DNA of 64,000 nucleotides from Eubacteriales bacterium mix99 (GTDB taxonomy: Bacteria > Bacillota > Clostridia > Caldicoprobacterales > DTU083): contig CP121690.1 of NCBI GenBank assembly GCA_038396605.1, forward strand, positions 900,500-964,499, read 5' to 3'. The position numbers and the translations under genes were made by a program. This document shows positions 1 through 64,000 of this stretch, piece by piece (positions within the stretch are counted from its first letter, which is position 1; each line of letters starts with the position of its first letter). The notes under the pieces are model-generated. The model saw nothing but the letters and a program-made list of their open reading frames with translations, did no database searches and was not told the origin of the DNA.

Positions 1-415
1 CAAGACCTTTTTTGAATCAACCATTCCAAAGGAATTACTGGAAGCTGCTTCGATAGACGGCTGCCCCAATGGAAAGTTCTTTTTCAGAATCGTTCTCCCG
101 CTTTCCAAACCTATCGTAGCCGTGGTCACACTTACCTATGCCATAAGCCATTGGAATTCCTTTTTTAATGGCTTGATTTACTTAAGCAATCAGAGTCTTT
201 ATCCTCTGCAACTGGTACTGCGTGAGATCCTGATCAGCAGTCAGCTGGTTCAGGGCGAAAATGTTGATCCCGATTCCATTGTTGAGCTGATGCGGGTTGC
301 AGGTACGATTAAATATGGTGTAATCATCGTGTCCTCTCTCCCTGTATTGATAATCTATCCGTTTTTACAAAAGTATTTTACAAAAGGTATCATGATAGGC
401 AGTATAAAAGGATGA
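1..415 (+). CDS. Carbohydrate ABC transporter permease, LplC/YtcP type (5' end missing)
   Basis: C-terminal part of an inner-membrane permease of a sugar/oligosaccharide ABC importer; the reading frame is open from base 2, so the start lies outside the window. It carries the EAA loop that contacts the ATPase (ELLEAASIDGCPNGKFFFRI) and ends in the family's usual KYFTKGIMIGSIKG tail. It closely resembles the permease at 47147-48061 (shared HWNS-FN-LIYL and LYPLQL-LR-ILI segments), so the two are paralogues. It is followed by its probable binding protein. No ATPase gene is nearby, which is normal for this family, where a shared MsmK-like ATPase is often used. Substrate unknown. Confidence 0.9.
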   Translation, partial: KTFFESTIPKELLEAASIDGCPNGKFFFRIVLPLSKPIVAVVTLTYAISHWNSFFNGLIYLSNQSLYPLQLVLREILISSQLVQGENVDPDSIVELMRVAGTIKYGVIIVSSLPVLIIYPFLQKYFTKGIMIGSIKG

Positions 416-561
416 GAAGGATATGGAAATGGTTCGGACGGGTATGCTGCCTGTCAATAAGGAGGTGATAGCATTTCATAGCATATATCCATTTATCCGG
501 GAGTTCACCATATTCCATCTTAAGACATCTTTATCAGGTAAAAATTGAAAGGAGTATCGTC

Positions 562-2160
562 ATGAAATTGAAAAAGTTTATTGCCTGCGGCCTGACGTTT
601 CTGTTGATGGTATCTGCATTCGGATGCTCCGATAAAAAAGCATCAAAAGATGCCGATGCATCAACAGATGTTCCAAAAAACATGAACGCAGCAGATCTTC
701 CGATCTTAAAAACACCCGAAACATACACCATCGCAATCAAGAAGGATGCTCAATCCGCCAAAAATCAAAGTGAAAAGGAATGTTCCATATACAGTGAGAA
801 AAAAACCAATGTTAAAGTAAATTGGAACGAGATACCTTCAAGCGGCTGGACGGAAAAAACCAATGTGATGTTTGCATCAGGCGATCTGCCTGACGCTTTT
901 GCCGGCGGTGTTGATGTCGTAAAGAATATGAAGTCCCTGGTCGCCCTGAACCCGTTGATCGAAAAGTATGGTCCTCATATCAGGAAGATGTTCAACAAAG
1001 TAGAAGGCCTCAAAAAGGCGGAAACTGCTCCGGATGGGAAAATCTATTCCCTTCCTGCAGGGGACAACAGTCCTAAAAACCTTGTCACGGATAACCTGTA
1101 CGTAAACCAGAACTGGCTCACCAGGCTTAATCTTAAAATCCCTGCCACTTTGGAAGAATTCTACGATGTTCTCAAGGCATTCAAAACAAGGGATCCAAAT
1201 GGGAATGGAAAAGCAGATGAAATTCCACTGGCCGTGTCAGAGGCTTACTACGCCAGTAAGCTTGACTGTTTGTACGGAATGTTCGGTACCCTTGGCAACT
1301 CCAGTTATATCCGTATTGAAGACGGGAAATGCATCTTTACCCCGGCAGAAGAAGGATATTATGAAGGGCTGAAGTTCTTCCATAAACTTTATTCCGAGAA
1401 ATTGATGAATCAGGATTACTTTACCGAAAGCATGGATCAGTTTACCGCCAAAGGCTTTGGCCCTGAAACGACCGAAGGTTTTGTAATGAGCTGGACCCCC
1501 AACAATATCATGGAAGAGGAAAGAAGCCACTCATATGTACCTGTGCTGCCAATGAAGGGGCCCAAAGGGGATTCGCTATGGTATCGGTCTTCTGAACCAC
1601 TTGGCGGCATGTCCGCTTTTACCATCACAACAAAATGTAAAGAACCGGCTGTTCTGCTCCGGTGGTACGATTTCCAGAACTCCAGCCTTGACATGGTTCA
1701 ACTGTGGAATTATGGCCCGGAAGGAAGCGGCTGCTGGAGAAAACTTGATGATGGAAAATGGGAAGTTACTGAGGATAATGTTCCGGAAGGGACTTCGATA
1801 ACCGCGTACCGGCGTACCATTGGTACGGTTGGAACGGTAACCTACAATATCTATTGCGACCCGGATGTAGAGGCTTATGAGAATGATCAGAGAACAAAGA
1901 AAAAGATTGAAACAGTAGAAGCCACACTGCCCTTTACTCCCAAAGAGGTCATGCCTGTTGGCCTGGATACTCCTGAAAATGTGGATAAAAGGAATCTGCT
2001 CTCAACCGATATTTCACACTATATGAGCCAATTTCAGGCGGATGCAATTATGAAGGGTATTAATGATAATGATTGGCAAAGCCACTTGAATAAGCTGAAA
2101 ACTCTTAAGATCAATCAGTACACGAAGCTATGGCAGGATTTCTACAATAGTCATAAATAA
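562..2160 (+). CDS. Extracellular solute-binding lipoprotein of a sugar ABC importer (LplA type)
   Basis: A 532-residue binding protein that would capture a sugar or oligosaccharide outside the membrane. Residues 1-22 form a lipoprotein signal with lipobox VSAFGC, so Cys22 is the lipidation site. The mature part has the large-family pattern (WNEIPSSGWTEKTNVMFASG early, FKTRDPNGNGKADEIPL near residue 210, a Ca-loop-like Asp/Asn motif shared with the paralogue at 45431-47074). The start has a good AAAGGAG site. It lies 146 bp downstream of the permease, and the two very likely work together. The ligand cannot be read from sequence. Confidence 0.92.
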   Translation: MKLKKFIACGLTFLLMVSAFGCSDKKASKDADASTDVPKNMNAADLPILKTPETYTIAIKKDAQSAKNQSEKECSIYSEKKTNVKVNWNEIPSSGWTEKTNVMFASGDLPDAFAGGVDVVKNMKSLVALNPLIEKYGPHIRKMFNKVEGLKKAETAPDGKIYSLPAGDNSPKNLVTDNLYVNQNWLTRLNLKIPATLEEFYDVLKAFKTRDPNGNGKADEIPLAVSEAYYASKLDCLYGMFGTLGNSSYIRIEDGKCIFTPAEEGYYEGLKFFHKLYSEKLMNQDYFTESMDQFTAKGFGPETTEGFVMSWTPNNIMEEERSHSYVPVLPMKGPKGDSLWYRSSEPLGGMSAFTITTKCKEPAVLLRWYDFQNSSLDMVQLWNYGPEGSGCWRKLDDGKWEVTEDNVPEGTSITAYRRTIGTVGTVTYNIYCDPDVEAYENDQRTKKKIETVEATLPFTPKEVMPVGLDTPENVDKRNLLSTDISHYMSQFQADAIMKGINDNDWQSHLNKLKTLKINQYTKLWQDFYNSHK

Positions 2161-2238
2161 CTGCATATAAATATTGATGAGGCAGCACGAATTGCCTCAT
2201 CAATATTCTTAATTGACAAATCATGAAAGGAGAAAACT

Positions 2239-3963
2239 ATGGGCACTTTTGATCCATTTTGCGATGACACAAACAAAAACAGCTTTCATACAGGTTATGC
2301 AACAATGAGGCGCCTGGGCAGGAAATATCGCAAGCAAGGTTTCATAGCCTCAAATGCGCAGGGATTTGCCTCTGTTGGAGGGCCTGTGGTGGTTCAGTAT
2401 TTTCAGAATGCAAAACCTTTGGATGTGCAATACGGAACACTTGTAAAATTTAATGTTGTTACCGGAGAAGAATTCAAAAGCAACGATATTAAAGGATATC
2501 ACGGAAATTCGATGGCTTACAACAGCAGAGACGGTTATTTATATCTATGCCCTGCTGAAGACTCCGAAGGACAGGACACCAGGCAAAGAAAACAGGTTTT
2601 CAAAATAGACAGAGACTCGCTTTCAATTGTGGACATCGTCGATTTAAGCAATAAAACGAAATTAAATCCCATTCACTCAATCGGTTACGATAGTGTGGAT
2701 GACTGCATGATATTGTGCGACAGAAACACTTTGGAATTTTATGATGCAGACTGGAATCTGCTTTTCCGGGTTTCCCTTGAAGATGTATTGGGCTTTACCC
2801 CTTTGTGGATGCAGGGAATTCAGGTAAATCGCGACATTCTTTATTATATTGGCGGTCGCAAGTCGCAAATCTGGGCAATGAAGATGGACTTTGAAAGCAG
2901 GACAGTTCAATATAAAACAACGTACACATTTGATATGTGGCAGGAGAATCTATACTCAACAGGTGAAATTGAAGGCCTGGGTTTCAATCATATCACCGGA
3001 GAGATATATGTTGTTTCACACATTACAGTGGGTAATTGGGGAGGTTTCACACAGTACTTTGTTACAAACCAAAACTTTCAAGTTGCTTTCAGCAGCAGTC
3101 CCATCGTAACGATTCAAAATCCCAATGCGAATCCTGTGAACCTGTATTACGGATCAAATGATAATTACAATCCGGACGGCAGCCAAAGCAACCCATTCTC
3201 CAGTTTATTGGAAGCTGTAATTGCCATGCGTAGTCCATATACAGCGTATTATAATCTGCAAATTACAGAGGACAGCGACGAAACACTGGTACTTGCCAAT
3301 GTAAATAATGCCAGAATTACATTTAATGGGAACTGTGTCCGGGCCGTTGTAATGATCAACAGTCATAATCTCTGTTTTGCAGAGATCATCACCAATGGAA
3401 TCTCCAGCTATCACAAGGATGCGGTTTACAGCTGCCATTCAAGTTTCCGGGCTGAAAATGTGACATGCAGGAACATCCATACGGAATCAGATATTGGTTA
3501 TGGATTGTTTTTGGAACAATCCCACGCTTTTATTGCAAGTACTTCAACGTCTGTGTATGCAAAAAAGTCCATCGTTGAATCACCACAGATCCTCCTGAAC
3601 TTTTCAAAAGACGGAAAGTGCTCCATACTGCATGGATCCAAGAAAGTGGCTTGTATCTCCTCAATGGCAGATGTTGTGAATCTGACTCCTGACGACTATC
3701 CCCTATATAACTACATTCAGGTTATCATCGATATAAATCTGAATGGTTCCCGGATCATCTTTGATATGAAGAGCAAAGCCACGGATATGGCAGACTTCAT
3801 TGGTTACAGGATTCACGCAGATGTTCTGTATATGTGTGTATTTCACCTGGAAAAAGGCGATCCCGATCATTCTGCCGTAGCTCTTTATGACTTGTCAGAA
3901 GGCAGGAAGAAAGAAACAATGATTCATTCCTGGAGGATAGAAGCAGCATTGACCGATGACTAA
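2239..3963 (+). CDS. Uncharacterised beta-rich protein: propeller-like N-terminal half plus beta-helix-like C-terminal half
   Basis: 574 residues, start supported by AAAGGAG at proper spacing. I do not recognise a named family. Residues about 20-290 show repeating short strands with aromatic/Asp turns (DGYLYLCP, DRDSLSIVDIVDL, LEFYDADWNLLF, ILYYIGGRKSQIWAM, HITGEIYVVSH), suggesting a beta-propeller. From about 305 the motif YYGSNDNYNPDGSQSNPFSS followed by LLEAV resembles the entry of right-handed parallel beta-helix domains in tail-spikes and polysaccharide lyases. There is no signal peptide or membrane segment, although it follows a secreted binding protein by 78 bp. It could be a carbohydrate-active enzyme, a sugar-recognition protein, or a captured phage tail-type protein. 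Confidence 0.6.
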   Translation: MGTFDPFCDDTNKNSFHTGYATMRRLGRKYRKQGFIASNAQGFASVGGPVVVQYFQNAKPLDVQYGTLVKFNVVTGEEFKSNDIKGYHGNSMAYNSRDGYLYLCPAEDSEGQDTRQRKQVFKIDRDSLSIVDIVDLSNKTKLNPIHSIGYDSVDDCMILCDRNTLEFYDADWNLLFRVSLEDVLGFTPLWMQGIQVNRDILYYIGGRKSQIWAMKMDFESRTVQYKTTYTFDMWQENLYSTGEIEGLGFNHITGEIYVVSHITVGNWGGFTQYFVTNQNFQVAFSSSPIVTIQNPNANPVNLYYGSNDNYNPDGSQSNPFSSLLEAVIAMRSPYTAYYNLQITEDSDETLVLANVNNARITFNGNCVRAVVMINSHNLCFAEIITNGISSYHKDAVYSCHSSFRAENVTCRNIHTESDIGYGLFLEQSHAFIASTSTSVYAKKSIVESPQILLNFSKDGKCSILHGSKKVACISSMADVVNLTPDDYPLYNYIQVIIDINLNGSRIIFDMKSKATDMADFIGYRIHADVLYMCVFHLEKGDPDHSAVALYDLSEGRKKETMIHSWRIEAALTDD

Positions 3964-4082
3964 GCGGACTATTATGCGGGCCTGATATTGTCATACACCC
4001 AAAAATGTGATAAGTTTACAAAGGATAGAGGAATTTTCTAACCATCAGAGAGTCTTTAAATAAGAAAGGGACTGTTTTACTT

Positions 4083-4880
4083 ATGAAAATCTTTGCCAAT
4101 CATGCACATGTCTTCCCAACCGACATCCGTCCGGAAGGGGATATCCCGCACCTTCTGCAGCTAATGGATGAATGCGGAATTGAAAAGGCAGTGGCCTTTG
4201 CTCCCTTTTTCCCCCAATGGGGAGACCGGGAATCGGATCCGATTCATTGGCTTGCCAAAGAGATCCGCGCGCATCAGGACCGACTGACAGGCTATGCCGC
4301 CATCAATCCGGAGGGATCCGATGCCATCCACCTGCTGCTGACCGCGAAAGAACTGGGTCTCCAGGGGATAAAAATGCATCCTGCCTTTGATAAATGGAAT
4401 CTGAAATCCGAACAGGCCTACCGGTTTTATGAGAAAGCAGAAGAGCTTTCCATACCCCTGGATTTCCACACCGGCGTGCATCATTACCGGATTTCCCAAT
4501 ATCATCCGCTGTTGTTCGACGACATCGCATGTGACTTTCCAAAATTAAAACTTGTCTTTGAGCATGTGGGAGGATATCATTTCTTTCAGGATATGCTGGC
4601 AGTTTTCGCCAATCATGCCGGAAGCGGAAATTTATATGCCGGAATTGCCTCGGTACTGTCTCCTCAGAAGCAGAAATATTGGTATCTTGGTCCGGAAAAA
4701 ATCAAGGATCTCCTATGGCAGGTTGGTGAAGACTGGCTGATTTATGGCCTGGATTTCCCCTATAATAACGCGGAGGATATCAAAAACGACCTGAGACAAA
4801 TCCGCAATCTCGATATCTCAGACAGCTGCAGGGAAAAACTGCTGGGAAAAAACCTGGAACGACTGCTGACAAGCAAATGA
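4083..4880 (+). CDS. Amidohydrolase family 2 (TIM-barrel metal-dependent hydrolase)
   Basis: 265-residue cytoplasmic protein of the amidohydrolase-2 superfamily, which includes lactonases, decarboxylases and hydrolases of sugar acids and aromatic acids. Visible metal and active-site motifs in order: N-terminal HAH (residues 7-9), IKMHPAFD with the barrel His, DFHTGVHH in the middle, FEHVGG, and GLDFPYNN near the C-terminus with the catalytic Asp. Length is normal. It lies 119 bp after the beta-rich protein and may share its transcript; a hairpin with a T-rich tail follows. A role in degrading the imported sugar (for example a lactone or uronate step) is inference from context. Confidence 0.85.
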   Translation: MKIFANHAHVFPTDIRPEGDIPHLLQLMDECGIEKAVAFAPFFPQWGDRESDPIHWLAKEIRAHQDRLTGYAAINPEGSDAIHLLLTAKELGLQGIKMHPAFDKWNLKSEQAYRFYEKAEELSIPLDFHTGVHHYRISQYHPLLFDDIACDFPKLKLVFEHVGGYHFFQDMLAVFANHAGSGNLYAGIASVLSPQKQKYWYLGPEKIKDLLWQVGEDWLIYGLDFPYNNAEDIKNDLRQIRNLDISDSCREKLLGKNLERLLTSK

Positions 4881-4889
4881 CGGGAAGAA

Positions 4890-4930
4890 GGCCGGTGCCT
4901 CAGAGAGCCGGCTTTCTCCTTTTTCTTATT
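4890..4930 (+). terminator. Rho-independent terminator after the amidohydrolase
   Basis: GCCGG at 4891-4895 pairs with CCGGC at 4908-4912 around an imperfect inner stem, followed by a T-rich run (TTTCTCCTTTTTCTT). It overlaps the 3' end of the small reverse-strand ORF. Confidence 0.65.
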
Positions 4931-5007
4931 TTGGATAGGATGCGGAAAGCATGCTTTCCAATTACAAGTAGCCCATAGATGATCCATATCCAGCCTTGCC
5001 AGGACAT
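4900..5007 (-). CDS. 35-residue membrane microprotein behind an iron-box-like palindrome
   Basis: A short reverse-strand ORF beginning MSWQGWIWIIYGLLVIGK and ending in a basic tail (KIRKRRKPAL). One hydrophobic segment spans residues about 7-17, so a single-pass inner-membrane protein is likely. The ATG has a strong site (AAAAGGAGG, 7-8 bases upstream), and a perfect 18-bp palindrome shared with the feo locus lies just before that site. These two signals are why I call such a short gene. It is not preceded by another reverse-strand gene within 110 bp, so it would be a separate transcript. I do not recognise a family; a helper of iron uptake or metal-responsive peptide is inference. Confidence 0.6.
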   Translation of the reverse strand: MSWQGWIWIIYGLLVIGKHAFRILSKIRKRRKPAL

Positions 5008-5023
5008 GTATATTCCTCCTTTT

Positions 5024-5041
5024 AGTTAGATATATCTAACT
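5024..5041 (-). promoter_or_regulatory. Perfect 18-bp palindrome, candidate DtxR-type iron/manganese box
   Basis: AGTTAGATATATCTAACT reads identically on both strands. It sits directly upstream of the ribosome site of the 35-residue ORF. Near-identical palindromes occur at 19363-19380 and 20096-20117 in the feo locus, so a metal-dependent repressor is the likely binder. Confidence 0.7.
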
Positions 5042-5117
5042 TGTTCGCCGGATAAAAGGGATTCAAAGAATCCCTTTCCTATCGGAAAATTCTATCGGAA
5101 AAAGCGCCCATGAAAAG

Positions 5118-5567
5118 TCAATGGCTCTCTCCCGCACCCTTCAGCTTATCCAGTGCTTCCTCCAGCGTATGCCAGGAAAGCACAGCACATTTGACCCTTG
5201 CAGGCATGTTGGAAATATTCTTCAGGGCTATGGCGTCCTCCAGCTCTTCCAATTCCTTTTCATCGGTTACGGTTTTCCGGATCATGCCAAGAAACAATTC
5301 CGCCAGATGTTTCGCCTCAGCGGTTGATTTCCCTTCAATCAAATCCGCCATAATGGAAGCAGATGCCTGGGAAATGGCACAGCCGCTCCCCAGAATCGCG
5401 GCATTTTCAATGTTGCCGTCCTTCACCTTCAGTTCCAGACTGATATCATCCCCGCAGCTGGGATTGACTCCCCGCACTTTGACATCGGGATGTTCCAGAG
5501 GGTGCCGGTGCTTTTGGGAACGGCTGTATTCCGTTACGACTTCCGTATAGATATCACCCAACTCCAA
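5118..5567 (-). CDS. sufU: SufU-type iron-sulfur cluster scaffold / zinc-dependent sulfurtransferase
   Basis: 149 residues. SufU accepts sulfur from SufS and feeds the SufBCD scaffold in Gram-positive bacteria. The three expected cysteines are present: NPSCGD near residue 40, GSGCAIS near 63 and VKCAVLSW near 127, with the Asp after the first Cys that completes the zinc site. It begins with TTG, has a GGAGGTGG site, and overlaps the end of sufS by 14 bp, so the two are translationally coupled. Last gene of the suf operon. Confidence 0.95.
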   Translation of the reverse strand: MELGDIYTEVVTEYSRSQKHRHPLEHPDVKVRGVNPSCGDDISLELKVKDGNIENAAILGSGCAISQASASIMADLIEGKSTAEAKHLAELFLGMIRKTVTDEKELEELEDAIALKNISNMPARVKCAVLSWHTLEEALDKLKGAGESH

Positions 5568-6783
5568 CGTTCAGCCACCTCCTGACACTTTTCAGGCTTT
5601 CCGCCAGGCGGTCTATATCCTCTTCCGTGTTGTACAGGTACAGACTGGCCCGGCAGGTAGCCGTTACACCCAGACGGCACAGAAAAGGCTGGGCGCAATG
5701 ATGGCCGGAACGGACAGCAATCCCGTCTGCATTCAGTATCGTTGCAATATCATGAGGATGGGCATCCTCCATTACGAAGGAAACCACCCCGATCCGCTCC
5801 TCCGGATTGTCCGGCCCCAGGACGTGAAGATGCGGTATCGCATGCAGCTGGTCCATCAGGTAGGAGGTTAGATCCCTTTCCCCTGCGCGGACGTTTTCCA
5901 TGCCGGCCTTGTCCAGGTAGTCGATGGCGGCGGAAAGGCCCACTGCTCCTCCCACGTTCTGGGTGCCTCCTTCAAACTTTTCCGGAAGAGGGGCATAGGT
6001 GGAAGCCTGTTCCTCCACATACTCGATCATATCCCCGCCATATAGGAACGGAGGCATTTCGCGGAGCAGTTCTTCCTTTCCATAAAGTACGCCAAATCCC
6101 ATGGGCCCCAGCATTTTATGGGCGGAAAACGCAAAGAAGTCCGCATCCATGGAGGACACGTTTACAGCCATATGGGGAACACTCTGGGTTCCGTCCACGA
6201 CGACCACCGCTCCCACCTGATGCGCCCGTTCTATTATCCGTTCCACCGGATTGATGACTCCGGTCACATTGGACGCCTGCGCCACAGCTACGATTTTGGT
6301 CCGATCATTGATCTTTTCTTCGATTTCCTCCGGGATAATACGGGCTGCTTTGTCCGTATACAGATAAACCAGCTCGGCCTCCCGGGCCTTTGCCACGATC
6401 TGCCACGGCACCAGATTGCTGTGATGCTCGGAAATCGCCAGCACAACCCGGTCGCCGGAATGCAGAACGGACATTCCATAGCTCTGGGCCACCAGGTTCA
6501 GGGACTCGGTGGCACTTTTGGTAAAGATGACTTCATCCGTCTTCTCCGCTCCGATAAAGGAACGGATTCTTTCCCGCGAAGACTCCATGGCGTTGGTGGC
6601 CTTCACGCTCAGGTCGTAAATTCCCCGGTGAGGATTGGCATTGGATTTCTGATAGTACTCCATCACCGCATCCAATACCGACTGAGGCTTCTGCGTCGTG
6701 GCAGCATTGTCGAGATAGGCCAGGCGGCGGCCTTTTTCATCTTTCTCACACAGCAGCGGAAAATCATGCAGGTATTTGTTCAA
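5554..6783 (-). CDS. sufS: Cysteine desulfurase SufS
   Basis: 409-residue PLP enzyme that removes sulfur from L-cysteine and delivers it as persulfide to SufU. Seen: LDNAATTQKP near the N-terminus, HHSNLVPW, the PLP-binding lysine in FSAHKMLGPMG (about residue 222), and the catalytic cysteine in RSGHHCAQPF (about 360). Length matches group II desulfurases. The start is TTG preceded by AAAGGAGG, and it overlaps the sufD stop by 4 bp (TTGA). Fourth gene in a C-B-D-S-U order typical of clostridia. Confidence 0.97.
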   Translation of the reverse strand: MNKYLHDFPLLCEKDEKGRRLAYLDNAATTQKPQSVLDAVMEYYQKSNANPHRGIYDLSVKATNAMESSRERIRSFIGAEKTDEVIFTKSATESLNLVAQSYGMSVLHSGDRVVLAISEHHSNLVPWQIVAKAREAELVYLYTDKAARIIPEEIEEKINDRTKIVAVAQASNVTGVINPVERIIERAHQVGAVVVVDGTQSVPHMAVNVSSMDADFFAFSAHKMLGPMGFGVLYGKEELLREMPPFLYGGDMIEYVEEQASTYAPLPEKFEGGTQNVGGAVGLSAAIDYLDKAGMENVRAGERDLTSYLMDQLHAIPHLHVLGPDNPEERIGVVSFVMEDAHPHDIATILNADGIAVRSGHHCAQPFLCRLGVTATCRASLYLYNTEEDIDRLAESLKSVRRWLNVGVG

Positions 6784-8012
6784 GCCGTTTGGCCTCCTTT
6801 CTCAATGGCTTTTCGGACCTGATCCTTGATCCGGTTCTGAATGGATTCCTCCGGTATCTTCTCCACAACGGAAGAAACAGCAGCCTCTGCCAGCAGTTTT
6901 TTTGCTTCCACTTCACTGAGCCCGCGGCTCATCAGATAAAACAGAATTTTTTCATCCAGCCTGCCGGAAGACAGGGCATGATCCCCTTCCACGTTTTCCT
7001 CTCCGCAGAGCATGACCGGCGCCGACAGATTCCGCACATCGGGACTCAGCATCAGGACGTTCTCTTCCTCACGTCCCCTTGATCCGGCAGCGCCGCTGAT
7101 AAAGTCCAGCGTATCCCGGAATGTTTTCCTGCACCGCTCCAGCAGAACGCCTTTTGCGGTGATGCGGGACAAGGTTTTTTTGCCCCGGTGTTCCACGCGA
7201 TAGGACATGTCCAGCGATCGCTGCCCATCTCCCAGATAAACCGCATCCAGCTCTGCCTCGCTGCCCTCTCCCTTCAGAACGAGATTGCAGCTGGAAAAGG
7301 GATTTTTCGCTCCAATCTCCGCAAGGACGACATCCAGCCGCGCTCCTTCCTCCGCAATGCCGCCGATGGAGTCCGTATGGACCGCCATTTCCCCCAGCAC
7401 CTGCGCCTTCACCAGCTTCACATGGGCGTTCCGATGGGCAAGAATCCGGGTCCGTCCGTAATGATGGACCTTCTGTCCTTCTTCGGAGGTATAGTTTATC
7501 AGAACCGTCACCTGGGAATCTTCCTCTGCCTCGATGACGACATCGTCCACCAGATCCGGATTTTCTCCGGTCAAATGCAGATTTAGAACAATCGGGTCCT
7601 TTTCCGTATATCCTCTGGGGATCCGCAGATAATGCCGCCGGTTCGCATACTGATCCAGGAACGCACCTGCTTCCCTGGGGAGGAAAAATCCCGCAGCGTC
7701 CTCCTTCATGGGAACTTTGTCCGGGCCTTGCTCCTGAATAATCCGCTCCGATGCCGGAATCGCCGTATTCCCCGGAAAAGATCCCGGATCCGATCCGGAC
7801 ACTGTCATCCCGGCGTCATTCACATAGGAACGGCTCCAGGTACGTGTCTGCATCCTCCGGACCTTTTTTTCATGTCTCCCCAGACCCTGATGCTGTCCCA
7901 AACCCTGTTCCAACATACTCTGGTTCGGCATCTTTCCGGTTTCCTGTTTTTCCGTATCCTGCTTCAATGCGCTTTGATCCCGCGTATTATGTTTCCGTGT
8001 ATCCTGCCGCAT
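6780..8012 (-). CDS. sufD: Fe-S assembly scaffold protein SufD
   Basis: About 410 residues; partner of SufB in the SufBCD scaffold. The start is set at the ATG at 8012 because TTAGGAGGG lies just before it, 10 bp after the sufB stop; an upstream in-frame start would overlap sufB. The first 70 residues are unusually polar and Gln/Lys rich (repeated Q-D-T-K and QGLGQHQGLG), after which the normal beta-helix core begins. The C-terminal helical part has the SufB/D-shared LMSRGLSEVEAKKLL. The long polar N-terminus is longer than in most SufD proteins. Confidence 0.93.
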   Translation of the reverse strand: MRQDTRKHNTRDQSALKQDTEKQETGKMPNQSMLEQGLGQHQGLGRHEKKVRRMQTRTWSRSYVNDAGMTVSGSDPGSFPGNTAIPASERIIQEQGPDKVPMKEDAAGFFLPREAGAFLDQYANRRHYLRIPRGYTEKDPIVLNLHLTGENPDLVDDVVIEAEEDSQVTVLINYTSEEGQKVHHYGRTRILAHRNAHVKLVKAQVLGEMAVHTDSIGGIAEEGARLDVVLAEIGAKNPFSSCNLVLKGEGSEAELDAVYLGDGQRSLDMSYRVEHRGKKTLSRITAKGVLLERCRKTFRDTLDFISGAAGSRGREEENVLMLSPDVRNLSAPVMLCGEENVEGDHALSSGRLDEKILFYLMSRGLSEVEAKKLLAEAAVSSVVEKIPEESIQNRIKDQVRKAIEKGGQTA

Positions 8013-8022
8013 ATCATCCCTC

Positions 8023-9513
8023 CTAACCAATGGTTCCTTCCAGTTCAATATTGATCAGCCGGTTCATCTCCACCGCATATTCCAGGGGAAGCTCCCGGGA
8101 AATCGGTTCCACAAATCCCCGGACGATCATGGCTCTGGCCTCCTGCTCCGTGAGACCCCTGGCCATCAGGTAGAACACGGCCTCATCGCTGATGCGCCCG
8201 ACTTTCGCCTCATGCCCGACATCCGACTCATCGGTGCGGATATCCAGTGACGGGATAGTATCCGACCGGGAGTCGCTGTCCATCATCAGGGATTCACAGA
8301 CAGCAGAGGATTTCGACCCCACCGCTTGCGGCAGGATTTCCACGGTACTGCGGTAAACAGCAATTCCTCCGTCCTTGGAAATGGAGCGGGAATGAATTGT
8401 GGAATACGTATTGGGTGCCGCATGCACCACTTTGGTACCGGTATCCAGGTTCTGACCTTTCCCGGAAAAGGAAATGCCGGTAAAGGTGGATCTTGCCCCC
8501 TCCCCTTTCAGAATGCTGGAAGGATACAGCATGGTAACATGGGAACCAAAGGTCCCGGATATCCACTCAATGGTGCCGTTCTTTTCCACAACAGCACGCT
8601 TGGTATTGAGGTTCATCATATTTTTCGACCAGTTCTCAATGGTGGAATACCGCAGAGTGGCCCCTTCCCGCACGTACAACTCCACACAGCCGGCATGCAG
8701 GTTCAGCATATTGTATCCCGGAGCGGAGCAGCCTTCAATAAAGTGAACACTTGCACCTTTTTCCACAACGATCAGCGTATGCTCAAACTGCCCGGCGCCG
8801 GCGGCGTTCAGCCGGAAATAGGACTGAAGCGGGAAATCCAGATGCACCCCTTCGGGCACATAAACAAAGGAACCGCCCGACCATACCGCGCCATGAAGCG
8901 CCACAAATTTATGCTCCTCCGGCGGTACCAGCTTCATGAAAAGCTTTCGGACGATATCCTCGTGTTCCCGCACCGCCGTTTCCATATCGGTATAAATTAC
9001 ACCCTGTTTCGACAGCTCGTCCCGGATATTATGGTAAACCACTTCGGAATCATACTGTGCTCCCACGCCTGCCAGGGATTTCTGCTCCGCCTGCGGAATC
9101 CCCAGACGCTCAAAGGTATCCTTGATGTACCCGGGAACCTGATTCCAGTCACTTTTCATATCCGTATTTGGCCTGACATAGGCGACGATGTCGTCCATAT
9201 GAAGCTCGTCCAGAGACGGTCCCCAGTCCGGCATCGGCAACCGGTTATAAATTTCCAGCGAACGAAGGCGATGCTGCAGCATCCATTCCGGCTCATTTTT
9301 CATTTTTGATATTTCCGTTACAATCTCAGGAGTCAGACCCTTGTCTGTCTTGAAGCTGCTTTGATCCCTATCCCGAAAATCGAAACGTTCCCTGTCGGCT
9401 TCCTCCAGCATTGCCTTTTGTCTTTCCAGCTTTTCCGCTTCCTTTGCTTTTCGGTCTGCCGCCATTCGGTCTGTCGTATTTCCTGTATTTTTTAAATTGC
9501 TTGTTTTTTCCAT
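8023..9513 (-). CDS. sufB: Fe-S assembly scaffold protein SufB
   Basis: About 496 residues. SufB is the main cluster-building subunit of the SufBCD complex. Seen: the beta-helix core with VYVPEGVHLDFPLQSYFRLN, FIEGCSAPGYN, GSKSSAVCESLMMD, the conserved D-E-S-D-V-G-HEA motif, and the C-terminal FYLMARGLTEQEARAMIV. The ATG at 9513 is preferred because GGAAGGG lies before it; another ATG five codons upstream has poor spacing. The first 60 residues are highly charged. Confidence 0.96.
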   Translation of the reverse strand: MEKTSNLKNTGNTTDRMAADRKAKEAEKLERQKAMLEEADRERFDFRDRDQSSFKTDKGLTPEIVTEISKMKNEPEWMLQHRLRSLEIYNRLPMPDWGPSLDELHMDDIVAYVRPNTDMKSDWNQVPGYIKDTFERLGIPQAEQKSLAGVGAQYDSEVVYHNIRDELSKQGVIYTDMETAVREHEDIVRKLFMKLVPPEEHKFVALHGAVWSGGSFVYVPEGVHLDFPLQSYFRLNAAGAGQFEHTLIVVEKGASVHFIEGCSAPGYNMLNLHAGCVELYVREGATLRYSTIENWSKNMMNLNTKRAVVEKNGTIEWISGTFGSHVTMLYPSSILKGEGARSTFTGISFSGKGQNLDTGTKVVHAAPNTYSTIHSRSISKDGGIAVYRSTVEILPQAVGSKSSAVCESLMMDSDSRSDTIPSLDIRTDESDVGHEAKVGRISDEAVFYLMARGLTEQEARAMIVRGFVEPISRELPLEYAVEMNRLINIELEGTIG

Positions 9514-9534
9514 TCTCGTCCCTTCCATCCCTGC

Positions 9535-10275
9535 TTACTCAAGCACCGAAGCATAGCCTTCCCGGTTTATTTTATCGATCACAGAGGCATCCGTTGTCCG
9601 GACCATACGCCCGTTCGCTATGATATGAACATAATCCACGGGGAGATCCTCCAGGATCCTGGTAATATGGGTAATAATAAGGATTGCGTTGTCCTTGTTT
9701 TTATAGTGGTGAATGCTCTCGGAAATCGTCCTTACCGCGTCAATATCCAACCCGGAATCGGTTTCGTCCAGGATAGCCAGCTTCGGGTTCAGAACGGCCA
9801 TCTGGAGAACTTCGTTCTTCTTCTTTTCCCCGCCGGAAAACCCTACATTAAGATAGCGGGTTGCATAGGAAGGATCAATCCCCAGCTCTTCCATCCTGGA
9901 ACGGAGCTCTTTCCGAAAGGGAATCAGCCTGATTTCCTCTCCGGTACAGGCTGCCTTTGCAGAGCGCAGAAAATTCTCAACCGTGATTCCGGGAATTTCC
10001 TCGGGCGCCTGAAAGGAAAGGAAGATCCCTTTTCTGGCCCGGACATCCGGCTTTTCCTCTGTAATGTCCTCTCCTTCAAATAAAATGCTTCCATCCTCCA
10101 CGTGATAGCGCGGATCTCCCATAATGACATTGGCCAGTGTGGATTTTCCCGCGCCGTTGGGGCCCATCAGCACATGTACTTCTCCGGCCTGGATCGAAAG
10201 GTCGATCCCGTCCAATATGCGCTTCCCTCCGGCAGACGCACTAAGATTATGAATACTCAATAAATTCTTTGGCAT
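9535..10275 (-). CDS. sufC: Fe-S assembly ATPase SufC
   Basis: 246-residue ABC-type ATPase that powers the SufBCD scaffold; not a transporter. Seen: Walker A GPNGAGKST, Q-loop SFQAPEEIPG, signature NVGFSGGEKKKNEVLQ (the KKKNE form is SufC-specific), Walker B LAILDETDSGLDIDA, and the H-loop ITH. The ATG at 10275 follows GAAGAGGTG, inside the last codons of the marR gene (19-bp overlap), so the regulator and suf genes form one transcript. Confidence 0.97.
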   Translation of the reverse strand: MPKNLLSIHNLSASAGGKRILDGIDLSIQAGEVHVLMGPNGAGKSTLANVIMGDPRYHVEDGSILFEGEDITEEKPDVRARKGIFLSFQAPEEIPGITVENFLRSAKAACTGEEIRLIPFRKELRSRMEELGIDPSYATRYLNVGFSGGEKKKNEVLQMAVLNPKLAILDETDSGLDIDAVRTISESIHHYKNKDNAILIITHITRILEDLPVDYVHIIANGRMVRTTDASVIDKINREGYASVLE

Positions 10276-10796
10276 TTTTCGCACCTCTTCAATGTTGATT
10301 CCTGAGAATGACCGGCTTGGCCAGCCATTTGGGCAATGGAGCAATTTTCATTCACGGCGGTGTCATTGATAATCAAATCCATCATCCCGATGACTTTTTC
10401 TACGGAGTTCTCATCCAATCCCCGGACATATTCCTCCAGATCGGATCTCAGTTTTCCATAGTGCCCGTCATATCCCCTGCAGGCAGCTTCCCCGGCGTCC
10501 GTCAGTTTATAATAGACTTCCTTTTTGTTCCCGACGATGCGATATGGCTCCAGATATCCCTTTTTATCCAGCTTTTTGGCAAGCTGTGCCACCGCACCGT
10601 TGGTAATCCCCAGATACTGCGACAAGTCGCTGGCTCTGGCCCCTTCGTTATGCTGCACACACTTCAGCAGGCAAATATCGGAATAGGTCAGTTTGTGCGC
10701 CGTTCCATAATTCCTGGAAATTTTTAACTCGCACATCATAATATTCTGCGTCTGATACAGCTTTTCTATTAGACTTCCCCTTTTCTTCCTATCCAT
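10257..10796 (-). CDS. MarR-type winged-helix regulator heading the suf operon, with C-terminal cysteines
   Basis: About 179 residues. Residues 35-110 form a MarR winged helix-turn-helix (DLSQYLGITNGAVAQLAKKLDKKGYLEPYR, wing NKKEVYYKLTDAG). A C-terminal extension carries NENC and, 20 residues later, RCEKCQRIY, so three cysteines are grouped in the tail, with others in the body. It is co-transcribed with sufC (overlapping). I infer a local suf regulator that may sense Fe-S or redox state, analogous in role to SufR or IscR but of another family. The exact start is uncertain among GTG 10805, ATG 10802 and ATG 10796; the last has the best ribosome-site spacing. Confidence 0.85.
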   Translation of the reverse strand: MDRKKRGSLIEKLYQTQNIMMCELKISRNYGTAHKLTYSDICLLKCVQHNEGARASDLSQYLGITNGAVAQLAKKLDKKGYLEPYRIVGNKKEVYYKLTDAGEAACRGYDGHYGKLRSDLEEYVRGLDENSVEKVIGMMDLIINDTAVNENCSIAQMAGQAGHSQESTLKRCEKCQRIY

Positions 10797-10813
10797 ATCC
10801 ATCACCTCAGACT

Positions 10814-10870
10814 ATTTTATAGCAGCTAAACAAAAAAGTCAATATTCTTTAGCAACTAAAAAATATTGAC
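10814..10870 (-). promoter_or_regulatory. suf operon promoter with two MarR-like operators and a 33-bp palindrome
   Basis: Reverse strand: -35 TTGACT (10842-10837), 17-bp spacer, -10 TAAAAT (10819-10814). TTTAGCAACTAAA (10848-10860) lies just upstream of the -35, and the near copy TATAGCAGCTAAA (10818-10830, 11/13 identical) overlaps the -10, exactly 30 bp away. The first is the centre of a longer inverted repeat, 10838-10870, whose 15-bp arms match at 14 positions around CAA. The leader before the regulator's start is very short, about 10-12 nt. Confidence 0.8.
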
Positions 10871-10941
10871 TCTTTAAAAACCCAAAAATTCATCCTGAAT
10901 ATTTATGATGATATTTTACGCTGTTTTTCTGCCAAAGCAGG

Positions 10942-11331
10942 CTAATCCCCGGGATTGGTCTGATACGCGCGCATAAAATCCTGCATCGCCTGGATGGAAT
11001 CGTTGCTGATCACGTGCTCAATGGCACAGGCATCCGTATCCGCTGTTTTATAGTCCAGTTTCAGGATTTCCATAAAGAACTTCCGGATGGTATGATGCTT
11101 ATTGGAAGTATGTTTTGCAAACTCCCTTCCTTTGGGAGTCAGAAATATTTCCCCATATTTTTCATTTGTGATCAGGCCTTTTTCAGAGAGTGTTGCCATG
11201 GCACTGTTGGTACTCGGCCGTGTCACTCCCATCCAGCTGGCAATATCGGATACTCTTGCACCATTGTCCCCGCTCGACAGCTCAAATACCGCTTCCAGAT
11301 AATTCTCCATGGAAAATGTCAGCTTCTCCAT
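10942..11331 (-). CDS. DtxR/MntR-family metal-dependent repressor
   Basis: 129 residues from the ATG at 11331, chosen because AAAGGAGGGAGG precedes it. N-terminal winged helix (ENYLEAVFEL, SDIASWMGVTRPSTNSAM, GEIFLTPKG), then a dimerisation/metal region with HHTIRKFFMEIL and DACAIEHVIS, whose Cys, Glu and His are family metal ligands. It lacks the C-terminal SH3 domain, as in MntR-type proteins. It is a candidate for the protein that reads the AGTTAGATATATCTAACT palindromes at 5.0 and 19.4-20.1 kb, but no copy lies in front of its own gene. Confidence 0.9.
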   Translation of the reverse strand: MEKLTFSMENYLEAVFELSSGDNGARVSDIASWMGVTRPSTNSAMATLSEKGLITNEKYGEIFLTPKGREFAKHTSNKHHTIRKFFMEILKLDYKTADTDACAIEHVISNDSIQAMQDFMRAYQTNPGD

Positions 11332-11566
11332 TGGCGTTCCTCCCTCCTTTTCATAGGGCGCCCCTCTCAGCAATTCACAGGCCTTACTGTATCTCTTTTT
11401 CAAAAATAATTTAATGGGCATCCCGACTATATACACCCGTTTTCATCGATTTCCTTTCTTACATCCTACATCTGCTTGATGTACAATGCAACCTTTTTTT
11501 GAGTAGTTTTGCCCAAAGCGATCCTTCAACCGGATAACGTTACTATGCGGTAACTGTAGGCATAAT

Positions 11567-11609
11567 AAAAAAGCCGCATTGTGCTGTAAGCCCAGCAAAC
11601 ATGCGACTC
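11567..11609 (-). terminator. Terminator downstream of tRNA-Arg
   Basis: On the reverse strand AGTCGCAT pairs with ATGCGGCT and TGCTG with CAGCA, followed by TTTTTTATT. It lies immediately 3' of the tRNA. Confidence 0.85.
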
Positions 11610-11612
11610 TTT

Positions 11613-11689
11613 TGGTGTACCCGGAGGGATTCGAACCCACGACCTCTTGATTCGTAGTCAAGCACTCTATCCAACTGAGCTACGGGTAC
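11613..11689 (-). tRNA. tRNA-Arg (anticodon ACG)
   Basis: 77-nt cloverleaf with encoded CCA. Acceptor GTACCCG pairs with CGGGTAC, D-arm AGCTCAGTTGGATAGAGT, anticodon stem CTTGA/TCAAG with loop CTACGAA (anticodon ACG, Arg), T-arm GTGGGTTCGAATCCC. The gene lies between two terminators. Confidence 0.97.
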
Positions 11690-11692
11690 AAA

Positions 11693-11715
11693 ACAGTCCT
11701 TTTTTTAAGGACTGT
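11693..11715 (-). terminator. Terminator between rhaA and tRNA-Arg
   Basis: ACAGTCCTT and AAGGACTGT form a perfect 9-bp stem with an A5 loop, about 65 bp after the rhaA stop. The T tail on the reverse strand is short (TTTT), so efficiency is uncertain. Confidence 0.6.
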
Positions 11716-11779
11716 AATTCTATTTTAAGCCATTCCGTCCATTCTGTCAACAGGCAGGTGCACTGTTTTCCCTGATTTT

Positions 11780-13060
11780 TTATTTTCGATTGGCAAGCAC
11801 GGAATCTTCATATTCTTTGACGCTGTTCAGCCAATCTGCGCCCACGGGTACGTGCTGGTCCAGACAGAACCTGTTCCATACCGCACCATAGGGCAGTGTC
11901 TTGAACTCCTCCATCAGGGCAAGCCGATTCCCCAGGTCCCCGTTCTCCTCCGCTTCCCGCAGCAGGCCGACAGGCTCAAGCATGGCAATCAGCATGGCCT
12001 TCATCGCATTGCGGGTGCCAATCACCCAGGCAGACAAACGGTTGATGCTGGCGTCAAAGAAATCCAGGGCAATGTGTACGCGATCCAGAACATTGCAGCG
12101 TATGACTTCGTGAGCAATCGCCATCAGATCATCGTTCAATATGGGAACATGATCACTGTCCCATCGGACTCCCCTGCTTAGATGAAGCAGAATCTCTCCG
12201 GAAAAGTTCAGAAGAGCAGATATCTTGTCCGCAATCCCCTCTGTGGGATGAAAATGTCCTGCGTCCAGACATATCATAATGTTTCTGGTCAGGGCATAGC
12301 CCATATAAAATTCATGGGATCCCACAACATAGGCTTCCGAACCAATGCCGAACAGCTTGCTCTCCACCGCATCCTTCACATAGTTCTCATCGTATTTGAC
12401 GGACAGGATCTCATCCAGGGAATCCTTCAGAATCCGGCGATGTATCATGCGGTCCGCCGGCAAGTCCTTGGAACCGTCCGGAATCCATATATTATGGATC
12501 GCCGGGCTGCCCAGCTCCCTGCCAATGGAAGCCGCGATCTCCCGGCATGCCTTCGCGTGACGGATCCAGAACTCCCGAACCTCTTTGTCCCGGCTGGCCA
12601 GGGTAAATCCGGAATCCGCCATGGGATGAGAGAAGAAAGTGGAATTGAAATCCATGCCGATATGGTTCTCCCTTGCCCATTTGATCCATTTCTGAAAATA
12701 CTCCGGCTTCAGCTGATCCCGTTCCACAAATGTTCCGCCCGTTTCCGCATAACTGGCATGCAGATTCACCCGCTGCTTTCCCGGAATCAGGGACATGGCC
12801 TTTTTCATGTCCGAGCGCAGTTCTTCCCCATTCCGGGGCTTTCCGGGATAATTGCCGGTGGCCATGATGCCTCCGCCGGACAAACCATTGGCATTTGCCT
12901 CCAGTCCCGTTACATCGTCTCCCTGCCAGCAATGCATGGAAATCTCCAGACCCGCCATCCGCTTCAAAACCGCATCCGTATCGACACCGAACTTTCCATA
13001 CAGCTCTCTTGCACGACCATAATCCTCTTCCACCTGGTCATCAGAATAGATTTGAATCAT
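11780..13060 (-). CDS. rhaA: L-rhamnose isomerase
   Basis: 426 residues; converts L-rhamnose to L-rhamnulose in the cytoplasm, a Mn2+/Zn2+-dependent TIM-barrel enzyme. Seen: GLEISMHCWQGDDVTGLE near residue 40, NLHASYAE, GMDFNSTFFSHP, AIHNIWIPDGSKD, the metal-site GSHEFYMGYA and CLDAGHFHPTE, and HLSRGVRWDSDHVP. Length is typical. Start is supported by GGGGGAAGG. The kinase and aldolase partners (rhaB, rhaD) are not in the window, so it stands alone here. Confidence 0.96.
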   Translation of the reverse strand: MIQIYSDDQVEEDYGRARELYGKFGVDTDAVLKRMAGLEISMHCWQGDDVTGLEANANGLSGGGIMATGNYPGKPRNGEELRSDMKKAMSLIPGKQRVNLHASYAETGGTFVERDQLKPEYFQKWIKWARENHIGMDFNSTFFSHPMADSGFTLASRDKEVREFWIRHAKACREIAASIGRELGSPAIHNIWIPDGSKDLPADRMIHRRILKDSLDEILSVKYDENYVKDAVESKLFGIGSEAYVVGSHEFYMGYALTRNIMICLDAGHFHPTEGIADKISALLNFSGEILLHLSRGVRWDSDHVPILNDDLMAIAHEVIRCNVLDRVHIALDFFDASINRLSAWVIGTRNAMKAMLIAMLEPVGLLREAEENGDLGNRLALMEEFKTLPYGAVWNRFCLDQHVPVGADWLNSVKEYEDSVLANRK

Positions 13061-13143
13061 TGAAACCTTCCCCCTGTCTTCCGGTCGTTGTCCTTATATT
13101 GTTTTTTGTGGAATCATTCCCCGTTCCATTATCAGGATTTCAT

Positions 13144-13167
13144 AAAAAAGGATCCCCGTAAGGATCC
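13144..13167 (-). terminator. Terminator after the zinc-ribbon gene
   Basis: Two GGATCC units pair around TTACGG, followed on the reverse strand by TTTTTT. It lies about 97 bp past the small gene's stop and upstream of rhaA. Confidence 0.7.
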
Positions 13168-13263
13168 ATAATCCTTCCTGATTATATACTACGACACGGA
13201 TTTGCAGATTCCTTCCGGAAAAGCAAATCCGTTATGGCAGAGGAAGGTCTGAGGGAGACCGTA

Positions 13264-13422
13264 TCATTCAAATTTCTGTGCCACGGCATCGAAGCAGTCC
13301 TTGCAATATCCTTCATAAAGCGTACCGCATTCATCACACACGCACTCTCCGCATTCGGGACAGCTGTGGGCAATCGATTCGTCACAGGTGCAACCGCAGA
13401 CTGAACAGGTAACCTGAGCCAT
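13264..13422 (-). CDS. 52-residue cysteine-rich zinc-ribbon protein
   Basis: Starts MAQVTCSVCGCTCDES, with a GGGGG ribosome site at good spacing. It has cysteines in C-x2-C-x-C-x-C, C-x2-C-x2-C-x2-C and C-x2-C groups, enough for two zinc or metal sites, and a Glu/Asp-rich backbone. No catalytic motif is visible. I do not recognise a named family; small proteins of this kind occur as orphan genes in clostridia. It stands alone between rhaA and the oadB gene and has its own terminator. A longer in-frame reading upstream is less likely because the ribosome site fits this ATG. Confidence 0.75.
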   Translation of the reverse strand: MAQVTCSVCGCTCDESIAHSCPECGECVCDECGTLYEGYCKDCFDAVAQKFE

Positions 13423-13672
13423 AAAATTACTACCCCCTTTCCGTTTTGATCTCTCTTTCCTTTGTATTTTCCCAAATTCCACGGCAATTATCCCAATGCT
13501 TTTCGATGCTTTGTGCGAAAACCTGTGCGGGAAATTTGTTTCACTTTTCCGTTTGACAAGGAGCGATCCTTTCAATATAATATATCGTAGCCGGGTTTGA
13601 TTTTTTTACGACAATTGCCCGGTCGGAATGTTCCAAAAAATTTATACAAAGGTAGAAGGGATGCTGTTTTTT

Positions 13673-14803
13673 ATGGGCAATTTAAGCAAGCTGCTGAGCG
13701 GCATAAGAGGCTTGACCTGGCAGAGTGTACTAATGATGGCAATTGGTTGCGTTTTGATTTATCTGGCAATCAAAAAGGAATATGAGCCGCTTTTGCTTCT
13801 CCCGATCGGATTCGGTGCAATCATGACCAACATACCCGGATCTGCCGCAGTCGGAGAGCATGGCTTTCTGACCATTCTCTATGATGCAGGTATTGTAACA
13901 GAATTATTTCCGATTCTCATTTTTATTGCAGTAGGCGCCATGATCGACTTTACTCCATTACTGAAGCAACCCGTCACTCTTTTCTTCGGTGCAGCTGCGC
14001 AGTTTGGTATTTTTGCCGCCATGCTTCTGGCAGCAGGTGCCAATTTAATATGGCCGGGCATCTTCAGCCTGAAGGAAGCAGCCGCCATTGGCATTATCGG
14101 CGCAGCCGACGGTCCCACCTCCATTTTCGTCGGGAATCTGTTTGCTCCAAGATTTATGGGAGCCATTACCGTAGCGGCATATTCCTATATGGCATTGGTT
14201 CCGATGATTCAGCCTCCGGTTATCAAGGCATTGACAACAAAGGAAGAGCGTAAAATTCACATGGATATCAGTTATGATGTAAAGGTATCCAAAACCGTTT
14301 TGATCCTGTTCCCCATTGTCGTTACCATCGTTGCAGGGATTGTTGCCCCCATCTCCGTTCCGTTGATCGGCGCATTGATGTTTGGAAATCTGATCCGCGA
14401 ATGCGGCGTGCTGGAACATCTTTCCCAAACTGCTCAGAACGAGCTGGGAAATCTTGTTACGCTGCTCCTTGGCATCACCATCGGCTCAACCATGGTGGCA
14501 AAGGAATTCCTTACTTTAAATACTCTGCTGATCCTGTGCATCGGCCTTCTTGCTTTTGTTTTTGATACGGGATTTGGTGTGCTGTTTGCAAAATTTGTAA
14601 ATCTGTTTTTGAAGAAAAAAATCAATCCGATGATCGGTGGCTGCGGAATTTCCGCATTCCCCATGTCCGCCCGGATCGTACAGAAAATGGCTCAGGCAGA
14701 GGATGATCAGAACTTTATCCTGATGCCCGCCATCGGAGCAAATGTTGCCGGACAGATCGGATCCATTGTCGCAGGATCCATTATCCTGGCATTACTCAGT
14801 TAG
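13673..14803 (+). CDS. Sodium-pumping decarboxylase beta subunit (oxaloacetate/methylmalonyl-CoA type)
   Basis: About 376 residues, polytopic membrane protein that couples decarboxylation of a carboxybiotin to Na+ export. Seen: YLAIKKEYEPLLLLPIGFG near the N-terminus, GIIGAADGPTSIFVGN with the essential Asp of the ion site, and the C-terminal GCGISAFPMSARIVQ. The ATG at 13673 is chosen because the N-terminus then matches the family; upstream in-frame starts exist at 13628 and 13661. A gamma-like subunit follows by 14 bp. The alpha (carboxyltransferase) and biotin-carrier subunits are absent from the window, so the substrate cannot be assigned. Confidence 0.9.
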   Translation: MGNLSKLLSGIRGLTWQSVLMMAIGCVLIYLAIKKEYEPLLLLPIGFGAIMTNIPGSAAVGEHGFLTILYDAGIVTELFPILIFIAVGAMIDFTPLLKQPVTLFFGAAAQFGIFAAMLLAAGANLIWPGIFSLKEAAAIGIIGAADGPTSIFVGNLFAPRFMGAITVAAYSYMALVPMIQPPVIKALTTKEERKIHMDISYDVKVSKTVLILFPIVVTIVAGIVAPISVPLIGALMFGNLIRECGVLEHLSQTAQNELGNLVTLLLGITIGSTMVAKEFLTLNTLLILCIGLLAFVFDTGFGVLFAKFVNLFLKKKINPMIGGCGISAFPMSARIVQKMAQAEDDQNFILMPAIGANVAGQIGSIVAGSIILALLS

Positions 14804-14817
14804 GAGGTGTTCGTTTC

Positions 14818-14937
14818 ATGGATATTGTTATGGGTGCACTGGAAGTCATGGGAGTTGGATTAGCAGGTGTATTCCTGGTTCTGGCCCTGTTTTACGGACT
14901 GGTCAAACTGATGATGAAACTGTTTCCCGGGGACTGA
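14818..14937 (+). CDS. 39-residue OadG-like gamma subunit of the decarboxylase
   Basis: MDIVMGALEVMGVGLAGVFL begins a 39-residue peptide with one hydrophobic span (about residues 11-27), then a basic segment and an FPGD end. It is preceded by AGGAGGTG and lies 14 bp after the beta subunit. The position and topology match the small gamma subunits that assemble the decarboxylase, but it lacks the long hydrophilic C-terminal tail with Zn-binding residues found in enterobacterial OadG. Confidence 0.75.
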   Translation: MDIVMGALEVMGVGLAGVFLVLALFYGLVKLMMKLFPGD

Positions 14938-15193
14938 TTCCACCGGCTTTTTATAGTATCATGATGCTCCCGCAGACACAGGAGGTCATAATACTGTAAA
15001 AAACCGTATAGACTATTTTTGATAAGCATCATTGTATTTGCATGCGACACGGCTCTTTAGGAGGGAGAGTCCGCCGGTCCGGTATCCATGGGGCCCATAA
15101 GTTTAAATGTCTGGCCGGCCCCGTTGTTGCATCTGCTACAATACGATGTTTCAATATAAATATTATTACTTAATGATTAGGGGGAGATAAAAA
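14938..15193 (+). other. Leader region before the pyrophosphatase
   Basis: 256 bp without a gene. It contains G/C-rich dyads around 15060-15120 (for example GGCCGGCC and GCCGGTCCGG) inside an otherwise A/T-rich sequence, so a structured 5' leader is possible. I could not match it to a known riboswitch and see no convincing promoter. Confidence 0.35.
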
Positions 15194-17233
15194 GTGTTGT
15201 GGACGTATCTTTCATTGGTGATAGCTGCCATAGCCATTGGTGTGGCAGCTTATTTCTACAAATGGGTTCAAAACCTCCCTGTGGCAGAAGGAAACATAGC
15301 ACATATCGGCCAGCTGGTACGAAACGGTGCATTCACCTTCCTGAAGAGGGAATATCGTATTCTGGCTATTTTTGTCGGCATTGTTGCTGTTATTATTTTG
15401 ATCATCTTTCCTTCTCCTATTTGGGAAGGCCATATCGGCAATAACATATTTGCGGCGGTTTCCTATATCGCCGGCTCTGTACTGTCTGCCATCGCCGGCT
15501 ATGTCGGCATCAGCATTGCAACATTGGCCAACGTGCGTTCGGCTTCTGCAGCCAAGAAAGGCCTGGCTCCGGCTTATATGGCAGGCTTCCGCGGTGGTGC
15601 CGTAATGGGAATGGCAGTTGTCAGTACCGCTCTGGCAGGTGCAGCCCTCCTTCATCTGCTTACCGGCAATGCCAGCATGGTAATGGCATTCAGCTTTGGT
15701 GCCAGCTCCCTGGCGTTGTTTGCCAAGGCAGGCGGCGGGATTTTCACCAAAACGGCCGATATCTCCGCAGATCTGATCGGCAAGGTGGAGCTGGGTCTCC
15801 CCGAGGATGATCCCCGGAACCCTGCTGTTATTGCAGACAATGTCGGAGACAACGTCGGGGACGTTGCCGGAATGGGCGCAGATCTGTTTGACTCCCAGGT
15901 AGCCTCCCTTGCAGCAGCTCTGGTGATTGCCGCACCGCTTGGTGAGATTGAAGTTATTTTCTGTCTGGGTGCCCTGGGACTTCTTGCTTCCGTCATTGGT
16001 GTATTGTTTGCCCGTGTCGGCGAAAACGGAAATCCCAGCAGGGCTCTGAACGGCGGCACCTATCTGACCTGCGGCATCTTTGCCGTGCTGACTCTCATTG
16101 CTTTCCTGTCTTCCAGCTTCAACCTGCGCATCTGGGGCGCTGCCATGCTCGGAATGCTGGTCGGTATTATTATCGGCATTACCAGTGATTTCTTTACCGG
16201 CGACGATAAAAAGCCGGTCGCCAAAGTCGCTGAATCCTCCAAAACCGGCCCGGCCTTTACCATCCTTTCCGGCTTTTCCTACGGCCTGGTAAGTGTACTT
16301 CCTGCCCTGATCGGTATCGGGATCGCCGCACTGGGTTCCTATAAGCTCTGTGAACCTTTGGGCGGGAATTATGCCATGTTCGGAATCGCCATCTCTGCCA
16401 TCGGAATGCTTTCCATCGTCGGTATGATTATTTCCAATGATGCTTACGGCCCCATTGTGGATAATGCCCGCGGTCTTGCAGAAATGGGTAATCTGGGGGA
16501 CGATGTTCTGGATACAACGGATAAGCTGGATTCTGCCGGCAATACCGCAAAAGCCATCACCAAGGGGTTTGCCATCGGTGCGGCGGGGCTGACCGTCATC
16601 GCCCTGCTGGGTGCCTTCCAGGAAACGGTGGAAGCCGCAACCGGGAACGCTCTTACCTTCAATCTGATGAACCCGCTGGTATTCTTCGGAGTTTTGATTG
16701 GTTCCGCCATTCCTGCCGTATTCTCCGCTATGCTGATGCTGGGGGTAAACCGGAATTCTCAGAAAATGGTGGATGAGATCCACAGACAGTTCAATACCAT
16801 TGCAGGTCTGAAGGAAGGAAAACCAGGTGTCATGCCCGAATACGACAAATGCATTGATATTGCTGCAGTCGGTGCCATCAAGGAACTGATCCCTGCCGGC
16901 GTTTTCACAATCCTCAGTACTCTGGTGGTAGGATTTGTCGGAGGCCCCCAGGCAATGGGCGGTTTCCTTGGCGGAAACATCATTACCGGCCTGTTCCTGG
17001 CATTACTCATGAGCAATGCAGGCGGGCTCTGGGACAATTCCAAGAAGTTCATTGAATCCGGAAACTACGGCGGCAAAGGCAGCGATGCCCATAAAGCCAG
17101 CGTAATCGGAGACACGGTAGGCGATCCTTTCAAGGATACTGCCGGCCCGTCCATCAATACACAGATTACCGTGGTTTCCCTGGTAGCAACCATTACAGCT
17201 ACCCTGTTCGCAACCTTCTCTCTGTTTGGCTGA
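15194..17233 (+). CDS. hppA: Membrane-bound ion-pumping pyrophosphatase
   Basis: 679 residues, about 16 membrane helices; hydrolyses pyrophosphate and pumps ions outward. Substrate motifs: DNVGDNVGDVAGMGADLFDS near residue 215, NDAYGPIVDNARGLAEM near 415, and GDTVGDPFKDTAGPSIN near the C-terminus. The diagnostic segment reads GNTAKAITKG, with Lys where K+-dependent (including Na+-pumping) enzymes have Ala, so by family rules this is a K+-independent, H+-pumping type. Start is GTG with GGGGGAG upstream. It follows the sodium decarboxylase genes, with 256 bp between. Confidence 0.95.
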   Translation: MLWTYLSLVIAAIAIGVAAYFYKWVQNLPVAEGNIAHIGQLVRNGAFTFLKREYRILAIFVGIVAVIILIIFPSPIWEGHIGNNIFAAVSYIAGSVLSAIAGYVGISIATLANVRSASAAKKGLAPAYMAGFRGGAVMGMAVVSTALAGAALLHLLTGNASMVMAFSFGASSLALFAKAGGGIFTKTADISADLIGKVELGLPEDDPRNPAVIADNVGDNVGDVAGMGADLFDSQVASLAAALVIAAPLGEIEVIFCLGALGLLASVIGVLFARVGENGNPSRALNGGTYLTCGIFAVLTLIAFLSSSFNLRIWGAAMLGMLVGIIIGITSDFFTGDDKKPVAKVAESSKTGPAFTILSGFSYGLVSVLPALIGIGIAALGSYKLCEPLGGNYAMFGIAISAIGMLSIVGMIISNDAYGPIVDNARGLAEMGNLGDDVLDTTDKLDSAGNTAKAITKGFAIGAAGLTVIALLGAFQETVEAATGNALTFNLMNPLVFFGVLIGSAIPAVFSAMLMLGVNRNSQKMVDEIHRQFNTIAGLKEGKPGVMPEYDKCIDIAAVGAIKELIPAGVFTILSTLVVGFVGGPQAMGGFLGGNIITGLFLALLMSNAGGLWDNSKKFIESGNYGGKGSDAHKASVIGDTVGDPFKDTAGPSINTQITVVSLVATITATLFATFSLFG

Positions 17234-17341
17234 TTCCATCCATAAGAAACCGGGAAGAAAGAAGCAGAACAGAAACAAAAACTGCCGGGTGAAATCAGAT
17301 ACCCGACAGGAACGAAACAAAAAACAAGGAAAGTAACAAAG

Positions 17342-17381
17342 AAAGCACCCTGTGGGGAACAACTCCCGCAAGGTGCTTTTA
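17342..17381. terminator. Bidirectional terminator between hppA and purA
   Basis: AAAGCACC pairs with GGTGCTTT, with an inner GGG/CCC pairing. It is flanked by A-rich and T-rich stretches on both sides, so it can serve both convergent genes. Confidence 0.85.
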
Positions 17382-17405
17382 TTATCGGTTCACGGACATC
17401 CTCCG

Positions 17406-18677
17406 TTATCTTACGATCACGTCGTCTCTCTTCGGCCCGTTGGAAATCAGCCGGACGGGATATCCGATCTTCTTTTCAATAAACTCCACATATTTCTTCG
17501 CGTTATTCGGAAGCTTCTCAAAGTCATGAATCCCGCTGATATCGCATTTCCAGCCGTCCAGATACTCATACACGGGTTTTGCCCGATTCAGAAGGGGGGT
17601 AATGGGGAAAATATCGGTTACCCTATCGTCGATTTCATAGCCGGTACAAATCGGTATGATGTCCAGATAGCCCAATACATCCAGCAGTGACAAGGCAACC
17701 TGGGTTGTCCCCTGCAGCAGGCATCCATATTTTGTTGCCACCGTATCAAACCAGCCCATTCTCCGCGGCCGTCCTGTGGTGGCTCCGTATTCCCCGTCGT
17801 TTCCACCGCGTTTGCGCAAATTTTCCGCCTCGTCTCCAAAAATCTCGCTGACAAACGCACCGGCTCCCACACAGGAGGAATACGCCTTTACCACGGTTAT
17901 GACATCGGAAATCTGATTGGGAGCAACCCCGGCCCCCACTGTGCCAAATCCGGCCAATGGAGAAGAGGAAGTCACAAAAGGATAGATTCCGTTGTCCGGA
18001 TCCTTCAGCGCACCCAGCTGTCCTTCCAGAAGAATGCTTTTGCCCTTTGCCTCATGCAGGTATACCGCAGCATTGACCAGCATTGGCCTCAGCCTGTCCC
18101 GATAAGAGGTGATCTCCTCATAAATCGCCTGTGGGTCAAGAAGTTCGGCACCTTTGTAAAGCGCCCGGATCATCGCATTTTTAATTTCACAGACATGATC
18201 CAGACGGTCCTTCAGAAGCGAATCTTCATAAAGTTCACCGGCCTGAATCCCGATTTTTGCATATTTGTCGGAATAAAACGGTGCAATGCCGGATTTTGTA
18301 GAGCCGAAGCTTCTGCCTCCCAGACGTTCCTCTTCCAGCTTGTCAAATAAAATATGATAGGGCATAACAATCTGAGCACGATCGGAAACAAGAAGATTGG
18401 GCGTCGGAATGCCTTTTGCTGTCAGACCGTCCAGCTCCTTGAAAAAGGTGGGCAGATGCAGGGCGACTCCCTGACCGATCAGATTTACAACATCAGGATG
18501 AAATACACCGGACGGCAGCAGGTGAAGTGCCGTTTTTCCATACTCGTTGATAATCGTATGCCCTGCATTGGCTCCTCCCTGAAAGCGAACGACAATATCC
18601 GCTTTTCCTGCCAGCAAATCCGTTATTTTTCCCTTGCCTTCGTCTCCCCAGTTTCCTCCCACAATGGCCTTTACCAT
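17406..18677 (-). CDS. purA: Adenylosuccinate synthetase
   Basis: 423 residues; GTP-dependent conversion of IMP and aspartate to adenylosuccinate in AMP synthesis. Seen: the N-terminal GGNWGDEGKGKITD P-loop-like motif, GGANAGHT, the catalytic His in that loop, LLEGQLGALKDPDNG, TTGRPRRMGWFDT (IMP/GTP site) and the C-terminal ISNGPKRDDVI. Normal length. Preceded on the same strand by a thioesterase gene 75 bp upstream. Confidence 0.97.
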   Translation of the reverse strand: MVKAIVGGNWGDEGKGKITDLLAGKADIVVRFQGGANAGHTIINEYGKTALHLLPSGVFHPDVVNLIGQGVALHLPTFFKELDGLTAKGIPTPNLLVSDRAQIVMPYHILFDKLEEERLGGRSFGSTKSGIAPFYSDKYAKIGIQAGELYEDSLLKDRLDHVCEIKNAMIRALYKGAELLDPQAIYEEITSYRDRLRPMLVNAAVYLHEAKGKSILLEGQLGALKDPDNGIYPFVTSSSPLAGFGTVGAGVAPNQISDVITVVKAYSSCVGAGAFVSEIFGDEAENLRKRGGNDGEYGATTGRPRRMGWFDTVATKYGCLLQGTTQVALSLLDVLGYLDIIPICTGYEIDDRVTDIFPITPLLNRAKPVYEYLDGWKCDISGIHDFEKLPNNAKKYVEFIEKKIGYPVRLISNGPKRDDVIVR

Positions 18678-18751
18678 AAATTCAACCTCCCACTGTATTT
18701 AACTAGCTTGCTGCCGGATGCATCAGCCGACAGCACAAGACTGCAGTTGCT

Positions 18752-19168
18752 TTAACGGTGCAGCTTTTTTGCCTGCTCCTGCAGCGCAATGTCTTCTTCC
18801 CTGGTTGCTTCAATTACAACATTATGTGGAATGGGACGCCCATTCTTTCCAACATTGACATAGGTGATAAATCCATTTACAATCTCCGTATCGCCCACGC
18901 GCATGCAGATATTGGCGATCAGACTGGTTCTCCCCGCCAAAACAATCTTTCCCGTAAACTTAACAATCTCCCCGAGCTGAACGGGCTTTTTAAAAACCAT
19001 ATTGTGTATGTTCAGACAGACAATATTCTCCACCGGAATAAAGGCGGCCGCAGCCATCAGGCCGGTCTCGACAAACCACTCGGCCATACGTCCGGCGAAC
19101 AACGTTCCATGATGGTTCAAATCCGCATTTTTTACCAAATGCCGGGTAGTAACAGGTACAATATCCAT
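18752..19168 (-). CDS. Hotdog-fold acyl-CoA thioesterase (YciA/BFIT-like)
   Basis: 138 residues from the ATG at 19168, preceded by AAAGGAGA. The hotdog signature NADLNHHGTLFAGRMAEWF near residue 15 carries the catalytic Asn/Asp region, followed by CLNIHNMVFKKPVQLGEIV and GRTSLIANI. It would hydrolyse acyl-CoA esters; chain length is not predictable. Possible co-transcription with purA, without an obvious functional link. Confidence 0.88.
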   Translation of the reverse strand: MDIVPVTTRHLVKNADLNHHGTLFAGRMAEWFVETGLMAAAAFIPVENIVCLNIHNMVFKKPVQLGEIVKFTGKIVLAGRTSLIANICMRVGDTEIVNGFITYVNVGKNGRPIPHNVVIEATREEDIALQEQAKKLHR

Positions 19169-19362
19169 AAACAATCTCCTTTCCGCCTCCAGGCGGGTTC
19201 CTATATGAAACAATAACAAGCTTTCAATAATGTTTGCTTTTCTTTGTCCGGGCATACGGATTATATCACATCTGCAAGGAAAGAACCAGACAAGGGAAAC
19301 CAGCAGAATCTGCAAACCAGTATTGACAGATGAGAAATCCGGTGCTAAGCTATAACCACAGT

Positions 19363-19380
19363 AGTTAGATATAACTAACT
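19363..19380 (+). promoter_or_regulatory. Metal-box palindrome, feo distal site
   Basis: AGTTAGATATAACTAACT differs at one position from the perfect palindrome at 5024-5041. About 200 bp upstream of the first feoA. Confidence 0.7.
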
Positions 19381-19516
19381 GTTGACACTCGATTTCCCTT
19401 CCCCGGAAACGATTTCTTACCGATCAATCACGCCTGGTGTGTAATCCGGATGCGTGGTATTGGAGTATGACAGCGCCGGTTAGCCGGCTGATATGGGAAG
19501 TGGTGTAGCGGCAACT

Positions 19517-19532
19517 TAGTTAGTTCTAACTA
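19517..19532 (+). promoter_or_regulatory. Metal-box-like palindrome, feo proximal site
   Basis: TAGTTAGTTCTAACTA is a perfect inverted repeat with the same AGTTAG/CTAACT arms but a 2-bp rather than 6-bp centre. It lies 43 bp before the first feoA start. Confidence 0.55.
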
Positions 19533-19574
19533 TAAGAAAAGAAGAAGAAAGGGGAAAGAAGGGGGGAAAGCAGA

Positions 19575-19787
19575 ATGCCTCTCACTTTGGCCAAACCCGG
19601 TGAAACAAACTGCATTCAAAAGATCACCGGGAAGGATGATGTGCGGCAACATCTGGCAGAGATGGGCTTTGTAGTCGGAGAGCAGGTCCGGGTAGTGACG
19701 GAGATCGGCGGGAATGTGATCCTGCAAGTCAAGGAAAGCCGGGTCGCCCTGAGCAAAGCCATGGCGAACCGCATTCAGATAGGATAG
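19575..19787 (+). CDS. feoA: FeoA-domain ferrous iron transport protein (first copy)
   Basis: 70 residues, an SH3-like cytoplasmic partner of FeoB. Seen: LAEMGFVVGEQVRVVTEIGG in the middle and the C-terminal VALSKAMANRIQI. Preceded by a GGGGGAAAG site. The second feoA follows 62 bp later. Its sequence differs strongly from the second copy, so this is an old duplication, as in many clostridial feoAAB operons. Confidence 0.93.
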   Translation: MPLTLAKPGETNCIQKITGKDDVRQHLAEMGFVVGEQVRVVTEIGGNVILQVKESRVALSKAMANRIQIG

Positions 19788-19849
19788 ATGCGCAGCGCCG
19801 GCCGGATTATGGAAAAGAACGACTGGCTTATCGAAAGGAGGAAAGGGAA

Positions 19850-20071
19850 ATGAAGACACTGAGAGATGTAAAGGTAGGCGAAACGGCAACGGTACGGAAA
19901 TTATACGGGACAGGTGCCGTCAAACGCCGGATTATGGACATGGGAGTCACAAAGGGAGCAAGCATTTTTGTACGGAAAGTGGCGCCTCTGGGAGACCCCG
20001 TCGAGGTTACCGTCCGGGGCTATGAACTTTCCATCCGCAAGGGGGATGCAGAACAAATTGAGGTGGTCTGA
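19850..20071 (+). CDS. feoA: FeoA-domain ferrous iron transport protein (second copy)
   Basis: 73 residues with the family pattern RRIMDMGVTKGASIFVRK, APLGDPVEVTVRGYELSIRK and a terminal AEQIEVV. Strong ribosome site (AAAGGAGG). It lies 66 bp upstream of feoB, with another metal-box palindrome between them. Expected to bind FeoB and tune Fe2+ import. Confidence 0.94.
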   Translation: MKTLRDVKVGETATVRKLYGTGAVKRRIMDMGVTKGASIFVRKVAPLGDPVEVTVRGYELSIRKGDAEQIEVV

Positions 20072-20095
20072 TACGGAGGAATATGATATTGTCAA

Positions 20096-20117
20096 AATGT
20101 TAGATATTTCTAACATT
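20096..20117 (+). promoter_or_regulatory. Metal-box palindrome directly before feoB
   Basis: A 22-bp inverted repeat with one central mismatch, core TGTTAGATATTTCTAACA. It ends 20 bp before the feoB start, so binding here could block a feoB-proximal promoter or elongation. Confidence 0.7.
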
Positions 20118-20137
20118 GAAGACAGGAGGAAACCAAA

Positions 20138-22303
20138 ATGAGCATAAAAATTGCGCTTGCAGGAAATCCTAACAGCGGCAAAACGACGTTATTCAACGAC
20201 CTGACGGGCTCGTCCCAGCATGTCGGGAACTGGCCGGGTGTCACCGTCGAAAAAAAGGAAGGAAGGCTGAAAGACCATCCGGATGTCATCATTCAGGATC
20301 TTCCGGGGATCTATTCCCTTTCGCCCTACACCCTGGAAGAAGTGGTGTCCAGACGTTATCTGGTAAATGAAAAACCCGACGCCATTATTGACATTGTGGA
20401 CGGTACCAATATAGAACGAAATCTGTACCTGACCACACAGCTCATCGAGCTGGGTATTCCTACTGTCATAGCCATCAACATGATCGATGTCGTCCGTAAA
20501 AACGGAGATGTGATCGACATCCGGAAACTGGGGGATGCACTGGGCTGCGAAGTCGTGGAAACCTCAGCGCTCAAGGGCACCGGCTCCGAAGAAGCTGCAG
20601 CAAAGGCCGTAGCCCTGGCAAAAAAACCGGTATCCAAAGATGCCCCATCTGTATACAATGGCAGTGTGGAGCACGCCATTGCCCATATAGAGGAATCCGT
20701 CGAGGACCTGGTCAATCCCCAATACCTGCGCTGGTATGCCATCAAGCTGTTTGAGCGGGATGAGAAGGTTCTGGAAGAGCTGAACCTGGATGAAGCATTG
20801 AAAAACCATCTGGAAGAACATATTACCGCCTGTGAAAGGGAATTGGATGATGACGCAGAAAGCATCATTACAAATCAGCGTTATGCCTATATTGCAAAAC
20901 TTGTCCAGGCAGCGGTCAGGAAGAAACACACCGGACAGAAGATGAGCGTCTCTGATCGGATCGACCGGATTGTGACAAACCGTTTCCTGGCGCTCCCGAT
21001 TTTTGCGCTGGTCATGTTCTGTGTATATTATATTTCCATTTCCACGGTCGGAGGATATGTCACGGACTGGACCAACGATGTCCTGTTCGGGGAAATCATC
21101 TCCGGAAACCTGAGCGCCTGGTTTGAAAGTATCCATCTAACACCATGGCTGTCCGGACTCATCGTGGACGGGATGATCGGCGGTGTCGGTGCCGTCCTGG
21201 GATTTGTTCCCCAGATGCTGATCCTGTTCCTGCTGTTGTCCATTCTGGAGGATGTGGGATATATGGCCCGGATAGCCTTTATCATGGACCGGATCTTCCG
21301 GAGATTCGGACTCAGCGGAAAGTCCTTCATTCCCATGCTGATTTCCTCAGGCTGCGGTGTGCCGGGGATCATGGCCAGCCGCACCATTGAAAACGAGCGG
21401 GACCGGCATATGACCATTATGACAACGACCTTCATTCCCTGCGGCGCAAAGATGCCCATTGTCGGCATGTTTGCAGGAGCGCTGTTCGGAAACAGCGGAC
21501 TGGTTGCCACTTCCGCCTACTTCATCGGGATCGCCTCTGTCATCCTCAGCGGCATCATCCTGAAAAAGACAAAGGCCTTTGCCGGTGAAGCCGCGCCCTT
21601 CGTCATGGAATTGCCCGCCTATCATATTCCCTCTGCAGGAAACGTCCTGCATTCCACCTGGGAACGGGGATGGAGCTTTATCCGGCGTGCCGGCACCGTG
21701 ATCCTTGCGTCTTCCGTCGTTCTGTGGTTCCTGCAGGGCTTTGGCTTTGAAAACGGCGCCTTTCAAATGGTGGAAGACAACAACAGCAGCCTGCTTGCCG
21801 CCATTGGCACGGTAATCGCACCCATTTTTGCCCCCCTTGGATTCGGGAACTGGAAGGCAACGGTTGCCACCTTTACCGGGCTGATTGCAAAGGAAAATGT
21901 GGTATCCACCTTCGGCGTTCTTTATGGCTTTGCCGAAGTGGCAGAGGAAGGTACGGAAATCTGGTCGAAACTCGCCATGGATTATACCCGGCTGACTGCT
22001 TACAGCTTTATGCTGTTCAACCTCCTGTGCGCCCCCTGCTTTGCGGCAATCGGCGCCATCCGGCGTGAAATGAACAATACAAAATGGACATGGGCTGCGA
22101 TTGGATATCTCACCGGATATGCCTATGCCGTTTCATTGGTTGTTTATCAACTGGGAAATTGGTTTACGAATGGAGTGTTCGGTGTGGGAACAGTATTTGC
22201 CATCGCCGCATTGGCAGGGTTTATTTATCTGCTGGTGCGAAAGAATAAGTACGAAGACTTCACTGAATACCATTCAGAAAGGAATGTGATAACAAATGCT
22301 TGA
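20138..22303 (+). CDS. feoB: Ferrous iron transporter FeoB
   Basis: 721 residues; GTP-gated Fe2+ importer in the inner membrane. N-terminal G domain: GNPNSGKTTLFNDLTG (G1), DLPGIYSL (G3), NMIDV (G4), SALKGTG (G5). The membrane part has two inverted Gate repeats: SGCGVPGIMASR with the conserved Cys, TTFIPCGAKMPI, and later GLIAKENVVSTFG. Start supported by AGGAGG. It ends overlapping the next gene by 8 bp. Confidence 0.98.
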   Translation: MSIKIALAGNPNSGKTTLFNDLTGSSQHVGNWPGVTVEKKEGRLKDHPDVIIQDLPGIYSLSPYTLEEVVSRRYLVNEKPDAIIDIVDGTNIERNLYLTTQLIELGIPTVIAINMIDVVRKNGDVIDIRKLGDALGCEVVETSALKGTGSEEAAAKAVALAKKPVSKDAPSVYNGSVEHAIAHIEESVEDLVNPQYLRWYAIKLFERDEKVLEELNLDEALKNHLEEHITACERELDDDAESIITNQRYAYIAKLVQAAVRKKHTGQKMSVSDRIDRIVTNRFLALPIFALVMFCVYYISISTVGGYVTDWTNDVLFGEIISGNLSAWFESIHLTPWLSGLIVDGMIGGVGAVLGFVPQMLILFLLLSILEDVGYMARIAFIMDRIFRRFGLSGKSFIPMLISSGCGVPGIMASRTIENERDRHMTIMTTTFIPCGAKMPIVGMFAGALFGNSGLVATSAYFIGIASVILSGIILKKTKAFAGEAAPFVMELPAYHIPSAGNVLHSTWERGWSFIRRAGTVILASSVVLWFLQGFGFENGAFQMVEDNNSSLLAAIGTVIAPIFAPLGFGNWKATVATFTGLIAKENVVSTFGVLYGFAEVAEEGTEIWSKLAMDYTRLTAYSFMLFNLLCAPCFAAIGAIRREMNNTKWTWAAIGYLTGYAYAVSLVVYQLGNWFTNGVFGVGTVFAIAALAGFIYLLVRKNKYEDFTEYHSERNVITNA

Positions 22304-22484
22304 ATTCCTGAAACAAAACGCAGCCAATATTGTAATCGGTGCCGTTGTGTTCGGAATTTTTGCAGCAGTGGTGGTCAAGTTGGTAAGAGATCGCAAGAAT
22401 CATAAGTCCTCCTGCAGCTGTGAATGTGAGGGCTGCCCCGGCTACAAAATGTGCCACCCCGATTCCGACAGGAAGACGGACTGA
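22296..22484 (+). CDS. FeoB-associated Cys-rich membrane protein
   Basis: 62 residues. One membrane helix (residues 9-28), then a basic stretch and a Cys-rich tail SCSCECEGCPGYKMCH. It overlaps the feoB stop by 8 bp and matches the small FeoC-position proteins known from Firmicutes feo operons. Possible metal relay or assembly role; function unproven. Confidence 0.9.
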   Translation: MLEFLKQNAANIVIGAVVFGIFAAVVVKLVRDRKNHKSSCSCECEGCPGYKMCHPDSDRKTD

Positions 22485-22511
22485 TTTCATGAAGAATCGT
22501 AATCTTACTGT

Positions 22512-22550
22512 CATGGTACCCTCTATGGTGGTGCCATGGCAGCATTTTTT
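22512..22550 (+). terminator. Terminator of the feo operon
   Basis: CATGGTACC pairs with GGTGCCATG (one wobble), followed by GCAGCATTTTTTATTT. Lies 27 bp after the last feo gene. Confidence 0.85.
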
Positions 22551-22555
22551 ATTTC

Positions 22556-22615
22556 AATTGTCAACTTATATTTATATTTTGGTTTACAATTCGCTTTTCC
22601 TGATATAAAATAAGA
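22556..22615 (+). promoter_or_regulatory. BirA-type biotin operator and bioY promoter
   Basis: AATTGTCAAC (22556-22565), a 16-bp spacer, then GTTTACAATT (22582-22591) match the Firmicutes BirA operator form with one mismatch between arms. A promoter overlaps its right arm: -35 TTTACA (22583-22588), 17 bp, -10 TAAAAT. Biotin-loaded BirA would occlude it. Confidence 0.85.
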
Positions 22616-22616
22616 A

Positions 22617-22646
22617 AAGATTTCAATCCCTGGATTGAAAAATCTT
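22617..22646 (+). repeat. Hairpin in the bioY leader
   Basis: AAGATTTCAATCC pairs with GGATTGAAAAATCTT (two-base bulge) with a 2-base loop, just after the expected transcription start. No U-run follows, so it is more likely a transcript-stability or initiation feature than a terminator. Confidence 0.5.
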
Positions 22647-22671
22647 ACATTGAAAAACGGAGGCATCCCGA

Positions 22672-23223
22672 ATGAAAACAACAACTTCCCAGCTGACCAC
22701 CTGTGCCATGTTTACCACCCTGACCGCCGTACTGGCCCAGATCTCCCTTCCCATCGGACCGGTTCCCATCAACCTGGCTCATGTGGCGATCTTCCTGGCA
22801 GCCGGATTATTGGGAGCAAAATACGGCGCCCTCAGTCAGATCGTATATCTCCTGCTGGGGGCAGTGGGGGTACCGGTTTTCTCCGGATTCTCCGGCGGCA
22901 TCGGCGCCCTGGCTGGTCCCACAGGCGGTTTTCTCATTGGCTATATTGCATGTGCATTTGTGACAGGGCGGCTGATCCAGCATTCCGGATCCTCCATAAA
23001 ACACTCCATACCGGCCATGGGTGCCGGAATCCTGATCACCTACGCATTCGGGCTTGTCTGGTACCGCCTGATAACGGGCGCATCCTTCCGGACTGCCCTC
23101 TCTGTCTGCGTTTTGCCGTTTCTGTTGGGCGACAGCCTGAAGATCCTGCTGGCCTCCGTACTGATTCGATCCCTGCAACCATATATGAGCCGCCGCCCGG
23201 GGCAATCCGCAGGCAGGATGTGA
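22672..23223 (+). CDS. bioY: Biotin transporter substrate-binding subunit BioY
   Basis: 183 residues, six predicted helices; S-component of an ECF-type biotin importer. Seen: PIGPVPINLAHVAIFLAAGL, LGAKYGALSQIVYLLLGAVG, and GFSGGIGALAGPTGGFLIGY, all typical of BioY. Start supported by CGGAGG. No ECF ATPase or T-component is nearby, so it uses a shared module or acts alone. Regulation by BirA is predicted from the upstream box. Biotin would serve, among others, the sodium decarboxylase whose beta subunit is at 13.7 kb. Confidence 0.95.
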   Translation: MKTTTSQLTTCAMFTTLTAVLAQISLPIGPVPINLAHVAIFLAAGLLGAKYGALSQIVYLLLGAVGVPVFSGFSGGIGALAGPTGGFLIGYIACAFVTGRLIQHSGSSIKHSIPAMGAGILITYAFGLVWYRLITGASFRTALSVCVLPFLLGDSLKILLASVLIRSLQPYMSRRPGQSAGRM

Positions 23224-23584
23224 TTCCGACCTGCGGCCCTGCATTTGGCATGTTTTACAGCCAGCCTTTTAAACATGCATAAAACCGTCCGCTGTCCTTC
23301 ATTTATAGACTGTAATTCATTTCCTTGAATTAATATAATAAATTGCGCATATATACTTGACAAAAGACAGGAACCGCATTATACTTTACTCCAATAAAGT
23401 TACGACATTCTTCCATTAATGTTGGCTAATGACGGCGGTTCAGCCTGTCCGCCGAAGAAACCGCGTGTACCTGCGAATATTTTCTATTATGCATAGTTAT
23501 CAAACATATAAAAAGAGAATATTCAAAATATTGTGTGAAAAGCAGTTTTCAATAAGAATTATGATTATGAGAGGAGAAACAACA
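23224..23584 (+). other. Intergenic leader before oppA
   Basis: 361 bp without a gene. It holds the oppA promoter (separate entry) and a roughly 190-nt A/T-rich leader in which I see no recognisable riboswitch. Confidence 0.6.
23357..23385 (+). promoter_or_regulatory. oppA promoter
   Basis: -35 TTGACA (23357-23362), 17-bp spacer, -10 TATACT (23380-23385). A near-consensus housekeeping promoter about 200 bp before oppA. Confidence 0.75.
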
Positions 23585-25291
23585 ATGAAAACGAAACGGA
23601 TCAAGCGATTTGGCACCGGTATCCTGGTTTGCATCTTCGTGCTGGGCCTGGTCGCCTGCGGCAGCCCGTCCTCCAATACCGGCACACCGGACCGTACCAA
23701 AGCACCTTCCGGTGATGCCGGCAAAAAACCGGCTGGCTCCGGGGATCCCCTGAATATCATGGTGGAAGTGGAAGTATCCAGCCTGGATCCGCAGGTTGCC
23801 ACGGATGGCACCAGCTTTGAAGTCATTGCCGATTTTACCGACGGTCTGATGCAGATGGATCCGGACGGCAAAGCGGTCAACGCCATTGCCGAGTCCCATG
23901 AAGTCAGCGAGGACGGCCTCACCTATACCTTTCATTTGCGAAAGGATGCCAAGTGGAGCAATGGAGATCCGGTTACCGCCGATGACTTTGTATTCGGCTG
24001 GCAGCGTGCCGTGGATCCGGACACCACTTCCGAATATTCCTATATGCTCAGTGACATCGGGCAGGTTAAAAACGCCGCTGACATTATTGCCGGCAAGAAG
24101 CCTGTTACCGATCTGGGCATTACCGCCGTGGATGAAAACACCCTGAAGGTGGAGCTGAACGTTCCGGTCTCCTATTTCCTGAGCCTGATGTACTTCCCCA
24201 CGTTCTATCCGGTGAACCGTTCCTTCTATGAAGGCCTGAAAAAAGACACCTTCGGGACGTCTCCCGAGACCATACTCAGCAACGGCGCATTTAAACCGGA
24301 CAGTTATGAACCGGCCGCCTTGTCCTTTGATCTGGTAAAGAATCCGGACTACTATGATGCGGATAAGATCAGCTTAAGCGGTCTCAGCTATCAGGTGATC
24401 AAGGACAGCCAGCAGGCCTTCATGAGCTATCAGAACGGCGATCTGGACATTGTAAAGCTCAGCGGCGACCAGGTGGATCAGGTAAAAGATGATCCCGAGC
24501 TGAATGTGGAGGGCGCCGGATATATGTGGTATCTCACCATGAACAGCCATGAAATCCCTGCACTCAATAATGTCAACATGCGGCTTGCCCTGACCAACGC
24601 CATAGATCGGGCATCCATCGTGGAAGATGTGGTAAAGGACGGATCCGTAGCCACCTATACCGCTGTTCCCCCGCAGTTTGCCACCGGCCCGGACGGCAGC
24701 GACTTCAGCGCCGATCAGGACAAATTCCATGATGTATGCGCCGACGACCCGGACAAAGCTGTGGAGTTCTATGAAAAAGCCAAACAGGAGCTGGGTCAGG
24801 ACTCCTTTCATTTCGAGCTGCTTCTGGAGGATCAGACGGAGACACAGAACGTTGCCGCCGTACTGAAGGAGCAGATTGAAAGCGCTTTGCCGGGCGTCAC
24901 CATTGATTTGAAAGTGGAGCCCAAGAAGCAAAGAGTTGAAGACGTCCAGAACGGCAGGTATGAGGTCTGCCTCACCCGCTGGGGCCCGGACTACGCTGAT
25001 CCGATGACGTATCTGAGCATGTGGGTCACCGATAATCTGAACAACTACGGATTTTGGAGCAATGCCGGTTATGACGCCATCATTGCCGACTGCACCACCG
25101 GCGCTCATATCAATGATCCGGAAGCTCGCTGGAATGCCATGTACGACGCCGAAAAGATTGTAATGGACGAAGCTGTCATCGCACCGGTCTATACCAAAGC
25201 AGACGCCAATATGATCAAATCCGGGGTCTCCGGGATTGATTTTCACCCTGTGGCACTCAACCGTGTGTTCAAAAATGCAAAGAAGAATTAA
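23585..25291 (+). CDS. oppA: Oligopeptide-binding lipoprotein OppA
   Basis: 568 residues from the ATG at 23585, which has GAGAGGAG upstream; a longer in-frame reading is A/T-rich leader. Residues 1-23 are a lipoprotein signal with lipobox LGLVAC. The mature SBP-5 fold shows SSLDPQVATDGTSFEV, LTYTFHLRKDAKWSNGDPVTADDFVFGWQRA (family signature, residues about 117-147) and the C-terminal RWGPDYADPMTYLSMW. Captures short peptides for OppBCDF. Separated from oppB by a hairpin that may lower downstream expression. Confidence 0.95.
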   Translation: MKTKRIKRFGTGILVCIFVLGLVACGSPSSNTGTPDRTKAPSGDAGKKPAGSGDPLNIMVEVEVSSLDPQVATDGTSFEVIADFTDGLMQMDPDGKAVNAIAESHEVSEDGLTYTFHLRKDAKWSNGDPVTADDFVFGWQRAVDPDTTSEYSYMLSDIGQVKNAADIIAGKKPVTDLGITAVDENTLKVELNVPVSYFLSLMYFPTFYPVNRSFYEGLKKDTFGTSPETILSNGAFKPDSYEPAALSFDLVKNPDYYDADKISLSGLSYQVIKDSQQAFMSYQNGDLDIVKLSGDQVDQVKDDPELNVEGAGYMWYLTMNSHEIPALNNVNMRLALTNAIDRASIVEDVVKDGSVATYTAVPPQFATGPDGSDFSADQDKFHDVCADDPDKAVEFYEKAKQELGQDSFHFELLLEDQTETQNVAAVLKEQIESALPGVTIDLKVEPKKQRVEDVQNGRYEVCLTRWGPDYADPMTYLSMWVTDNLNNYGFWSNAGYDAIIADCTTGAHINDPEARWNAMYDAEKIVMDEAVIAPVYTKADANMIKSGVSGIDFHPVALNRVFKNAKKN

Positions 25292-25318
25292 AGACAGGCT
25301 TTGACCCCTGAAAACGGT

Positions 25319-25356
25319 GCAGCGGCTTTGATTGCTCAAGGTCGCTGCGCTTTTTT
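25319..25356 (+). terminator. Attenuating terminator between oppA and oppB
   Basis: GCAGCG (25319-25324) pairs with CGCTGC (25343-25348), followed by GCTTTTTT. It lies within a 92-bp gap of one operon, so partial readthrough would give more binding protein than permease. Confidence 0.7.
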
Positions 25357-25383
25357 AGAATAAAAAATGGAAAGAGGGAGCAC

Positions 25384-26415
25384 ATGAAACGCTATATCTT
25401 AAGGCGGATCCTGATCTCAGTGTTCACCCTGCTGGCCATCACCCTGGTGCTGTTTGCCATGCTGCAGTTCATGCCGGGCTCGCCGTTCAACGATGAAAAG
25501 CTCAGTGATGACCAGCGCGCCCAGCTAAACGCCAAGTACGGACTGGATCAGCCGCTGTATGTGCAGTTCGGCCGATACGTAGCCAATCTGGCACGAGGAG
25601 ATTTCGGAGTAAGCTATAACATCAGCAAAAATACCCCCATTCGCCAGCTTATTCAAACCCGTCTGCCCATCAGCATCAAGATCGGAGGAATGGCAGTGGG
25701 AATGGGAGCATTGGCGGGACTGCTGCTGGGAATCGCAGCAGCCCTGAACCACAATACCATTCTCGACACCCTGTGTACCATCGTATCTGTGCTGGGCGTA
25801 TCGGTGCCCAGTTATGTATTTGCCTTGGCGCTGAGCTACAGCCTGGGATTCCGGCTCAAATGGCTGCCCATGCTGTACAACGCAAAAATGGCTTTGCCGT
25901 CCAGTCTGATGCCCGGGATTGCCCTGAGCCTGTTTACCCTGGCTTCCATTGCCCGGTTTACCCGGAATGAAATGCTGGAAGTGATGGACAGCGACTACAT
26001 GCTTTTAGCCGAAAGCAAGGGCATCAGCGGCGCTCCGCTGATTCTGCGTCATGCGCTGCGCAATACCCTGATTCCCATCATTACGGTTCTTGCTCCACTG
26101 GTCGTGGACCTAATGACCGGCAGTCTGGTTGTGGAAAAGATTTTTGCCATTCCGGGAATCGGCAGTCTGCTGGTAACAGCGATTCAATCCAATGACTACA
26201 ACGTCATCATCGCACTCAGTTTTATTTACAGCGCCATGTATATCGCCATCATGCTGACAGTGGATATCCTGTACGGAATCATTGATCCCCGCATCCGTCT
26301 GGCAAGGAGCAGCGACGGGGAGGACAGCACCCCTCCGGGCCGCCCCGGCTTTGCATCCCGCTGGGCCCGGGTATGGGGAAAGAAACAAAAGGCGGTGAAC
26401 ATGTATGAATCATGA
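25384..26415 (+). CDS. oppB: Oligopeptide ABC permease OppB
   Basis: 343 residues, six helices. N-terminal MKRYILRRILISVFTLLAIT, PGSPFNDEKLSDDQRAQLNA, and the EAA loop near residue 215 (YMLLAESKGISGAPLILRHA). Ends with an unusual 40-residue polar tail. Overlaps oppC by 11 bp. Forms the membrane channel with OppC. Confidence 0.95.
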   Translation: MKRYILRRILISVFTLLAITLVLFAMLQFMPGSPFNDEKLSDDQRAQLNAKYGLDQPLYVQFGRYVANLARGDFGVSYNISKNTPIRQLIQTRLPISIKIGGMAVGMGALAGLLLGIAAALNHNTILDTLCTIVSVLGVSVPSYVFALALSYSLGFRLKWLPMLYNAKMALPSSLMPGIALSLFTLASIARFTRNEMLEVMDSDYMLLAESKGISGAPLILRHALRNTLIPIITVLAPLVVDLMTGSLVVEKIFAIPGIGSLLVTAIQSNDYNVIIALSFIYSAMYIAIMLTVDILYGIIDPRIRLARSSDGEDSTPPGRPGFASRWARVWGKKQKAVNMYES

Positions 26416-27466
26416 AAATGCAGGAGCTTCCCTGCCCAAAGATTTCACCTTTTTACCGGATGATTTCGAATGGATCGGCGGCGAACCGGAAGCCCATATT
26501 GATTCCGGGTTCTCCAGCAACAGCTACTGGAAGGACGTGCGGCACCGCTTTTTTGCCAACAAGGGAGCGGTCGTGGCATTGGTGTTTATTGTTGTTCTTG
26601 TAGTACTTGCGATCATCGGCCCGGTGATGAATCCGTACAGTTATTCCGAACAGATCCTGACGCAGAAGAATTTTGCCCCGCGAATACCCGGACTGGAGCG
26701 TTGGGGCATCTTCGACGGCAGGGAAACCATGCATACCACCACCGGATCCAAAACCATAAACGGGTATCAGGACAAGAATAAAAACGACGTATATTACTGG
26801 TTTGGCAGCGATACCCTGGGCCGGGATATCTGGACCCGGGTATGGGAAGGCACCCGGGTGTCCCTTGGTATTGCAGTGGTAAGCGCCATCATCAATATGA
26901 CTTTGGGCATGTGCTACGGCCTGATCAGCGGTTACTTCGGAGGCTGGGTGGACAGTGTCATGCAACGTTTTGCCGAGATCAACAACGGCATTCCCCGTCT
27001 GGTGATTGTGACCCTGCTTCTGTTGGTGCTGAAGCCCGGCTTTACCACAATTGTTCTGGCACTGGTGATCACCGAGTGGATCAGCATGAGCCGAATCGCC
27101 CGTGCCGAGATGCTCAAACTGAAGGAACAGGAATTTGTGCTGGCCAGCCGTACGCTGGGAGCAGGCAATTTTGTCATCATCTTCCGGGAGGTTCTGCCCA
27201 ATATCATCGGACAGATCATCACCCAGCTGATGTTCAGCATTCCCACTGCCATCTTTACCGAAGCCTTTTTAAGTTTCGTCGGTCTGGGAATCCCGGTCCC
27301 CCAATGCAGCCTGGGCTCCCTGATCAGCGATGCATTCAACAGCTTTACCACGCACCCCTATCAGATTGTACCGCCCATCATTGTCCTTGCATTGCTGATG
27401 CTCTGCTTCAATATGCTGGCGGATGGACTGCGGGAAGCCTTTGACCCGAAACTCAAGGAAGTGTGA
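26405..27466 (+). CDS. oppC: Oligopeptide ABC permease OppC
   Basis: 353 residues. An N-terminal cytoplasmic region with the OppC-type FxxxRWxxNK-like segment (WKDVRHRFFANKGAVVALVF), a periplasmic-side loop with HTTTGSKTINGYQDKNKNDV, then WFGSDTLGRDIWTRVWEGTR and the EAA loop EFVLASRTLGAGNFVIIFRE. C-terminal ADGLREAFDPKLKEV. Partner of OppB. Confidence 0.95.
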   Translation: MNHENAGASLPKDFTFLPDDFEWIGGEPEAHIDSGFSSNSYWKDVRHRFFANKGAVVALVFIVVLVVLAIIGPVMNPYSYSEQILTQKNFAPRIPGLERWGIFDGRETMHTTTGSKTINGYQDKNKNDVYYWFGSDTLGRDIWTRVWEGTRVSLGIAVVSAIINMTLGMCYGLISGYFGGWVDSVMQRFAEINNGIPRLVIVTLLLLVLKPGFTTIVLALVITEWISMSRIARAEMLKLKEQEFVLASRTLGAGNFVIIFREVLPNIIGQIITQLMFSIPTAIFTEAFLSFVGLGIPVPQCSLGSLISDAFNSFTTHPYQIVPPIIVLALLMLCFNMLADGLREAFDPKLKEV

Positions 27467-27477
27467 GGTGATAGGAA

Positions 27478-28572
27478 ATGAATCAGAAAATCAGAAAAAA
27501 GGCGATGGAAATCCGCAACCTTACGATTACCTTCCGTACAGCGGCAGGCCCGGTACATGCCATCCGCGGTGTGGATATTGATCTGTACCGCGGGGAAACC
27601 CTGGCGATCGTAGGAGAAAGCGGCAGCGGCAAATCCGTTACCATGAAAGCTGCCATGGGAATTCTCGATAAAAACAGCAAGGTGGAGCAAGGGACCATAC
27701 GATATACCTGCCTGCAGGATGACGGCACCCCCCACACCGTGGATATCCTGAAAATGAAAAAACGGGAACTGCGCCGCAGCATCAACGGCAAACACATTGC
27801 CATGATCTTTCAGGATCCCATGACCAGTCTGGATCCCACGATGCCCATCGGAAAGCAGGTTATGGAAGGCATGCTGTGGCACCATCTGGCTACCAAGGAG
27901 GAAGCCTGGGACAGGGCAACCCGCCTGCTGGACGAAGTAGGCATTCCGGAGCCGGAGAAACGCATGAAGAACTATCCCCATCAGCTCTCCGGAGGTATGC
28001 GGCAAAGGGTTGTCATCGCCATTGCCCTTTCCTGCAATCCTGATCTGCTGATCTGCGATGAACCCACCACTGCTCTGGATGTCACCATCCAGGCCAAAAT
28101 ACTGGAAATGATCCGGCGCATTCAAAAACAACGCGGCATCAGTGTGATCTATATCACCCATGACCTGGGCGTGGTGGCTAAAGTGGCGGACTTTGTGAAT
28201 GTAATGTACGCCGGCAGGATTGTGGAGAAAGGTACTGTGGGGGAAATCTTCTACGACCCCCGCCATCCCTATACCTGGGGCCTGCTCAGTGCCATGCCGG
28301 ATCTCACCACTACGGACGACCGGCTTTACACCATCCCCGGCTCCCCGCCCAATCTGCTGCATTCCGTCACGGGTGATGCCTTTGCTCCCCGCAATCCCTA
28401 TGCGCTCAAAATCGACCGACGGGCAGAGCCTCCCATGTTCCGGATTACCGATACCCACTACGCCGCCACCTGGCTGCTGGATCCGCGGGCTCCTCATGAG
28501 GAAATGCCGGAAGGGCTGAGCCGGCGTATCCGGCAAATGGAGAAAGGAGAAATCAAACATGCGGCAAGATGA
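27478..28572 (+). CDS. oppD: Oligopeptide ABC ATPase OppD
   Basis: 364 residues. Walker [10 protein letters not shown] near residue 44, Q-loop [13 protein letters not shown], signature LSGGMRQR, Walker [14 protein letters not shown]-loop ITHD, and the C-terminal oligopeptide-transporter domain ([13 protein letters not shown]). It has a 25-residue insert before the Q-loop ([18 protein letters not shown] region) seen in OppD-type proteins. Overlaps oppF by 14 bp. Confidence 0.96.
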
Positions 28573-29506
28573 ACCATTACTGAAAGTAAAGGGACTGAAA
28601 CAATATTTTCAGGTGAACGGACGATATACCGTGCACGCAGTGGATGGGGTGGATTTTGTCATCTACCCCGGTGAGACCTACGGCCTGGTAGGAGAATCCG
28701 GCAGCGGCAAAAGCACCATCGGCCGCAGTTTGATCCGGCTGTACAACCCCACCGCCGGTCACATTGATTTCGACGGGATGGACATCTCCGGTAAAATGGA
28801 CCGGACAACCGAAAGGCGTCTGCGCACCGAAATGCAGATGATTTTTCAGGATCCCATGGCCTGCCTGAACCCCCGCAAAAAGGTGGGAGAGATCATTGCC
28901 CAGGGACTGGATATCCACCATTTATACCACACCCGGACAGATCGGAAGAAAAAAGTGGCATCCATGCTGAAAAAGGTAGGCCTCGATCCGGAGCACGCCG
29001 ACCGCTATCCCCATCAGTTCAGCGGCGGACAGCGCCAGCGCGTAGGCATTGCACGGGCATTGATCATGAATCCGAAACTGGTCATCGCCGATGAGTGCAT
29101 CAGCGCACTGGATGTATCCATTCAGGCGCAGGTGGTGAATCTGATGAAGGATCTGCAGGCGCAGACCGGTACCACTTATCTGTTTATCGCCCATGACCTG
29201 TCCATGGTCAAATATATCTCAGACCGGATCGGCGTCCTTCACCTGGGACATCTGGTGGAAACCGGCACAAAGGATGAAATTTTTGAAAACCCGGTTCACC
29301 CCTACACCCGAAGCCTGCTCAGCGCCATCCCCCGGCCCGATCCAAGGGTGGAAAAGGAACGGGTGGCCCAAAGCTATGATTATCAGGCAGAAGGAGTGGA
29401 CTATCGAAAAGGCACCCGGCATCATCTGGGAGGACACCATTATGTACTGGCTACCCCAGCGGAACTGGACAAGTGGACGGATACAGCGGCTCAGTGTGCA
29501 CTGTAA
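28559..29506 (+). CDS. oppF: Oligopeptide ABC ATPase OppF
   Basis: 315 residues. Walker [14 protein letters not shown]-loop MIFQDPMACLNPRKKV, signature FSGGQRQRVGIARAL, Walker B LVIADECISALD, H-loop IAHDLSMVKYI, C-terminal HPYTRSLLSAIPRPDP. The Walker B is followed by Cys (ECISALD) as in many OppF proteins. Last gene of the operon; a strong terminator follows. Confidence 0.96.
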   Translation: MRQDEPLLKVKGLKQYFQVNGRYTVHAVDGVDFVIYPGETYGLVGESGSGKSTIGRSLIRLYNPTAGHIDFDGMDISGKMDRTTERRLRTEMQMIFQDPMACLNPRKKVGEIIAQGLDIHHLYHTRTDRKKKVASMLKKVGLDPEHADRYPHQFSGGQRQRVGIARALIMNPKLVIADECISALDVSIQAQVVNLMKDLQAQTGTTYLFIAHDLSMVKYISDRIGVLHLGHLVETGTKDEIFENPVHPYTRSLLSAIPRPDPRVEKERVAQSYDYQAEGVDYRKGTRHHLGGHHYVLATPAELDKWTDTAAQCAL

Positions 29507-29582
29507 AAGAATGGGGTAGCCGACAATGGATAATGAAAAGGATAATCATACTGCAGCTTTTCCGAAAATGAGGCGAATTATC

Positions 29583-29632
29583 AACGAAGGCGACAGGCCC
29601 GTTTCTACAGAACCTGTCGCCTTCGTTTTATA
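29583..29632 (+). terminator. Terminator of the opp operon
   Basis: AACGAAGGCGACAGG (29583-29597) pairs perfectly with CCTGTCGCCTTCGTT (29613-29627), followed by TTTATAT. The A-rich 5' flank is weak, so it mainly works in the forward direction. Confidence 0.9.
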
Positions 29633-29680
29633 TGATATTTCTCACTCCCAAGTCCTGCGGCAATACTATACCTTACATAA

Positions 29681-30553
29681 TTATCCTTTCACGGATCCCG
29701 AAGTGATCCCTTCCACGTAAAAACGCTGCATAAAGATAAACACCAGTGTGATGGGGATTGCAATCAGGACGCATCCGGCAGTAAATGCAACGAACAGAGA
29801 GTTCGCCGTGTTTTTGGTCATCATTGTGTAAAGACCGATTGCCACGGTATATTTTTCGACTTTGTCGCCGAGAATGACCTTGGCAAACAGAAAATCCATC
29901 CAGGGCCCCATAAAAGCCATCAACGCAGTGTATACAATAATCGGTTTGGACAGGGGAAGCGTGATTTTTGTGAACACATCCCATTTGTTTGCCCCATCGA
30001 TCATGGCGGATTCGTCCAGTTCCATCGGTATCGTATCAAAAAACCCCTTGGCAATATAAAATCCCAATGCCGCACCTGAGGCATACACAAGAATCAAAGC
30101 CAAAAGGCTTTCCGTAAGGTTCAGGGCTTTCAAAATATAATAAATGGCAATCATGCTCATAAAGCCGGGGAACATGTTTAAAACCAGTGCCGTTTTCAAA
30201 AAAGGCTTCCGGAATTTAAACCGTAAACGCGAAAGGGAATAAGCCATTCCTATGGTAATGAATGTAGAAAGAACACAACTGATCGCAGCGACAAACAAGG
30301 TATTCCAGAACCAGCGGACAAACGGATAATTTCCCGAGGTATTGAACAACAGCGTTTTATAGTTATCCAGGACAAATGTCTTCGGGATAATATAAGGAAC
30401 AAACGCACCGCCTTCTCCCCGGAAGCTGGTCAGCACAATCCAGAAGATCGGAAACAGCCATAGGACAGACAGGACGATCAGGACAATATAAGCAATCGGC
30501 AGTCCGACTTTGTACTCTCTTTGAATGTTGTGCATTTTTTTATTTCTCGCCAT
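29681..30553 (-). CDS. malG: Maltodextrin ABC permease MalG type
   Basis: 290 residues, six helices. Seen: VLWLFPIFWIVLTSFRGEGG, GMAYSLSRLRFKFRKPF, the EAA loop MELDESAMIDGANKWDVFTK, and the C-terminal KG tail (FYVEGITSGSVKG). AGGAGG precedes the start; 3-bp gap from malF. Forms the channel for maltose/maltodextrin with MalF; assignment follows from the neighbouring binding protein and two GH13 enzymes. Confidence 0.92.
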   Translation of the reverse strand: MARNKKMHNIQREYKVGLPIAYIVLIVLSVLWLFPIFWIVLTSFRGEGGAFVPYIIPKTFVLDNYKTLLFNTSGNYPFVRWFWNTLFVAAISCVLSTFITIGMAYSLSRLRFKFRKPFLKTALVLNMFPGFMSMIAIYYILKALNLTESLLALILVYASGAALGFYIAKGFFDTIPMELDESAMIDGANKWDVFTKITLPLSKPIIVYTALMAFMGPWMDFLFAKVILGDKVEKYTVAIGLYTMMTKNTANSLFVAFTAGCVLIAIPITLVFIFMQRFYVEGITSGSVKG

Positions 30554-30556
30554 TCC

Positions 30557-31906
30557 TTACGCCTCCTTAAACGAGTTTGTTCTGGTATAAGCCATCAAAC
30601 TGAAGACTGCGGACAGGATAAAGATCAGAATGCCTATCACCGAAGCCAGATTGTAGTCGAGGGTATTGACAGTCAGGCTATACAGCCAGGTAACCAGAAG
30701 ATCTGTGGACCCGGCGCCGTAGAAATTGGAATTTGTGGGGCCGCCGCCTGTCAGCAGGAAAATGACATTGAAATTATTGATGTTTCCCACAAACTGCTGG
30801 ATCAGGGAAGGCATCATCACAAACAGTATCTGCGGGAAAGTAATGTGTCGGAAAACCTGCACGGCATTGGCACCATCGATCCTTGCCGCTTCCATCTGAT
30901 CCTGTGGCAGGTTTTGAAGAATCCCTGTGGAAACCAGCATGGTAGCAGGAATTCCAATCCACATATTGACCAGAATGACTGTGACCCTGGCCAACATTGG
31001 ATCGGTTAAAAACGGAATTGGCTTATCAATCCATCCCCAATTGATCATCAGAGTATTCAACGGCCCGGAGCTGTTCAGCAGGTTGCGCATAATCAAAAGA
31101 GAAACAAACTGCGGTACGGCCATGGTGACGACAAAAATCGTTCGCCACATGGGCTTGAATCTCACCCCTTTGGTATTAATCAGCAAGGCCAATAAAATAC
31201 CAAAAAAGAAGCAGGTAACCGTTGCCAAAACAGCCCATATCAACGTCCAACCCAAAACAGGGAAAAATGTCCCGGACATCTTTCCGGTCAGGATATTCCC
31301 GAAATTTCGGAAACCCACCCAGCCAAACAGATTTTTGGGCGGCAGATGATTGTGATCGTAATTGGTAAAGGCTATGGAAATCATGTACAGCAAAGGGAGT
31401 ATCGTAAAAAACAGAATACCCAGCAGTGGAACTGTCATCAGCGTTACATGGAAACGTTCGTCCAGCAGACTCCTTACATCTTTCCTCATGCCGGGCAAGG
31501 GTTTCCCTGCAGCTTTCAATTCATATAAATGACGGGCACTTCTTAAATTTACAATATACAAATAAACAAATAAGATGCAAACCAAAATGGCAACAATGGC
31601 GAACAGGAGCAGAAGCATCGAATTGTCGCCTTTCTGAAGTACCCGGATTCCAAGCTTTTTGTTATAAACAAGCCCCTGTGCCCTGATCCCCAAAGTTGAC
31701 AGCATCCCCAGGCTATGCAGGCCGCTACGAAACAGCCAATAGAAAAAGCCGGCCTCCGAAACGAGAAAAATCAATCCTTTGAGAATCTGTCTGTTTGCAA
31801 AGTTTGCAGCTCCCATGATGACAAAAGAAAGCTTTGTTGCAATATCACCTTTTTGAAACAAATCAAGGAAGGACATGGATGGCTGGTTTTCCTTATTTTT
31901 CAACAT
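30557..31906 (-). CDS. malF: Maltodextrin ABC permease MalF type
   Basis: About 449 residues. An N-terminal extension with three hydrophobic spans (for example GLIFLVSEAGFFYWLF and a region around residue 110) precedes the transport core, as in Gram-positive MalC/MalF. The EAA loop is MEAARIDGANAVQVFRHI, followed by GGGPTNSNFYGAGSTD. The ATG at 31906 is preferred; a GTG four codons upstream is possible. Separated from malE by a hairpin. Confidence 0.91.
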   Translation of the reverse strand: MLKNKENQPSMSFLDLFQKGDIATKLSFVIMGAANFANRQILKGLIFLVSEAGFFYWLFRSGLHSLGMLSTLGIRAQGLVYNKKLGIRVLQKGDNSMLLLLFAIVAILVCILFVYLYIVNLRSARHLYELKAAGKPLPGMRKDVRSLLDERFHVTLMTVPLLGILFFTILPLLYMISIAFTNYDHNHLPPKNLFGWVGFRNFGNILTGKMSGTFFPVLGWTLIWAVLATVTCFFFGILLALLINTKGVRFKPMWRTIFVVTMAVPQFVSLLIMRNLLNSSGPLNTLMINWGWIDKPIPFLTDPMLARVTVILVNMWIGIPATMLVSTGILQNLPQDQMEAARIDGANAVQVFRHITFPQILFVMMPSLIQQFVGNINNFNVIFLLTGGGPTNSNFYGAGSTDLLVTWLYSLTVNTLDYNLASVIGILIFILSAVFSLMAYTRTNSFKEA

Positions 31907-31943
31907 GTACGTTCCCACTCACTTTCTTTACCGGATAAAGAAG

Positions 31944-31997
31944 AGGGACAGAAATTCCAGCAACCCCCCTTGTTGATGACTGCTCCCTTCTGTCCCT
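31944..31997 (-). repeat. malE-malF intergenic hairpin
   Basis: AGGGACAGAA and TTCTGTCCCT form a 10-bp perfect stem around a 34-base loop, between malE and malF. A comparable hairpin in enterobacteria stabilises the malE part of the transcript; the same role here is inference. Confidence 0.65.
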
Positions 31998-32028
31998 GCA
32001 GTAAAAGCAAACTTCTTCCTTTTCCGCT

Positions 32029-33303
32029 TTATTCTTCGCTTTTCCTGGCAGTATCCGCCACTAAACTGTCCAGCTTGCTCTGATAGTCTGCTTCTTTGAT
32101 AATTCCCTTATATGTGTCGTTGATGACAGCATCCATTGGCGGCCAGAAGGAAACAATTTCCGGTATCTTCGGCATAACGACATCGATTTGGGACATTTCG
32201 GTGATCGCTTTGGCTACATCATCCGCAATAACTTTCTCACTTTCCTGCGCTTTGTTATTGCAGGGAACAATTCCCTGCTTCTCAAATATTGTTAACTGAG
32301 AATCTTCATTGGAAATATAATTGGCCAGCACCATAGCTGCCAACGGCGACTTCGTCTGCTGATTGACGCCAAATACTTTTACACCCAGAAAAGCTTTCAT
32401 TGGCACCTCTCCATCGCCAAAGTCCACGGTTGGGTAGACCGCAACCCCCATATTGTCGCCCAAAGCCTTTTTGACATCATTTTTGGACCAGGGACCGGAC
32501 AGGAAAGCATCAATTTTTCCGGATTCCAGATCAGATAATGCGGATTCATTGGCCTGGAGAACATTGGGATTATCCTTTTGCGCTGCAATCCATTTCAGGA
32601 CCTGAATGCCCTTTTCATTGTTGAAGTCCGTTCCATTTGGATCTTCACCGCTGTCGCCGTATAATTTCAGGCCGTTGCTCATAAACAAGGGGGCAAAGAT
32701 ATAATTGGCGCCCGCTTCGGCAAAATTTGATCCAATCTTGCCTTTTTCCGTTAATGTATTCCAGGACTTTACATCGTCTTCGGACAGTTTCGCTTTATTA
32801 TAGTAAAGAACCTGGGATTCGATCCCATATGGATAACCGTAAATTTCGTTATTCCAGGTGACTCCCTGAACCGAGGCTTCCACGTTATCGGCCTTGATCC
32901 CTTCTGCATCCTTGTCGATGGGATAAAGCAAACCGGCTTCCGCCATCTGCCCGATTTGATCATGGGGGACCATAAAGACATCTGCTGCTGCACCGGGATC
33001 TTTCGATACATCCTTCAATGCATCAGGAGAGCTTCCGGCAGAAACCGTCACCTTCACGTCCGGATAATCCTTTGTAAAGCCTGAGACGACTTCCTTATAG
33101 TCATTTACATAGTTGGTATCCACCCATAACTTGATGGAGCCTTCCACCTTTGGCTCCTCTGCCTGCTCTGCATCAGAGGCATTTTCTTTCGAAGTGTCGG
33201 TTTCCTCCGGATTCGACTTTTTACTGACGCACCCTGACAGCATGAATGCAAATACACTCAAAACCAAAGCAGCTGCAAAATACCTTTTCCATTTTGATTT
33301 CAC
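32029..33303 (-). CDS. malE: Maltose/maltodextrin-binding lipoprotein MalE type
   Basis: 424 residues, GTG start with GGGGAGG upstream. Signal with lipobox FMLSGC, Cys25 as lipid site, then an acidic Ser/Glu linker. The SBP-1 fold shows GSIKLWVDTNYVNDYKEVVS, KDPGAAADVFMVPHDQIGQM, YGYPYGIESQVLYYNK, DAFLSGPWSKNDVKKAL and FWPPMDAV, all maltodextrin-binding hallmarks. First gene of malEFG and divergent from the first GH13 gene. Confidence 0.94.
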   Translation of the reverse strand: MKSKWKRYFAAALVLSVFAFMLSGCVSKKSNPEETDTSKENASDAEQAEEPKVEGSIKLWVDTNYVNDYKEVVSGFTKDYPDVKVTVSAGSSPDALKDVSKDPGAAADVFMVPHDQIGQMAEAGLLYPIDKDAEGIKADNVEASVQGVTWNNEIYGYPYGIESQVLYYNKAKLSEDDVKSWNTLTEKGKIGSNFAEAGANYIFAPLFMSNGLKLYGDSGEDPNGTDFNNEKGIQVLKWIAAQKDNPNVLQANESALSDLESGKIDAFLSGPWSKNDVKKALGDNMGVAVYPTVDFGDGEVPMKAFLGVKVFGVNQQTKSPLAAMVLANYISNEDSQLTIFEKQGIVPCNNKAQESEKVIADDVAKAITEMSQIDVVMPKIPEIVSFWPPMDAVINDTYKGIIKEADYQSKLDSLVADTARKSEE

Positions 33304-33347
33304 GGTTTGTACCTCCCCAATAAATTAATAAATTTGGTGTCATAAGT

Positions 33348-33376
33348 ATTATGCAACCGATTGCAAAAAAAGTCAA
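33348..33376 (-). promoter_or_regulatory. malEFG promoter with embedded LacI-type operator
   Basis: Reverse strand -35 TTGACT (33376-33371), 17-bp spacer, -10 CATAAT (33353-33348). The operator TGCAACCGATTGCA (33352-33365) fills the spacer and -10; the same 14 bp occurs before the repressor gene at 39649-39662. Confidence 0.88.
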
Positions 33377-33439
33377 GCAGAACCATGGAATGTTTCCACA
33401 ATATCCATCCAACTTTTTATAACATCGCATATTTGACTA

Positions 33440-33477
33440 TGAAAACGCTTGCATCAACTTTTCTTTTGTGTGATAAT
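33440..33477 (+). promoter_or_regulatory. cre site and promoter for the first GH13 gene
   Basis: TGAAAACGCTTGCA (33440-33453) fits the CcpA catabolite-response consensus at every position. It overlaps a -35 TTGCAT (33449-33454); after 17 bp comes -10 GATAAT (33472-33477). Glucose repression by CcpA is therefore predicted. Confidence 0.8.
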
Positions 33478-33509
33478 AGAAAATAAAGTAACATAAAAGG
33501 AGATCTGTT

Positions 33510-35288
33510 ATGAACAAGGCAGCAATTTATCACCGCCCGGACAGCGAATATGCTTATCTGTATGACAAGGATACCATGCACATCCGTTTACGGACTGCAA
33601 AAGGCGACATGGAACAGGTTTGGCTGTTGCATGGAGATCCTTACGACCTGTATTTCAAGCACTGGTACAAAAGCCCACTCAGGATGACAAAAATTCTTTC
33701 CACGGACTGCTGTGATTATTGGCTTGCAAAGGTTACTTCGCAATCCAGGCGGCTTTCCTACGGCTTTTTCCTGAAAGGAATCGATGACACAGAAATATTT
33801 TTTGGCGACCGTGGTTTTCTCCCTTTGGAAGAGCCGCTCCTTCAGGACACAAACAACTATTTCCGCATGCCATACTTTCATGAAATTGACCGCTGCAAGG
33901 CACCGGATTGGGTCAGAAAAACCGTTTGGTATCAAATCTTTCCGGAACGCTTTGCCAACGGGGATCCAGATAATGACCCAAAGGGGACTCTTCCCTGGGG
34001 ATCCGTATCACCGGGCCACGATGACTTTTTCGGCGGGGATCTGCAGGGAGTGATTGATCATCTCGATTACCTGCTGGATCTGGGAATCAACGGGATCTAT
34101 TTCTGCCCCATATTTAAGGCGCATTCCAATCACAAATACGATACGATAGATTATTTCAAAATCGATCCTGCCTTCGGGGATGAAACGGTCTTCAAACAAT
34201 TAGTGGAAGAGTGCCATAAACGCGGAATCAAGGTGATGCTGGATGCTGTTTTCAATCACATCGGAGACCGTTCGCCGCAATGGAAGGACGTCCTGAAAAA
34301 CGGGGCAGATTCCCGCTATGCAGATTGGTTCCATGTCAATGAATTTCCGGCAACATATCAGGAAGAGGAGGGAGTGGATATAGCCTCCCATCTGACTTAT
34401 GACACGTTCGCATTTACCCCGCATATGCCGAAGCTGAATACGGCGAACCCGGAAGTGCAGGAGTATTTACTGAGCATTGCCCGCTTCTGGATCGAAAAGT
34501 ACGATATTGATGCCTGGCGGCTGGATGTAGCCAATGAAATTGATCATACCTTCTGGAAAAAATTCCGAAAAGTCTGTAACAATTCCAAGAAGAATTTTTA
34601 TATTTTGGGAGAAGCATGGAATTCCTCCCAAAGCTGGCTGCAGGGCGATGAATTCCATGCCGTTATGAATTATGTCTATACCGATGCGATTTTGAAATAC
34701 TTTGTAAAAAGAAAAATCAGTGTCCATACCATGGTGGGGCGAATCAACAATCAGCTGATGCTTTATCGGGATCAGACCAATCAGGTGCAGTTCAATATTC
34801 TGGATTCCCATGATACACCGCGCCTGTTAACGGATGCAAACGGGGATAAGGATCTGATGAAACAGGTCATGGCATTTACCTATATCCAGCCTGGTGTCCC
34901 CTGCCTGTTTTATGGAGATGAGGTCGGACTGACCGGCGGAATGGATCCGGATTGCCGTCAATGTATGATCTGGGAAGAGGGCAAACAGGACCGCAGACTG
35001 TTTCAATTTGTAAAAAAGCTGATTGCTGTCCGCCGCAGCCAGCAAAAAATCCTATCGGAAGGCACCGTCCATTGGGCCGAGGCTTCCGAAGAATCCGGCA
35101 TCATCATTTATGAACGGATTTACGGCGATACCATCCTGCGGGGCGTGTTCAATACCGGAGAGCATTCCGAAACGGCAGATTTGAACGGCGAAGTGATCCT
35201 GGATAATCTGGCAAAGGTTTCAGGTCAAACAGTGAACATTGAGAAAAAGGGATTCGTATTAATGATCCTCCCGAATCCTCCCGGCTAA
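33510..35288 (+). CDS. GH13 alpha-glucosidase family: neopullulanase/cyclomaltodextrinase type
   Basis: 592 residues, cytoplasmic (no signal). An N-terminal CBM34-like domain (residues 1-125), then the GH13 barrel: DAVFNHIG (region I), AWRLDVANEID with the nucleophile Asp (region II), FYILGEAWNSS with the acid Glu (III) and NILDSHDTPR (IV). WYQIFPERFANGDPDNDPKG marks the neopullulanase/maltogenic amylase subfamily. It cuts imported maltodextrins. The gene is divergent from malEFG with its own cre-overlapped promoter. Confidence 0.94.
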   Translation: MNKAAIYHRPDSEYAYLYDKDTMHIRLRTAKGDMEQVWLLHGDPYDLYFKHWYKSPLRMTKILSTDCCDYWLAKVTSQSRRLSYGFFLKGIDDTEIFFGDRGFLPLEEPLLQDTNNYFRMPYFHEIDRCKAPDWVRKTVWYQIFPERFANGDPDNDPKGTLPWGSVSPGHDDFFGGDLQGVIDHLDYLLDLGINGIYFCPIFKAHSNHKYDTIDYFKIDPAFGDETVFKQLVEECHKRGIKVMLDAVFNHIGDRSPQWKDVLKNGADSRYADWFHVNEFPATYQEEEGVDIASHLTYDTFAFTPHMPKLNTANPEVQEYLLSIARFWIEKYDIDAWRLDVANEIDHTFWKKFRKVCNNSKKNFYILGEAWNSSQSWLQGDEFHAVMNYVYTDAILKYFVKRKISVHTMVGRINNQLMLYRDQTNQVQFNILDSHDTPRLLTDANGDKDLMKQVMAFTYIQPGVPCLFYGDEVGLTGGMDPDCRQCMIWEEGKQDRRLFQFVKKLIAVRRSQQKILSEGTVHWAEASEESGIIIYERIYGDTILRGVFNTGEHSETADLNGEVILDNLAKVSGQTVNIEKKGFVLMILPNPPG

Positions 35289-35361
35289 TCTGATAGAAAC
35301 AAAGCTTACAATATGATATAATGATTATACTTTGGATCATAAAAACCGGGGGGGTGTATTT

Positions 35362-35745
35362 GTGAGTAGTGACGAAGAATTTCAAAGAACTGTCCTGGAA
35401 GAATTTAAAAAGCTAAATGAAAGAATAGGAAATCTGGAGCATGGTCAGGAAAGTCTGAAGCAAGGTCAGGCTAAATTGGAGCAAAGACAGGAAAACCTGG
35501 AGCATGGTCAGGCTAAATTGGAGCAAAGACAGGAAAACCTGGAGCATGGTCAGGCTAAATTGGAAAAAGGTCAGGATTCCATAAAAATGGAGTTAAAGGA
35601 TATAGTTGCTCAAACTGCCAACCTGACGGAGTTCAGAGTAGAAATGAATACGAAACTTAATAAAGTGATAAAAGATGTAGGTACAGTTGAAATCGTAACA
35701 TCAAAGAACTGGAATGATCTCGCATGGATGAAATCTGTAAAATAG
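35362..35745 (+). CDS. Small coiled-coil protein with 14-residue repeats
   Basis: 127 residues from a GTG at 35362, preceded by a GGGGGGG site. Almost wholly helical and charged, with tandem units NLEHGQAKLEQRQE (two perfect, flanked by partial copies), i.e. two heptads each. The C-terminal 45 residues (MELKDIVAQTANLTEFRVEM onward) are ordinary coiled coil ending KNWNDLAWMKSVK. No membrane or signal segment. It resembles short hypothetical coiled-coil proteins common in clostridia; function unknown. It may be co-transcribed with the GH13 gene or independent. A terminator follows. Confidence 0.8.
   Translation: MSSDEEFQRTVLEEFKKLNERIGNLEHGQESLKQGQAKLEQRQENLEHGQAKLEQRQENLEHGQAKLEKGQDSIKMELKDIVAQTANLTEFRVEMNTKLNKVIKDVGTVEIVTSKNWNDLAWMKSVK
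35464..35570 (+). repeat. 42-bp tandem repeat inside the coiled-coil gene
   Basis: Two identical 42-bp units (35464-35505, 35506-35547) and a third partial copy from 35548. The unit length keeps the frame, so copy-number change would lengthen or shorten the coil. Confidence 0.95.
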
Positions 35746-35750
35746 GTTAA

Positions 35751-35787
35751 AAGCGGGGCTCCGTCCAGACAGAGGCCCTGCTTTTTT
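35751..35787 (+). terminator. Terminator after the coiled-coil gene
   Basis: AAGCGGGGCT pairs with GGCCCTGCTT (one G-T pair), followed by a TTTTTT run. Confidence 0.85.
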
Positions 35788-35900
35788 CATGCACTCATCT
35801 GTATACTTCAGGGCCTGGTTCCAATAGGGTATGATCATATGTTCCGCCCCATTGCCCCTGAAGGAGGAAATCTTCTTTCCCGCTCCTTCATTGCAATGAA

Positions 35901-35936
35901 GAGAATAAGTACCTATTAGAGAATAAGTACCTATTC
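35901..35936 (+). repeat. 18-bp tandem direct repeat
   Basis: GAGAATAAGTACCTATT followed by A, then the same 17 bases followed by C. Two adjacent copies. Confidence 0.9.
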
Positions 35937-35949
35937 ATGCCGGTTCATA

Positions 35950-36008
35950 GCAGCAATAAATGGGATATATTTTATTTGTTATCTCTAATATATCCGTACA
36001 ATTGCTGC
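35950..36008. repeat. 59-bp imperfect hairpin
   Basis: Outer arms GCAGCAAT/ATTGCTGC and inner arms GGATATATT/AATATATCC, separated by a 4-5-base internal loop, with an A/T-rich 15-base terminal loop. It has no T-run. It could be a structured leader or a small mobile-repeat relic. Confidence 0.6.
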
Positions 36009-36118
36009 ATGCCAAGTGCTATCAAAGAAAAAATCTTTGACTTTCAGGAAGGGCATCGGAAAAAAGGACAACAGGGAAAGAACGCTAAAAGGCAAAGTAA
36101 AGCTGAGAGGAGACAAGA

Positions 36119-36766
36119 ATGACATTTATAGCAGCCATTTGGGATTTTGACGGCACTTTATTCAATACTTACCCGGGAATCCTGAAAGCCTTTGAAAGGG
36201 TATTGGAAGAGAACGGAGTAAAGGGAGATCCGGAGAAAATTCTGAAATTGATGAAGGATTATTCAGTGGGTCATGCGCATCGGTATTATAAGGAACATTA
36301 CCCCCTGAAAGATGACTTTATGGATCGCTATCATGAATATGAAACCGGACTGGACAAACGGATTGCCCGGCCTTATCCCTATGCCAGGGAAGTCTGCAGG
36401 GACATCAAAAACAGCGGCGGCATGAACTTTCTGTTTACGCATCGGGGAAGAACTGCTGTGGAATATCTGAAGCTTCACGATATGGCAAAATATTTTACGG
36501 AGATGGTAACAAAGGAAAAAGGCCTGAAGTCCAAGCCTGCCCCGGATCCTTTTCTGTATTTTGTCGATAAGTATCATCTGGACAAGGACAGTGTTCTTTC
36601 CATAGGAGATCGCAATATTGAGGTTCTGTCCGCCAAAGCAGCAGGGATCAAATCATGCTTTTTCAAAAGCAATGATGCAGCCCTGACATCCGAACCGGAT
36701 TATACTGTGGATTCCCTGGCGGGACTCTACCCGATCCTTGGCATCAAGCCAGCAGCGTGCAATTGA
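36119..36766 (+). CDS. HAD-superfamily phosphatase (phosphoglycolate phosphatase-like)
   Basis: 215 residues. Motif I IWDFDGTLFNTYPG with nucleophile and acid Asp, cap region to about 80, motif II LFTHRGR (Thr), motif III KSKPAPDPF with Lys, motif IV SIGDRNIEV. Start supported by GAGAGGAGA. Substrate not predictable; HAD genes beside maltodextrin genes are often beta-phosphoglucomutase-like or sugar phosphatases, but the cap here does not settle it. Confidence 0.9.
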   Translation: MTFIAAIWDFDGTLFNTYPGILKAFERVLEENGVKGDPEKILKLMKDYSVGHAHRYYKEHYPLKDDFMDRYHEYETGLDKRIARPYPYAREVCRDIKNSGGMNFLFTHRGRTAVEYLKLHDMAKYFTEMVTKEKGLKSKPAPDPFLYFVDKYHLDKDSVLSIGDRNIEVLSAKAAGIKSCFFKSNDAALTSEPDYTVDSLAGLYPILGIKPAACN

Positions 36767-36791
36767 TTCAGCACACCGGAACCGACTGCAG

Positions 36792-36826
36792 ACTCTGCCC
36801 GTCTTCAACGGGCAGGGTCTTCTTTT
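36792..36826 (+). terminator. Terminator between the convergent HAD and GH13 genes
   Basis: An 11-bp stem, ACTCTGCCCGT with ACGGGCAGGGT (one wobble), loop CTTCA, then CTTCTTTT. It overlaps the last codons of the GH13 gene on the other strand. Confidence 0.8.
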
Positions 36827-38604
36827 GCCGGCTCTCCCTTCAATATTTTTGCACTGTATGGTTTCAGAAAGATTTTCACCATGCCTTCATAATGCCACAT
36901 GTCGGAATTCAGCCAGGTACTTTTATTCCCGTCCTGAACCCTGTAAACCTGTTTTTCAGCCAAATCCATATACTGTCTTTTATTAAACACCGGAACATTC
37001 ACGGTCCTGCCTTCTTCCCCGGCATTCAGGATAATACACAGTTCATCCTTATCATCATACCGGACATATCCATATACTCTTCCTTCACATACATTGACCG
37101 CAAACCCGCCGGTTTTGATACATTTCTCCTGTTTCCTCAAAAGGATCAATTTTCGATAGATGGAAAACAGCGAACTGTCCTGCTTTTCTTCCTCCCAGAC
37201 CATGCATCGTCTGCAATCCGGATCATTTGCGCCGGTCATTCCCACCTCATCCCCATAATAAACAGAGGGAGCACCCGGAAAGGTCATCTGCAGACAAACC
37301 GCCAGAATCAGCTTTTTCTTATCACCTCCGCAGTCATACAGAAAGCGTTCCGTATCATGACTGTCCAATGGCAGAAACATTGCCTGATTCACAGACTCCG
37401 GGTAATGCGAGAGCATCGTTTGAATTCCGGCATCAAATCCGGACCCGTCAATCCGCTCAAGCGCAAGAAAATCCCTTACGGCATCCCTGAAAACATAATT
37501 CATAATGCAGTCCATCTGTGTCCCATTCATCAGGCGAAGTCCATCTCCCCAGGTTTCACCCAACAGCAGGATGTCAGGATACTTTGCCTTGAGCCGGATC
37601 CGTGCTTCCATCCACAGACTTTCATCCACTTCATCCGCCACATCCAAACGCCATCCGTCAATTTGAAATTCCCGGATCCAATATTCCATCACGCGCAGGA
37701 GATAGGACCGGACTTTGGGATTTGCCGTATTTAATTTTGGCATGTATTCATAGGCCCCCACACACTCATAGCAGTGGTGGGAAATCCGGACCGGATACTC
37801 TGTAATATAAAACCAGTCCCGGTAATCCGAATGCTCCTGATTTTTCAATACATCCTGAAAGGGCTTGAAGTGAATGCCGGTATGGTTGAAAACACCGTCC
37901 AGAATAATTTTCATTCCCCTGGAATGCGCCTCTTTTACAAGATGCCGCAATGTATCCTCTGTCCCAAAGGAGGAATCAATTTTATAATAATCCGTTGTCG
38001 CATACTTGTGGTTGAAATCCGCTTCAAAAATGGCAGTGAGATAAATACACTCAACTCCCAGATCGGCCAGGTAATCCATCTTCCGGAGTATGCCTTCCAG
38101 ATCTCCTCCCATATAATTATCCCGGGTCGGAGGACTGCCCCATTTCATGCAGCCTTTGGGATCATTGACAGTATCCCCGTTATAAAAACGCTCCGGAAAG
38201 ATCTGATAGTATACCAGTCCCCTGCTCCACTCCGGCACCTTTACAACTTCGGTTCCATTGGCGTATAGAAACTCAAAATAACCATCTTCCGGTATCTGCT
38301 CCCCAATCCCCCATGCGGTCAGATACCACAGCTTTCCATGATCGTTGATTTCAAAATAGTATTTCTGATACCGGGCAACCTTGCTGAAAGATATTTCAAG
38401 CTGATAATAATCGAACCGTGCATCACGCAATATGCATTGCATTCGGGCTTCCTTTATCTTCTGCTTATCTGTTCTTGGAAAGTAAACGACACAGCAGCCG
38501 GTGACATCCTTTCTCGCCGTGCGCAGACCGACCACTAAGGTTCTTCGGTCCTTCAGATAAATGTCAGGATAAGTTCCCGCATGTCGGATTGCTTCCTGAT
38601 TCAC
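36805..38604 (-). CDS. GH13 alpha-glucosidase family: second neopullulanase/maltogenic enzyme
   Basis: 599 residues, GTG start 3 bp after the repressor gene. N-terminal CBM34-like domain, then YYQIFPERFYNGDTVNDPKG, DGVFNHTG (I), DGWRLDVADEVDE (II, nucleophile), LLLGETWGDG (III) and LDSHDTER (IV). All catalytic residues are present. It is a paralogue of the enzyme at 33510-35288 but diverged, suggesting different preference (for example linear versus cyclic dextrins). It also carries MTGANDPDCRRCMVWEEE, as does its partner. Confidence 0.94.
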   Translation of the reverse strand: MNQEAIRHAGTYPDIYLKDRRTLVVGLRTARKDVTGCCVVYFPRTDKQKIKEARMQCILRDARFDYYQLEISFSKVARYQKYYFEINDHGKLWYLTAWGIGEQIPEDGYFEFLYANGTEVVKVPEWSRGLVYYQIFPERFYNGDTVNDPKGCMKWGSPPTRDNYMGGDLEGILRKMDYLADLGVECIYLTAIFEADFNHKYATTDYYKIDSSFGTEDTLRHLVKEAHSRGMKIILDGVFNHTGIHFKPFQDVLKNQEHSDYRDWFYITEYPVRISHHCYECVGAYEYMPKLNTANPKVRSYLLRVMEYWIREFQIDGWRLDVADEVDESLWMEARIRLKAKYPDILLLGETWGDGLRLMNGTQMDCIMNYVFRDAVRDFLALERIDGSGFDAGIQTMLSHYPESVNQAMFLPLDSHDTERFLYDCGGDKKKLILAVCLQMTFPGAPSVYYGDEVGMTGANDPDCRRCMVWEEEKQDSSLFSIYRKLILLRKQEKCIKTGGFAVNVCEGRVYGYVRYDDKDELCIILNAGEEGRTVNVPVFNKRQYMDLAEKQVYRVQDGNKSTWLNSDMWHYEGMVKIFLKPYSAKILKGEPAKEDPAR

Positions 38605-38607
38605 GCC

Positions 38608-39636
38608 TTATCCCTTCCTTCTTTTGGATGAATCACGGCAGATCAAATTCGTATCAATGAACACAATCCGCCGGTCCGGTTCTACATTGGAAATCCGTTC
38701 CAGAAGTAAATCCGATGCCACTTTCCCCAGCTTATAAGTATCGACATCAACAACGGACAGCGGCGGATCCATGTATTCCGCAAACGGATAGTTATCAAAC
38801 GTAACAATTCCAACCTGCTCGGGGATCGGTATATTTTCTCTTTTCAATATGCTCATGACCTGATACGCAATCATGTTATTTGAACACAGGAACGCATCCG
38901 CATGCGCTTCCTCCACCGTTTCCAGAACCTTTTTTTCAAAAAGCACAGAATCGCCGCTGCTCAAAAGAACAACCGGATCCTGTCTGTCCTTCTCCTCTTC
39001 CGAAACTCCCCGGCAATACCCCTTGATTCTCTTTTTCGCAAATATCGTATTCTCATTCTCCACAACCAGGACTATTTTTTGATATCCCTGTTCCGCCAAA
39101 TGCCGTACTGCCTGTCGGCTGCCGGTCTCATTCTCCACATCGACCCACACCAGATTCTCTGAATGGATCAGGGGCTCGCCAAGTACCACATATGGAAAAT
39201 TCTCTTTCTCCAATATTTCCAGTAATTCTTTTCGGACGCTGGCACAGGGAAGGATCAGGCCATCAACCTTCTGTTCATATACCAGTTCGCTCACGGAGGA
39301 ACCGGTGTTTGAACCGGTATTGTCCGAATCATTTGTGATCAGAACATCGTATTTATGGTTCTGCATTACTTTTTCAATGGCGTAGACGCTTCTGTTAAAA
39401 AAAGTATTGAAAAAAGCCCCTTCATTCTCCGCATTGATAATCAGGGCGATTGTATTCGTACTGCGCCTGGCAAAATTCCTTGCCCTGCTGTTCGGATGAT
39501 AATCCAATTCCCTCATGGCTTCCCTGATTCTCTCCCCCGTCGCTTCCGAGATGACATTGTTTCCGTTTAACACTCTGGAAACTGTCGATGGAGAAACACC
39601 AACATATTCCGCAATATCCTTAATTGTGATAGCCAT
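38608..39636 (-). CDS. malR: LacI-family repressor of the maltodextrin regulon
   Basis: 342 residues from the ATG at 39636 (AAAGGAGG upstream). N-terminal HTH with hinge: ITIKDIAEYVGVSPSTVSRV, then RARNFARRSTNTIALIINAE. The periplasmic-binding-like core ends DRRIVFIDTNLICRDSSKR. Its operator TGCAACCGATTGCA lies 13 bp before the start, and the identical site sits in the malE promoter, so it controls malEFG and its own gene with the second GH13 enzyme. Inducer probably maltose or a maltodextrin. Confidence 0.93.
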   Translation of the reverse strand: MAITIKDIAEYVGVSPSTVSRVLNGNNVISEATGERIREAMRELDYHPNSRARNFARRSTNTIALIINAENEGAFFNTFFNRSVYAIEKVMQNHKYDVLITNDSDNTGSNTGSSVSELVYEQKVDGLILPCASVRKELLEILEKENFPYVVLGEPLIHSENLVWVDVENETGSRQAVRHLAEQGYQKIVLVVENENTIFAKKRIKGYCRGVSEEEKDRQDPVVLLSSGDSVLFEKKVLETVEEAHADAFLCSNNMIAYQVMSILKRENIPIPEQVGIVTFDNYPFAEYMDPPLSVVDVDTYKLGKVASDLLLERISNVEPDRRIVFIDTNLICRDSSKRRKG

Positions 39637-39648
39637 AGCTTCCTCCTT

Positions 39649-39699
39649 TGCAACCGATTGCATCCATTACATATTATAACGAACGCAAAGGTATGTCAA
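39649..39699 (-). promoter_or_regulatory. malR promoter and operator
   Basis: -35 TTGACA (39699-39694), 17-bp spacer, -10 TAATAT (39676-39671; TATAAT also present with 15-bp spacing). The operator TGCAACCGATTGCA (39649-39662) lies at the start of the transcript, next to the ribosome site: autorepression. Confidence 0.85.
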
Positions 39700-39803
39700 T
39701 CATTTCACTGAAGGAAAATGAGCCAGGGAAGGTCAGGCAGAAAAAAGGAAGAATAACGTGCTAATATTTTGATAATAATCATAATTTATACATTTAAATC
39801 CTT

Positions 39804-39843
39804 AAAAAAACAGGGACATTCCTATCAAACAATGCCCCTGTTT
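39804..39843 (-). terminator. Terminator after the Gfo/Idh dehydrogenase
   Basis: CAGGGGCAT pairs with ATGTCCCTG (one wobble), followed on the reverse strand by TTTTTTT. Confidence 0.85.
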
Positions 39844-39849
39844 CAAAAG

Positions 39850-40917
39850 CTATTTGTTTTCAATCTTTACCGGAAGTCCAGTTTCCATGGACTGATTGCA
39901 GGCAAGGGTAAACTCCAGGGAACGCAGGGCATCCTCATAGGGCGAACGAATCCGGGAACCATCCCCTGTGATAGCCGCATCAATAAAGGTACGATCGCAT
40001 AAAATGCCGGCATCGCCTTCCTGTTTGAAAACAATCCCGCCGGACCCGGAAGAAGTCATCGTACCGTCTCCCTGGACCACCAGCTCTTTGGATCCTTTAT
40101 CCTCCTTCGCTGAATCCCCGCTGCTGTCCCTGCAGCCGAATAGCTTCAGATCATTCAAAATACGAAGCTCAGCCCTGCCATCCTTCGCACTGAAGACGAC
40201 CTTGCTGTCTGCCGCCTCCCCGCTTTTCGCATAGCATCCTGTGGAGATGGTTGCCAGAGCACCACTATGGAACCTTACCACCGTTGTGGAAAGATCATCG
40301 GTATCATATCCGTCAATCCCCTTCACAAAGCCCCTGGTTCCAAGAGTAAATACCATTTCCGGCTCATCAAACACATAGCGGATGATATCAAACTGATGAA
40401 TGGTCTGCTCTACGATCTGCCCGCCGGAAAGGGACTTCTCCTTCCACCATGGAGTCTCCGGCACACCGCCTATCCGAATGCAGTCAATGAATGTGACCTC
40501 GTTGTCCTTTATAAACCGGACATTTGGCTTTACCAGATTGCTGTAACGGCACTGGAATCCTGATGCCGTGATCAAGCCCGCCTTTTTCACTTCATCACGG
40601 ATCTGCCTGGCCAGATCCAGATCCAGGGATAACGGCTTTTCCACAAAAAAGGGAATCCTCCGTCTTATGGTCTCCATCTCAATATCCCCATGGCAGGCAG
40701 GCGGAACGCAGATAAAGACCATGTCGGGCTGAACCGCATCATACATCTCTCTGAAATCTGTAAATGCCTTCCCGCTGTTTGCCTGTTTCACAAAACTTTC
40801 CGCCCGCTGGGGAATCAAATCACAAAAGCCTGCCAATTCAATGTCCGAAAACCCGAGGAAATGACTGAGATGATATCCGCCGATTCCTCCACAACCGATG
40901 ATCGCCAATTTTTTCAT
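39850..40917 (-). CDS. Gfo/Idh/MocA-family NAD(P)-dependent oxidoreductase
   Basis: 355 residues. N-terminal Rossmann fold MKKLAIIGCGGIGGYHLSHF, the EKPLSLD motif (EKPLSLDLDLARQ) near residue 93, and the C-terminal alpha/beta domain with GGQIVEQTIHQFDIIRYV (catalytic His). Oxidises an alcohol group on a sugar or inositol derivative. Start supported by CAGGAGG. It follows a broken sugar-binding-protein gene, so it is the surviving member of a degraded sugar locus. Confidence 0.93.
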   Translation of the reverse strand: MKKLAIIGCGGIGGYHLSHFLGFSDIELAGFCDLIPQRAESFVKQANSGKAFTDFREMYDAVQPDMVFICVPPACHGDIEMETIRRRIPFFVEKPLSLDLDLARQIRDEVKKAGLITASGFQCRYSNLVKPNVRFIKDNEVTFIDCIRIGGVPETPWWKEKSLSGGQIVEQTIHQFDIIRYVFDEPEMVFTLGTRGFVKGIDGYDTDDLSTTVVRFHSGALATISTGCYAKSGEAADSKVVFSAKDGRAELRILNDLKLFGCRDSSGDSAKEDKGSKELVVQGDGTMTSSGSGGIVFKQEGDAGILCDRTFIDAAITGDGSRIRSPYEDALRSLEFTLACNQSMETGLPVKIENK

Positions 40918-41056
40918 TTCGTATCCTCCTGTTTCTGTTTGCGATTCTGTCCTGGACTTTTGATATCTGTTCCTTTCCTTCCTCCAAATTGTTTCTCCAA
41001 AATGGATAGATTCAAATCAATACACATGATACAGAAAAAGGCGAAATAGTTCAAGT

Positions 41057-41930
41057 TTATTTTTTGGACCTGGACCACTGGACGGCTTTATCCTGGAGAT
41101 CATTCAATTCTTTCGAAACGTGCACCTTCTCCCCGGCAATGGATCTGCTGATCATGCTGGCAAAGGCAGGCTGCATATTGGAGCCGTAAAAAGGATTGAT
41201 CTCATAGCCAGGATGGATTGCTTTTGCCATGACCTCCGAATTTTTGGCAAGAAACTTATCCTTTGGATCATACAGATCTTTACTGATCAAGTGACCAATC
41301 GCCTTAGGACCATAGTTCCTGTAATCCCATTCCTTCGTTTCCGGACCACACATATATTTCAGTATTTCCCATGCCTGCTTTGCATCCTTTCCAGACAAAT
41401 GGGAGCAAATACCCATGCCATCTACAGGGGTCCAGTTGCCTCCGTCTGTTCCTACATGCATCGTTGGCTGATAACGTTCCAATAAAGATTCGTCCTTTGT
41501 GTTATAGTATTCATTCATAATAGCCACACCATTGTTATCCATTGCAATCGCTATGTCATTATCCTTCTTCCCAAATTTTTCTGCGCCCTTACCGGTTGTG
41601 GCTGCATCCGGTACGTATTGGCAGGCATCCACAATCCACTGCATAGTGGCTATAAACTCATCGCTGTTTAAGGACCACTTCAGATCAGCCGGATGATCGA
41701 ATCGTCCGGTACACTCCACAGCGCCAAAATATTGACTCAGAGGAATCACATAATCATATTCAATGAATTTCCTTCCAGCCAGAGTCCATAATTTGTTTTC
41801 CTGTTTTGGGGTTGGTTCCAGTCATTTTGGCTGCTTTCTCCATAATTTCTTCCGGTGTTGGATTCTCAGATAAGTACTCCACTCCCCTTATCCGAGAGTT
41901 ATCCGTCCCCAATCTTGCATTTCTTAAACC
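41057..41930 (-). pseudogene. Sugar ABC solute-binding protein remnant, 5'-truncated and frameshifted
   Basis: The C-terminal ~245 codons of a family-1 binding protein (AMDNNGVAIMNEYYNTKDE, LSGKDAKQAWEILKYMCGP, INPFYGSNMQPAFASM). No signal peptide or N-terminal half remains. Upstream, near 41800-41830, the frame shifts: codons reading SENPTPEEIMEKAAKMTG then TNPKTGKQ lie in another frame from KLWTLAGRKFIEYDYVIPLS, which runs on into the intact tail. The similarity fades near 41930, where the thi promoter and TPP riboswitch begin on the other strand. Nonfunctional. Confidence 0.85.
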
Positions 41931-41943
41931 ACAGCGATATAAT
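41915..41943 (+). promoter_or_regulatory. Promoter of the thi uptake operon
   Basis: -35 TTGCAT (41915-41920), 17 bp, -10 TATAAT (41938-41943), placing the start just before the TPP riboswitch. It overlaps the truncated end of the binding-protein remnant. Confidence 0.8.
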
Positions 41944-41954
41944 CATCTGAAAGT

Positions 41955-42036
41955 GGGGAGCTTGTATTGCAGGCTGAGAGGAAGTCATCAGACTTCGACC
42001 CTGGAACCTGATGCGGATAATGCCGCCGTAGGGAGT
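41955..42036 (+). ncRNA. TPP (THI-box) riboswitch controlling tenA-thiZXY
   Basis: Core elements in order: GGGGAGC, GCTGAGAGG, GACCCTGGAACCTGATG, GGATAATGCC, GTAGGGAG. They match the thiamine pyrophosphate aptamer. A strong terminator follows 26 bases later, so TPP binding should stop transcription. Confidence 0.95.
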
Positions 42037-42061
42037 CATATCTGATTCCTTTGATTCTTTC

Positions 42062-42093
42062 GGAGACACCGCAACGGTGTCTCCTGTTTTTTT
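42062..42093 (+). terminator. Terminator in the TPP riboswitch expression platform
   Basis: GGAGACACCG/CGGTGTCTCC, a 10-bp perfect stem with CAA loop, followed by TGTTTTTTT. Confidence 0.92.
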
Positions 42094-42130
42094 GCCATAA
42101 AAAAATAGTAAACTGGAGAGTTTGTATACC

Positions 42131-42793
42131 ATGAGAATAACGCAGCGTCTGCTTGACGCATCAAAAGAACTATGGGCGGCCTGCCATGCCCATCCCTTTG
42201 TCCGGGGAATCGCCGATGGCACCCTGGACCAGAAAAAGTTTCAATATTACATGGTGCAGGACTATCTGTATCTGTTTGATTATGCCAGGGTCTTCGCCAT
42301 AGGCGTATCCAAAGCGCGTGACAGGCAAACCATGCGCCTGTTTGCCGGCTATATATCCCAGATCCTGAATGGAGAAATGGACATCCATAAGGACTATATG
42401 CGGCGGCTTGGCATCTCTCCCGAAGAGGCGGAACAGGCTCCCATAGCTTTGGACAACCTTTCCTACACCTCCTATATGCTCCGGGTAGCCTATGAAGGAG
42501 GCCCGGGTGAAATTGCCGCGGCCATACTATCCTGTGCCCTGAGCTACGAAGCCATTGCCGGGAAGATGGTGGAGGACCGTCCTGCCTGCGCGGATCATCC
42601 CTTTTATGGCGAGTGGATACGCGGCTATGCAGACCCCGGTTATGCGCAGGCCAACCGAAAGCTGATCGATGCGACCGGGCGGCTGACGGCAGACGATTCC
42701 GAAAAGCAGCTTCGGCATCTGGAGGAAATCTTTATCACCTGTTCCCGGTATGAACAGACTTTCTGGGATATGGCCTGGGAAATGAGGAAATAA
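42131..42793 (+). CDS. tenA: Aminopyrimidine aminohydrolase TenA
   Basis: 220 residues, thiaminase II family; hydrolyses aminomethyl-HMP to HMP for thiamine salvage. Seen: HPFVRGIADGTLDQKKFQYY, QDYLYLFDYARVFA, the catalytic Cys in AAILSCALSYEAIA, Glu in NGEMDIHKDY, and C-terminal FITCSRYEQTFWDMAW. The ATG at 42131 has GGAGAG at 10 bp; a TTG three codons earlier is too close to it. First gene of the TPP-controlled operon; 2-bp gap to thiZ. Confidence 0.94.
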   Translation: MRITQRLLDASKELWAACHAHPFVRGIADGTLDQKKFQYYMVQDYLYLFDYARVFAIGVSKARDRQTMRLFAGYISQILNGEMDIHKDYMRRLGISPEEAEQAPIALDNLSYTSYMLRVAYEGGPGEIAAAILSCALSYEAIAGKMVEDRPACADHPFYGEWIRGYADPGYAQANRKLIDATGRLTADDSEKQLRHLEEIFITCSRYEQTFWDMAWEMRK

Positions 42794-42795
42794 CC

Positions 42796-43548
42796 ATGCT
42801 GACCTTTAAAAATGTAACCTTTCAATATAAGGAGGAGGACTTCTCCATCATCGACCACCTTTCCTTCCATGTGGACGATGGAGAGTTTGTATCCATCATC
42901 GGCCCTTCCGGCTGCGGAAAGAGCACTATTTTTCGTCTGGTGAACCGGCTGCAGGATCCAAAAAGCGGCAGAATTCTGGTGGAGGGAATGCCCATAGACA
43001 GCCAAAAGCATTACTGCGGCTATATGCCCCAGCAGGATATGCTGCTCCCCTGGCGCACCGTGGTGAAGAACGTTCGGCTGCCGCTGGAAATTCAGGGCGC
43101 CTTTTCCGAATCCGAGATGAACCAACGTGCAGAGCAGGCGCTGGCGGCTGTCGGCCTGGAGGGCCAGGGAAGAAAATTTCCCAAAGAGCTCTCCGGCGGT
43201 ATGCGCCAGCGGGCAGCCTTTGCCCGGACGTTGCTCACCGGTTCCAACCTTCTCCTGTTGGACGAACCGTTTTCGGCGCTGGACTATCTGACCCGCCTGA
43301 CCATGCGGGAGTGGCTGTTGGAGCAATGGGAGCGGGAGCGTAAGACGGTTCTCTTTGTCACCCATGATGTGGAGGAGGCGCTGTTCCTCTCCAACCGGGT
43401 GCTGGCTGCGGAAGGAGCGCCCATCACCCAGCTGCGCTCCTTTCGGATTCCCGCCGGGTACCCCCGGACGCCGGAAACCCTGCAGCAGTCAGAGATGCTG
43501 GTGCAAAAAGAACAGCTGATTGCCATGCTCAGGAGGAAAGTATCATGA
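42796..43548 (+). CDS. thiZ: ABC ATPase ThiZ for HMP-precursor import
   Basis: 250 residues, nitrate/taurine-type ATPase. Walker A GPSGCGKSTIF near residue 36, Q-loop YMPQQDMLLPWRT, signature [15 protein letters not shown], Walker B LLLLDEPFSALD, H-loop VTHDVEEALFLSN. Overlaps thiX by 4 bp (ATGA). Context with tenA and thiY under a TPP riboswitch gives the substrate class: pyrimidine precursors of thiamine such as N-formyl-aminomethyl-HMP. Confidence 0.93.
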   Translation: MLTFKNVTFQYKEEDFSIIDHLSFHVDDGEFVSIIGPSGCGKSTIFRLVNRLQDPKSGRILVEGMPIDSQKHYCGYMPQQDMLLPWRTVVKNVRLPLEIQGAFSESEMNQRAEQALAAVGLEGQGRKFPKELSGGMRQRAAFARTLLTGSNLLLLDEPFSALDYLTRLTMREWLLEQWERERKTVLFVTHDVEEALFLSNRVLAAEGAPITQLRSFRIPAGYPRTPETLQQSEMLVQKEQLIAMLRRKVS

Positions 43549-44297
43549 GACAATCCAATCAGGGCAACCTCCCGGCCGCAATGCTGGTGCTGGCACTTCT
43601 TATGCTCTGGCAAATTGTTGCCATGGGTATGGACGCGGCCTATATTCTACCAGGTCCCGTGCAAGTGGTTCTGCGGCTGTGGGAGTTGCGGGTTCCCCTC
43701 TTTTGCGTGCATCTGCCCGCAACCATGGCGGTGGTAGGCGTTGGCCTTGTGATTTCCGTTGTTCTCGGACTTGGGCTTGCCGTTTTAATGGATGGGCACC
43801 CGGCTGCGGAAAAGGCGCTATACCCGCTGATCATCGCTTCCCAGACCATTCCAACCACAGCCCTTGCGCCATTGTTTGTGCTGTGGTCCGGCTACAGCCT
43901 ATGGAGCAAGGTGCTGGTAACCGTACTGATGACCTTTTTCCCCATCACCATCACAATGTTTGACGGATTCCGGTCGGTGAAGACGGAGATGATGGAGCTG
44001 CTCTTTACCTTCGAAGCCGACAAACGGTAGATTTTTCGGAAGCTGAAGCTTCCGGCAGCCCTTCCCAACTTTTTTTCCGCCATCAAAATGGCGGTGCCTC
44101 TGTCTGTTATCGGAGCGGCCATAGGAGAGTGGCTGGGCGCCCAGAGCGGCCTTGGTTATTTCAGTCGCCGGATGATGACACAGCTGGACGGAGCCGGGGT
44201 CTTTGCACCCATTCTGCTGCTGTCTGTAGTGGCCATGATTCTTGTGGCGGTGATCAGTATCATTGAAAAGCGCATCATAACCTGGCGCGGCCAATAA
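43545..44297 (+). pseudogene. thiX: ABC permease ThiX interrupted by an in-frame amber codon
   Basis: The frame encodes a complete ~250-residue NitT/TauT-type permease: membrane helices from residue 10, then FEADKR, a TAG at 44028-44030, then IFRKLKLPAALPNFFSAIKM and VPLSVIGAAIGEWLGAQSG to the normal end IITWRGQ. Homologues usually have Q at that place (KRQIFRKL), so one C-to-T change explains it. The break falls inside the EAA loop that touches the ATPase. Either the gene is dead, TAG is suppressed, or the base is a sequencing error. AGGAGG start site and operon spacing are intact, so the lesion is recent. Confidence 0.88.
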
Positions 44298-44316
44298 GAA
44301 GGAGGATAAACTGCTC

Positions 44317-45366
44317 ATGAAAAAGAGGACCGCGCTGCTTCTGCCAGCGATAATGTTACTTACCATGCTGACCGGCTGTGCCCAACAAAAAGGCGCCGGG
44401 AACAGGAAAACCCTTCGGAAGATCAACGTGGTACTGGATTGGTACCCCAACGCCCTGCATACCTTTCTCTACACCGCCATTGAGCGGGGTTACTTCAAGG
44501 AGGAAGGACTGGATGTGAAGATTCAGTTCCCTGCCAATGAAAACGATGCTCTGTCCCTTGTGGCCGCGGGAAAGGCGGAGATCGGCATGTATTATGAGCA
44601 TGATATCATTCAGGCGGTTGCCAACCAGGGTATCGGTGTAAAGTCTATTGGCGCTGTGGTGCAGTCGCCCCTGAACATCATCCTGTCTCTGGCAGAAAAG
44701 AACATCCACAGCCCCAGGGATCTCACGGGCAGGGCTGTAGGTTATGCCGGCACGAACCTCAGCGAAGCTCTGGTACGGACCATGATGAAGGCTGACGGCG
44801 CGAATTTTTCCAGCGTGAAGATGATGAACGTGGGTTTCGATCTGATGAATTCCATGACTACCGGCAATGTGGACGCCACTGTTGGCTGCCTTGTGAATCA
44901 TGAGGTCCCCCAGATGGAAGAAGAGGGCTTCCATGTAAACTACTTTATGGTCAACGAATACGGCATTCCAGATTACTATGAGACCGTGTTCCTGGCCGGC
45001 GACAAAATGATTGAAACCGAGCCAGAGGTGCTGACGGGTTTCCTGCGGGCCTCTGCCAGAGGTTTTGCGGATTTTCAGGAGGACCCGGAAGCCTGCCTGC
45101 AAATTTTGTTGGACCATCAGAACGAGGAGAATTTTCCTTTGTCTCCCACTGTGGAGAAAAAATCCTGCCAAACACTGCTGCCACCGATGGAAACGGATTA
45201 CTCTCCCTTCCTGAGCCAAACCGCAGAAAACTGGCAGGCCAACATTAACTGGATGTACGACACCGGCCTCATTGAAAGGAAGATAAACGCCTCACAGGTG
45301 ATGGCAAAGTTGGACCAGGGCGTGCGCCCGCCGGACAATACCATTATGAAAAGCCCCCTGGAGTGA
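44317..45366 (+). CDS. thiY: Thiamine-precursor-binding lipoprotein ThiY
   Basis: 349 residues. Signal with lipobox LTMLTGC, Cys21 lipidated. The mature part belongs to the NMT1/THI5-like group: VVLDWYPNALHTFLYTAIERG near residue 40, EGLDVKIQFPANENDALSLV, GYAGTNLSEALVRTMMKADG, and GCLVNHEVPQME. It binds HMP-type pyrimidines for the ThiXZ importer. Intact, although the permease beside it is interrupted. Confidence 0.94.
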   Translation: MKKRTALLLPAIMLLTMLTGCAQQKGAGNRKTLRKINVVLDWYPNALHTFLYTAIERGYFKEEGLDVKIQFPANENDALSLVAAGKAEIGMYYEHDIIQAVANQGIGVKSIGAVVQSPLNIILSLAEKNIHSPRDLTGRAVGYAGTNLSEALVRTMMKADGANFSSVKMMNVGFDLMNSMTTGNVDATVGCLVNHEVPQMEEEGFHVNYFMVNEYGIPDYYETVFLAGDKMIETEPEVLTGFLRASARGFADFQEDPEACLQILLDHQNEENFPLSPTVEKKSCQTLLPPMETDYSPFLSQTAENWQANINWMYDTGLIERKINASQVMAKLDQGVRPPDNTIMKSPLE

Positions 45367-45430
45367 ACGTCCAGGAGACTTTCTAAAACTTCAGGTATCC
45401 AAAGGCCTTATATGGATTTCATTTCCTCGC

Positions 45431-47074
45431 TTACTTACTTATTTTCTGATAGCGATCATACGCATCTTCGTAAATTTTGATCATATCTTTCAGGCCCATA
45501 TCCTCCAGCTGCCTGACATAATCGTCCCAGCCTTTGTCAATGCCGCCTTTGGTGATCCACTCTGCCCGGGTAGTACTCACAAACTTATCGATATCCGTTC
45601 GATAGGTGGCCAAAGCTTCCGTTTCCTCAGCAGTAAACATGACGGAAGGATAAGGTGTGGTGATAAAAGGATCTCCCAGTTTCGAAAGTTCCACTTTCAG
45701 ACCATCGCCGCTTTCCGGGGATAATTTGATCTTGTCCTGAAATTCGGGGCTTACATACTTGGGGCCGAAATCCCGCAGGCTCTGATCCCAGTACCAGGCA
45801 TCTGCGCTGGTCCCCTCCGGCGGATCATTCAGGGTATAGGTTCCGTCATCGTTCCTGTTGATTACTGTACCGACCGCGCCCCAGAAATTCTGGATGCTGG
45901 CTTCCCCGTCATAGAACTGATCCAGCCAGCGTGCCGCAATCTCAGGTGTTTTGCAGGATGCCGTGATTTCTGCCTCATTCCGCATGATGCTGTAAACACC
46001 ATTCGGATCCCCTTCTGCATATTGCTTTCCATCCGGGCCCTTTATCGGGGGCAATGCAATATATTCCGGAGACCATTTCCCGAAAAATGCATCCGGGGTC
46101 CAGGCATAATCAAGCCCTACCAGGGAAGCCGCTTCATTCTGGCGTTTGCCGTTCTGCATGGTCTCATCCTGCGTGAAGGATTCCGGATCGATAATGCCTT
46201 CCTGAAAGAGAGTATTAAGCCACTTAATTCCTTCCTTGTAGTTATCCGCGGTCGGATAATACACCAGGCTGCCATCTTCCTGAACCATCATATGACTGTT
46301 GCTCAAATCGGTAATTCCAAACGGATTCAATAAATCCATGGGAAGGCCCTTTGCTCCGCATATGGGGAACTCGTCATCCGGATCTCCGTTTCCATTGGCA
46401 TCCTTTGTTTTAAAGGCGCGGAGAACGTCGGTAAGCTCTTCAATGGTGGAAGGTTCCTTCAGATTCAGGTTGTCCAGCCACTTTTTGTTGATAATCGGCT
46501 GATTACGGGTCTGGGGGCGGGAAGGAAGATTCTTTGGCAGGGAATAGATCTTTCCGTCCGGAAAGGTAACAATGGTCTCAAAAGTAGGAACGACCTTCAT
46601 TGCTGCCTTCAGATTGGGCATGTACTGGTCAATCAGATCCGTCAGGTCCCGAAACAGATCCGTATTATTGATAATGTCAGCATCATTGAATGTTTCACTG
46701 CCAAGAATCACATCCGGCAATTCGTGACTGGCCAGAAGAATGGATTTCTGCTCTCCCCAGTCGTTTAAAGATTGAACCTGCCATTTTGGTTTGACATTGG
46801 TTTCCTTCTCCAGATCCCTGAGCCATTGATTTTGGGTGAAGGAATCGCCCATACTTCCCCAACGGGTCGTCAGCACCGTCAAGGTAACAGGCTCCCTGGT
46901 AATCGGCAGTCCTTCCTTGCTGAAGCTTTCCTTTTCAGAAGTTCCCTCTGCAGTTTTTCCAGTATCTTTCCCGGCTTTCCTGTCATTGCCGCCGCTTCCG
47001 CATCCGGATACCAATGAGACAATCAGGACTGCTGTCAGCAAAAGGCCGGCAGCTCTTTTGAAAATGGCTTTCAT
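45431..47074 (-). CDS. Sugar ABC solute-binding lipoprotein (LplA type)
   Basis: 547 residues. Lipobox SLVSGC with Cys25, then a polar linker. The mature part has TVLTTRWGSMGDSF, GSETFNDADIINNTDL, FKTKDANGNGDPDDEFPICG (same loop as in the 562-2160 protein), and DDYVRQLEDMGLKDMIKIYE near the end. Third gene of a permease-permease-binding protein operon running from 49027. Ligand unknown. Confidence 0.92.
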   Translation of the reverse strand: MKAIFKRAAGLLLTAVLIVSLVSGCGSGGNDRKAGKDTGKTAEGTSEKESFSKEGLPITREPVTLTVLTTRWGSMGDSFTQNQWLRDLEKETNVKPKWQVQSLNDWGEQKSILLASHELPDVILGSETFNDADIINNTDLFRDLTDLIDQYMPNLKAAMKVVPTFETIVTFPDGKIYSLPKNLPSRPQTRNQPIINKKWLDNLNLKEPSTIEELTDVLRAFKTKDANGNGDPDDEFPICGAKGLPMDLLNPFGITDLSNSHMMVQEDGSLVYYPTADNYKEGIKWLNTLFQEGIIDPESFTQDETMQNGKRQNEAASLVGLDYAWTPDAFFGKWSPEYIALPPIKGPDGKQYAEGDPNGVYSIMRNEAEITASCKTPEIAARWLDQFYDGEASIQNFWGAVGTVINRNDDGTYTLNDPPEGTSADAWYWDQSLRDFGPKYVSPEFQDKIKLSPESGDGLKVELSKLGDPFITTPYPSVMFTAEETEALATYRTDIDKFVSTTRAEWITKGGIDKGWDDYVRQLEDMGLKDMIKIYEDAYDRYQKISK

Positions 47075-47146
47075 TTTTGAAATACCTCCTTGTTCCTTTT
47101 ATGAGAAGCAGTCCACAGAACCGCTTCCGAAATATATAATGGAGCG

Positions 47147-48061
47147 CTAGCCTTTCACGGCTCCGATCATAACCCCCTGGTTGAAATATTTTTGGACAAA
47201 AGGATAGAACACCATAATGGGAACCGTGGAAACAATGATAACCGCATAACGCATAAGCGCAGCTTTCCGAAGGGCAATCTGTGCCGCCTCGCCCGTCCCC
47301 ATGGCGCTCTGCATATTATTGGTAATCAGAATATCCCTCAGAATAAGCTGCAGGGGATAGAGATTCGGATCCTTCAGATAAATCAGGGCGTTGAAATAGG
47401 AATTCCAGTGCCATACTGCCGTCCACAGACCAATCACTGCAATCACTGCCTTGGAAAGGGGAATCACGATTTGAAAGAAATATCGGATATTCCCGCATCC
47501 GTCAATCTGGGCAGCATCCCATAAATCCGATGGAATGCTGGTGCTGAAGAAAGTACGGGCTACAATGATATTGTAAACGGATACGGAAAAAGGCAGAACC
47601 ATTACCCAGAAGGTATCGTACAAATGAAAATCCTGCACGGTAAGGTAGGTGGGGATGAGTCCTCCGCTGAAAAACATGGTAAACACGAACAGAAAGGTAA
47701 AGAACCCCCGGCCTGCCAGATCCTTGCGGGACAGGGCATAAGCAGCCGGAATATTGACTGCGATCCCAATCAGGGTCCCCATAAGGGTGTAGGCGATGGT
47801 ATTTCGATATCCGATCCAGATATCCGCATGCTTCAGCAGCTCTCTGTATCCGTCCAGGGTAAATCCCACCGGATAAAACCAGACCTTTCCCGCTGAAACA
47901 GCATTGGGACTGCTGAAAGAAGCAATGACCACAAAATACAAAGGATAAAGTACAATAACAAGAGTAAGGATTGCAAAGCCATATATAAAAAGATTGAATA
48001 CAAGATCCGATTGACTCCGGCGGATCCTGGCAGGCCTTTCTACGGAAGTCCGGATAACCAT
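47147..48061 (-). CDS. Sugar ABC permease LplC type
   Basis: 304 residues, six helices. Seen: VLYPLYFVVIASFSSPNAVS near the N-terminus, EAA loop SDLWDAAQIDGCGNIRYFFQ, and C-terminal KYFNQGVMIGAVKG. Its C-terminal third is close to the partial permease at 1-415. Preceded by AAAGGGG; 15-bp gap from lplB. Confidence 0.94.
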   Translation of the reverse strand: MVIRTSVERPARIRRSQSDLVFNLFIYGFAILTLVIVLYPLYFVVIASFSSPNAVSAGKVWFYPVGFTLDGYRELLKHADIWIGYRNTIAYTLMGTLIGIAVNIPAAYALSRKDLAGRGFFTFLFVFTMFFSGGLIPTYLTVQDFHLYDTFWVMVLPFSVSVYNIIVARTFFSTSIPSDLWDAAQIDGCGNIRYFFQIVIPLSKAVIAVIGLWTAVWHWNSYFNALIYLKDPNLYPLQLILRDILITNNMQSAMGTGEAAQIALRKAALMRYAVIIVSTVPIMVFYPFVQKYFNQGVMIGAVKG

Positions 48062-48076
48062 GCCTTTTCCCCTTTC

Positions 48077-49027
48077 CTACCACAGACTGTTTTCACTGAA
48101 TCTCCTGGAAATCTGATTGACGGCGAACAACAATATAAAGTTAATAATCGTATTGAACATATTGATGGCAGCCGAGTAACTGTACTGGGCGCTGAGAATA
48201 CCCATTTTATAAACATAGGTGGAGATTACTTCACTGGTCTTCAGATTCATGTCATTCTGCATGAGATAAACCTTTTCAAAGCCCAGGCCCATCAAGCCGC
48301 CAACTCTCATTATGAGAAGAATAACAGCCGTGGGAATCAGCATGGGAACATCGATGTGCCACATCTTCTGCCGCTTGCTGGCACCGTCTACTGTTGCCGC
48401 CTCATACAGACTCGGATCCACGGAAGACAAAGCCGCAATATAAATAATGCTGTCCCAGCCGAAATTCTGCCAGATATCCGACCATACATATACACTGGAA
48501 AAGGCTCCGGCGCTGCCCATCAGATTTGGAGCCTCCTTCCCGAACAGACGATAGGTATTTCCAATCAAACCGCTGCCGGGGGAAAGAAACAGTATGATAA
48601 TCCCAACCATAACAACGGTGGAGATAAAATGAGGCAGATAGGTAATGGTCTGAAAACTTTTCCGGAACCAGTTGCCCTTCATCTGATTGACGATAAGAGC
48701 CAGTAAAATAGGCAGTGGAAAACCCGCAGCCAGACTGTAAAGATTGATGACAAGCGTATTGCGAATGGTAGTGTCAAACTGAAAGGACTTGAAGAACTTT
48801 GTAAAATACTTATGCCATGGATCCGCCCAGGGACTTCCTGTAATGCCCGTAGCCGGCCTGAAATCCTTAAAGGCTATGATAACCCCGTACATGGGCTTGT
48901 ATGCAAAGCATATAAGCAATATGACCGCTGGCAGTAAAAGAAGATACAGTCCCAGGTTGCGGCGGGTCCGTCGCCACAGATGCTGCATCTTCCCTCTTAT
49001 AGGTTGTTGTGTATTTGCCGAATTCAT
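48077..49027 (-). CDS. Sugar ABC permease LplB type
   Basis: 316 residues. LGLYLLLLPAVILLICFAYKPMYGVIIAFKDF at the N-terminus is diagnostic for this family. EAA loop PSLYEAATVDGASKRQKMWH, C-terminal RRFSENSLW. First gene of the operon, divergent from a LacI-type regulator. A decayed copy of its middle part is at 50416-50490. Confidence 0.94.
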   Translation of the reverse strand: MNSANTQQPIRGKMQHLWRRTRRNLGLYLLLLPAVILLICFAYKPMYGVIIAFKDFRPATGITGSPWADPWHKYFTKFFKSFQFDTTIRNTLVINLYSLAAGFPLPILLALIVNQMKGNWFRKSFQTITYLPHFISTVVMVGIIILFLSPGSGLIGNTYRLFGKEAPNLMGSAGAFSSVYVWSDIWQNFGWDSIIYIAALSSVDPSLYEAATVDGASKRQKMWHIDVPMLIPTAVILLIMRVGGLMGLGFEKVYLMQNDMNLKTSEVISTYVYKMGILSAQYSYSAAINMFNTIINFILLFAVNQISRRFSENSLW

Positions 49028-49404
49028 CCCGCAGCCCCCTCTTTTCCCCTACTGCTTCCCTATCGATCAAATAAAAATCAAAAGCCAGACAGCATACATA
49101 GGAAACCGGAAAACCGCTAACGATCTCTACTGTTATCGTTAACACCAGTACAATTGTAATATACCAAATCATTTTTGATATGTCAAGAGAAATACCCAAA
49201 AATATTTTATGTTTCATAACATGGATTACTGAAAATAAAGCTTGCCTTTTATCCAAATAAGTCTTTATAATAGAAATATGACATAATATAATGATTTACT
49301 TGGGTTTATCGTTATCCCAAAACACAAAGGAGCATTCTATTGAAAGATATTTTTTCATCACTGTCCCTATCATCGCTGAAAGCTGCAGCAGAAAGGAGGG
49401 GCTT
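49028..49404. promoter_or_regulatory. Divergent control region of the lplBC operon and its LacI regulator
   Basis: 377 bp. Contains CTAACGAT (49117-49124) and ATCGTTAA (49135-49142) as an inverted pair, with GTTATCGTTAAC (49132-49143), and the related TTATCGTTA (49306-49314) inside a TGGG...CCCA frame. These CG-centred sites are plausible LacI-family operators. The rest is A/T-rich, with no clear gene. Confidence 0.55.
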
Positions 49405-50412
49405 ATGGTTACTCTAAAAGATATTGCCCGGGAAGCAGGCGTCAGTGTTATGACCGTCTCCCGGGTGGTAAACGGCAATTTCTCCAAGGTGTCGCTGGAA
49501 AACATAAAAAAGATACAGGCTATCATAAAGGAAAAACATTATGTTCCCAACTCCACCGCCCGCTCGTTGTCCTCCAAATCGTCCCACATTGTTTCCCTCA
49601 TTGTCCGGGGCCGCCAAAATGAGCTGGCCAACCCATACAATGCCACCATGGTCGGGGAAATCGTGCCGCTGATCCAGAAGCAGGGCTATTATCTGATGCT
49701 TCATTTCACGGATCAATATGGTGATATCACTCAGCGGCTCCGGGCTTGGAATGTGGAAGGAGCTATTTTCGTGGGTACCTTTGACGGAGAAATCCAGAAG
49801 ATCATGCAGGATAACCATATCCCCCTGATATTTACCGACAGTTATAGCCGGGTCCGGCAGATTACCAATGTCGGGGTGGACGATTACAAAGGCGGAGAAC
49901 TGGCTGCCCAATACCTGCTTGACAACGGTCATAAAGACTTCGCCTTCGTCGGATGGCCGCTTGCCTCCGGGGTCGTACGGGGCAGGTTCAGGGGCTTTCG
50001 CGAAACCCTGGAAAAGGCGGGTTACTCTTTGGACCGCTCTCATATCCTGGAGGCCAGGGATACCAGGGATTCCATATTGGATATCGTGGATACCATATGT
50101 GAATTTGAAGAAGAGCATATCGCCATATTCACATCCGCAGACTTGCTTGCGGTCACACTGATGGATCTTCTCCGGGACCGAAATCGGATCGCCCCCAGGG
50201 ATTACTCCATTATCGGCTTTGACGATCTGTCCATCGCAGGCTACGTGACGCCCAGACTGACCACCATAAGCCAGAGCTTCCCCAAAAAGGCCAAAGCAGC
50301 AACAGATCTTCTGTTCCGTCACATTCAGGACCCGGCTGCCCCTTCTGAAAATGTAACCCTGGACGTCCGTCTTGTCCGCAGGGAATCGGTTTCCTGCCGA
50401 AACCGAAGTTGA
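49405..50412 (+). CDS. LacI-family regulator of the lplBC sugar operon
   Basis: 335 residues from the ATG at 49405, with AAAGGAGGGG before it. HTH and hinge: VTLKDIAREAGVSVMTVSRV, then PNSTARSLSSKSSHIVSLIV. Ligand-binding core with IGFDDLSIAGYVTPRLTTIS and the C-terminal VRRESVSCRNRS. Divergent from the sugar operon, so likely its local regulator, perhaps acting at the CG-centred sites in the intergenic region. Confidence 0.92.
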   Translation: MVTLKDIAREAGVSVMTVSRVVNGNFSKVSLENIKKIQAIIKEKHYVPNSTARSLSSKSSHIVSLIVRGRQNELANPYNATMVGEIVPLIQKQGYYLMLHFTDQYGDITQRLRAWNVEGAIFVGTFDGEIQKIMQDNHIPLIFTDSYSRVRQITNVGVDDYKGGELAAQYLLDNGHKDFAFVGWPLASGVVRGRFRGFRETLEKAGYSLDRSHILEARDTRDSILDIVDTICEFEEEHIAIFTSADLLAVTLMDLLRDRNRIAPRDYSIIGFDDLSIAGYVTPRLTTISQSFPKKAKAATDLLFRHIQDPAAPSENVTLDVRLVRRESVSCRNRS

Positions 50413-50415
50413 TGT

Positions 50416-50490
50416 GGCTCCGGCACTGTCCATCAGGCTTGGAGTCTCCTTCCTGAACAGCCGAGTCCGGCAGATTACCCTTGTCGGGGC
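50416..50490 (-). pseudogene. Relic of an lplB-like permease fragment
   Basis: 50416-50464 matches 48503-48551 in the lplB gene at 42 of 49 positions, in the same orientation; read on the reverse strand it gives LFRKETPSLMDSAGA beside LFGKEAPNLMGSAGA. The following 30 bases (from 50459) match a piece of the lacI gene (about 49846-49875) at 27 of 30 positions. No open frame survives. Confidence 0.65.
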
Positions 50491-50508
50491 AGATATTTCC
50501 CTCCTTTC

Positions 50509-50537
50509 TTGACTTTCCCAAAACGCAGGATTATAAT
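50509..50537 (+). promoter_or_regulatory. Promoter of the zinc operon
   Basis: -35 TTGACT (50509-50514), 17 bp, -10 TATAAT (50532-50537). A good housekeeping promoter. AAATGC/GCATTT arms (50539-50565) follow the -10. Confidence 0.82.
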
Positions 50538-50568
50538 AAATGCGAATGCGAACCATGTGCATTTGGAT

Positions 50569-50632
50569 CATGATCTGCGAATATTGATACAAGCCATGGT
50601 CATGATCTGCGAATATTGAAACAGGCAATGGT
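50569..50632 (+). repeat. 32-bp tandem repeat in the zinc-operon leader
   Basis: Two adjacent 32-bp units beginning CATGATCTGCGAATATTGA, differing at 3 positions, ending 8 bp before the first in-frame ATG at 50641. They are downstream of the promoter, so they are transcribed. Confidence 0.9.
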
Positions 50633-50670
50633 CATGTTAAATGAGAAAGAAGAAAAGAGGTCTGCCGCAG

Positions 50671-51618
50671 ATGAAACAATTCCGAAAAATCCTGCTAACG
50701 GGATGCCTGATCCTTCTGCTTTTTACCGGATGTGGTTCGTCCCGGAATCCTTCCACTCCGGGAAAGGGCGGACATAAGTTGCAGAACGGGAAGCTGTCAG
50801 TCTGTGCCAGCTTTTATCCCATGTATGATTTTGCCCGAAAGATCGGCGGTGGTAAAGTTCTTGTCACCAACATGGTGCCGGCCGGGACGGAGCCCCACGA
50901 CTGGGAGCCTGCCGCTTCCGATATCGTGACATTGGAAAAAGCCGATGTGTTTGTCTACAATGGTGCCGGCCTGGAGGGCTGGGCAAAAGGTGTGCTGGCC
51001 TCCCTCCAAAACAGGAATCTGATCCCGGTGGAGGCTTCCAAGGATGTTCCCCTCCTGAAGGGCCAAAGCTCAGAAAAGAAAAAGGGAAACAATCCATCAT
51101 CAGATCCTCATGTCTGGCTGAATCCTCAGTATGCCAAAAAAGAAATGGAAAACATAAAAAACGGGTTTGTGAAGGCAGATCCCGGAAATAAAAGCTATTA
51201 TGAAGCCAATTACGCCAAATACGCCGGAGAAACGGATCAGCTGGACAGGGAGCTGAAGGATACCTTTTCCGCCCTGCCAAAAAAGGACATCGTCGTGGCC
51301 CACCAGGCTTTCGGATATCTTTGTGAAGCCTACGGGCTCCATCAAATCGGTGTGGAAGGTCTGGTGCCCGATTCGGAGCCGGACCCGGCAAGAATGGCCG
51401 AGATCATTGAACTGGCACGGAAATATGGCGTAAAGGTGATCTTTTTTGAGGAACTGGTCAGTCCAAAGGTATCCGAAACCATAGCCGACGCCGTTGGCGC
51501 AAAGATCGCTGTGCTGAACCCCATCGAAGGTCTTAGCGAGAAACAGCTGGCTTCGGGCGATGATTACTTTTCCGTCATGCGTCAGAATGCCAGGGCCCTG
51601 AAAAAAGCCCTGCAGTAG
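50671..51618 (+). CDS. znuA: Zinc ABC transporter binding lipoprotein ZnuA/AdcA type
   Basis: About 315 residues from the ATG at 50671 (AGAGG 10 bases upstream; another ATG at 50641 lacks a site). Lipobox LLFTGC. Cluster A-I metal ligands visible: His in GTEPHDWEP, His in SDPHVWLNP, His in VVAHQAFGYL, and the acidic loop EELVSP. The His-rich loop found in many ZnuA proteins is replaced by a short Lys/Asn linker (SSEKKKGNNPSSD). Zinc is preferred over manganese because zur is in the same cluster. Confidence 0.92.
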   Translation: MKQFRKILLTGCLILLLFTGCGSSRNPSTPGKGGHKLQNGKLSVCASFYPMYDFARKIGGGKVLVTNMVPAGTEPHDWEPAASDIVTLEKADVFVYNGAGLEGWAKGVLASLQNRNLIPVEASKDVPLLKGQSSEKKKGNNPSSDPHVWLNPQYAKKEMENIKNGFVKADPGNKSYYEANYAKYAGETDQLDRELKDTFSALPKKDIVVAHQAFGYLCEAYGLHQIGVEGLVPDSEPDPARMAEIIELARKYGVKVIFFEELVSPKVSETIADAVGAKIAVLNPIEGLSEKQLASGDDYFSVMRQNARALKKALQ

Positions 51619-51640
51619 AAAATCCCCCTAAGGAGGATTT

Positions 51641-51730
51641 GCAGGAGTTAGGAGAGTCGCAGGAATAAGAAGATTTGCAGAAATAAGGAGTTTTGCAGGA
51701 ATAAGAAGATTTGCAGTAAAAGGAGATTTA
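51641..51730 (+). repeat. Five 18-bp tandem repeats between znuA and znuC
   Basis: Consensus GCAGGAATAAGAAGATTT, in five exactly phased units (51641, 51659, 51677, 51695, 51713); the second and fourth are identical. Each copy contains an AAGGAG- or AAGAAG-like, ribosome-site-resembling core. Confidence 0.9.
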
Positions 51731-51798
51731 CAGGAAAAGGGATGGAAGAAGAAAAAGTCCGGCTGGTAAAAGGGATGGAAGGAAGAAGGGGAGGAGAA

Positions 51799-52551
51799 AT
51801 GTCCGGCAGAAACGTCATCGAAGCAAAAAACTTAAGCTTTGGATATGAAAGCACACCGATCTTTGAAGGAGTCAGCTTCTCCGTCCGTCCGGGGGATTTT
51901 ATCGCCATCATCGGTTCCAACGGAGCCGGAAAGAGCACTCTGCTGCGGCTGATACTAGGAGAGCTGGCACCGTCTTCGGGAGATCTCCGTCTGTTGGGCC
52001 AGGACATCCGTCAGTTCCGGGACTGGCCGAAGATCGGCTATCTTCCACAGAATGGACTGGGATCCGGAGCCGGCTTCCCCGCCACTGTCCAGGAGATTGT
52101 GCAGGCCAATTTGTTTTCCCGGATCGGCCTGATGCGTTTCCCAAAGAAAGAGCATCGGGAAAAAACGCTTCACGCACTGGAACTGGTGGGAATGAAGGAT
52201 TACGCCGGGAGAAAGATCGGGGAGCTTTCCGGCGGGCAGCAGCAGAGGGTGCTGTTGGCACGGGTTCTGGTAAACGATCCGGAAATCATGCTGCTGGATG
52301 AACCAACCAATGGAGTCGATGCCCGTTCCGTCCAGTCCTTTTTTGAACTGCTGTCGGAATGCAACGAGGAAGCCGGGCTCACCATTGTCATGGTGACCCA
52401 CGATATCGCCCGGGCCGAAAACCATGTGTCCAGGGTCCTGTGCCTGGAAGAAGGAACCCTTATCGAGCTGAAGAAGGCCCAGATTGAAAAAGAGCTTTCC
52501 CAAAAACACAAGCACCAAAGGAGGCCGGATCATGGCAATTCTGGAATATGA
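51799..52551 (+). CDS. znuC: Zinc ABC transporter ATPase ZnuC
   Basis: About 250 residues from the ATG at 51799 (GGGGAGGAGAA upstream). Walker A GSNGAGKSTLLR, Q-loop GYLPQNGLGSG, signature LSGGQQQRVLLARVL, Walker B IMLLDEPTNGVD, H-loop THDIARAENHVSR. Energises ZnuB. The unusual 180-bp repeat-filled gap separates it from znuA. Overlaps znuB by 20 bp. Confidence 0.94.
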   Translation: MSGRNVIEAKNLSFGYESTPIFEGVSFSVRPGDFIAIIGSNGAGKSTLLRLILGELAPSSGDLRLLGQDIRQFRDWPKIGYLPQNGLGSGAGFPATVQEIVQANLFSRIGLMRFPKKEHREKTLHALELVGMKDYAGRKIGELSGGQQQRVLLARVLVNDPEIMLLDEPTNGVDARSVQSFFELLSECNEEAGLTIVMVTHDIARAENHVSRVLCLEEGTLIELKKAQIEKELSQKHKHQRRPDHGNSGI

Positions 52552-53359
52552 CTTCATGCGGCGGGCTTTTCTGGCAGGGATCCTGCTTGCCGTCATAGTC
52601 CCCTGCATCGGAATTATTGTCGTATTAAAGCGTCTTTCCATGATGGGGGACGCCCTGTCCCATACCTCGCTGGCCGGGGTCGCTGCCGGTCTGGTCATGG
52701 GCATCAACCCCATTTTGGGTGCTGTGGTCACATGTATCGCTGCGGCATTGGGTATTGAGGCCATCCGTAAACGAATCCCGAAGTTTTCCGAGATGTCCAT
52801 TGCCATCATCATGTCGGCAGGCATCGGCCTTGCAGGGGTATTATCCGGTTTTGTCAAAAACGCCGCCAATTTCAACAGCTTTTTATTCGGAAGCATTGTG
52901 GCCATCAGTGATTTTGAAATGATCCTGGTTGTCTGCATCAGCTGCGCTGTGCTGCTTACCTTTCTGCTGCTGTACAAAGAGCTGTTCTACATCGCCCTGG
53001 ACGAACAGTCTGCTCGGCTGGCCGGCATTCCGGTAAAATCGATCAACTTTATCTTCACAATCCTGACTGCCGTTACCGTTTCCATTGCCGCACGGACGGT
53101 AGGGGCCCTGATCGTTTCCTCCCTGATGGTGGTGCCGGTGGCCTGCGGCATGCAGGTGGGAAAAAGCTATAAGCAGACGGTGGTGTACTCCATTCTTTTT
53201 GCCGTTTCCTTTACCATAGCCGGATTATTTCTGTCCTATTACCTGCGGCTCAAGCCCGGAGGCACCATTGTCCTGATCGGAGTCCTTTGCCTGGTGGCCC
53301 TGCTGTTGATCAAAAGATTTGCCCGCCGCACCGTGCCGGCTGCTGCAAATCGGAAATAA
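52532..53359 (+). CDS. znuB: Zinc ABC transporter permease ZnuB
   Basis: 275 residues from the ATG at 52532 (AAAGGAGG), inside the end of znuC. Eight to nine helices; MRRAFLAGILLAVIVPCIGI, MMGDALSHTSLAGVAAG (conserved His), GIPVKSINFIFTILTAVTVS and VGALIVSSLMVVPVACG are ABC-3 family landmarks. Third gene of the zinc operon. Confidence 0.94.
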   Translation: MAILEYDFMRRAFLAGILLAVIVPCIGIIVVLKRLSMMGDALSHTSLAGVAAGLVMGINPILGAVVTCIAAALGIEAIRKRIPKFSEMSIAIIMSAGIGLAGVLSGFVKNAANFNSFLFGSIVAISDFEMILVVCISCAVLLTFLLLYKELFYIALDEQSARLAGIPVKSINFIFTILTAVTVSIAARTVGALIVSSLMVVPVACGMQVGKSYKQTVVYSILFAVSFTIAGLFLSYYLRLKPGGTIVLIGVLCLVALLLIKRFARRTVPAAANRK

Positions 53360-53433
53360 GAAGGAAAAACGTACGAAAGGAGAAGGGCGGATCCCCATCC
53401 CCTTAATGGGAACGATGGGAGACAAGCCCTGCT

Positions 53434-53865
53434 GTGATAGAAATGAAAGAACAAAACATCAAATGGCCATCCGGCCTGAAACGAACCAGGCCCCGGCAGA
53501 AGGTGCTCTCCGTATTGGAGCATGCGGAAGAGCCCCTGAGCGCCATGGACATCAGCACCGAGATTGAAAAGGACGGCGGCACCGTCTGGATGTCCACCAT
53601 ATACCGGATTCTGGACCTTTTTGAGAAAGAAGGCATCGTCCTGAAAATTTCCATGATGGATAATGAAATGGCATTGTATGAGCTGAACCGATCCCGGCAC
53701 AAACATTACGCCATCTGTCTGGGCTGCCGCAAAATTCTGCCCATGGACAACTGTCCCATGGGAAACTTCGTTCCAAAAATTGAAGAGGAGGATTTCCATG
53801 TAGTAGGCCATCATATCGTCGTATATGGCTACTGCAGGGAATGCTCCTCCAAAAAATCAAAATAA
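53434..53865 (+). CDS. zur: Fur-family zinc regulator Zur
   Basis: 143 residues. Start GTG at 53434 or ATG at 53443. Winged helix to about residue 80 (RQKVLSVLEHAEEPLSAMDI, GTVWMSTIYRILDLFEKEG), metal region SRHKHYAICLGCRKILPMDN with CxxC, and a second CxxC-type pair at the end (YCRECSSK), giving a structural zinc site. Its place after znuACB marks it as the zinc-sensing member. No clear 7-1-7 Zur box is visible near the promoter. Confidence 0.92.
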   Translation: MIEMKEQNIKWPSGLKRTRPRQKVLSVLEHAEEPLSAMDISTEIEKDGGTVWMSTIYRILDLFEKEGIVLKISMMDNEMALYELNRSRHKHYAICLGCRKILPMDNCPMGNFVPKIEEEDFHVVGHHIVVYGYCRECSSKKSK

Positions 53866-54042
53866 AAAAATAAAAAATCCCGGTATAAAAAACAAGGAAG
53901 CTGAAGCTAAATCACTAGCTGCAAGCAATATCCTTTCGTCCTGATGTCTATTACTCTCTGTGAATAGTATGTCATGGCTTTTTTTACCTGTTTTGTTTTC
54001 TTTCCCTTGTTTCCTGTCTCACCGGGAGGGAGAAACAGCCCA
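53866..54042. other. Intergenic region between zur and the FtsX-type exporter
   Basis: 177 bp between converging genes. Weak dyads (CTATT/AATAG around 53946-53967) precede a TTTTTTT run, a possible weak forward terminator. Nothing else recognised. Confidence 0.4.
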
Positions 54043-56682
54043 TCATAAATTATCCTCTTTCAAGGCATCGATAATATTCTCTTTCTTGACCTTTGAAGTG
54101 GAATACAACATGGTGACTCCCACAATGACAAAGATCAGAACGATCGCTGCCAAATAGCTCTTCCATGGCAGGGCAAAGCCAACCTCATACACATCTTCCT
54201 CCATCCTGTGCAGGAAAAAGGAAATTCCGATACTGATTGGCAACCCAAACATCAGCGATTTCAGCCCGTAAAAGATACTTTCAAACCGGATCATCCTGTT
54301 GAAGCTCCGTGGGGTCATGCCAACCGAGCGCAGCATGGCAAATTCGTGCCGCCGCAGAGCAATGTTGGTGGTGACGGTGTTGAAAATATTGGCGATGCAG
54401 ATAAGGCTGATCAGAGTGATAAACCCGTAGATGAAAACACGAAGTACGATAAGTAGATTCCGTTCGCTCTGTGCCTCAGTAGCGACGTTATAAATATAGG
54501 CCCTGCTCGAGAATCCCTGGGTCTTTTCCCGGATCTGTGCATCCACTTTGTCGGCATTCTCCTTGTCACAGGTCAGGAATAGCTGCTGATAGCTGATATG
54601 GCCTTCGGAATCCAGATCCTTGAACTCATCCGGCAGGCTGTCAAAGACCGTATTGCTGACCACTCCTTCCACTTCCAGCAGAGGAGAAATAAGAATGCCC
54701 ATGGGTCTTTGGTCGGTCAGCAGCCCAATCTCCATCTCCACTTTGTGATTTCCTTCGCTCCCATCTTCCAAATCCTCATCCTCAGGGGAAAAGTGCAGGA
54801 AATCCCCCGGTTTCATATCCAGAAGCTCCCCTCCGGTACGTTTTCCATTGACATAGGTCTGCCCATAATTGATCAGAATCATCCGCGGATGCTCCGGATC
54901 CCGATATTCCCCAGGGTCCACGCCCAATTCAGCAGTATACCGGTCAAAGCTCTCATCATCCAGACAGGCAAGCTTGATCCTGAAATCCTTGATTTCATCC
55001 TTATCATAAACCCGATGCACCAGCTTCGAAAGCTTTGCATCCTTTATTGGGTAGGAACCGACGGTTTCTTTCATCTGAGTGGTTTCCTTTACGTCCTTCA
55101 GAGCAGCAATTTCCTGATTGATCTGTTGGATTCCCTGCCCTGCACTACTATAGGATACCATCAGATCATAATTTACGCCGGTTTGCATATAGCCTCCGCT
55201 TCTTCCCAGAGCTTCTGCATAATAGGAAACCGTCAGAAACAGCACCAGACTGATGGTAAGCGATATCACAGTGGAACGGTATTTTTTCCGGCTGCGCTTC
55301 AAATTCTTCAAGGCGATTTCCCCTTCAAAACCAAACAGAGCGTGGGTCAGCCGGGATGTCTTTACCGATTTGCGGGTCAAATGCACCTCTTTGGTCTGGC
55401 GGATCGCATCAATAGGCATAATCTTCGATGCCCGCCGGGCAGGAACCCACACCGAAACAAAGATGGTCAAAGCGGCCAATACGGCAGCTGCCACAATGGA
55501 CGGAAGGGATACATGCAGCGCAAGTCCGGCTTCGGAGGAAAAGTTGGAAAAGCTGTTCAACAGCGGCCGGATGGCGGAAAGGGTAATGCCGATGCCGGCA
55601 ATCCCGGCAAAAATCCCCAGGGGAATCCCGACAACGCCAAGGAGGAATCCTTCAAAATAGACACTGCGGCGCTTCTGCTGCTTTGTGGCGCCTACACTGG
55701 CCAGCATTCCCAGCTGACTGACCCGCTCGGAGATGGAAATGGCAAATGCGTTGTAAATAAGCGATACGGAAGCCACCATAATAATGATCAGGAATATCGA
55801 AGCGAACCCATATATCGCATTCTGCGCAGAGTCATTTGCAACGATGCCACTGTAACGCAAAAGCTCCCTGTTATATTTCACATGAGTATCATCCAGGCCA
55901 ATGCTTTTCACAATTTTTCCCACATCATGGAAAAAGCTGCGACTCAGCCTTCCTGCCGTCAGGGTAACGGTGACTTTGTCCTCCGGACGCAGCGCCTCCT
56001 TGTCCAGACGGGTAATGGAAGTATACCCCGGGGCAGAAATGGGCTCAAACCCGGGTCGTTCCATGATCCCTGCCACTACATATGTGCGGGTCTGTTCCGG
56101 AACGAAAGTTTCGTACGGGCTTTCTCCCTTTTCCTGATCCGATTGGCTCTGATAGGGAACGGACTGGTCCAGGACGCCCCCATTCGAAGCATCCGAACTC
56201 TTACGCTTTCCAATCTGGAAGGAAACGGTGTCCCCCACATGGTACTCCACACCGCCGTTGGTCTTCAGATGCTCCGGCAGCACAAGCTCCCCGTCGTTTT
56301 GCGGCATACGCCCTTCCAATAATTTCACCGGCGTATTTTTATAGCTGTCATCGCTGAATTTTTCCACAAACAAATAAGGTTTGTCTTCATTTTTTCCATT
56401 CTTCAGCTGTGCATATCCCACATCCTGTCCGAGGGAAATTTCCGGCTTGAACCTGGCTTTCTCAAAAGCAGGTATGTCTTCCACCCGTACATCGGAGACT
56501 CTGGCATGCCAGTTTCCGGTATCCGCCATAGTTTCCCTGCGCATGGTATCCAAAAAAGAAGAGCAGAAGGTGGATACCGCAGCGATCATGGCAGTGGATA
56601 GAATGATCCCGATAATGGTCACCACAGTCCATTTCCTGTTGGACTTCATGCTGCGAAGGGTAAAACGGCTCATTACATTCAT
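54043..56682 (-). CDS. FtsX/MacB-type ABC permease (antimicrobial-peptide resistance-type exporter)
   Basis: 879 residues. Two FtsX domains: helices near residue 20, then a large extracytoplasmic domain of ~260 residues, three helices around 290-410 (FLIIIMVASVSLIYNAFAIS, SQLGMLASVGATKQQKRR), a helix near 480, a second outer domain, and three final helices (HEFAMLRSVGMTPRSFNRMI). Overlaps the ATPase by 4 bp (ATGA). With the two-component genes upstream it looks like a stress- or peptide-sensing/export module; the substrate is unknown. Confidence 0.9.
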   Translation of the reverse strand: MNVMSRFTLRSMKSNRKWTVVTIIGIILSTAMIAAVSTFCSSFLDTMRRETMADTGNWHARVSDVRVEDIPAFEKARFKPEISLGQDVGYAQLKNGKNEDKPYLFVEKFSDDSYKNTPVKLLEGRMPQNDGELVLPEHLKTNGGVEYHVGDTVSFQIGKRKSSDASNGGVLDQSVPYQSQSDQEKGESPYETFVPEQTRTYVVAGIMERPGFEPISAPGYTSITRLDKEALRPEDKVTVTLTAGRLSRSFFHDVGKIVKSIGLDDTHVKYNRELLRYSGIVANDSAQNAIYGFASIFLIIIMVASVSLIYNAFAISISERVSQLGMLASVGATKQQKRRSVYFEGFLLGVVGIPLGIFAGIAGIGITLSAIRPLLNSFSNFSSEAGLALHVSLPSIVAAAVLAALTIFVSVWVPARRASKIMPIDAIRQTKEVHLTRKSVKTSRLTHALFGFEGEIALKNLKRSRKKYRSTVISLTISLVLFLTVSYYAEALGRSGGYMQTGVNYDLMVSYSSAGQGIQQINQEIAALKDVKETTQMKETVGSYPIKDAKLSKLVHRVYDKDEIKDFRIKLACLDDESFDRYTAELGVDPGEYRDPEHPRMILINYGQTYVNGKRTGGELLDMKPGDFLHFSPEDEDLEDGSEGNHKVEMEIGLLTDQRPMGILISPLLEVEGVVSNTVFDSLPDEFKDLDSEGHISYQQLFLTCDKENADKVDAQIREKTQGFSSRAYIYNVATEAQSERNLLIVLRVFIYGFITLISLICIANIFNTVTTNIALRRHEFAMLRSVGMTPRSFNRMIRFESIFYGLKSLMFGLPISIGISFFLHRMEEDVYEVGFALPWKSYLAAIVLIFVIVGVTMLYSTSKVKKENIIDALKEDNL

Positions 56683-57362
56683 TTCCGGATCACCTCGTCA
56701 CTGGCAATACGTCCATCTTCAATGGAAATGACACGATCCGCCTGAAGCGCAATGTTCGTATCATGGGTGATCAGAATCAGGGTCTGATAATACTTTTCAT
56801 TGGACATACGCAGCAGATGCACAATATCCGCGCTGTTGGCACTGTCCAGATTTCCGGTGGGCTCATCCGCCAGCATCAGAGCCGGATTGTTGATCAGGGC
56901 CCGGCCAATGGACACGCGCTGCTGCTGACCGCCGGAAAGCTGATTGGGCAGATGATGGACACGATCGCTGATATTCAGGGTACTCAGCATCTCAGTAAGC
57001 CTCTTTTTATCCGGCTTTCTTCCATCCAGCAGCAGGGGCAGCGTGATGTTCTCCTCCACATCCAATACCGGAATGAGATTGTAGAACTGATAAATCAATC
57101 CCACCTGCCGTCTCCGGAAAATGGCCAGCTTGGTTTCATCCAGCTGATAAATATCGGTGCCTTCGAGAAATACTTTCCCCGAAGTAGGCCGATCCACGCC
57201 GCCCAGAATATGAAGTAGTGTGGATTTGCCGGATCCGGACGGACCAATAATGGCGACAAATTCGCCTTTGTTCACCGTAAAGCTCACATTATCCAGGGCA
57301 CGGACCTTTGCTTCCCCGCGTCCATATGTTTTTGTCAGGTTTTCCACCCGAAGGATTTCCAA
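56679..57362 (-). CDS. ABC ATPase of the FtsX-type exporter (LolD/MacB-like)
   Basis: 227 residues, TTG start with GGGGAGG before it. Walker A GPSGSGKSTLLH, Q-loop LIYQFYNLIPVLDVEENI, signature LSGGQQQRVSIGRAL, Walker B LMLADEPTGNLD, H-loop THDTNIA. The LIPVL-VEENI form is typical of BceA-, MacB- and LolD-type ATPases. Pairs with the 879-residue permease. Confidence 0.95.
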   Translation of the reverse strand: MEILRVENLTKTYGRGEAKVRALDNVSFTVNKGEFVAIIGPSGSGKSTLLHILGGVDRPTSGKVFLEGTDIYQLDETKLAIFRRRQVGLIYQFYNLIPVLDVEENITLPLLLDGRKPDKKRLTEMLSTLNISDRVHHLPNQLSGGQQQRVSIGRALINNPALMLADEPTGNLDSANSADIVHLLRMSNEKYYQTLILITHDTNIALQADRVISIEDGRIASDEVIRK

Positions 57363-57584
57363 AATAATTTACCTCCCCACGCAAAGCAGTTTTCCGATAC
57401 AAAATCATCTTCTGCAGTCTGCGCTTATTTTTTTCTCCCCATGGGATCTGACATTATTTTAAAACCTGCATGTGACAATCCGGTGACTATCCAAAATGTT
57501 TTTGATTTTTAGAAACCTGCTTCCAGTCGTATCGCTGCTATAAAATATCCCATCATACTCCAAAATATTTCTGACTTTTGAAGC
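57363..57584 (-). other. Gap between histidine kinase and ATPase genes, with a direct repeat
   Basis: 222 bp without a gene. A 33-bp stretch at 57491-57523 resembles 57560-57591, which contains the end of the kinase gene (about 26 matches), suggesting a local duplication of the kinase 3' end. The promoter for the exporter genes may lie here. Confidence 0.5.
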
Positions 57585-58583
57585 CTACTTCTTCGGAAAA
57601 CGCAGAATGAATTCCGCTCCGCCCTCCAAGGCATTTTTGGCGCCCAGGGTGCCGCCCTGTGCCTGCACAATGGATTTTGCCATGGCCAGCCCAATCCCCA
57701 CACTGTTGTCGGCGGAGCTTTTTCCTTTATAAAAGCGGTCGAAAAGATAAGGCAGATCCGCTTTGTCGATTCCCGGACCACTGTCCCGGACCTTGATTTC
57801 CGTAAACAGAACATTGGAAGAAGCGAAAACATGGATTTCGCCACCCACCGGTGTATGCTCCGTACAGTTCTTCAGAATGTTGGTCAGCGCTTCCGCCGTC
57901 CAGTTTTCATCACAGGACAGGGTCCCTTTCCCTGCCTGAACGGAAACGGTCTGCTCCTTTAGCTCCATGGAGATCCGTATCGGATAAAAAGCTTTTTCAA
58001 TCAGGCGGGAAAGCGGAACAGGGGTGGACCGGAAGGAAACCGATTCCGCATCCAGCCGGGAAATCGTAAGCAGCGCATTGGTTAGCCATGTCAGGCGTTT
58101 CAGCTGCAGCTGCAGCTGTGCTGTAAATTCGTTTCGCCGGCTCTCATCCAGATTACTGTCCTCCAATAACTCCGTCATGACGGACATGGAAGTCAGCGGC
58201 GTCTTGAACTGATGGGAGATATCGGACAGGGCATCCGCCAACTGCAGCTTGTCCCTCTTCAGTTGTTCGCTTCTCTCATTCAGGGACACTGTCACCTTGT
58301 AAATTTCGCTTTTCAGGATGGACAGTTCGCCTTCCTCGTTATCCGGAAGCTCCAGTGCATATTCCCCGTCGTTCACCCGCCTCAGATAATCCCCCAGCGC
58401 GGAGAGCAGCCGGTATTGTCTCCGGACAAATATCAAAAAAAGGATGTCCAGCAGCAGACAGCCGGCTCCGGCTGCCACAGCTGCAATCGGTAAAAAAGCA
58501 TGGGTGATAACAACGGCTGCCATCGTAATGAGCAGCATAATGCACAGCAATTTTCTGATTTCCCGGTTTCGCAGCCATTTCAT
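57585..58583 (-). CDS. Sensor histidine kinase, short-loop membrane type
   Basis: 332 residues from the ATG at 58583 (GGAG upstream). Two closely spaced N-terminal helices (residues 13-52) with almost no outer loop, a HAMP-like segment, H-box ALSDISHQFKTPLTSMSV with the phosphorylated His, N-box LTNILKNCTEHTP, G1 VRDSGPGIDKADLPYLFDRF, G2 GIGLAMAKSIVQAQGG. Short-loop kinases of this type often read their paired ABC transporter instead of a ligand directly. Confidence 0.93.
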   Translation of the reverse strand: MKWLRNREIRKLLCIMLLITMAAVVITHAFLPIAAVAAGAGCLLLDILFLIFVRRQYRLLSALGDYLRRVNDGEYALELPDNEEGELSILKSEIYKVTVSLNERSEQLKRDKLQLADALSDISHQFKTPLTSMSVMTELLEDSNLDESRRNEFTAQLQLQLKRLTWLTNALLTISRLDAESVSFRSTPVPLSRLIEKAFYPIRISMELKEQTVSVQAGKGTLSCDENWTAEALTNILKNCTEHTPVGGEIHVFASSNVLFTEIKVRDSGPGIDKADLPYLFDRFYKGKSSADNSVGIGLAMAKSIVQAQGGTLGAKNALEGGAEFILRFPKK

Positions 58584-58639
58584 CAAATCTTTCTCCGCCT
58601 CTTTCCGACCACCTCCACAGTGGCATGAATTGCGTTCTG

Positions 58640-59314
58640 CTAGTCTCCCATCCGGTACCCCATCCCGCGAACCGTCTGAAGCAGCACGGGATGCTGAGGA
58701 TCCTCCTCAATCTTTTCCCGCAGTCGTTTGATGTATACCGTAAGCGTATTGTCATTTACAAAGTCCCCGCCTGCATCCCAGATCTCTTCCAGCAGCTGTC
58801 TGCGGGTAAGAAGCTGTCCCCGGTTTGCGGCAAACGTCTGCAGCAGCCGATATTCCAAAGCAGTCAGGGGGATTTCCGTACCATTTTTCATCACGATGCC
58901 CTTACCCGTATCAATGGTAAGCCCGTTCATACGAATGATGTCCCTTTCGTCCCCTCCTGCACGGCGCAGTACAGTGCGGACCCGGGATAAAAGCTCCCGC
59001 AGGCGGAAAGGTTTGGCAATATAATCATCGGCGCCCATATCCAGGCCCTTTACAACATTGGACTCCTCATTGAATACGGTAAGAAAAATAATGGGGGTAT
59101 CCGAAACCTTTTTGATCTCCCTGCAGAGGTCATAACCATTTCCATCCGGAAGGGACACATCCAGAATGGCCAGATCAAAATCCTGTAATTTGATTTTCTT
59201 CTTCGCAGAAGCGGTATCCCGGCAGGTCGTTACTTCGTAGCCTTCTTCCCGCAGAGCATAGGAAAGCCCCATAATAATAGTACTGTCATCCTCCACCAGT
59301 AAAATCTGCTGCAC
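58640..59314 (-). CDS. OmpR/PhoB-family response regulator
   Basis: About 224 residues from a GTG at 59314, which gives the normal family N-terminus QQILLVEDDSTIIMG. Phosphorylation site in DLAILDVSLPDGNG (Asp), FLTVFNEE, KPF at the end of the receiver. C-terminal winged helix (LTALEYRLLQTFAANRGQ, LTVYIKRLREKIEEDPQHP). First gene of the sensor-exporter cluster, with a 53-bp gap to the kinase. Confidence 0.92.
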   Translation of the reverse strand: MQQILLVEDDSTIIMGLSYALREEGYEVTTCRDTASAKKKIKLQDFDLAILDVSLPDGNGYDLCREIKKVSDTPIIFLTVFNEESNVVKGLDMGADDYIAKPFRLRELLSRVRTVLRRAGGDERDIIRMNGLTIDTGKGIVMKNGTEIPLTALEYRLLQTFAANRGQLLTRRQLLEEIWDAGGDFVNDNTLTVYIKRLREKIEEDPQHPVLLQTVRGMGYRMGD

Positions 59315-59494
59315 GATCCGCTCACACTCCCTTTTCAGCAAATCAACGTTTAACCACATAATATCCGAAACACATTGCTTCGTCAATTGCATTGGACAAC
59401 CGACCATAAAATACTGCCTGCTGTCTGTCATGCTTCCCGTCCCTATCGGATGGTCCAATGGACAGGTCCTTCCCAAATAACCTGCAGCACAGCA
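59315..59494. other. Intergenic region between the response regulator and marR
   Basis: 180 bp between divergent genes, with no clear element beyond the marR promoter given next. Confidence 0.4.
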
Positions 59495-59523
59495 TTGACA
59501 ATTATGTATAGCAGCTATACAAT
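59495..59523 (+). promoter_or_regulatory. marR-MATE promoter with palindromic operator
   Basis: -35 TTGACA (59495-59500), 17 bp, -10 TACAAT (59518-59523). A perfect palindrome TGTATAGCAGCTATACA (59505-59521) fills the spacer and enters the -10: a classical autoregulated MarR arrangement. Confidence 0.88.
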
Positions 59524-59535
59524 GGGATCATTGAT

Positions 59536-59652
59536 CGATTCATTGAATGAACCATTCATGATATCGATTCATTGAATGAACCGATCCATGATACCAATTC
59601 ATTGAATTGACTATTCATGATACTGATTCATTGAATGGATTGATTCACTGAC
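59536..59652 (+). repeat. Four 29-30-bp tandem repeats in the marR leader
   Basis: Units start at 59536, 59565, 59595 and 59624 and share GATTCATTGAAT and TATTCATGATA-like parts. The core TTCATTGAATGAA is itself a near-palindrome. Units 3 and 4 are more diverged. They lie in the transcribed leader between promoter and start. Confidence 0.9.
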
Positions 59653-59966
59653 CGGCAAATACCTGGGGGTGACGTTTTGAGCATCAGTGAGCTTCTGCTG
59701 GACGTAATCAGCGAGTTTTATGAAACAGACAACCGGGCAACGACATTCGGTACCGGTACAGAACTTTATCACTCGGAGATCCATATGCTCCAATGTATCG
59801 CAGACCATCCTGCCCTGCACATCTCCGGCCTTGCACGCCTTCTGGAGGTGACGCGCGGAGCGGCATCGCAAACTGCCAAAAGGCTGGAACGAAAAGAAAT
59901 GATTGTGAAGAAAGCCAGCCCGGAGAATGAGAAAATGGTTGTGCTGCGGTTAACCATAAAAGGAAT

Positions 59967-61087
59967 AAATCCCCTAATGCATAGTGTTGCTTGATTACGT
60001 TTCAACATCAGTATTAGTAGCATAGAATTCTCTATACCTTAGCAATCTGGGATTTTGAAATCCCAAATTTATCACACGCTCTACTTTTTCCAACAATTCG
60101 GCTGGCGGGTTTGTGACAAACGCAAACAAGTTCAGATATCCTTGTATGTCCTCGCGTTTGAAGCCGCTGTGAGAATTCAGGAAGTTTTTAAGTATGGCGT
60201 GAACGCGGTTGACCGGATTCATAGGGTTCACATTGTCAGGCATCCCTTTTAAGGATTTAGAAGGATGCACTACGCTTTTCAGCGAAAGCTTCTTAATCAG
60301 GCGGCTGTGCGAGGTGTCGCCGTCATGGATTAAGAGCGACCCTTGTCTGATATGTTCCCCGAATGCCTCAAATGTCCTCTTTTGCGAAGGTTTGCCCGTG
60401 CCCTCCAGCAGAACCACACTGTTTTTCTTGTCTGTGGCAACGCCAATGCAGAGCTGGTTCATAGACAGCCCTCTCAGCTTGTCGCCGTTGTCCTTCCGCA
60501 CCATGTCTTCCGCCCGGACGGAATAGAAGGTTTCGTCGAGCCAGATGTCGCCCGACAGGACGACCCCGTCCTGCACCCCTTCGAGCGTCAAGAAGAGCTT
60601 CTGAAGCCAGTATCTGGACGTTCTGAATGCGTTTTTGTTGTTCCAGGAGTCAGCGGTGATGCTTACGTGGTGGAATAAATTTAAGCAGTAGTCAGTCCAT
60701 TCGCTGATTGGGATCCGGTGTTCATCGAAAATCGTGCCCGTAGTGGGCAGGAAGGTTTTGCCGCAGATGCACATATAGCGTTGCACCCCGCTGCGCGTAT
60801 GGCCGCTCTTCTTAAAGCCTTCCGCCCCGCAGTATGGGCATTTAGCGGGGATGTGGGAATTAATCATCTCGGCTTCGCAACTATCGGCAACCTTCTGATG
60901 GCGGCTTTCGTAGCTGGCAATGTAGCGTCCCTGCAAAAATTTCTGTGTCGCAGTCATGTTTTCAGTCCCTTCCCATGGCGTTTTCCTGCGTGATTTCGCC
61001 CGTTCCATTCTATCCCTCCTGCATTTCCGTATGACGAAAGCATATCATACGAACAACAGAAAAGCAACACTATGCATTAGGGGATTT
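59967..61087. mobile_element. IS1595-family insertion sequence (1121 bp)
   Basis: Perfect 26-bp terminal inverted repeats (59967-59992 and 61062-61087; outer bases AAATCCCCTAATGC). The flanks carry an identical 8-bp target duplication AAAGGAAT (59959-59966 and 61088-61095). One transposase gene on the reverse strand. Perfect ends and duplication indicate a recent, complete insertion. Confidence 0.96.
59995..61008 (-). CDS. IS1595-family transposase
   Basis: 337 residues, start with GGAGGGATAG before it. N-terminal zinc ribbon CPYCGAEGFKKSG and RYMCICGKTFLPTTGT, then a DDE-type core: SGDIWLDETFYSV (first Asp), SLLIHDGDTSHSRL (second Asp), VNRVHAILKNFLNSHSGF (the N/H/K-rich third site typical of this family). 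Intact. It would cut and paste the element with 8-bp target duplications. Confidence 0.95.
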   Translation of the reverse strand: MERAKSRRKTPWEGTENMTATQKFLQGRYIASYESRHQKVADSCEAEMINSHIPAKCPYCGAEGFKKSGHTRSGVQRYMCICGKTFLPTTGTIFDEHRIPISEWTDYCLNLFHHVSITADSWNNKNAFRTSRYWLQKLFLTLEGVQDGVVLSGDIWLDETFYSVRAEDMVRKDNGDKLRGLSMNQLCIGVATDKKNSVVLLEGTGKPSQKRTFEAFGEHIRQGSLLIHDGDTSHSRLIKKLSLKSVVHPSKSLKGMPDNVNPMNPVNRVHAILKNFLNSHSGFKREDIQGYLNLFAFVTNPPAELLEKVERVINLGFQNPRLLRYREFYATNTDVET

Positions 61088-61319
61088 AAAGGAATTATTG
61101 CAGTGGAGCATCATAAAAAGGCACATGAGCATTACGATGCGATAATTGGTAAAGTTCTGAAGGAAGCCAAACCGGATCAGATAAACTTTCTGGCGGATTT
61201 TTTACGGGAATTTGAAAAAAGCCTGAAAGAAGAGAAAGGGCAGAGAACAACAGGAAGCAATAAAAAGTGCCCGGGAACCAATGAAAATTGATTTGTAAAG
61301 ATCCAGAGGGAGACGAAGA

Positions 61320-62738
61320 ATGGACAAGGAGTATTTGATACATGATAAGCCACTGAAGGCTTTGTTTGTTTTTTCATTGCCAATGATTATCGGAAATATC
61401 TTTCAGCAGTTCTATACCATGGTGGATTCCATGGTAGTCGGACGTTATGTCAGCGAGAATGCCCTGGCTGCAGTGGGGGCATGTTATTCCCTGACAAATG
61501 TGTTTATCTGCATTGCTATGGGAGGCGGTGTGGGAGCTTCCGTTCTTGCCAGCCGCTATTTCGGCGCCAGAAACTATCGGAAAATGAAACGGTCCGCCTA
61601 TACTGCCCTGCTGGCGTTTTTGGGTATAGCTGTTTTACTGGGTGCGTTCGGCTTGCTGACCGGCAGAAAGATCATGCAGCTTTTACGGACCCCGGCCTCG
61701 ATACTGGATATGGCAACGGTCTATCTGAACATCTACTTTATCGGCCTTCCGTTTTTGTTTATTTATAATGTACTTTCTGCCATGTTCAACGCCATTGGAC
61801 GCTCCCGCACTCCATTGTATTTATTGATTTTCTCATCCGTCCTGAATATCTTTCTGGACGTATATATGGTAACGTCCCTTCATATGGGCGTTGCAGGGGT
61901 TGCCTGGGCTACCCTGATCGCGCAGGGGATTTCCGCTGTCGTTTCCCTTTTCCTGTTTCTCCGCACTTTATCAAGGTACACGGACGAAAGCACCGGGGAC
62001 GATGCTCCGGAAGAGGCGGGGGAATCCACCGGGAACCGGACGAAAGAAGGGAAAAAGCCAAAGCCGAAAGTCTTCAGCTGGGAAGAGCTGAAAGACATGT
62101 CCCGGATTGCGCTTCCCTCGATTTTACAGCAATCCACCGTCTCCATCGGCATGATGCTGGTGCAGTCGGTCGTGAACAGCTTTGGGCCGAAAATGCTGGC
62201 AGGCTTTTCCGCTGCAATGCGGATTGAAAGCATCTGCGTGGTTCCAATGACGGCTATTGGAAATGCCATTTCTTCCTATGCAGCGCAGAACATTGGCGCA
62301 AATCGACTGGATCGTGTCCAAAAAGGGTATCGGGCTGCAAATCTTCTGGTTGCGGCATTTGCTGTTGTGATCTGCGTTGTGCTGGAGTCCTCCTATACCG
62401 GAATCACAAGTTCTTTTCTGGGAAGCGACGGAACACAGGTTGCTCTGCGGACCGGATCGAATTATCTGAAATTCATGGGATGGTTTTTCACGATCATTGG
62501 CCTGAAGATGGTCACAGACGGTGTCCTGCGGGGCGCCGGGGATATGAAGATGTTTACGATTGCCAATTTTGTCAATCTGGCAATTCGTGTCACCTTTGCC
62601 GTCACTATGGCACCACGGTTTGGAATCGCCATGATCTGGACTGCCGTACCCATTGGATGGCTGGTGAATTTCATTATCTCCTTTTCAGAATACCGTACTG
62701 GGAAATGGCAGACCATTGCAGAAGGATCCTCCCGGTGA
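61320..62738 (+). CDS. MATE-family multidrug efflux protein
   Basis: 472 residues, 12 helices in two MatE domains. N-terminal ALFVFSLPMIIGNIFQQFYT, then MVDSMVVGRYVSENALAAVG. A 45-residue charged insert (DESTGDDAPEEAG onward) links the halves. The second half begins LKDMSRIALPSILQQSTVSI. Drug/Na+ or H+ antiport. It lies 28 bp after marR, in one operon; with the repressor split it may be constitutively expressed, or depend on IS-derived transcription. Confidence 0.94.
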   Translation: MDKEYLIHDKPLKALFVFSLPMIIGNIFQQFYTMVDSMVVGRYVSENALAAVGACYSLTNVFICIAMGGGVGASVLASRYFGARNYRKMKRSAYTALLAFLGIAVLLGAFGLLTGRKIMQLLRTPASILDMATVYLNIYFIGLPFLFIYNVLSAMFNAIGRSRTPLYLLIFSSVLNIFLDVYMVTSLHMGVAGVAWATLIAQGISAVVSLFLFLRTLSRYTDESTGDDAPEEAGESTGNRTKEGKKPKPKVFSWEELKDMSRIALPSILQQSTVSIGMMLVQSVVNSFGPKMLAGFSAAMRIESICVVPMTAIGNAISSYAAQNIGANRLDRVQKGYRAANLLVAAFAVVICVVLESSYTGITSSFLGSDGTQVALRTGSNYLKFMGWFFTIIGLKMVTDGVLRGAGDMKMFTIANFVNLAIRVTFAVTMAPRFGIAMIWTAVPIGWLVNFIISFSEYRTGKWQTIAEGSSR

Positions 62739-62763
62739 TGAAAAAACAAATCGCACTGCCGTC

Positions 62764-62792
62764 TTGATTTTCAATAAAGGGTTTGTTATACT
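62764..62792 (+). promoter_or_regulatory. Promoter of the second thi transcript
   Basis: -35 TTGATT (62764-62769), 17 bp, -10 TATACT (62787-62792), about 10 bp before the riboswitch. Confidence 0.78.
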
Positions 62793-62802
62793 GTGCGTGA
62801 TG

Positions 62803-62893
62803 CAGGGGGACTCAAAGCGGACACCGTCCGCATGCGAGTTGAGAAGGTGGAACCTGACCCTTGGAACCTGTCGGTTAAGACCGGCGCAGGAAG
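62803..62893 (+). ncRNA. Second TPP (THI-box) riboswitch
   Basis: GGGGGACTC, a variable P3 hairpin (GCGGACACCGTCCGC), GTTGAGAAGGTGG, GACCCTTGGAACCTGT, GGTTAAGACC, GCGCAGGAAG. This fits the thiamine pyrophosphate aptamer, with AGGAAG in place of the commoner AGGGAA. Confidence 0.92.
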
Positions 62894-62920
62894 CATTTCA
62901 AACAGAATCTTAGTTTGAAA

Positions 62921-62950
62921 GGGTGCTTTCTTCCGGAAGGCACCTTTTTT
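62921..62950 (+). terminator. Terminator of the second TPP riboswitch
   Basis: GGTGC (62922-62926) and GGCACC (62939-62944) close a hairpin with inner TTCCGGAA pairing, then TTTTTT. A competing pairing (TTTCAAAC with GTTTGAAA) just upstream can serve as antiterminator. Confidence 0.85.
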
Positions 62951-62973
62951 GTATTGGAAGAGGGATATTCCTT

Positions 62974-63621
62974 ATGGGGAAAAGCAAGAAACATACCTGC
63001 TTCCTGTTTGGAGCAGGAGAGCATTATCAGCTGCCCGATTTCCAGTCCGCTGATTTTATCATTGCAGCGGACGGGGGCTTTGCCTATCTGGGGAAACATG
63101 GAGTTGTGCCTGACCTGGTGATCGGGGATTTCGATTCCCTGTCCGCTCCGCCTGCCGGCGGCCCCAAAACCATTGTACTGCCGCAGGAAAAGGATGACAC
63201 TGACATGCTGGCAGCTCTGCGCGAAGGCTGGGACTGCGGTTTCCGCCGCTTCTGCATTTATGGTGGAACCGGAGGCCGCCTGGATCACACCATTGCCAAT
63301 ATCCAGTGCCTGGCCGGTCTTGCATGCCGTGGAGGACGTGGGTACCTGTTTGCCCGGGATACGGTGATTACCGCAGTACACAATGGAAGCATTGCGTTTC
63401 CGGCTGGCGTCGGGGGAATCGTTTCCGTCTTTTCCTGTTCCGGCACTTCCACAGGTGTCTCCGAACAGGGCCTGAAATATCCGCTGAATAACGCCACGCT
63501 GCGCAGCACTTATCCACTGGGCGTCAGTAACCGGTTCACCGGTGCTCCCGGCAGCATCTCGGTACAATCCGGGACATTGCTTGTAATCTATCCAACAAAT
63601 GTACAGGAGGTTGATCCGTGA
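62974..63621 (+). CDS. Thiamine pyrophosphokinase
   Basis: 215 residues from the ATG at 62974 (GAAGAGGG upstream); an earlier in-frame start would lie in the terminator. Converts thiamine to TPP with ATP. Seen: FIIAADGGFAYLGKHGVVPD and LVIGDFDSL near residue 35, LPQEKDDTDMLAAL (Asp-rich metal site), GGTGGRLDHTIANIQCL, and C-terminal GVSNRFTG. Fine control by TPP riboswitch makes sense, since the product is the ligand. Ends overlapping thiD (GTGA). Confidence 0.94.
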   Translation: MGKSKKHTCFLFGAGEHYQLPDFQSADFIIAADGGFAYLGKHGVVPDLVIGDFDSLSAPPAGGPKTIVLPQEKDDTDMLAALREGWDCGFRRFCIYGGTGGRLDHTIANIQCLAGLACRGGRGYLFARDTVITAVHNGSIAFPAGVGGIVSVFSCSGTSTGVSEQGLKYPLNNATLRSTYPLGVSNRFTGAPGSISVQSGTLLVIYPTNVQEVDP

Positions 63622-64000
63622 AAAAAGTATTGAGCATTGCCGGTTCGGACTGCAGCGGCGGCGCTGGCATTCAGGCCGACTTAAAAACATTTTCTGCGCA
63701 CGGGGTTTTTGGCATGTCGGTCATCACATCGGTGGTGGCAGAGAACACCGTCCGGGTAATCGAATTTCAGGACGTTCGCCCTGACATCATTGAGAAACAA
63801 ATCGAAGCCGTATTTGAAGACATCCCGCCCGATGCGGTGAAAATCGGCATGTTGTCCTGTCGGGAAGGAATGCTGGCCGTGAAACGAAAATTGGACAAGT
63901 GGAAACCCTCCAATGTGGTCATTGACCCGGTGATGTACGCCAAAAATGGCTGTGCCCTGATGGACCCGGATTCCATCGACACGCTGATTGCCGAAATTGT
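63618..64000 (+). CDS. thiD: HMP/HMP-phosphate kinase ThiD (3' end missing)
   Basis: First 127 codons of ThiD, which phosphorylates hydroxymethylpyrimidine twice for thiamine synthesis. GTG start overlapping the TPK stop, with ACAGGAGG upstream. Seen: LSIAGSDCSGGAGIQADLKT, FGMSVITSVVAENT (usually VTAQNT), DAVKIGMLS, VVIDPVMYAKNG. The usual Met/Gly substrate residues are present. Continues beyond the window. Confidence 0.94.
   Translation, partial: MKKVLSIAGSDCSGGAGIQADLKTFSAHGVFGMSVITSVVAENTVRVIEFQDVRPDIIEKQIEAVFEDIPPDAVKIGMLSCREGMLAVKRKLDKWKPSNVVIDPVMYAKNGCALMDPDSIDTLIAEI

What the first reader, a model, noticed from the sequence alone, without database searches (positions are those of the whole stretch)
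10257..10870. MarR-type suf regulator with a C-terminal cysteine tail and a 33-bp palindrome
suf operons are usually controlled by IscR, SufR or Fur. Here a MarR-type gene overlaps sufC and carries NENC plus CEKC in a tail beyond the normal fold, reminiscent of cluster-ligating tails. Its promoter has two 13-bp operator-like sites 30 bp apart, one centred in a 33-bp near-perfect palindrome that includes the -35. This may be an unrecognised Fe-S sensing family.
Basis: partly seen in the sequence, partly recalled or inferred. Interest (0 to 1): 0.7.

Follow-up and report, generated by a model that had tools for sequence, protein, structure and literature searches.

The report
Cysteine-tailed MarR regulator of suf operon
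A DNA-binding regulator gene overlaps the genes that build iron-sulfur clusters, has a conserved binding site of its own and an unusual cysteine-bearing tail, so it may sense iron-sulfur or sulfur status, but that sensing is not shown.

Summary
A MarR-family gene (10257-10796, minus) overlaps sufC by 19 nt and heads an intact sufCBDSU operon. Its promoter has two 13-bp sites 30 bp apart; one lies in the strongest palindrome of the window and abuts the -35. The operator core recurs before MarR-linked genes in other genomes, five times 5-6 nt ahead of the -35, also where the MarR has no tail; so it belongs to the MarR clade, not to the tail. The exact core occurs once in the 3.13-Mb genome.

Of 62 MarR homologues aligned, only three have a tail over 26 residues with two or more cysteines (window, MAG UBA4966, genome G062); they are also the only three found beside sufC/smsC, and all three lack the histidine triad kept by 51 of the other 59 (AdcR's zinc ligands). 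This looks like a changed sensor.

However, the window's CEKC is written by sufC's ribosome-binding site and ATG and proves nothing by itself; independent cases are few (one or two origins). Fe-S sensing is plausible (about 0.4); thiol or sulfane-sulfur sensing and incidental cysteines remain open.

Side finding: DtxR-like regulators with a C-x8-C-x2-C tail lie at or near sufC/smsC in nine other loci.

The parts
10257..10796 (-). MarR-family regulator gene, 179 aa from ATG 10796 (alternative GTG 10805)
10260..10367 (-). C-terminal tail, residues 144-179, predicted without confident structure
10341..10343 (-). codon of C152, outside the overlap with sufC
10272..10283 (-). CEKC codons (C172-C175); they read through the sufC ribosome-binding site and ATG
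10282..10287 (-). probable sufC ribosome-binding site GAGGTG, six bases before the sufC ATG
   Evidence: by eye
10479..10481 (-). codon of C106, Cys in all three suf/sms-linked homologues; Tyr in 32 and Cys in 4 of the other 59
10848..10860 (-). operator site 1, TTTAGTTGCTAAA on the minus strand
10837..10871 (.). 35-bp palindrome around site 1, 15 of 16 arm pairs
10818..10830 (-). operator site 2, TTTAGCTGCTATA on the minus strand, one mismatch
10837..10842 (-). -35 hexamer TTGACT
10814..10819 (-). -10 hexamer TAAAAT
9535..10275 (-). sufC
8023..9528 (-). sufB (start uncertain)
6780..8048 (-). sufD (start uncertain; just under the NCBIfam cut-off)
5554..6783 (-). sufS
5118..5567 (-). sufU (start uncertain)
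10942..11334 (-). DtxR/MntR-like gene upstream, no cysteine tail; orthologue (71%) also beside marR in L012 but divergent

Best explanation
The gene encodes a MarR dimer that controls its own promoter, and so the marR-sufCBDSU operon, by binding TTTAGYTRCTAAA sites next to the -35 and over the spacer and -10. It probably represses when Fe-S supply is sufficient and lets go when clusters are lost or damaged, reading the signal through cysteines of the flexible C-terminal tail (C152, C172, C175), perhaps with C106: a MarR-built analogue of SufR that gave up the histidine metal site of its relatives. Shown: gene family, operon, conserved core operator and its place, a single exact operator in the genome, restriction of the cysteine tail to suf/sms-linked members, loss of the histidine triad. 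Inferred: binding and autoregulation (about 0.85), repression rather than activation. Inferred and weak: that the tail binds an Fe-S cluster (about 0.4). The confidence is for the whole chain.
For: Order and overlap with sufC kept in UBA4966, MarR 67% identical. Core operator before the MarR gene in window, L012, L013, L049 and L196, 5 or 6 nt ahead of a TTGAYW hexamer. Exact core once in 3.13 Mb. Of 62 homologues only window, L012 and L049 have a tail over 26 residues with at least 2 Cys, and only these have SufC/SmsC plus SufB/SmsB in the flanks read (1 in 37820 if all 62 were independent, 1 in 1830 if window and L012 count once). H42, H109 and H113 together are in 51 of the other 59 and in none of the three; AdcR uses H42, H108, H112 for zinc (PMC6224198, passages). 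G062 has CSFLCECDQKGNTC in its tail, outside its overlap. Precedents: SufR Rv1460 needs C203, C216, C244 (PMC6034842, passages); ArnR, a wHTH likened to MarR/ArsR, binds [4Fe-4S] and has three C-terminal Cys (PMC12343034, passages).
Against: CEKC is dual-coded: residues 171-179 keep 8 of 9 codons, against 41% amino-acid identity in 144-170. The last Cys of G062 also falls on the smsC ATG. C152 aligns with a G062 Cys in a three-row alignment but not in the 62-row one, where G062 has Gln. C106 is also Cys in four tail-less homologues. The tail is unstructured in the model. At most two independent origins. 2 of 13 family genomes, 1 of 20 of UBA4966's family. None of 49 other sufC and 94 other smsC loci has such a MarR.
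Confidence: 0.4

Rival explanations
1. A thiol switch: the cysteines of the tail and body sense reactive sulfur or oxidants by forming disulfides or polysulfides, which releases the protein from DNA and raises suf. No cluster is involved.
For: MarR proteins that sense oxidants or sulfane sulfur through cysteines are known (review PMC11211675, abstract and passages). Seven cysteines in the window protein. sufS and sufU handle persulfide sulfur (general knowledge).
Against: No pair of cysteines placed as in MexR or OhrR was shown. C42 is not kept in L012 (Ser) or L049 (Asp), and C22 and C46 are not kept in L049.
Confidence: 0.25
2. An ordinary MarR autorepressor whose tail cysteines are incidental: the tail arose by overlap with sufC, CEKC is the reading of its ribosome-binding site and ATG, and the signal is an unrelated small ligand.
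For: AGG TGC GAA AAA TGC = GAGGTG, six bases, ATG. An ATG read in that frame gives TGN, that is Cys, Trp or stop. The tail apart from C152 and the overlap is poorly conserved.
Against: Does not explain four tail cysteines outside the overlap in G062, C152, the link of tail with suf/sms in 3 of 62, or the lost histidine triad.
Confidence: 0.23
3. A metal sensor (zinc or ferrous iron) in the manner of AdcR/ZitR, with some ligands replaced by cysteines.
For: Most relatives keep the histidine triad (51 of 59); AdcR and ZitR are among the solved-structure matches of a relative and of the model. Position 42 is Cys in the window.
Against: H42, H109 and H113 are all lost in window and L012, and H42 and H113 in G062. 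NCBIfam's zinc-dependent MarR model: 24.2 bits against a cut-off of 175. FabT, not a zinc sensor (recalled), has His at the aligned places too, so the triad itself does not prove metal.
Confidence: 0.07
4. The palindrome is an intrinsic terminator of the upstream DtxR-like gene, not an operator.
For: Strong RNA hairpin, -19.5 kcal/mol, z -7.5, followed by TTTTTTG in the window.
Against: The stem is poor in G-C and the terminator scan did not list it. In L012 the DtxR-like gene is divergent, yet the arms pair 16 of 16. The core recurs before MarR genes with other neighbours. It could still do both in the window.
Confidence: 0.05

Closest known systems
SufR (Synechocystis SufR; Mycobacterium tuberculosis Rv1460)
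   Same: Winged-helix regulator as first gene of a suf operon, autoregulation, cysteines in the C-terminal part
   Different: Different winged-helix family; in Rv1460 C203-x12-C216-x27-C244, here C152-x19-C172-x2-C175; no SufR model among the NCBIfam hits at E 0.001; no cluster shown
ArnR (Corynebacterium)
   Same: MarR/ArsR-like wHTH with three C-terminal cysteines and, there, a proven [4Fe-4S] cluster
   Different: Controls narKGHJI and hmp, not suf; has a separate C-terminal sensory domain
AdcR/ZitR zinc-dependent MarR regulators
   Same: Same fold and the same branch of similarity as the window's relatives
   Different: The three His ligands of zinc site 1 are replaced in the window protein
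Cysteine-switch MarR proteins (OhrR, MexR, MgrA, E. coli MarR)
   Same: MarR fold, cysteines as sensors of oxidants or sulfane sulfur
   Different: Their sensing cysteines lie in the body, not in a tail of 36 residues; not suf-linked
IscR and other Rrf2 regulators
   Same: Local control of Fe-S assembly genes
   Different: Different family; Rrf2-like genes were seen, by eye, near sufC in 2 of 49 other loci (L184, L189)

Membership tests
MarR family | MarR-type winged-helix domain | tested here: met
   Pfam HTH_27 39.3 bits (cut-off 22.2) and MarR 30.4 (24.6); Foldseek matches mostly MarR
MarR family | Dimer that binds a palindromic operator, often its own promoter | not testable with these tools
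   Conserved palindromic core at its own promoter is consistent
SufR | Sequence homology to SufR | tested here: inconclusive
   No SufR model among NCBIfam hits at E 0.001; whether the library holds one was not checked; no direct comparison made
SufR | First gene of a suf operon | tested here: met
   also in L012
SufR | [4Fe-4S] cluster on C-terminal cysteines | not testable with these tools
   Cysteines present; spacing differs
IscR/Rrf2 | Rrf2 domain | tested here: not met
   No Rrf2 hit for the protein at E 0.001 in Pfam or NCBIfam
AdcR/ZitR zinc-dependent MarR | NCBIfam NF038251 cut-off | tested here: not met
   24.2 bits against 175
AdcR/ZitR zinc-dependent MarR | Histidine ligands H42, H108, H112 of zinc site 1 | tested here: not met
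   Aligned positions 42, 109, 113 are C, Y, Y in the window and S, Y, Y in L012

The most novel reading that the evidence does not exclude
MarR is a further winged-helix family that was turned into an Fe-S feedback sensor of SUF by dropping its histidine metal site and adding a short disordered cysteine tail. Together with the Cys-tailed DtxR-like regulators beside sufC and smsC, it would show that bacteria repeatedly make Fe-S regulators by adding a small cysteine tail to whatever local winged-helix repressor is at hand.
Probability: 0.38. Interest if true: 0.72.

Novelty: new variant of a known kind. Interest (0 to 1): 0.52.

Why it matters
My searches found no paper on a MarR regulator of suf or on a regulator of smsCB (open-licence papers only). 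A MarR with its own operator and a cysteine tail, with tail-less sisters that share the operator, is a compact test case for how a new sensor is grafted onto an old repressor. It also warns that a CxxC at the end of an overlapping gene can be the imprint of the next gene's ribosome-binding site and start codon.

Tried and rejected
Wider regulon: besides the window site, TTWAGYWRCTWAA matched once in the own genome, 16 nt before the probable start of an ABC sugar-permease gene (L017). Up to two mismatches gave 42 forward and 56 reverse places against 283 and 287 for the backward control. I take these as chance; a weak site at L017 is not excluded.

Relatives in viral contigs: 600 candidate stretches, none confirmed. 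G062's family and order: only G062 is held. A terminator reading of the palindrome is among the rivals.

Rows dropped before the count of 62: L008, L026, L036 (best frame broken or wrong), L206 (same gene as L030), L001, L002, L010, L011, L019, L020, L193, L194 (copies of rows kept), L021 and L192 (same gene as L049), L014-L016 (weak or partial), L223 (fetched later). Only the loci returned were read, not every listed match. In one search, 12 distant rows were left out. Of 53 sufC places (52 genomes), 49 others were read; the own copy, two pieces in G001 and G052 were not. Of 95 genomes with SmsB, the 94 besides G062 were scanned and G062 is L049; at least six of the 94 stretches are cut by a contig end, so an upstream gene could be missed there. 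The regulator beside sufC/smsC was judged by alignment to the window MarR and to a DtxR row, Rrf2 only by eye. My first DtxR pattern had a wrong spacing and found nothing; mended.

Papers: passages of PMC12343034, PMC12192291, PMC10913485, PMC6034842, PMC6224198 and PMC11211675; others only as search listings. PMC12192291 has no occurrence of MarR, DtxR or IscR in its main text.

Full report
What is there. On the minus strand an operon runs marR (10796-10257), sufC, sufB, sufD, sufS, sufU. The MarR frame may start at GTG 10805; ATG 10796 sits six bases after GAGGTG and is more likely (by eye). Seven cysteines: 22, 42, 46, 106, 152, 172, 175. marR and sufC overlap by 19 nt. A DtxR/MntR-like gene lies upstream (10942-11334).

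Operator. A sigma-70-like promoter TTGACT-17-TAAAAT (10 of 12) lies ahead of marR; another candidate of equal score lies further up. Site 1 (10848-10860) sits in a 35-bp palindrome with 15 of 16 arm pairs, the best of that shape in 64 kb; 0 of 2000 shuffles of the intergenic region reach 14. Site 2 is 30 bp away. The core TTTAGYTRCTAAA stands before the MarR genes of UBA4966 (L012), Clostridiaceae bacterium M8S5 (L013), G062 (L049) and G744 (L196), in all five 5 or 6 nt ahead of a TTGAYW hexamer. In L195 (G703) one core lies after the probable -10 of a flavodoxin-like gene that precedes the MarR. L012 has 16 of 16 arm pairs, but L013, L049 and L196 only 10, 11 and 12, so the long palindrome is special to window and L012. 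The second site is exact in L013 and L196 (47 and 46 bp away), has 3 mismatches in L012 at the same 30 bp, and 4 in L049. These loci were picked because the core was seen: of the 28 loci outside the window's genus one had it, and of the 31 loci L193-L223, copies of window and L012 apart, L195 and L196. In the 49 sufC and 94 smsC loci a relaxed match occurs once each (L153, L085), with no MarR beside it.

Regulon. The exact core occurs once in the 3.13-Mb genome, here. A local, self-controlling regulator is the simplest reading.

The tail. The full-length protein was found in the window's genus (2 of 13 family genomes; 100% identical in G001 = UBA4874) and in UBA4966 (67%; 1 of 20 genomes of its family), with the same marR-sufCBDSU order and 58-78% identity of the Suf proteins. 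Profile searches found MarR matches in 41 of 391 class genomes and 37 of 398 phylum genomes. Of 62 homologues aligned, exactly three have more than 26 residues beyond position 143 and at least two cysteines there: window, L012, L049. The same three alone have SufC/SmsC with SufB/SmsB beside them (L025 has another ABC ATPase without SmsB). From the other side, none of 49 other sufC loci and none of 94 other smsC loci has such a MarR.

A lost metal site. H42, H109 and H113 occur together in 51 of the other 59 homologues and in none of the three. In AdcR the aligned H42, H108 and H112 bind zinc (PMC6224198, passages). The window has C, Y, Y; L012 S, Y, Y; G062 D, H, N. FabT has His at the same places, so the triad marks the family rather than proving metal. 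With the tail, its loss suggests a changed sensor.

Why CEKC is weak evidence. AGG TGC GAA AAA TGC is the sufC ribosome-binding site GAGGTG, six bases, ATG. Residues 171-179 keep 8 of 9 codons between window and L012, while 144-170 is 41% identical in amino acids. The last Cys of G062 also comes from the smsC ATG (by eye). What remains: C152 in window and L012; C106 in all three (but also in four tail-less homologues); and four tail cysteines of G062 in CSFLCECDQKGNTC. C152 matches a G062 cysteine in the three-row alignment but not in the 62-row one.

History. In the tree of 62, window and L012 group with tail-less regulators linked to flavodoxin/ferredoxin genes (98/91), G062 elsewhere on a long branch. 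One origin of the tail is not rejected (p-AU 0.286). One gain or two cannot be told apart.

Structure. AlphaFold with four sequences gives the MarR fold (pLDDT 77.1) and no confident tail. Foldseek finds HsmR, MepR, MexR, ZitR, FabT and other MarR proteins first. This neither supports nor refutes cluster binding.

Comparison. If the inference holds it works like SufR, but it is a MarR protein. ArnR is a second precedent for a MarR/ArsR-like wHTH with three C-terminal cysteines and a [4Fe-4S] cluster (PMC12343034, passages). Sulfane-sulfur sensing by MarR proteins is an equally known kind of answer (PMC11211675, abstract and passages).

Side finding. DtxR-like regulators with a C-x8-C-x2-C tail lie directly before sufC in L146, L177, L179, L181, one gene away in L154, and before smsC in L088, L090, L094, L105: 5 of 49 and 4 of 94 loci. 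They come from two families, eight of nine from one (f58), and L177 and L181 look alike. Of 30 DtxR-like loci from a phylum search (best of 184 genomes with matches among 329) none has this tail and none has SmsB in its flanks; five have another Cys-rich end.

Verdict. Observation confirmed. The core operator is real by conservation. A changed, cysteine-based sensor is the best reading; that it holds an Fe-S cluster is plausible, not shown.

Noticed in passing
L146:980-1423, L177:25-519, L179:1133-1588, L181:25-480, L154:33-353, L088:1192-1665, L090:100-669, L094:1407-1874, L105:1455-1946: DtxR/MntR-like regulators with a conserved C-x8-C-x2-C tail at or near sufC (5 of 49 loci) or smsC (4 of 94); a possible second Cys-tailed kind of SUF regulator.
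   Followed up: partly
window 10942-11334 and L012:5144-5548: A DtxR-like gene (71% identical, no Cys tail) sits beside marR-suf in both genomes, in tandem in the window and divergent in L012.
   Followed up: partly
L013:5935-8052, L195:571-2740, L196:1423 onward: Tail-less sister MarR genes with the same operator core, linked to flavodoxin-like or flavodoxin-ferredoxin genes and, in L013 and L195, an MBL-fold-like gene.
   Followed up: partly
L273, L276, L277, L281, L291: Other DtxR-like frames ending in a different Cys-rich tail (C-x2-C), without SmsB in the flanks read.
   Followed up: no
L085:1802-1814: A one-mismatch operator core about 150 bp before smsC in G206, with no MarR beside it.
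   Followed up: no
window about 59740-59964 (+): A second MarR-like frame (32% identical over residues 28-102), with repeated ATTGAATGA-like stretches upstream.
   Followed up: no
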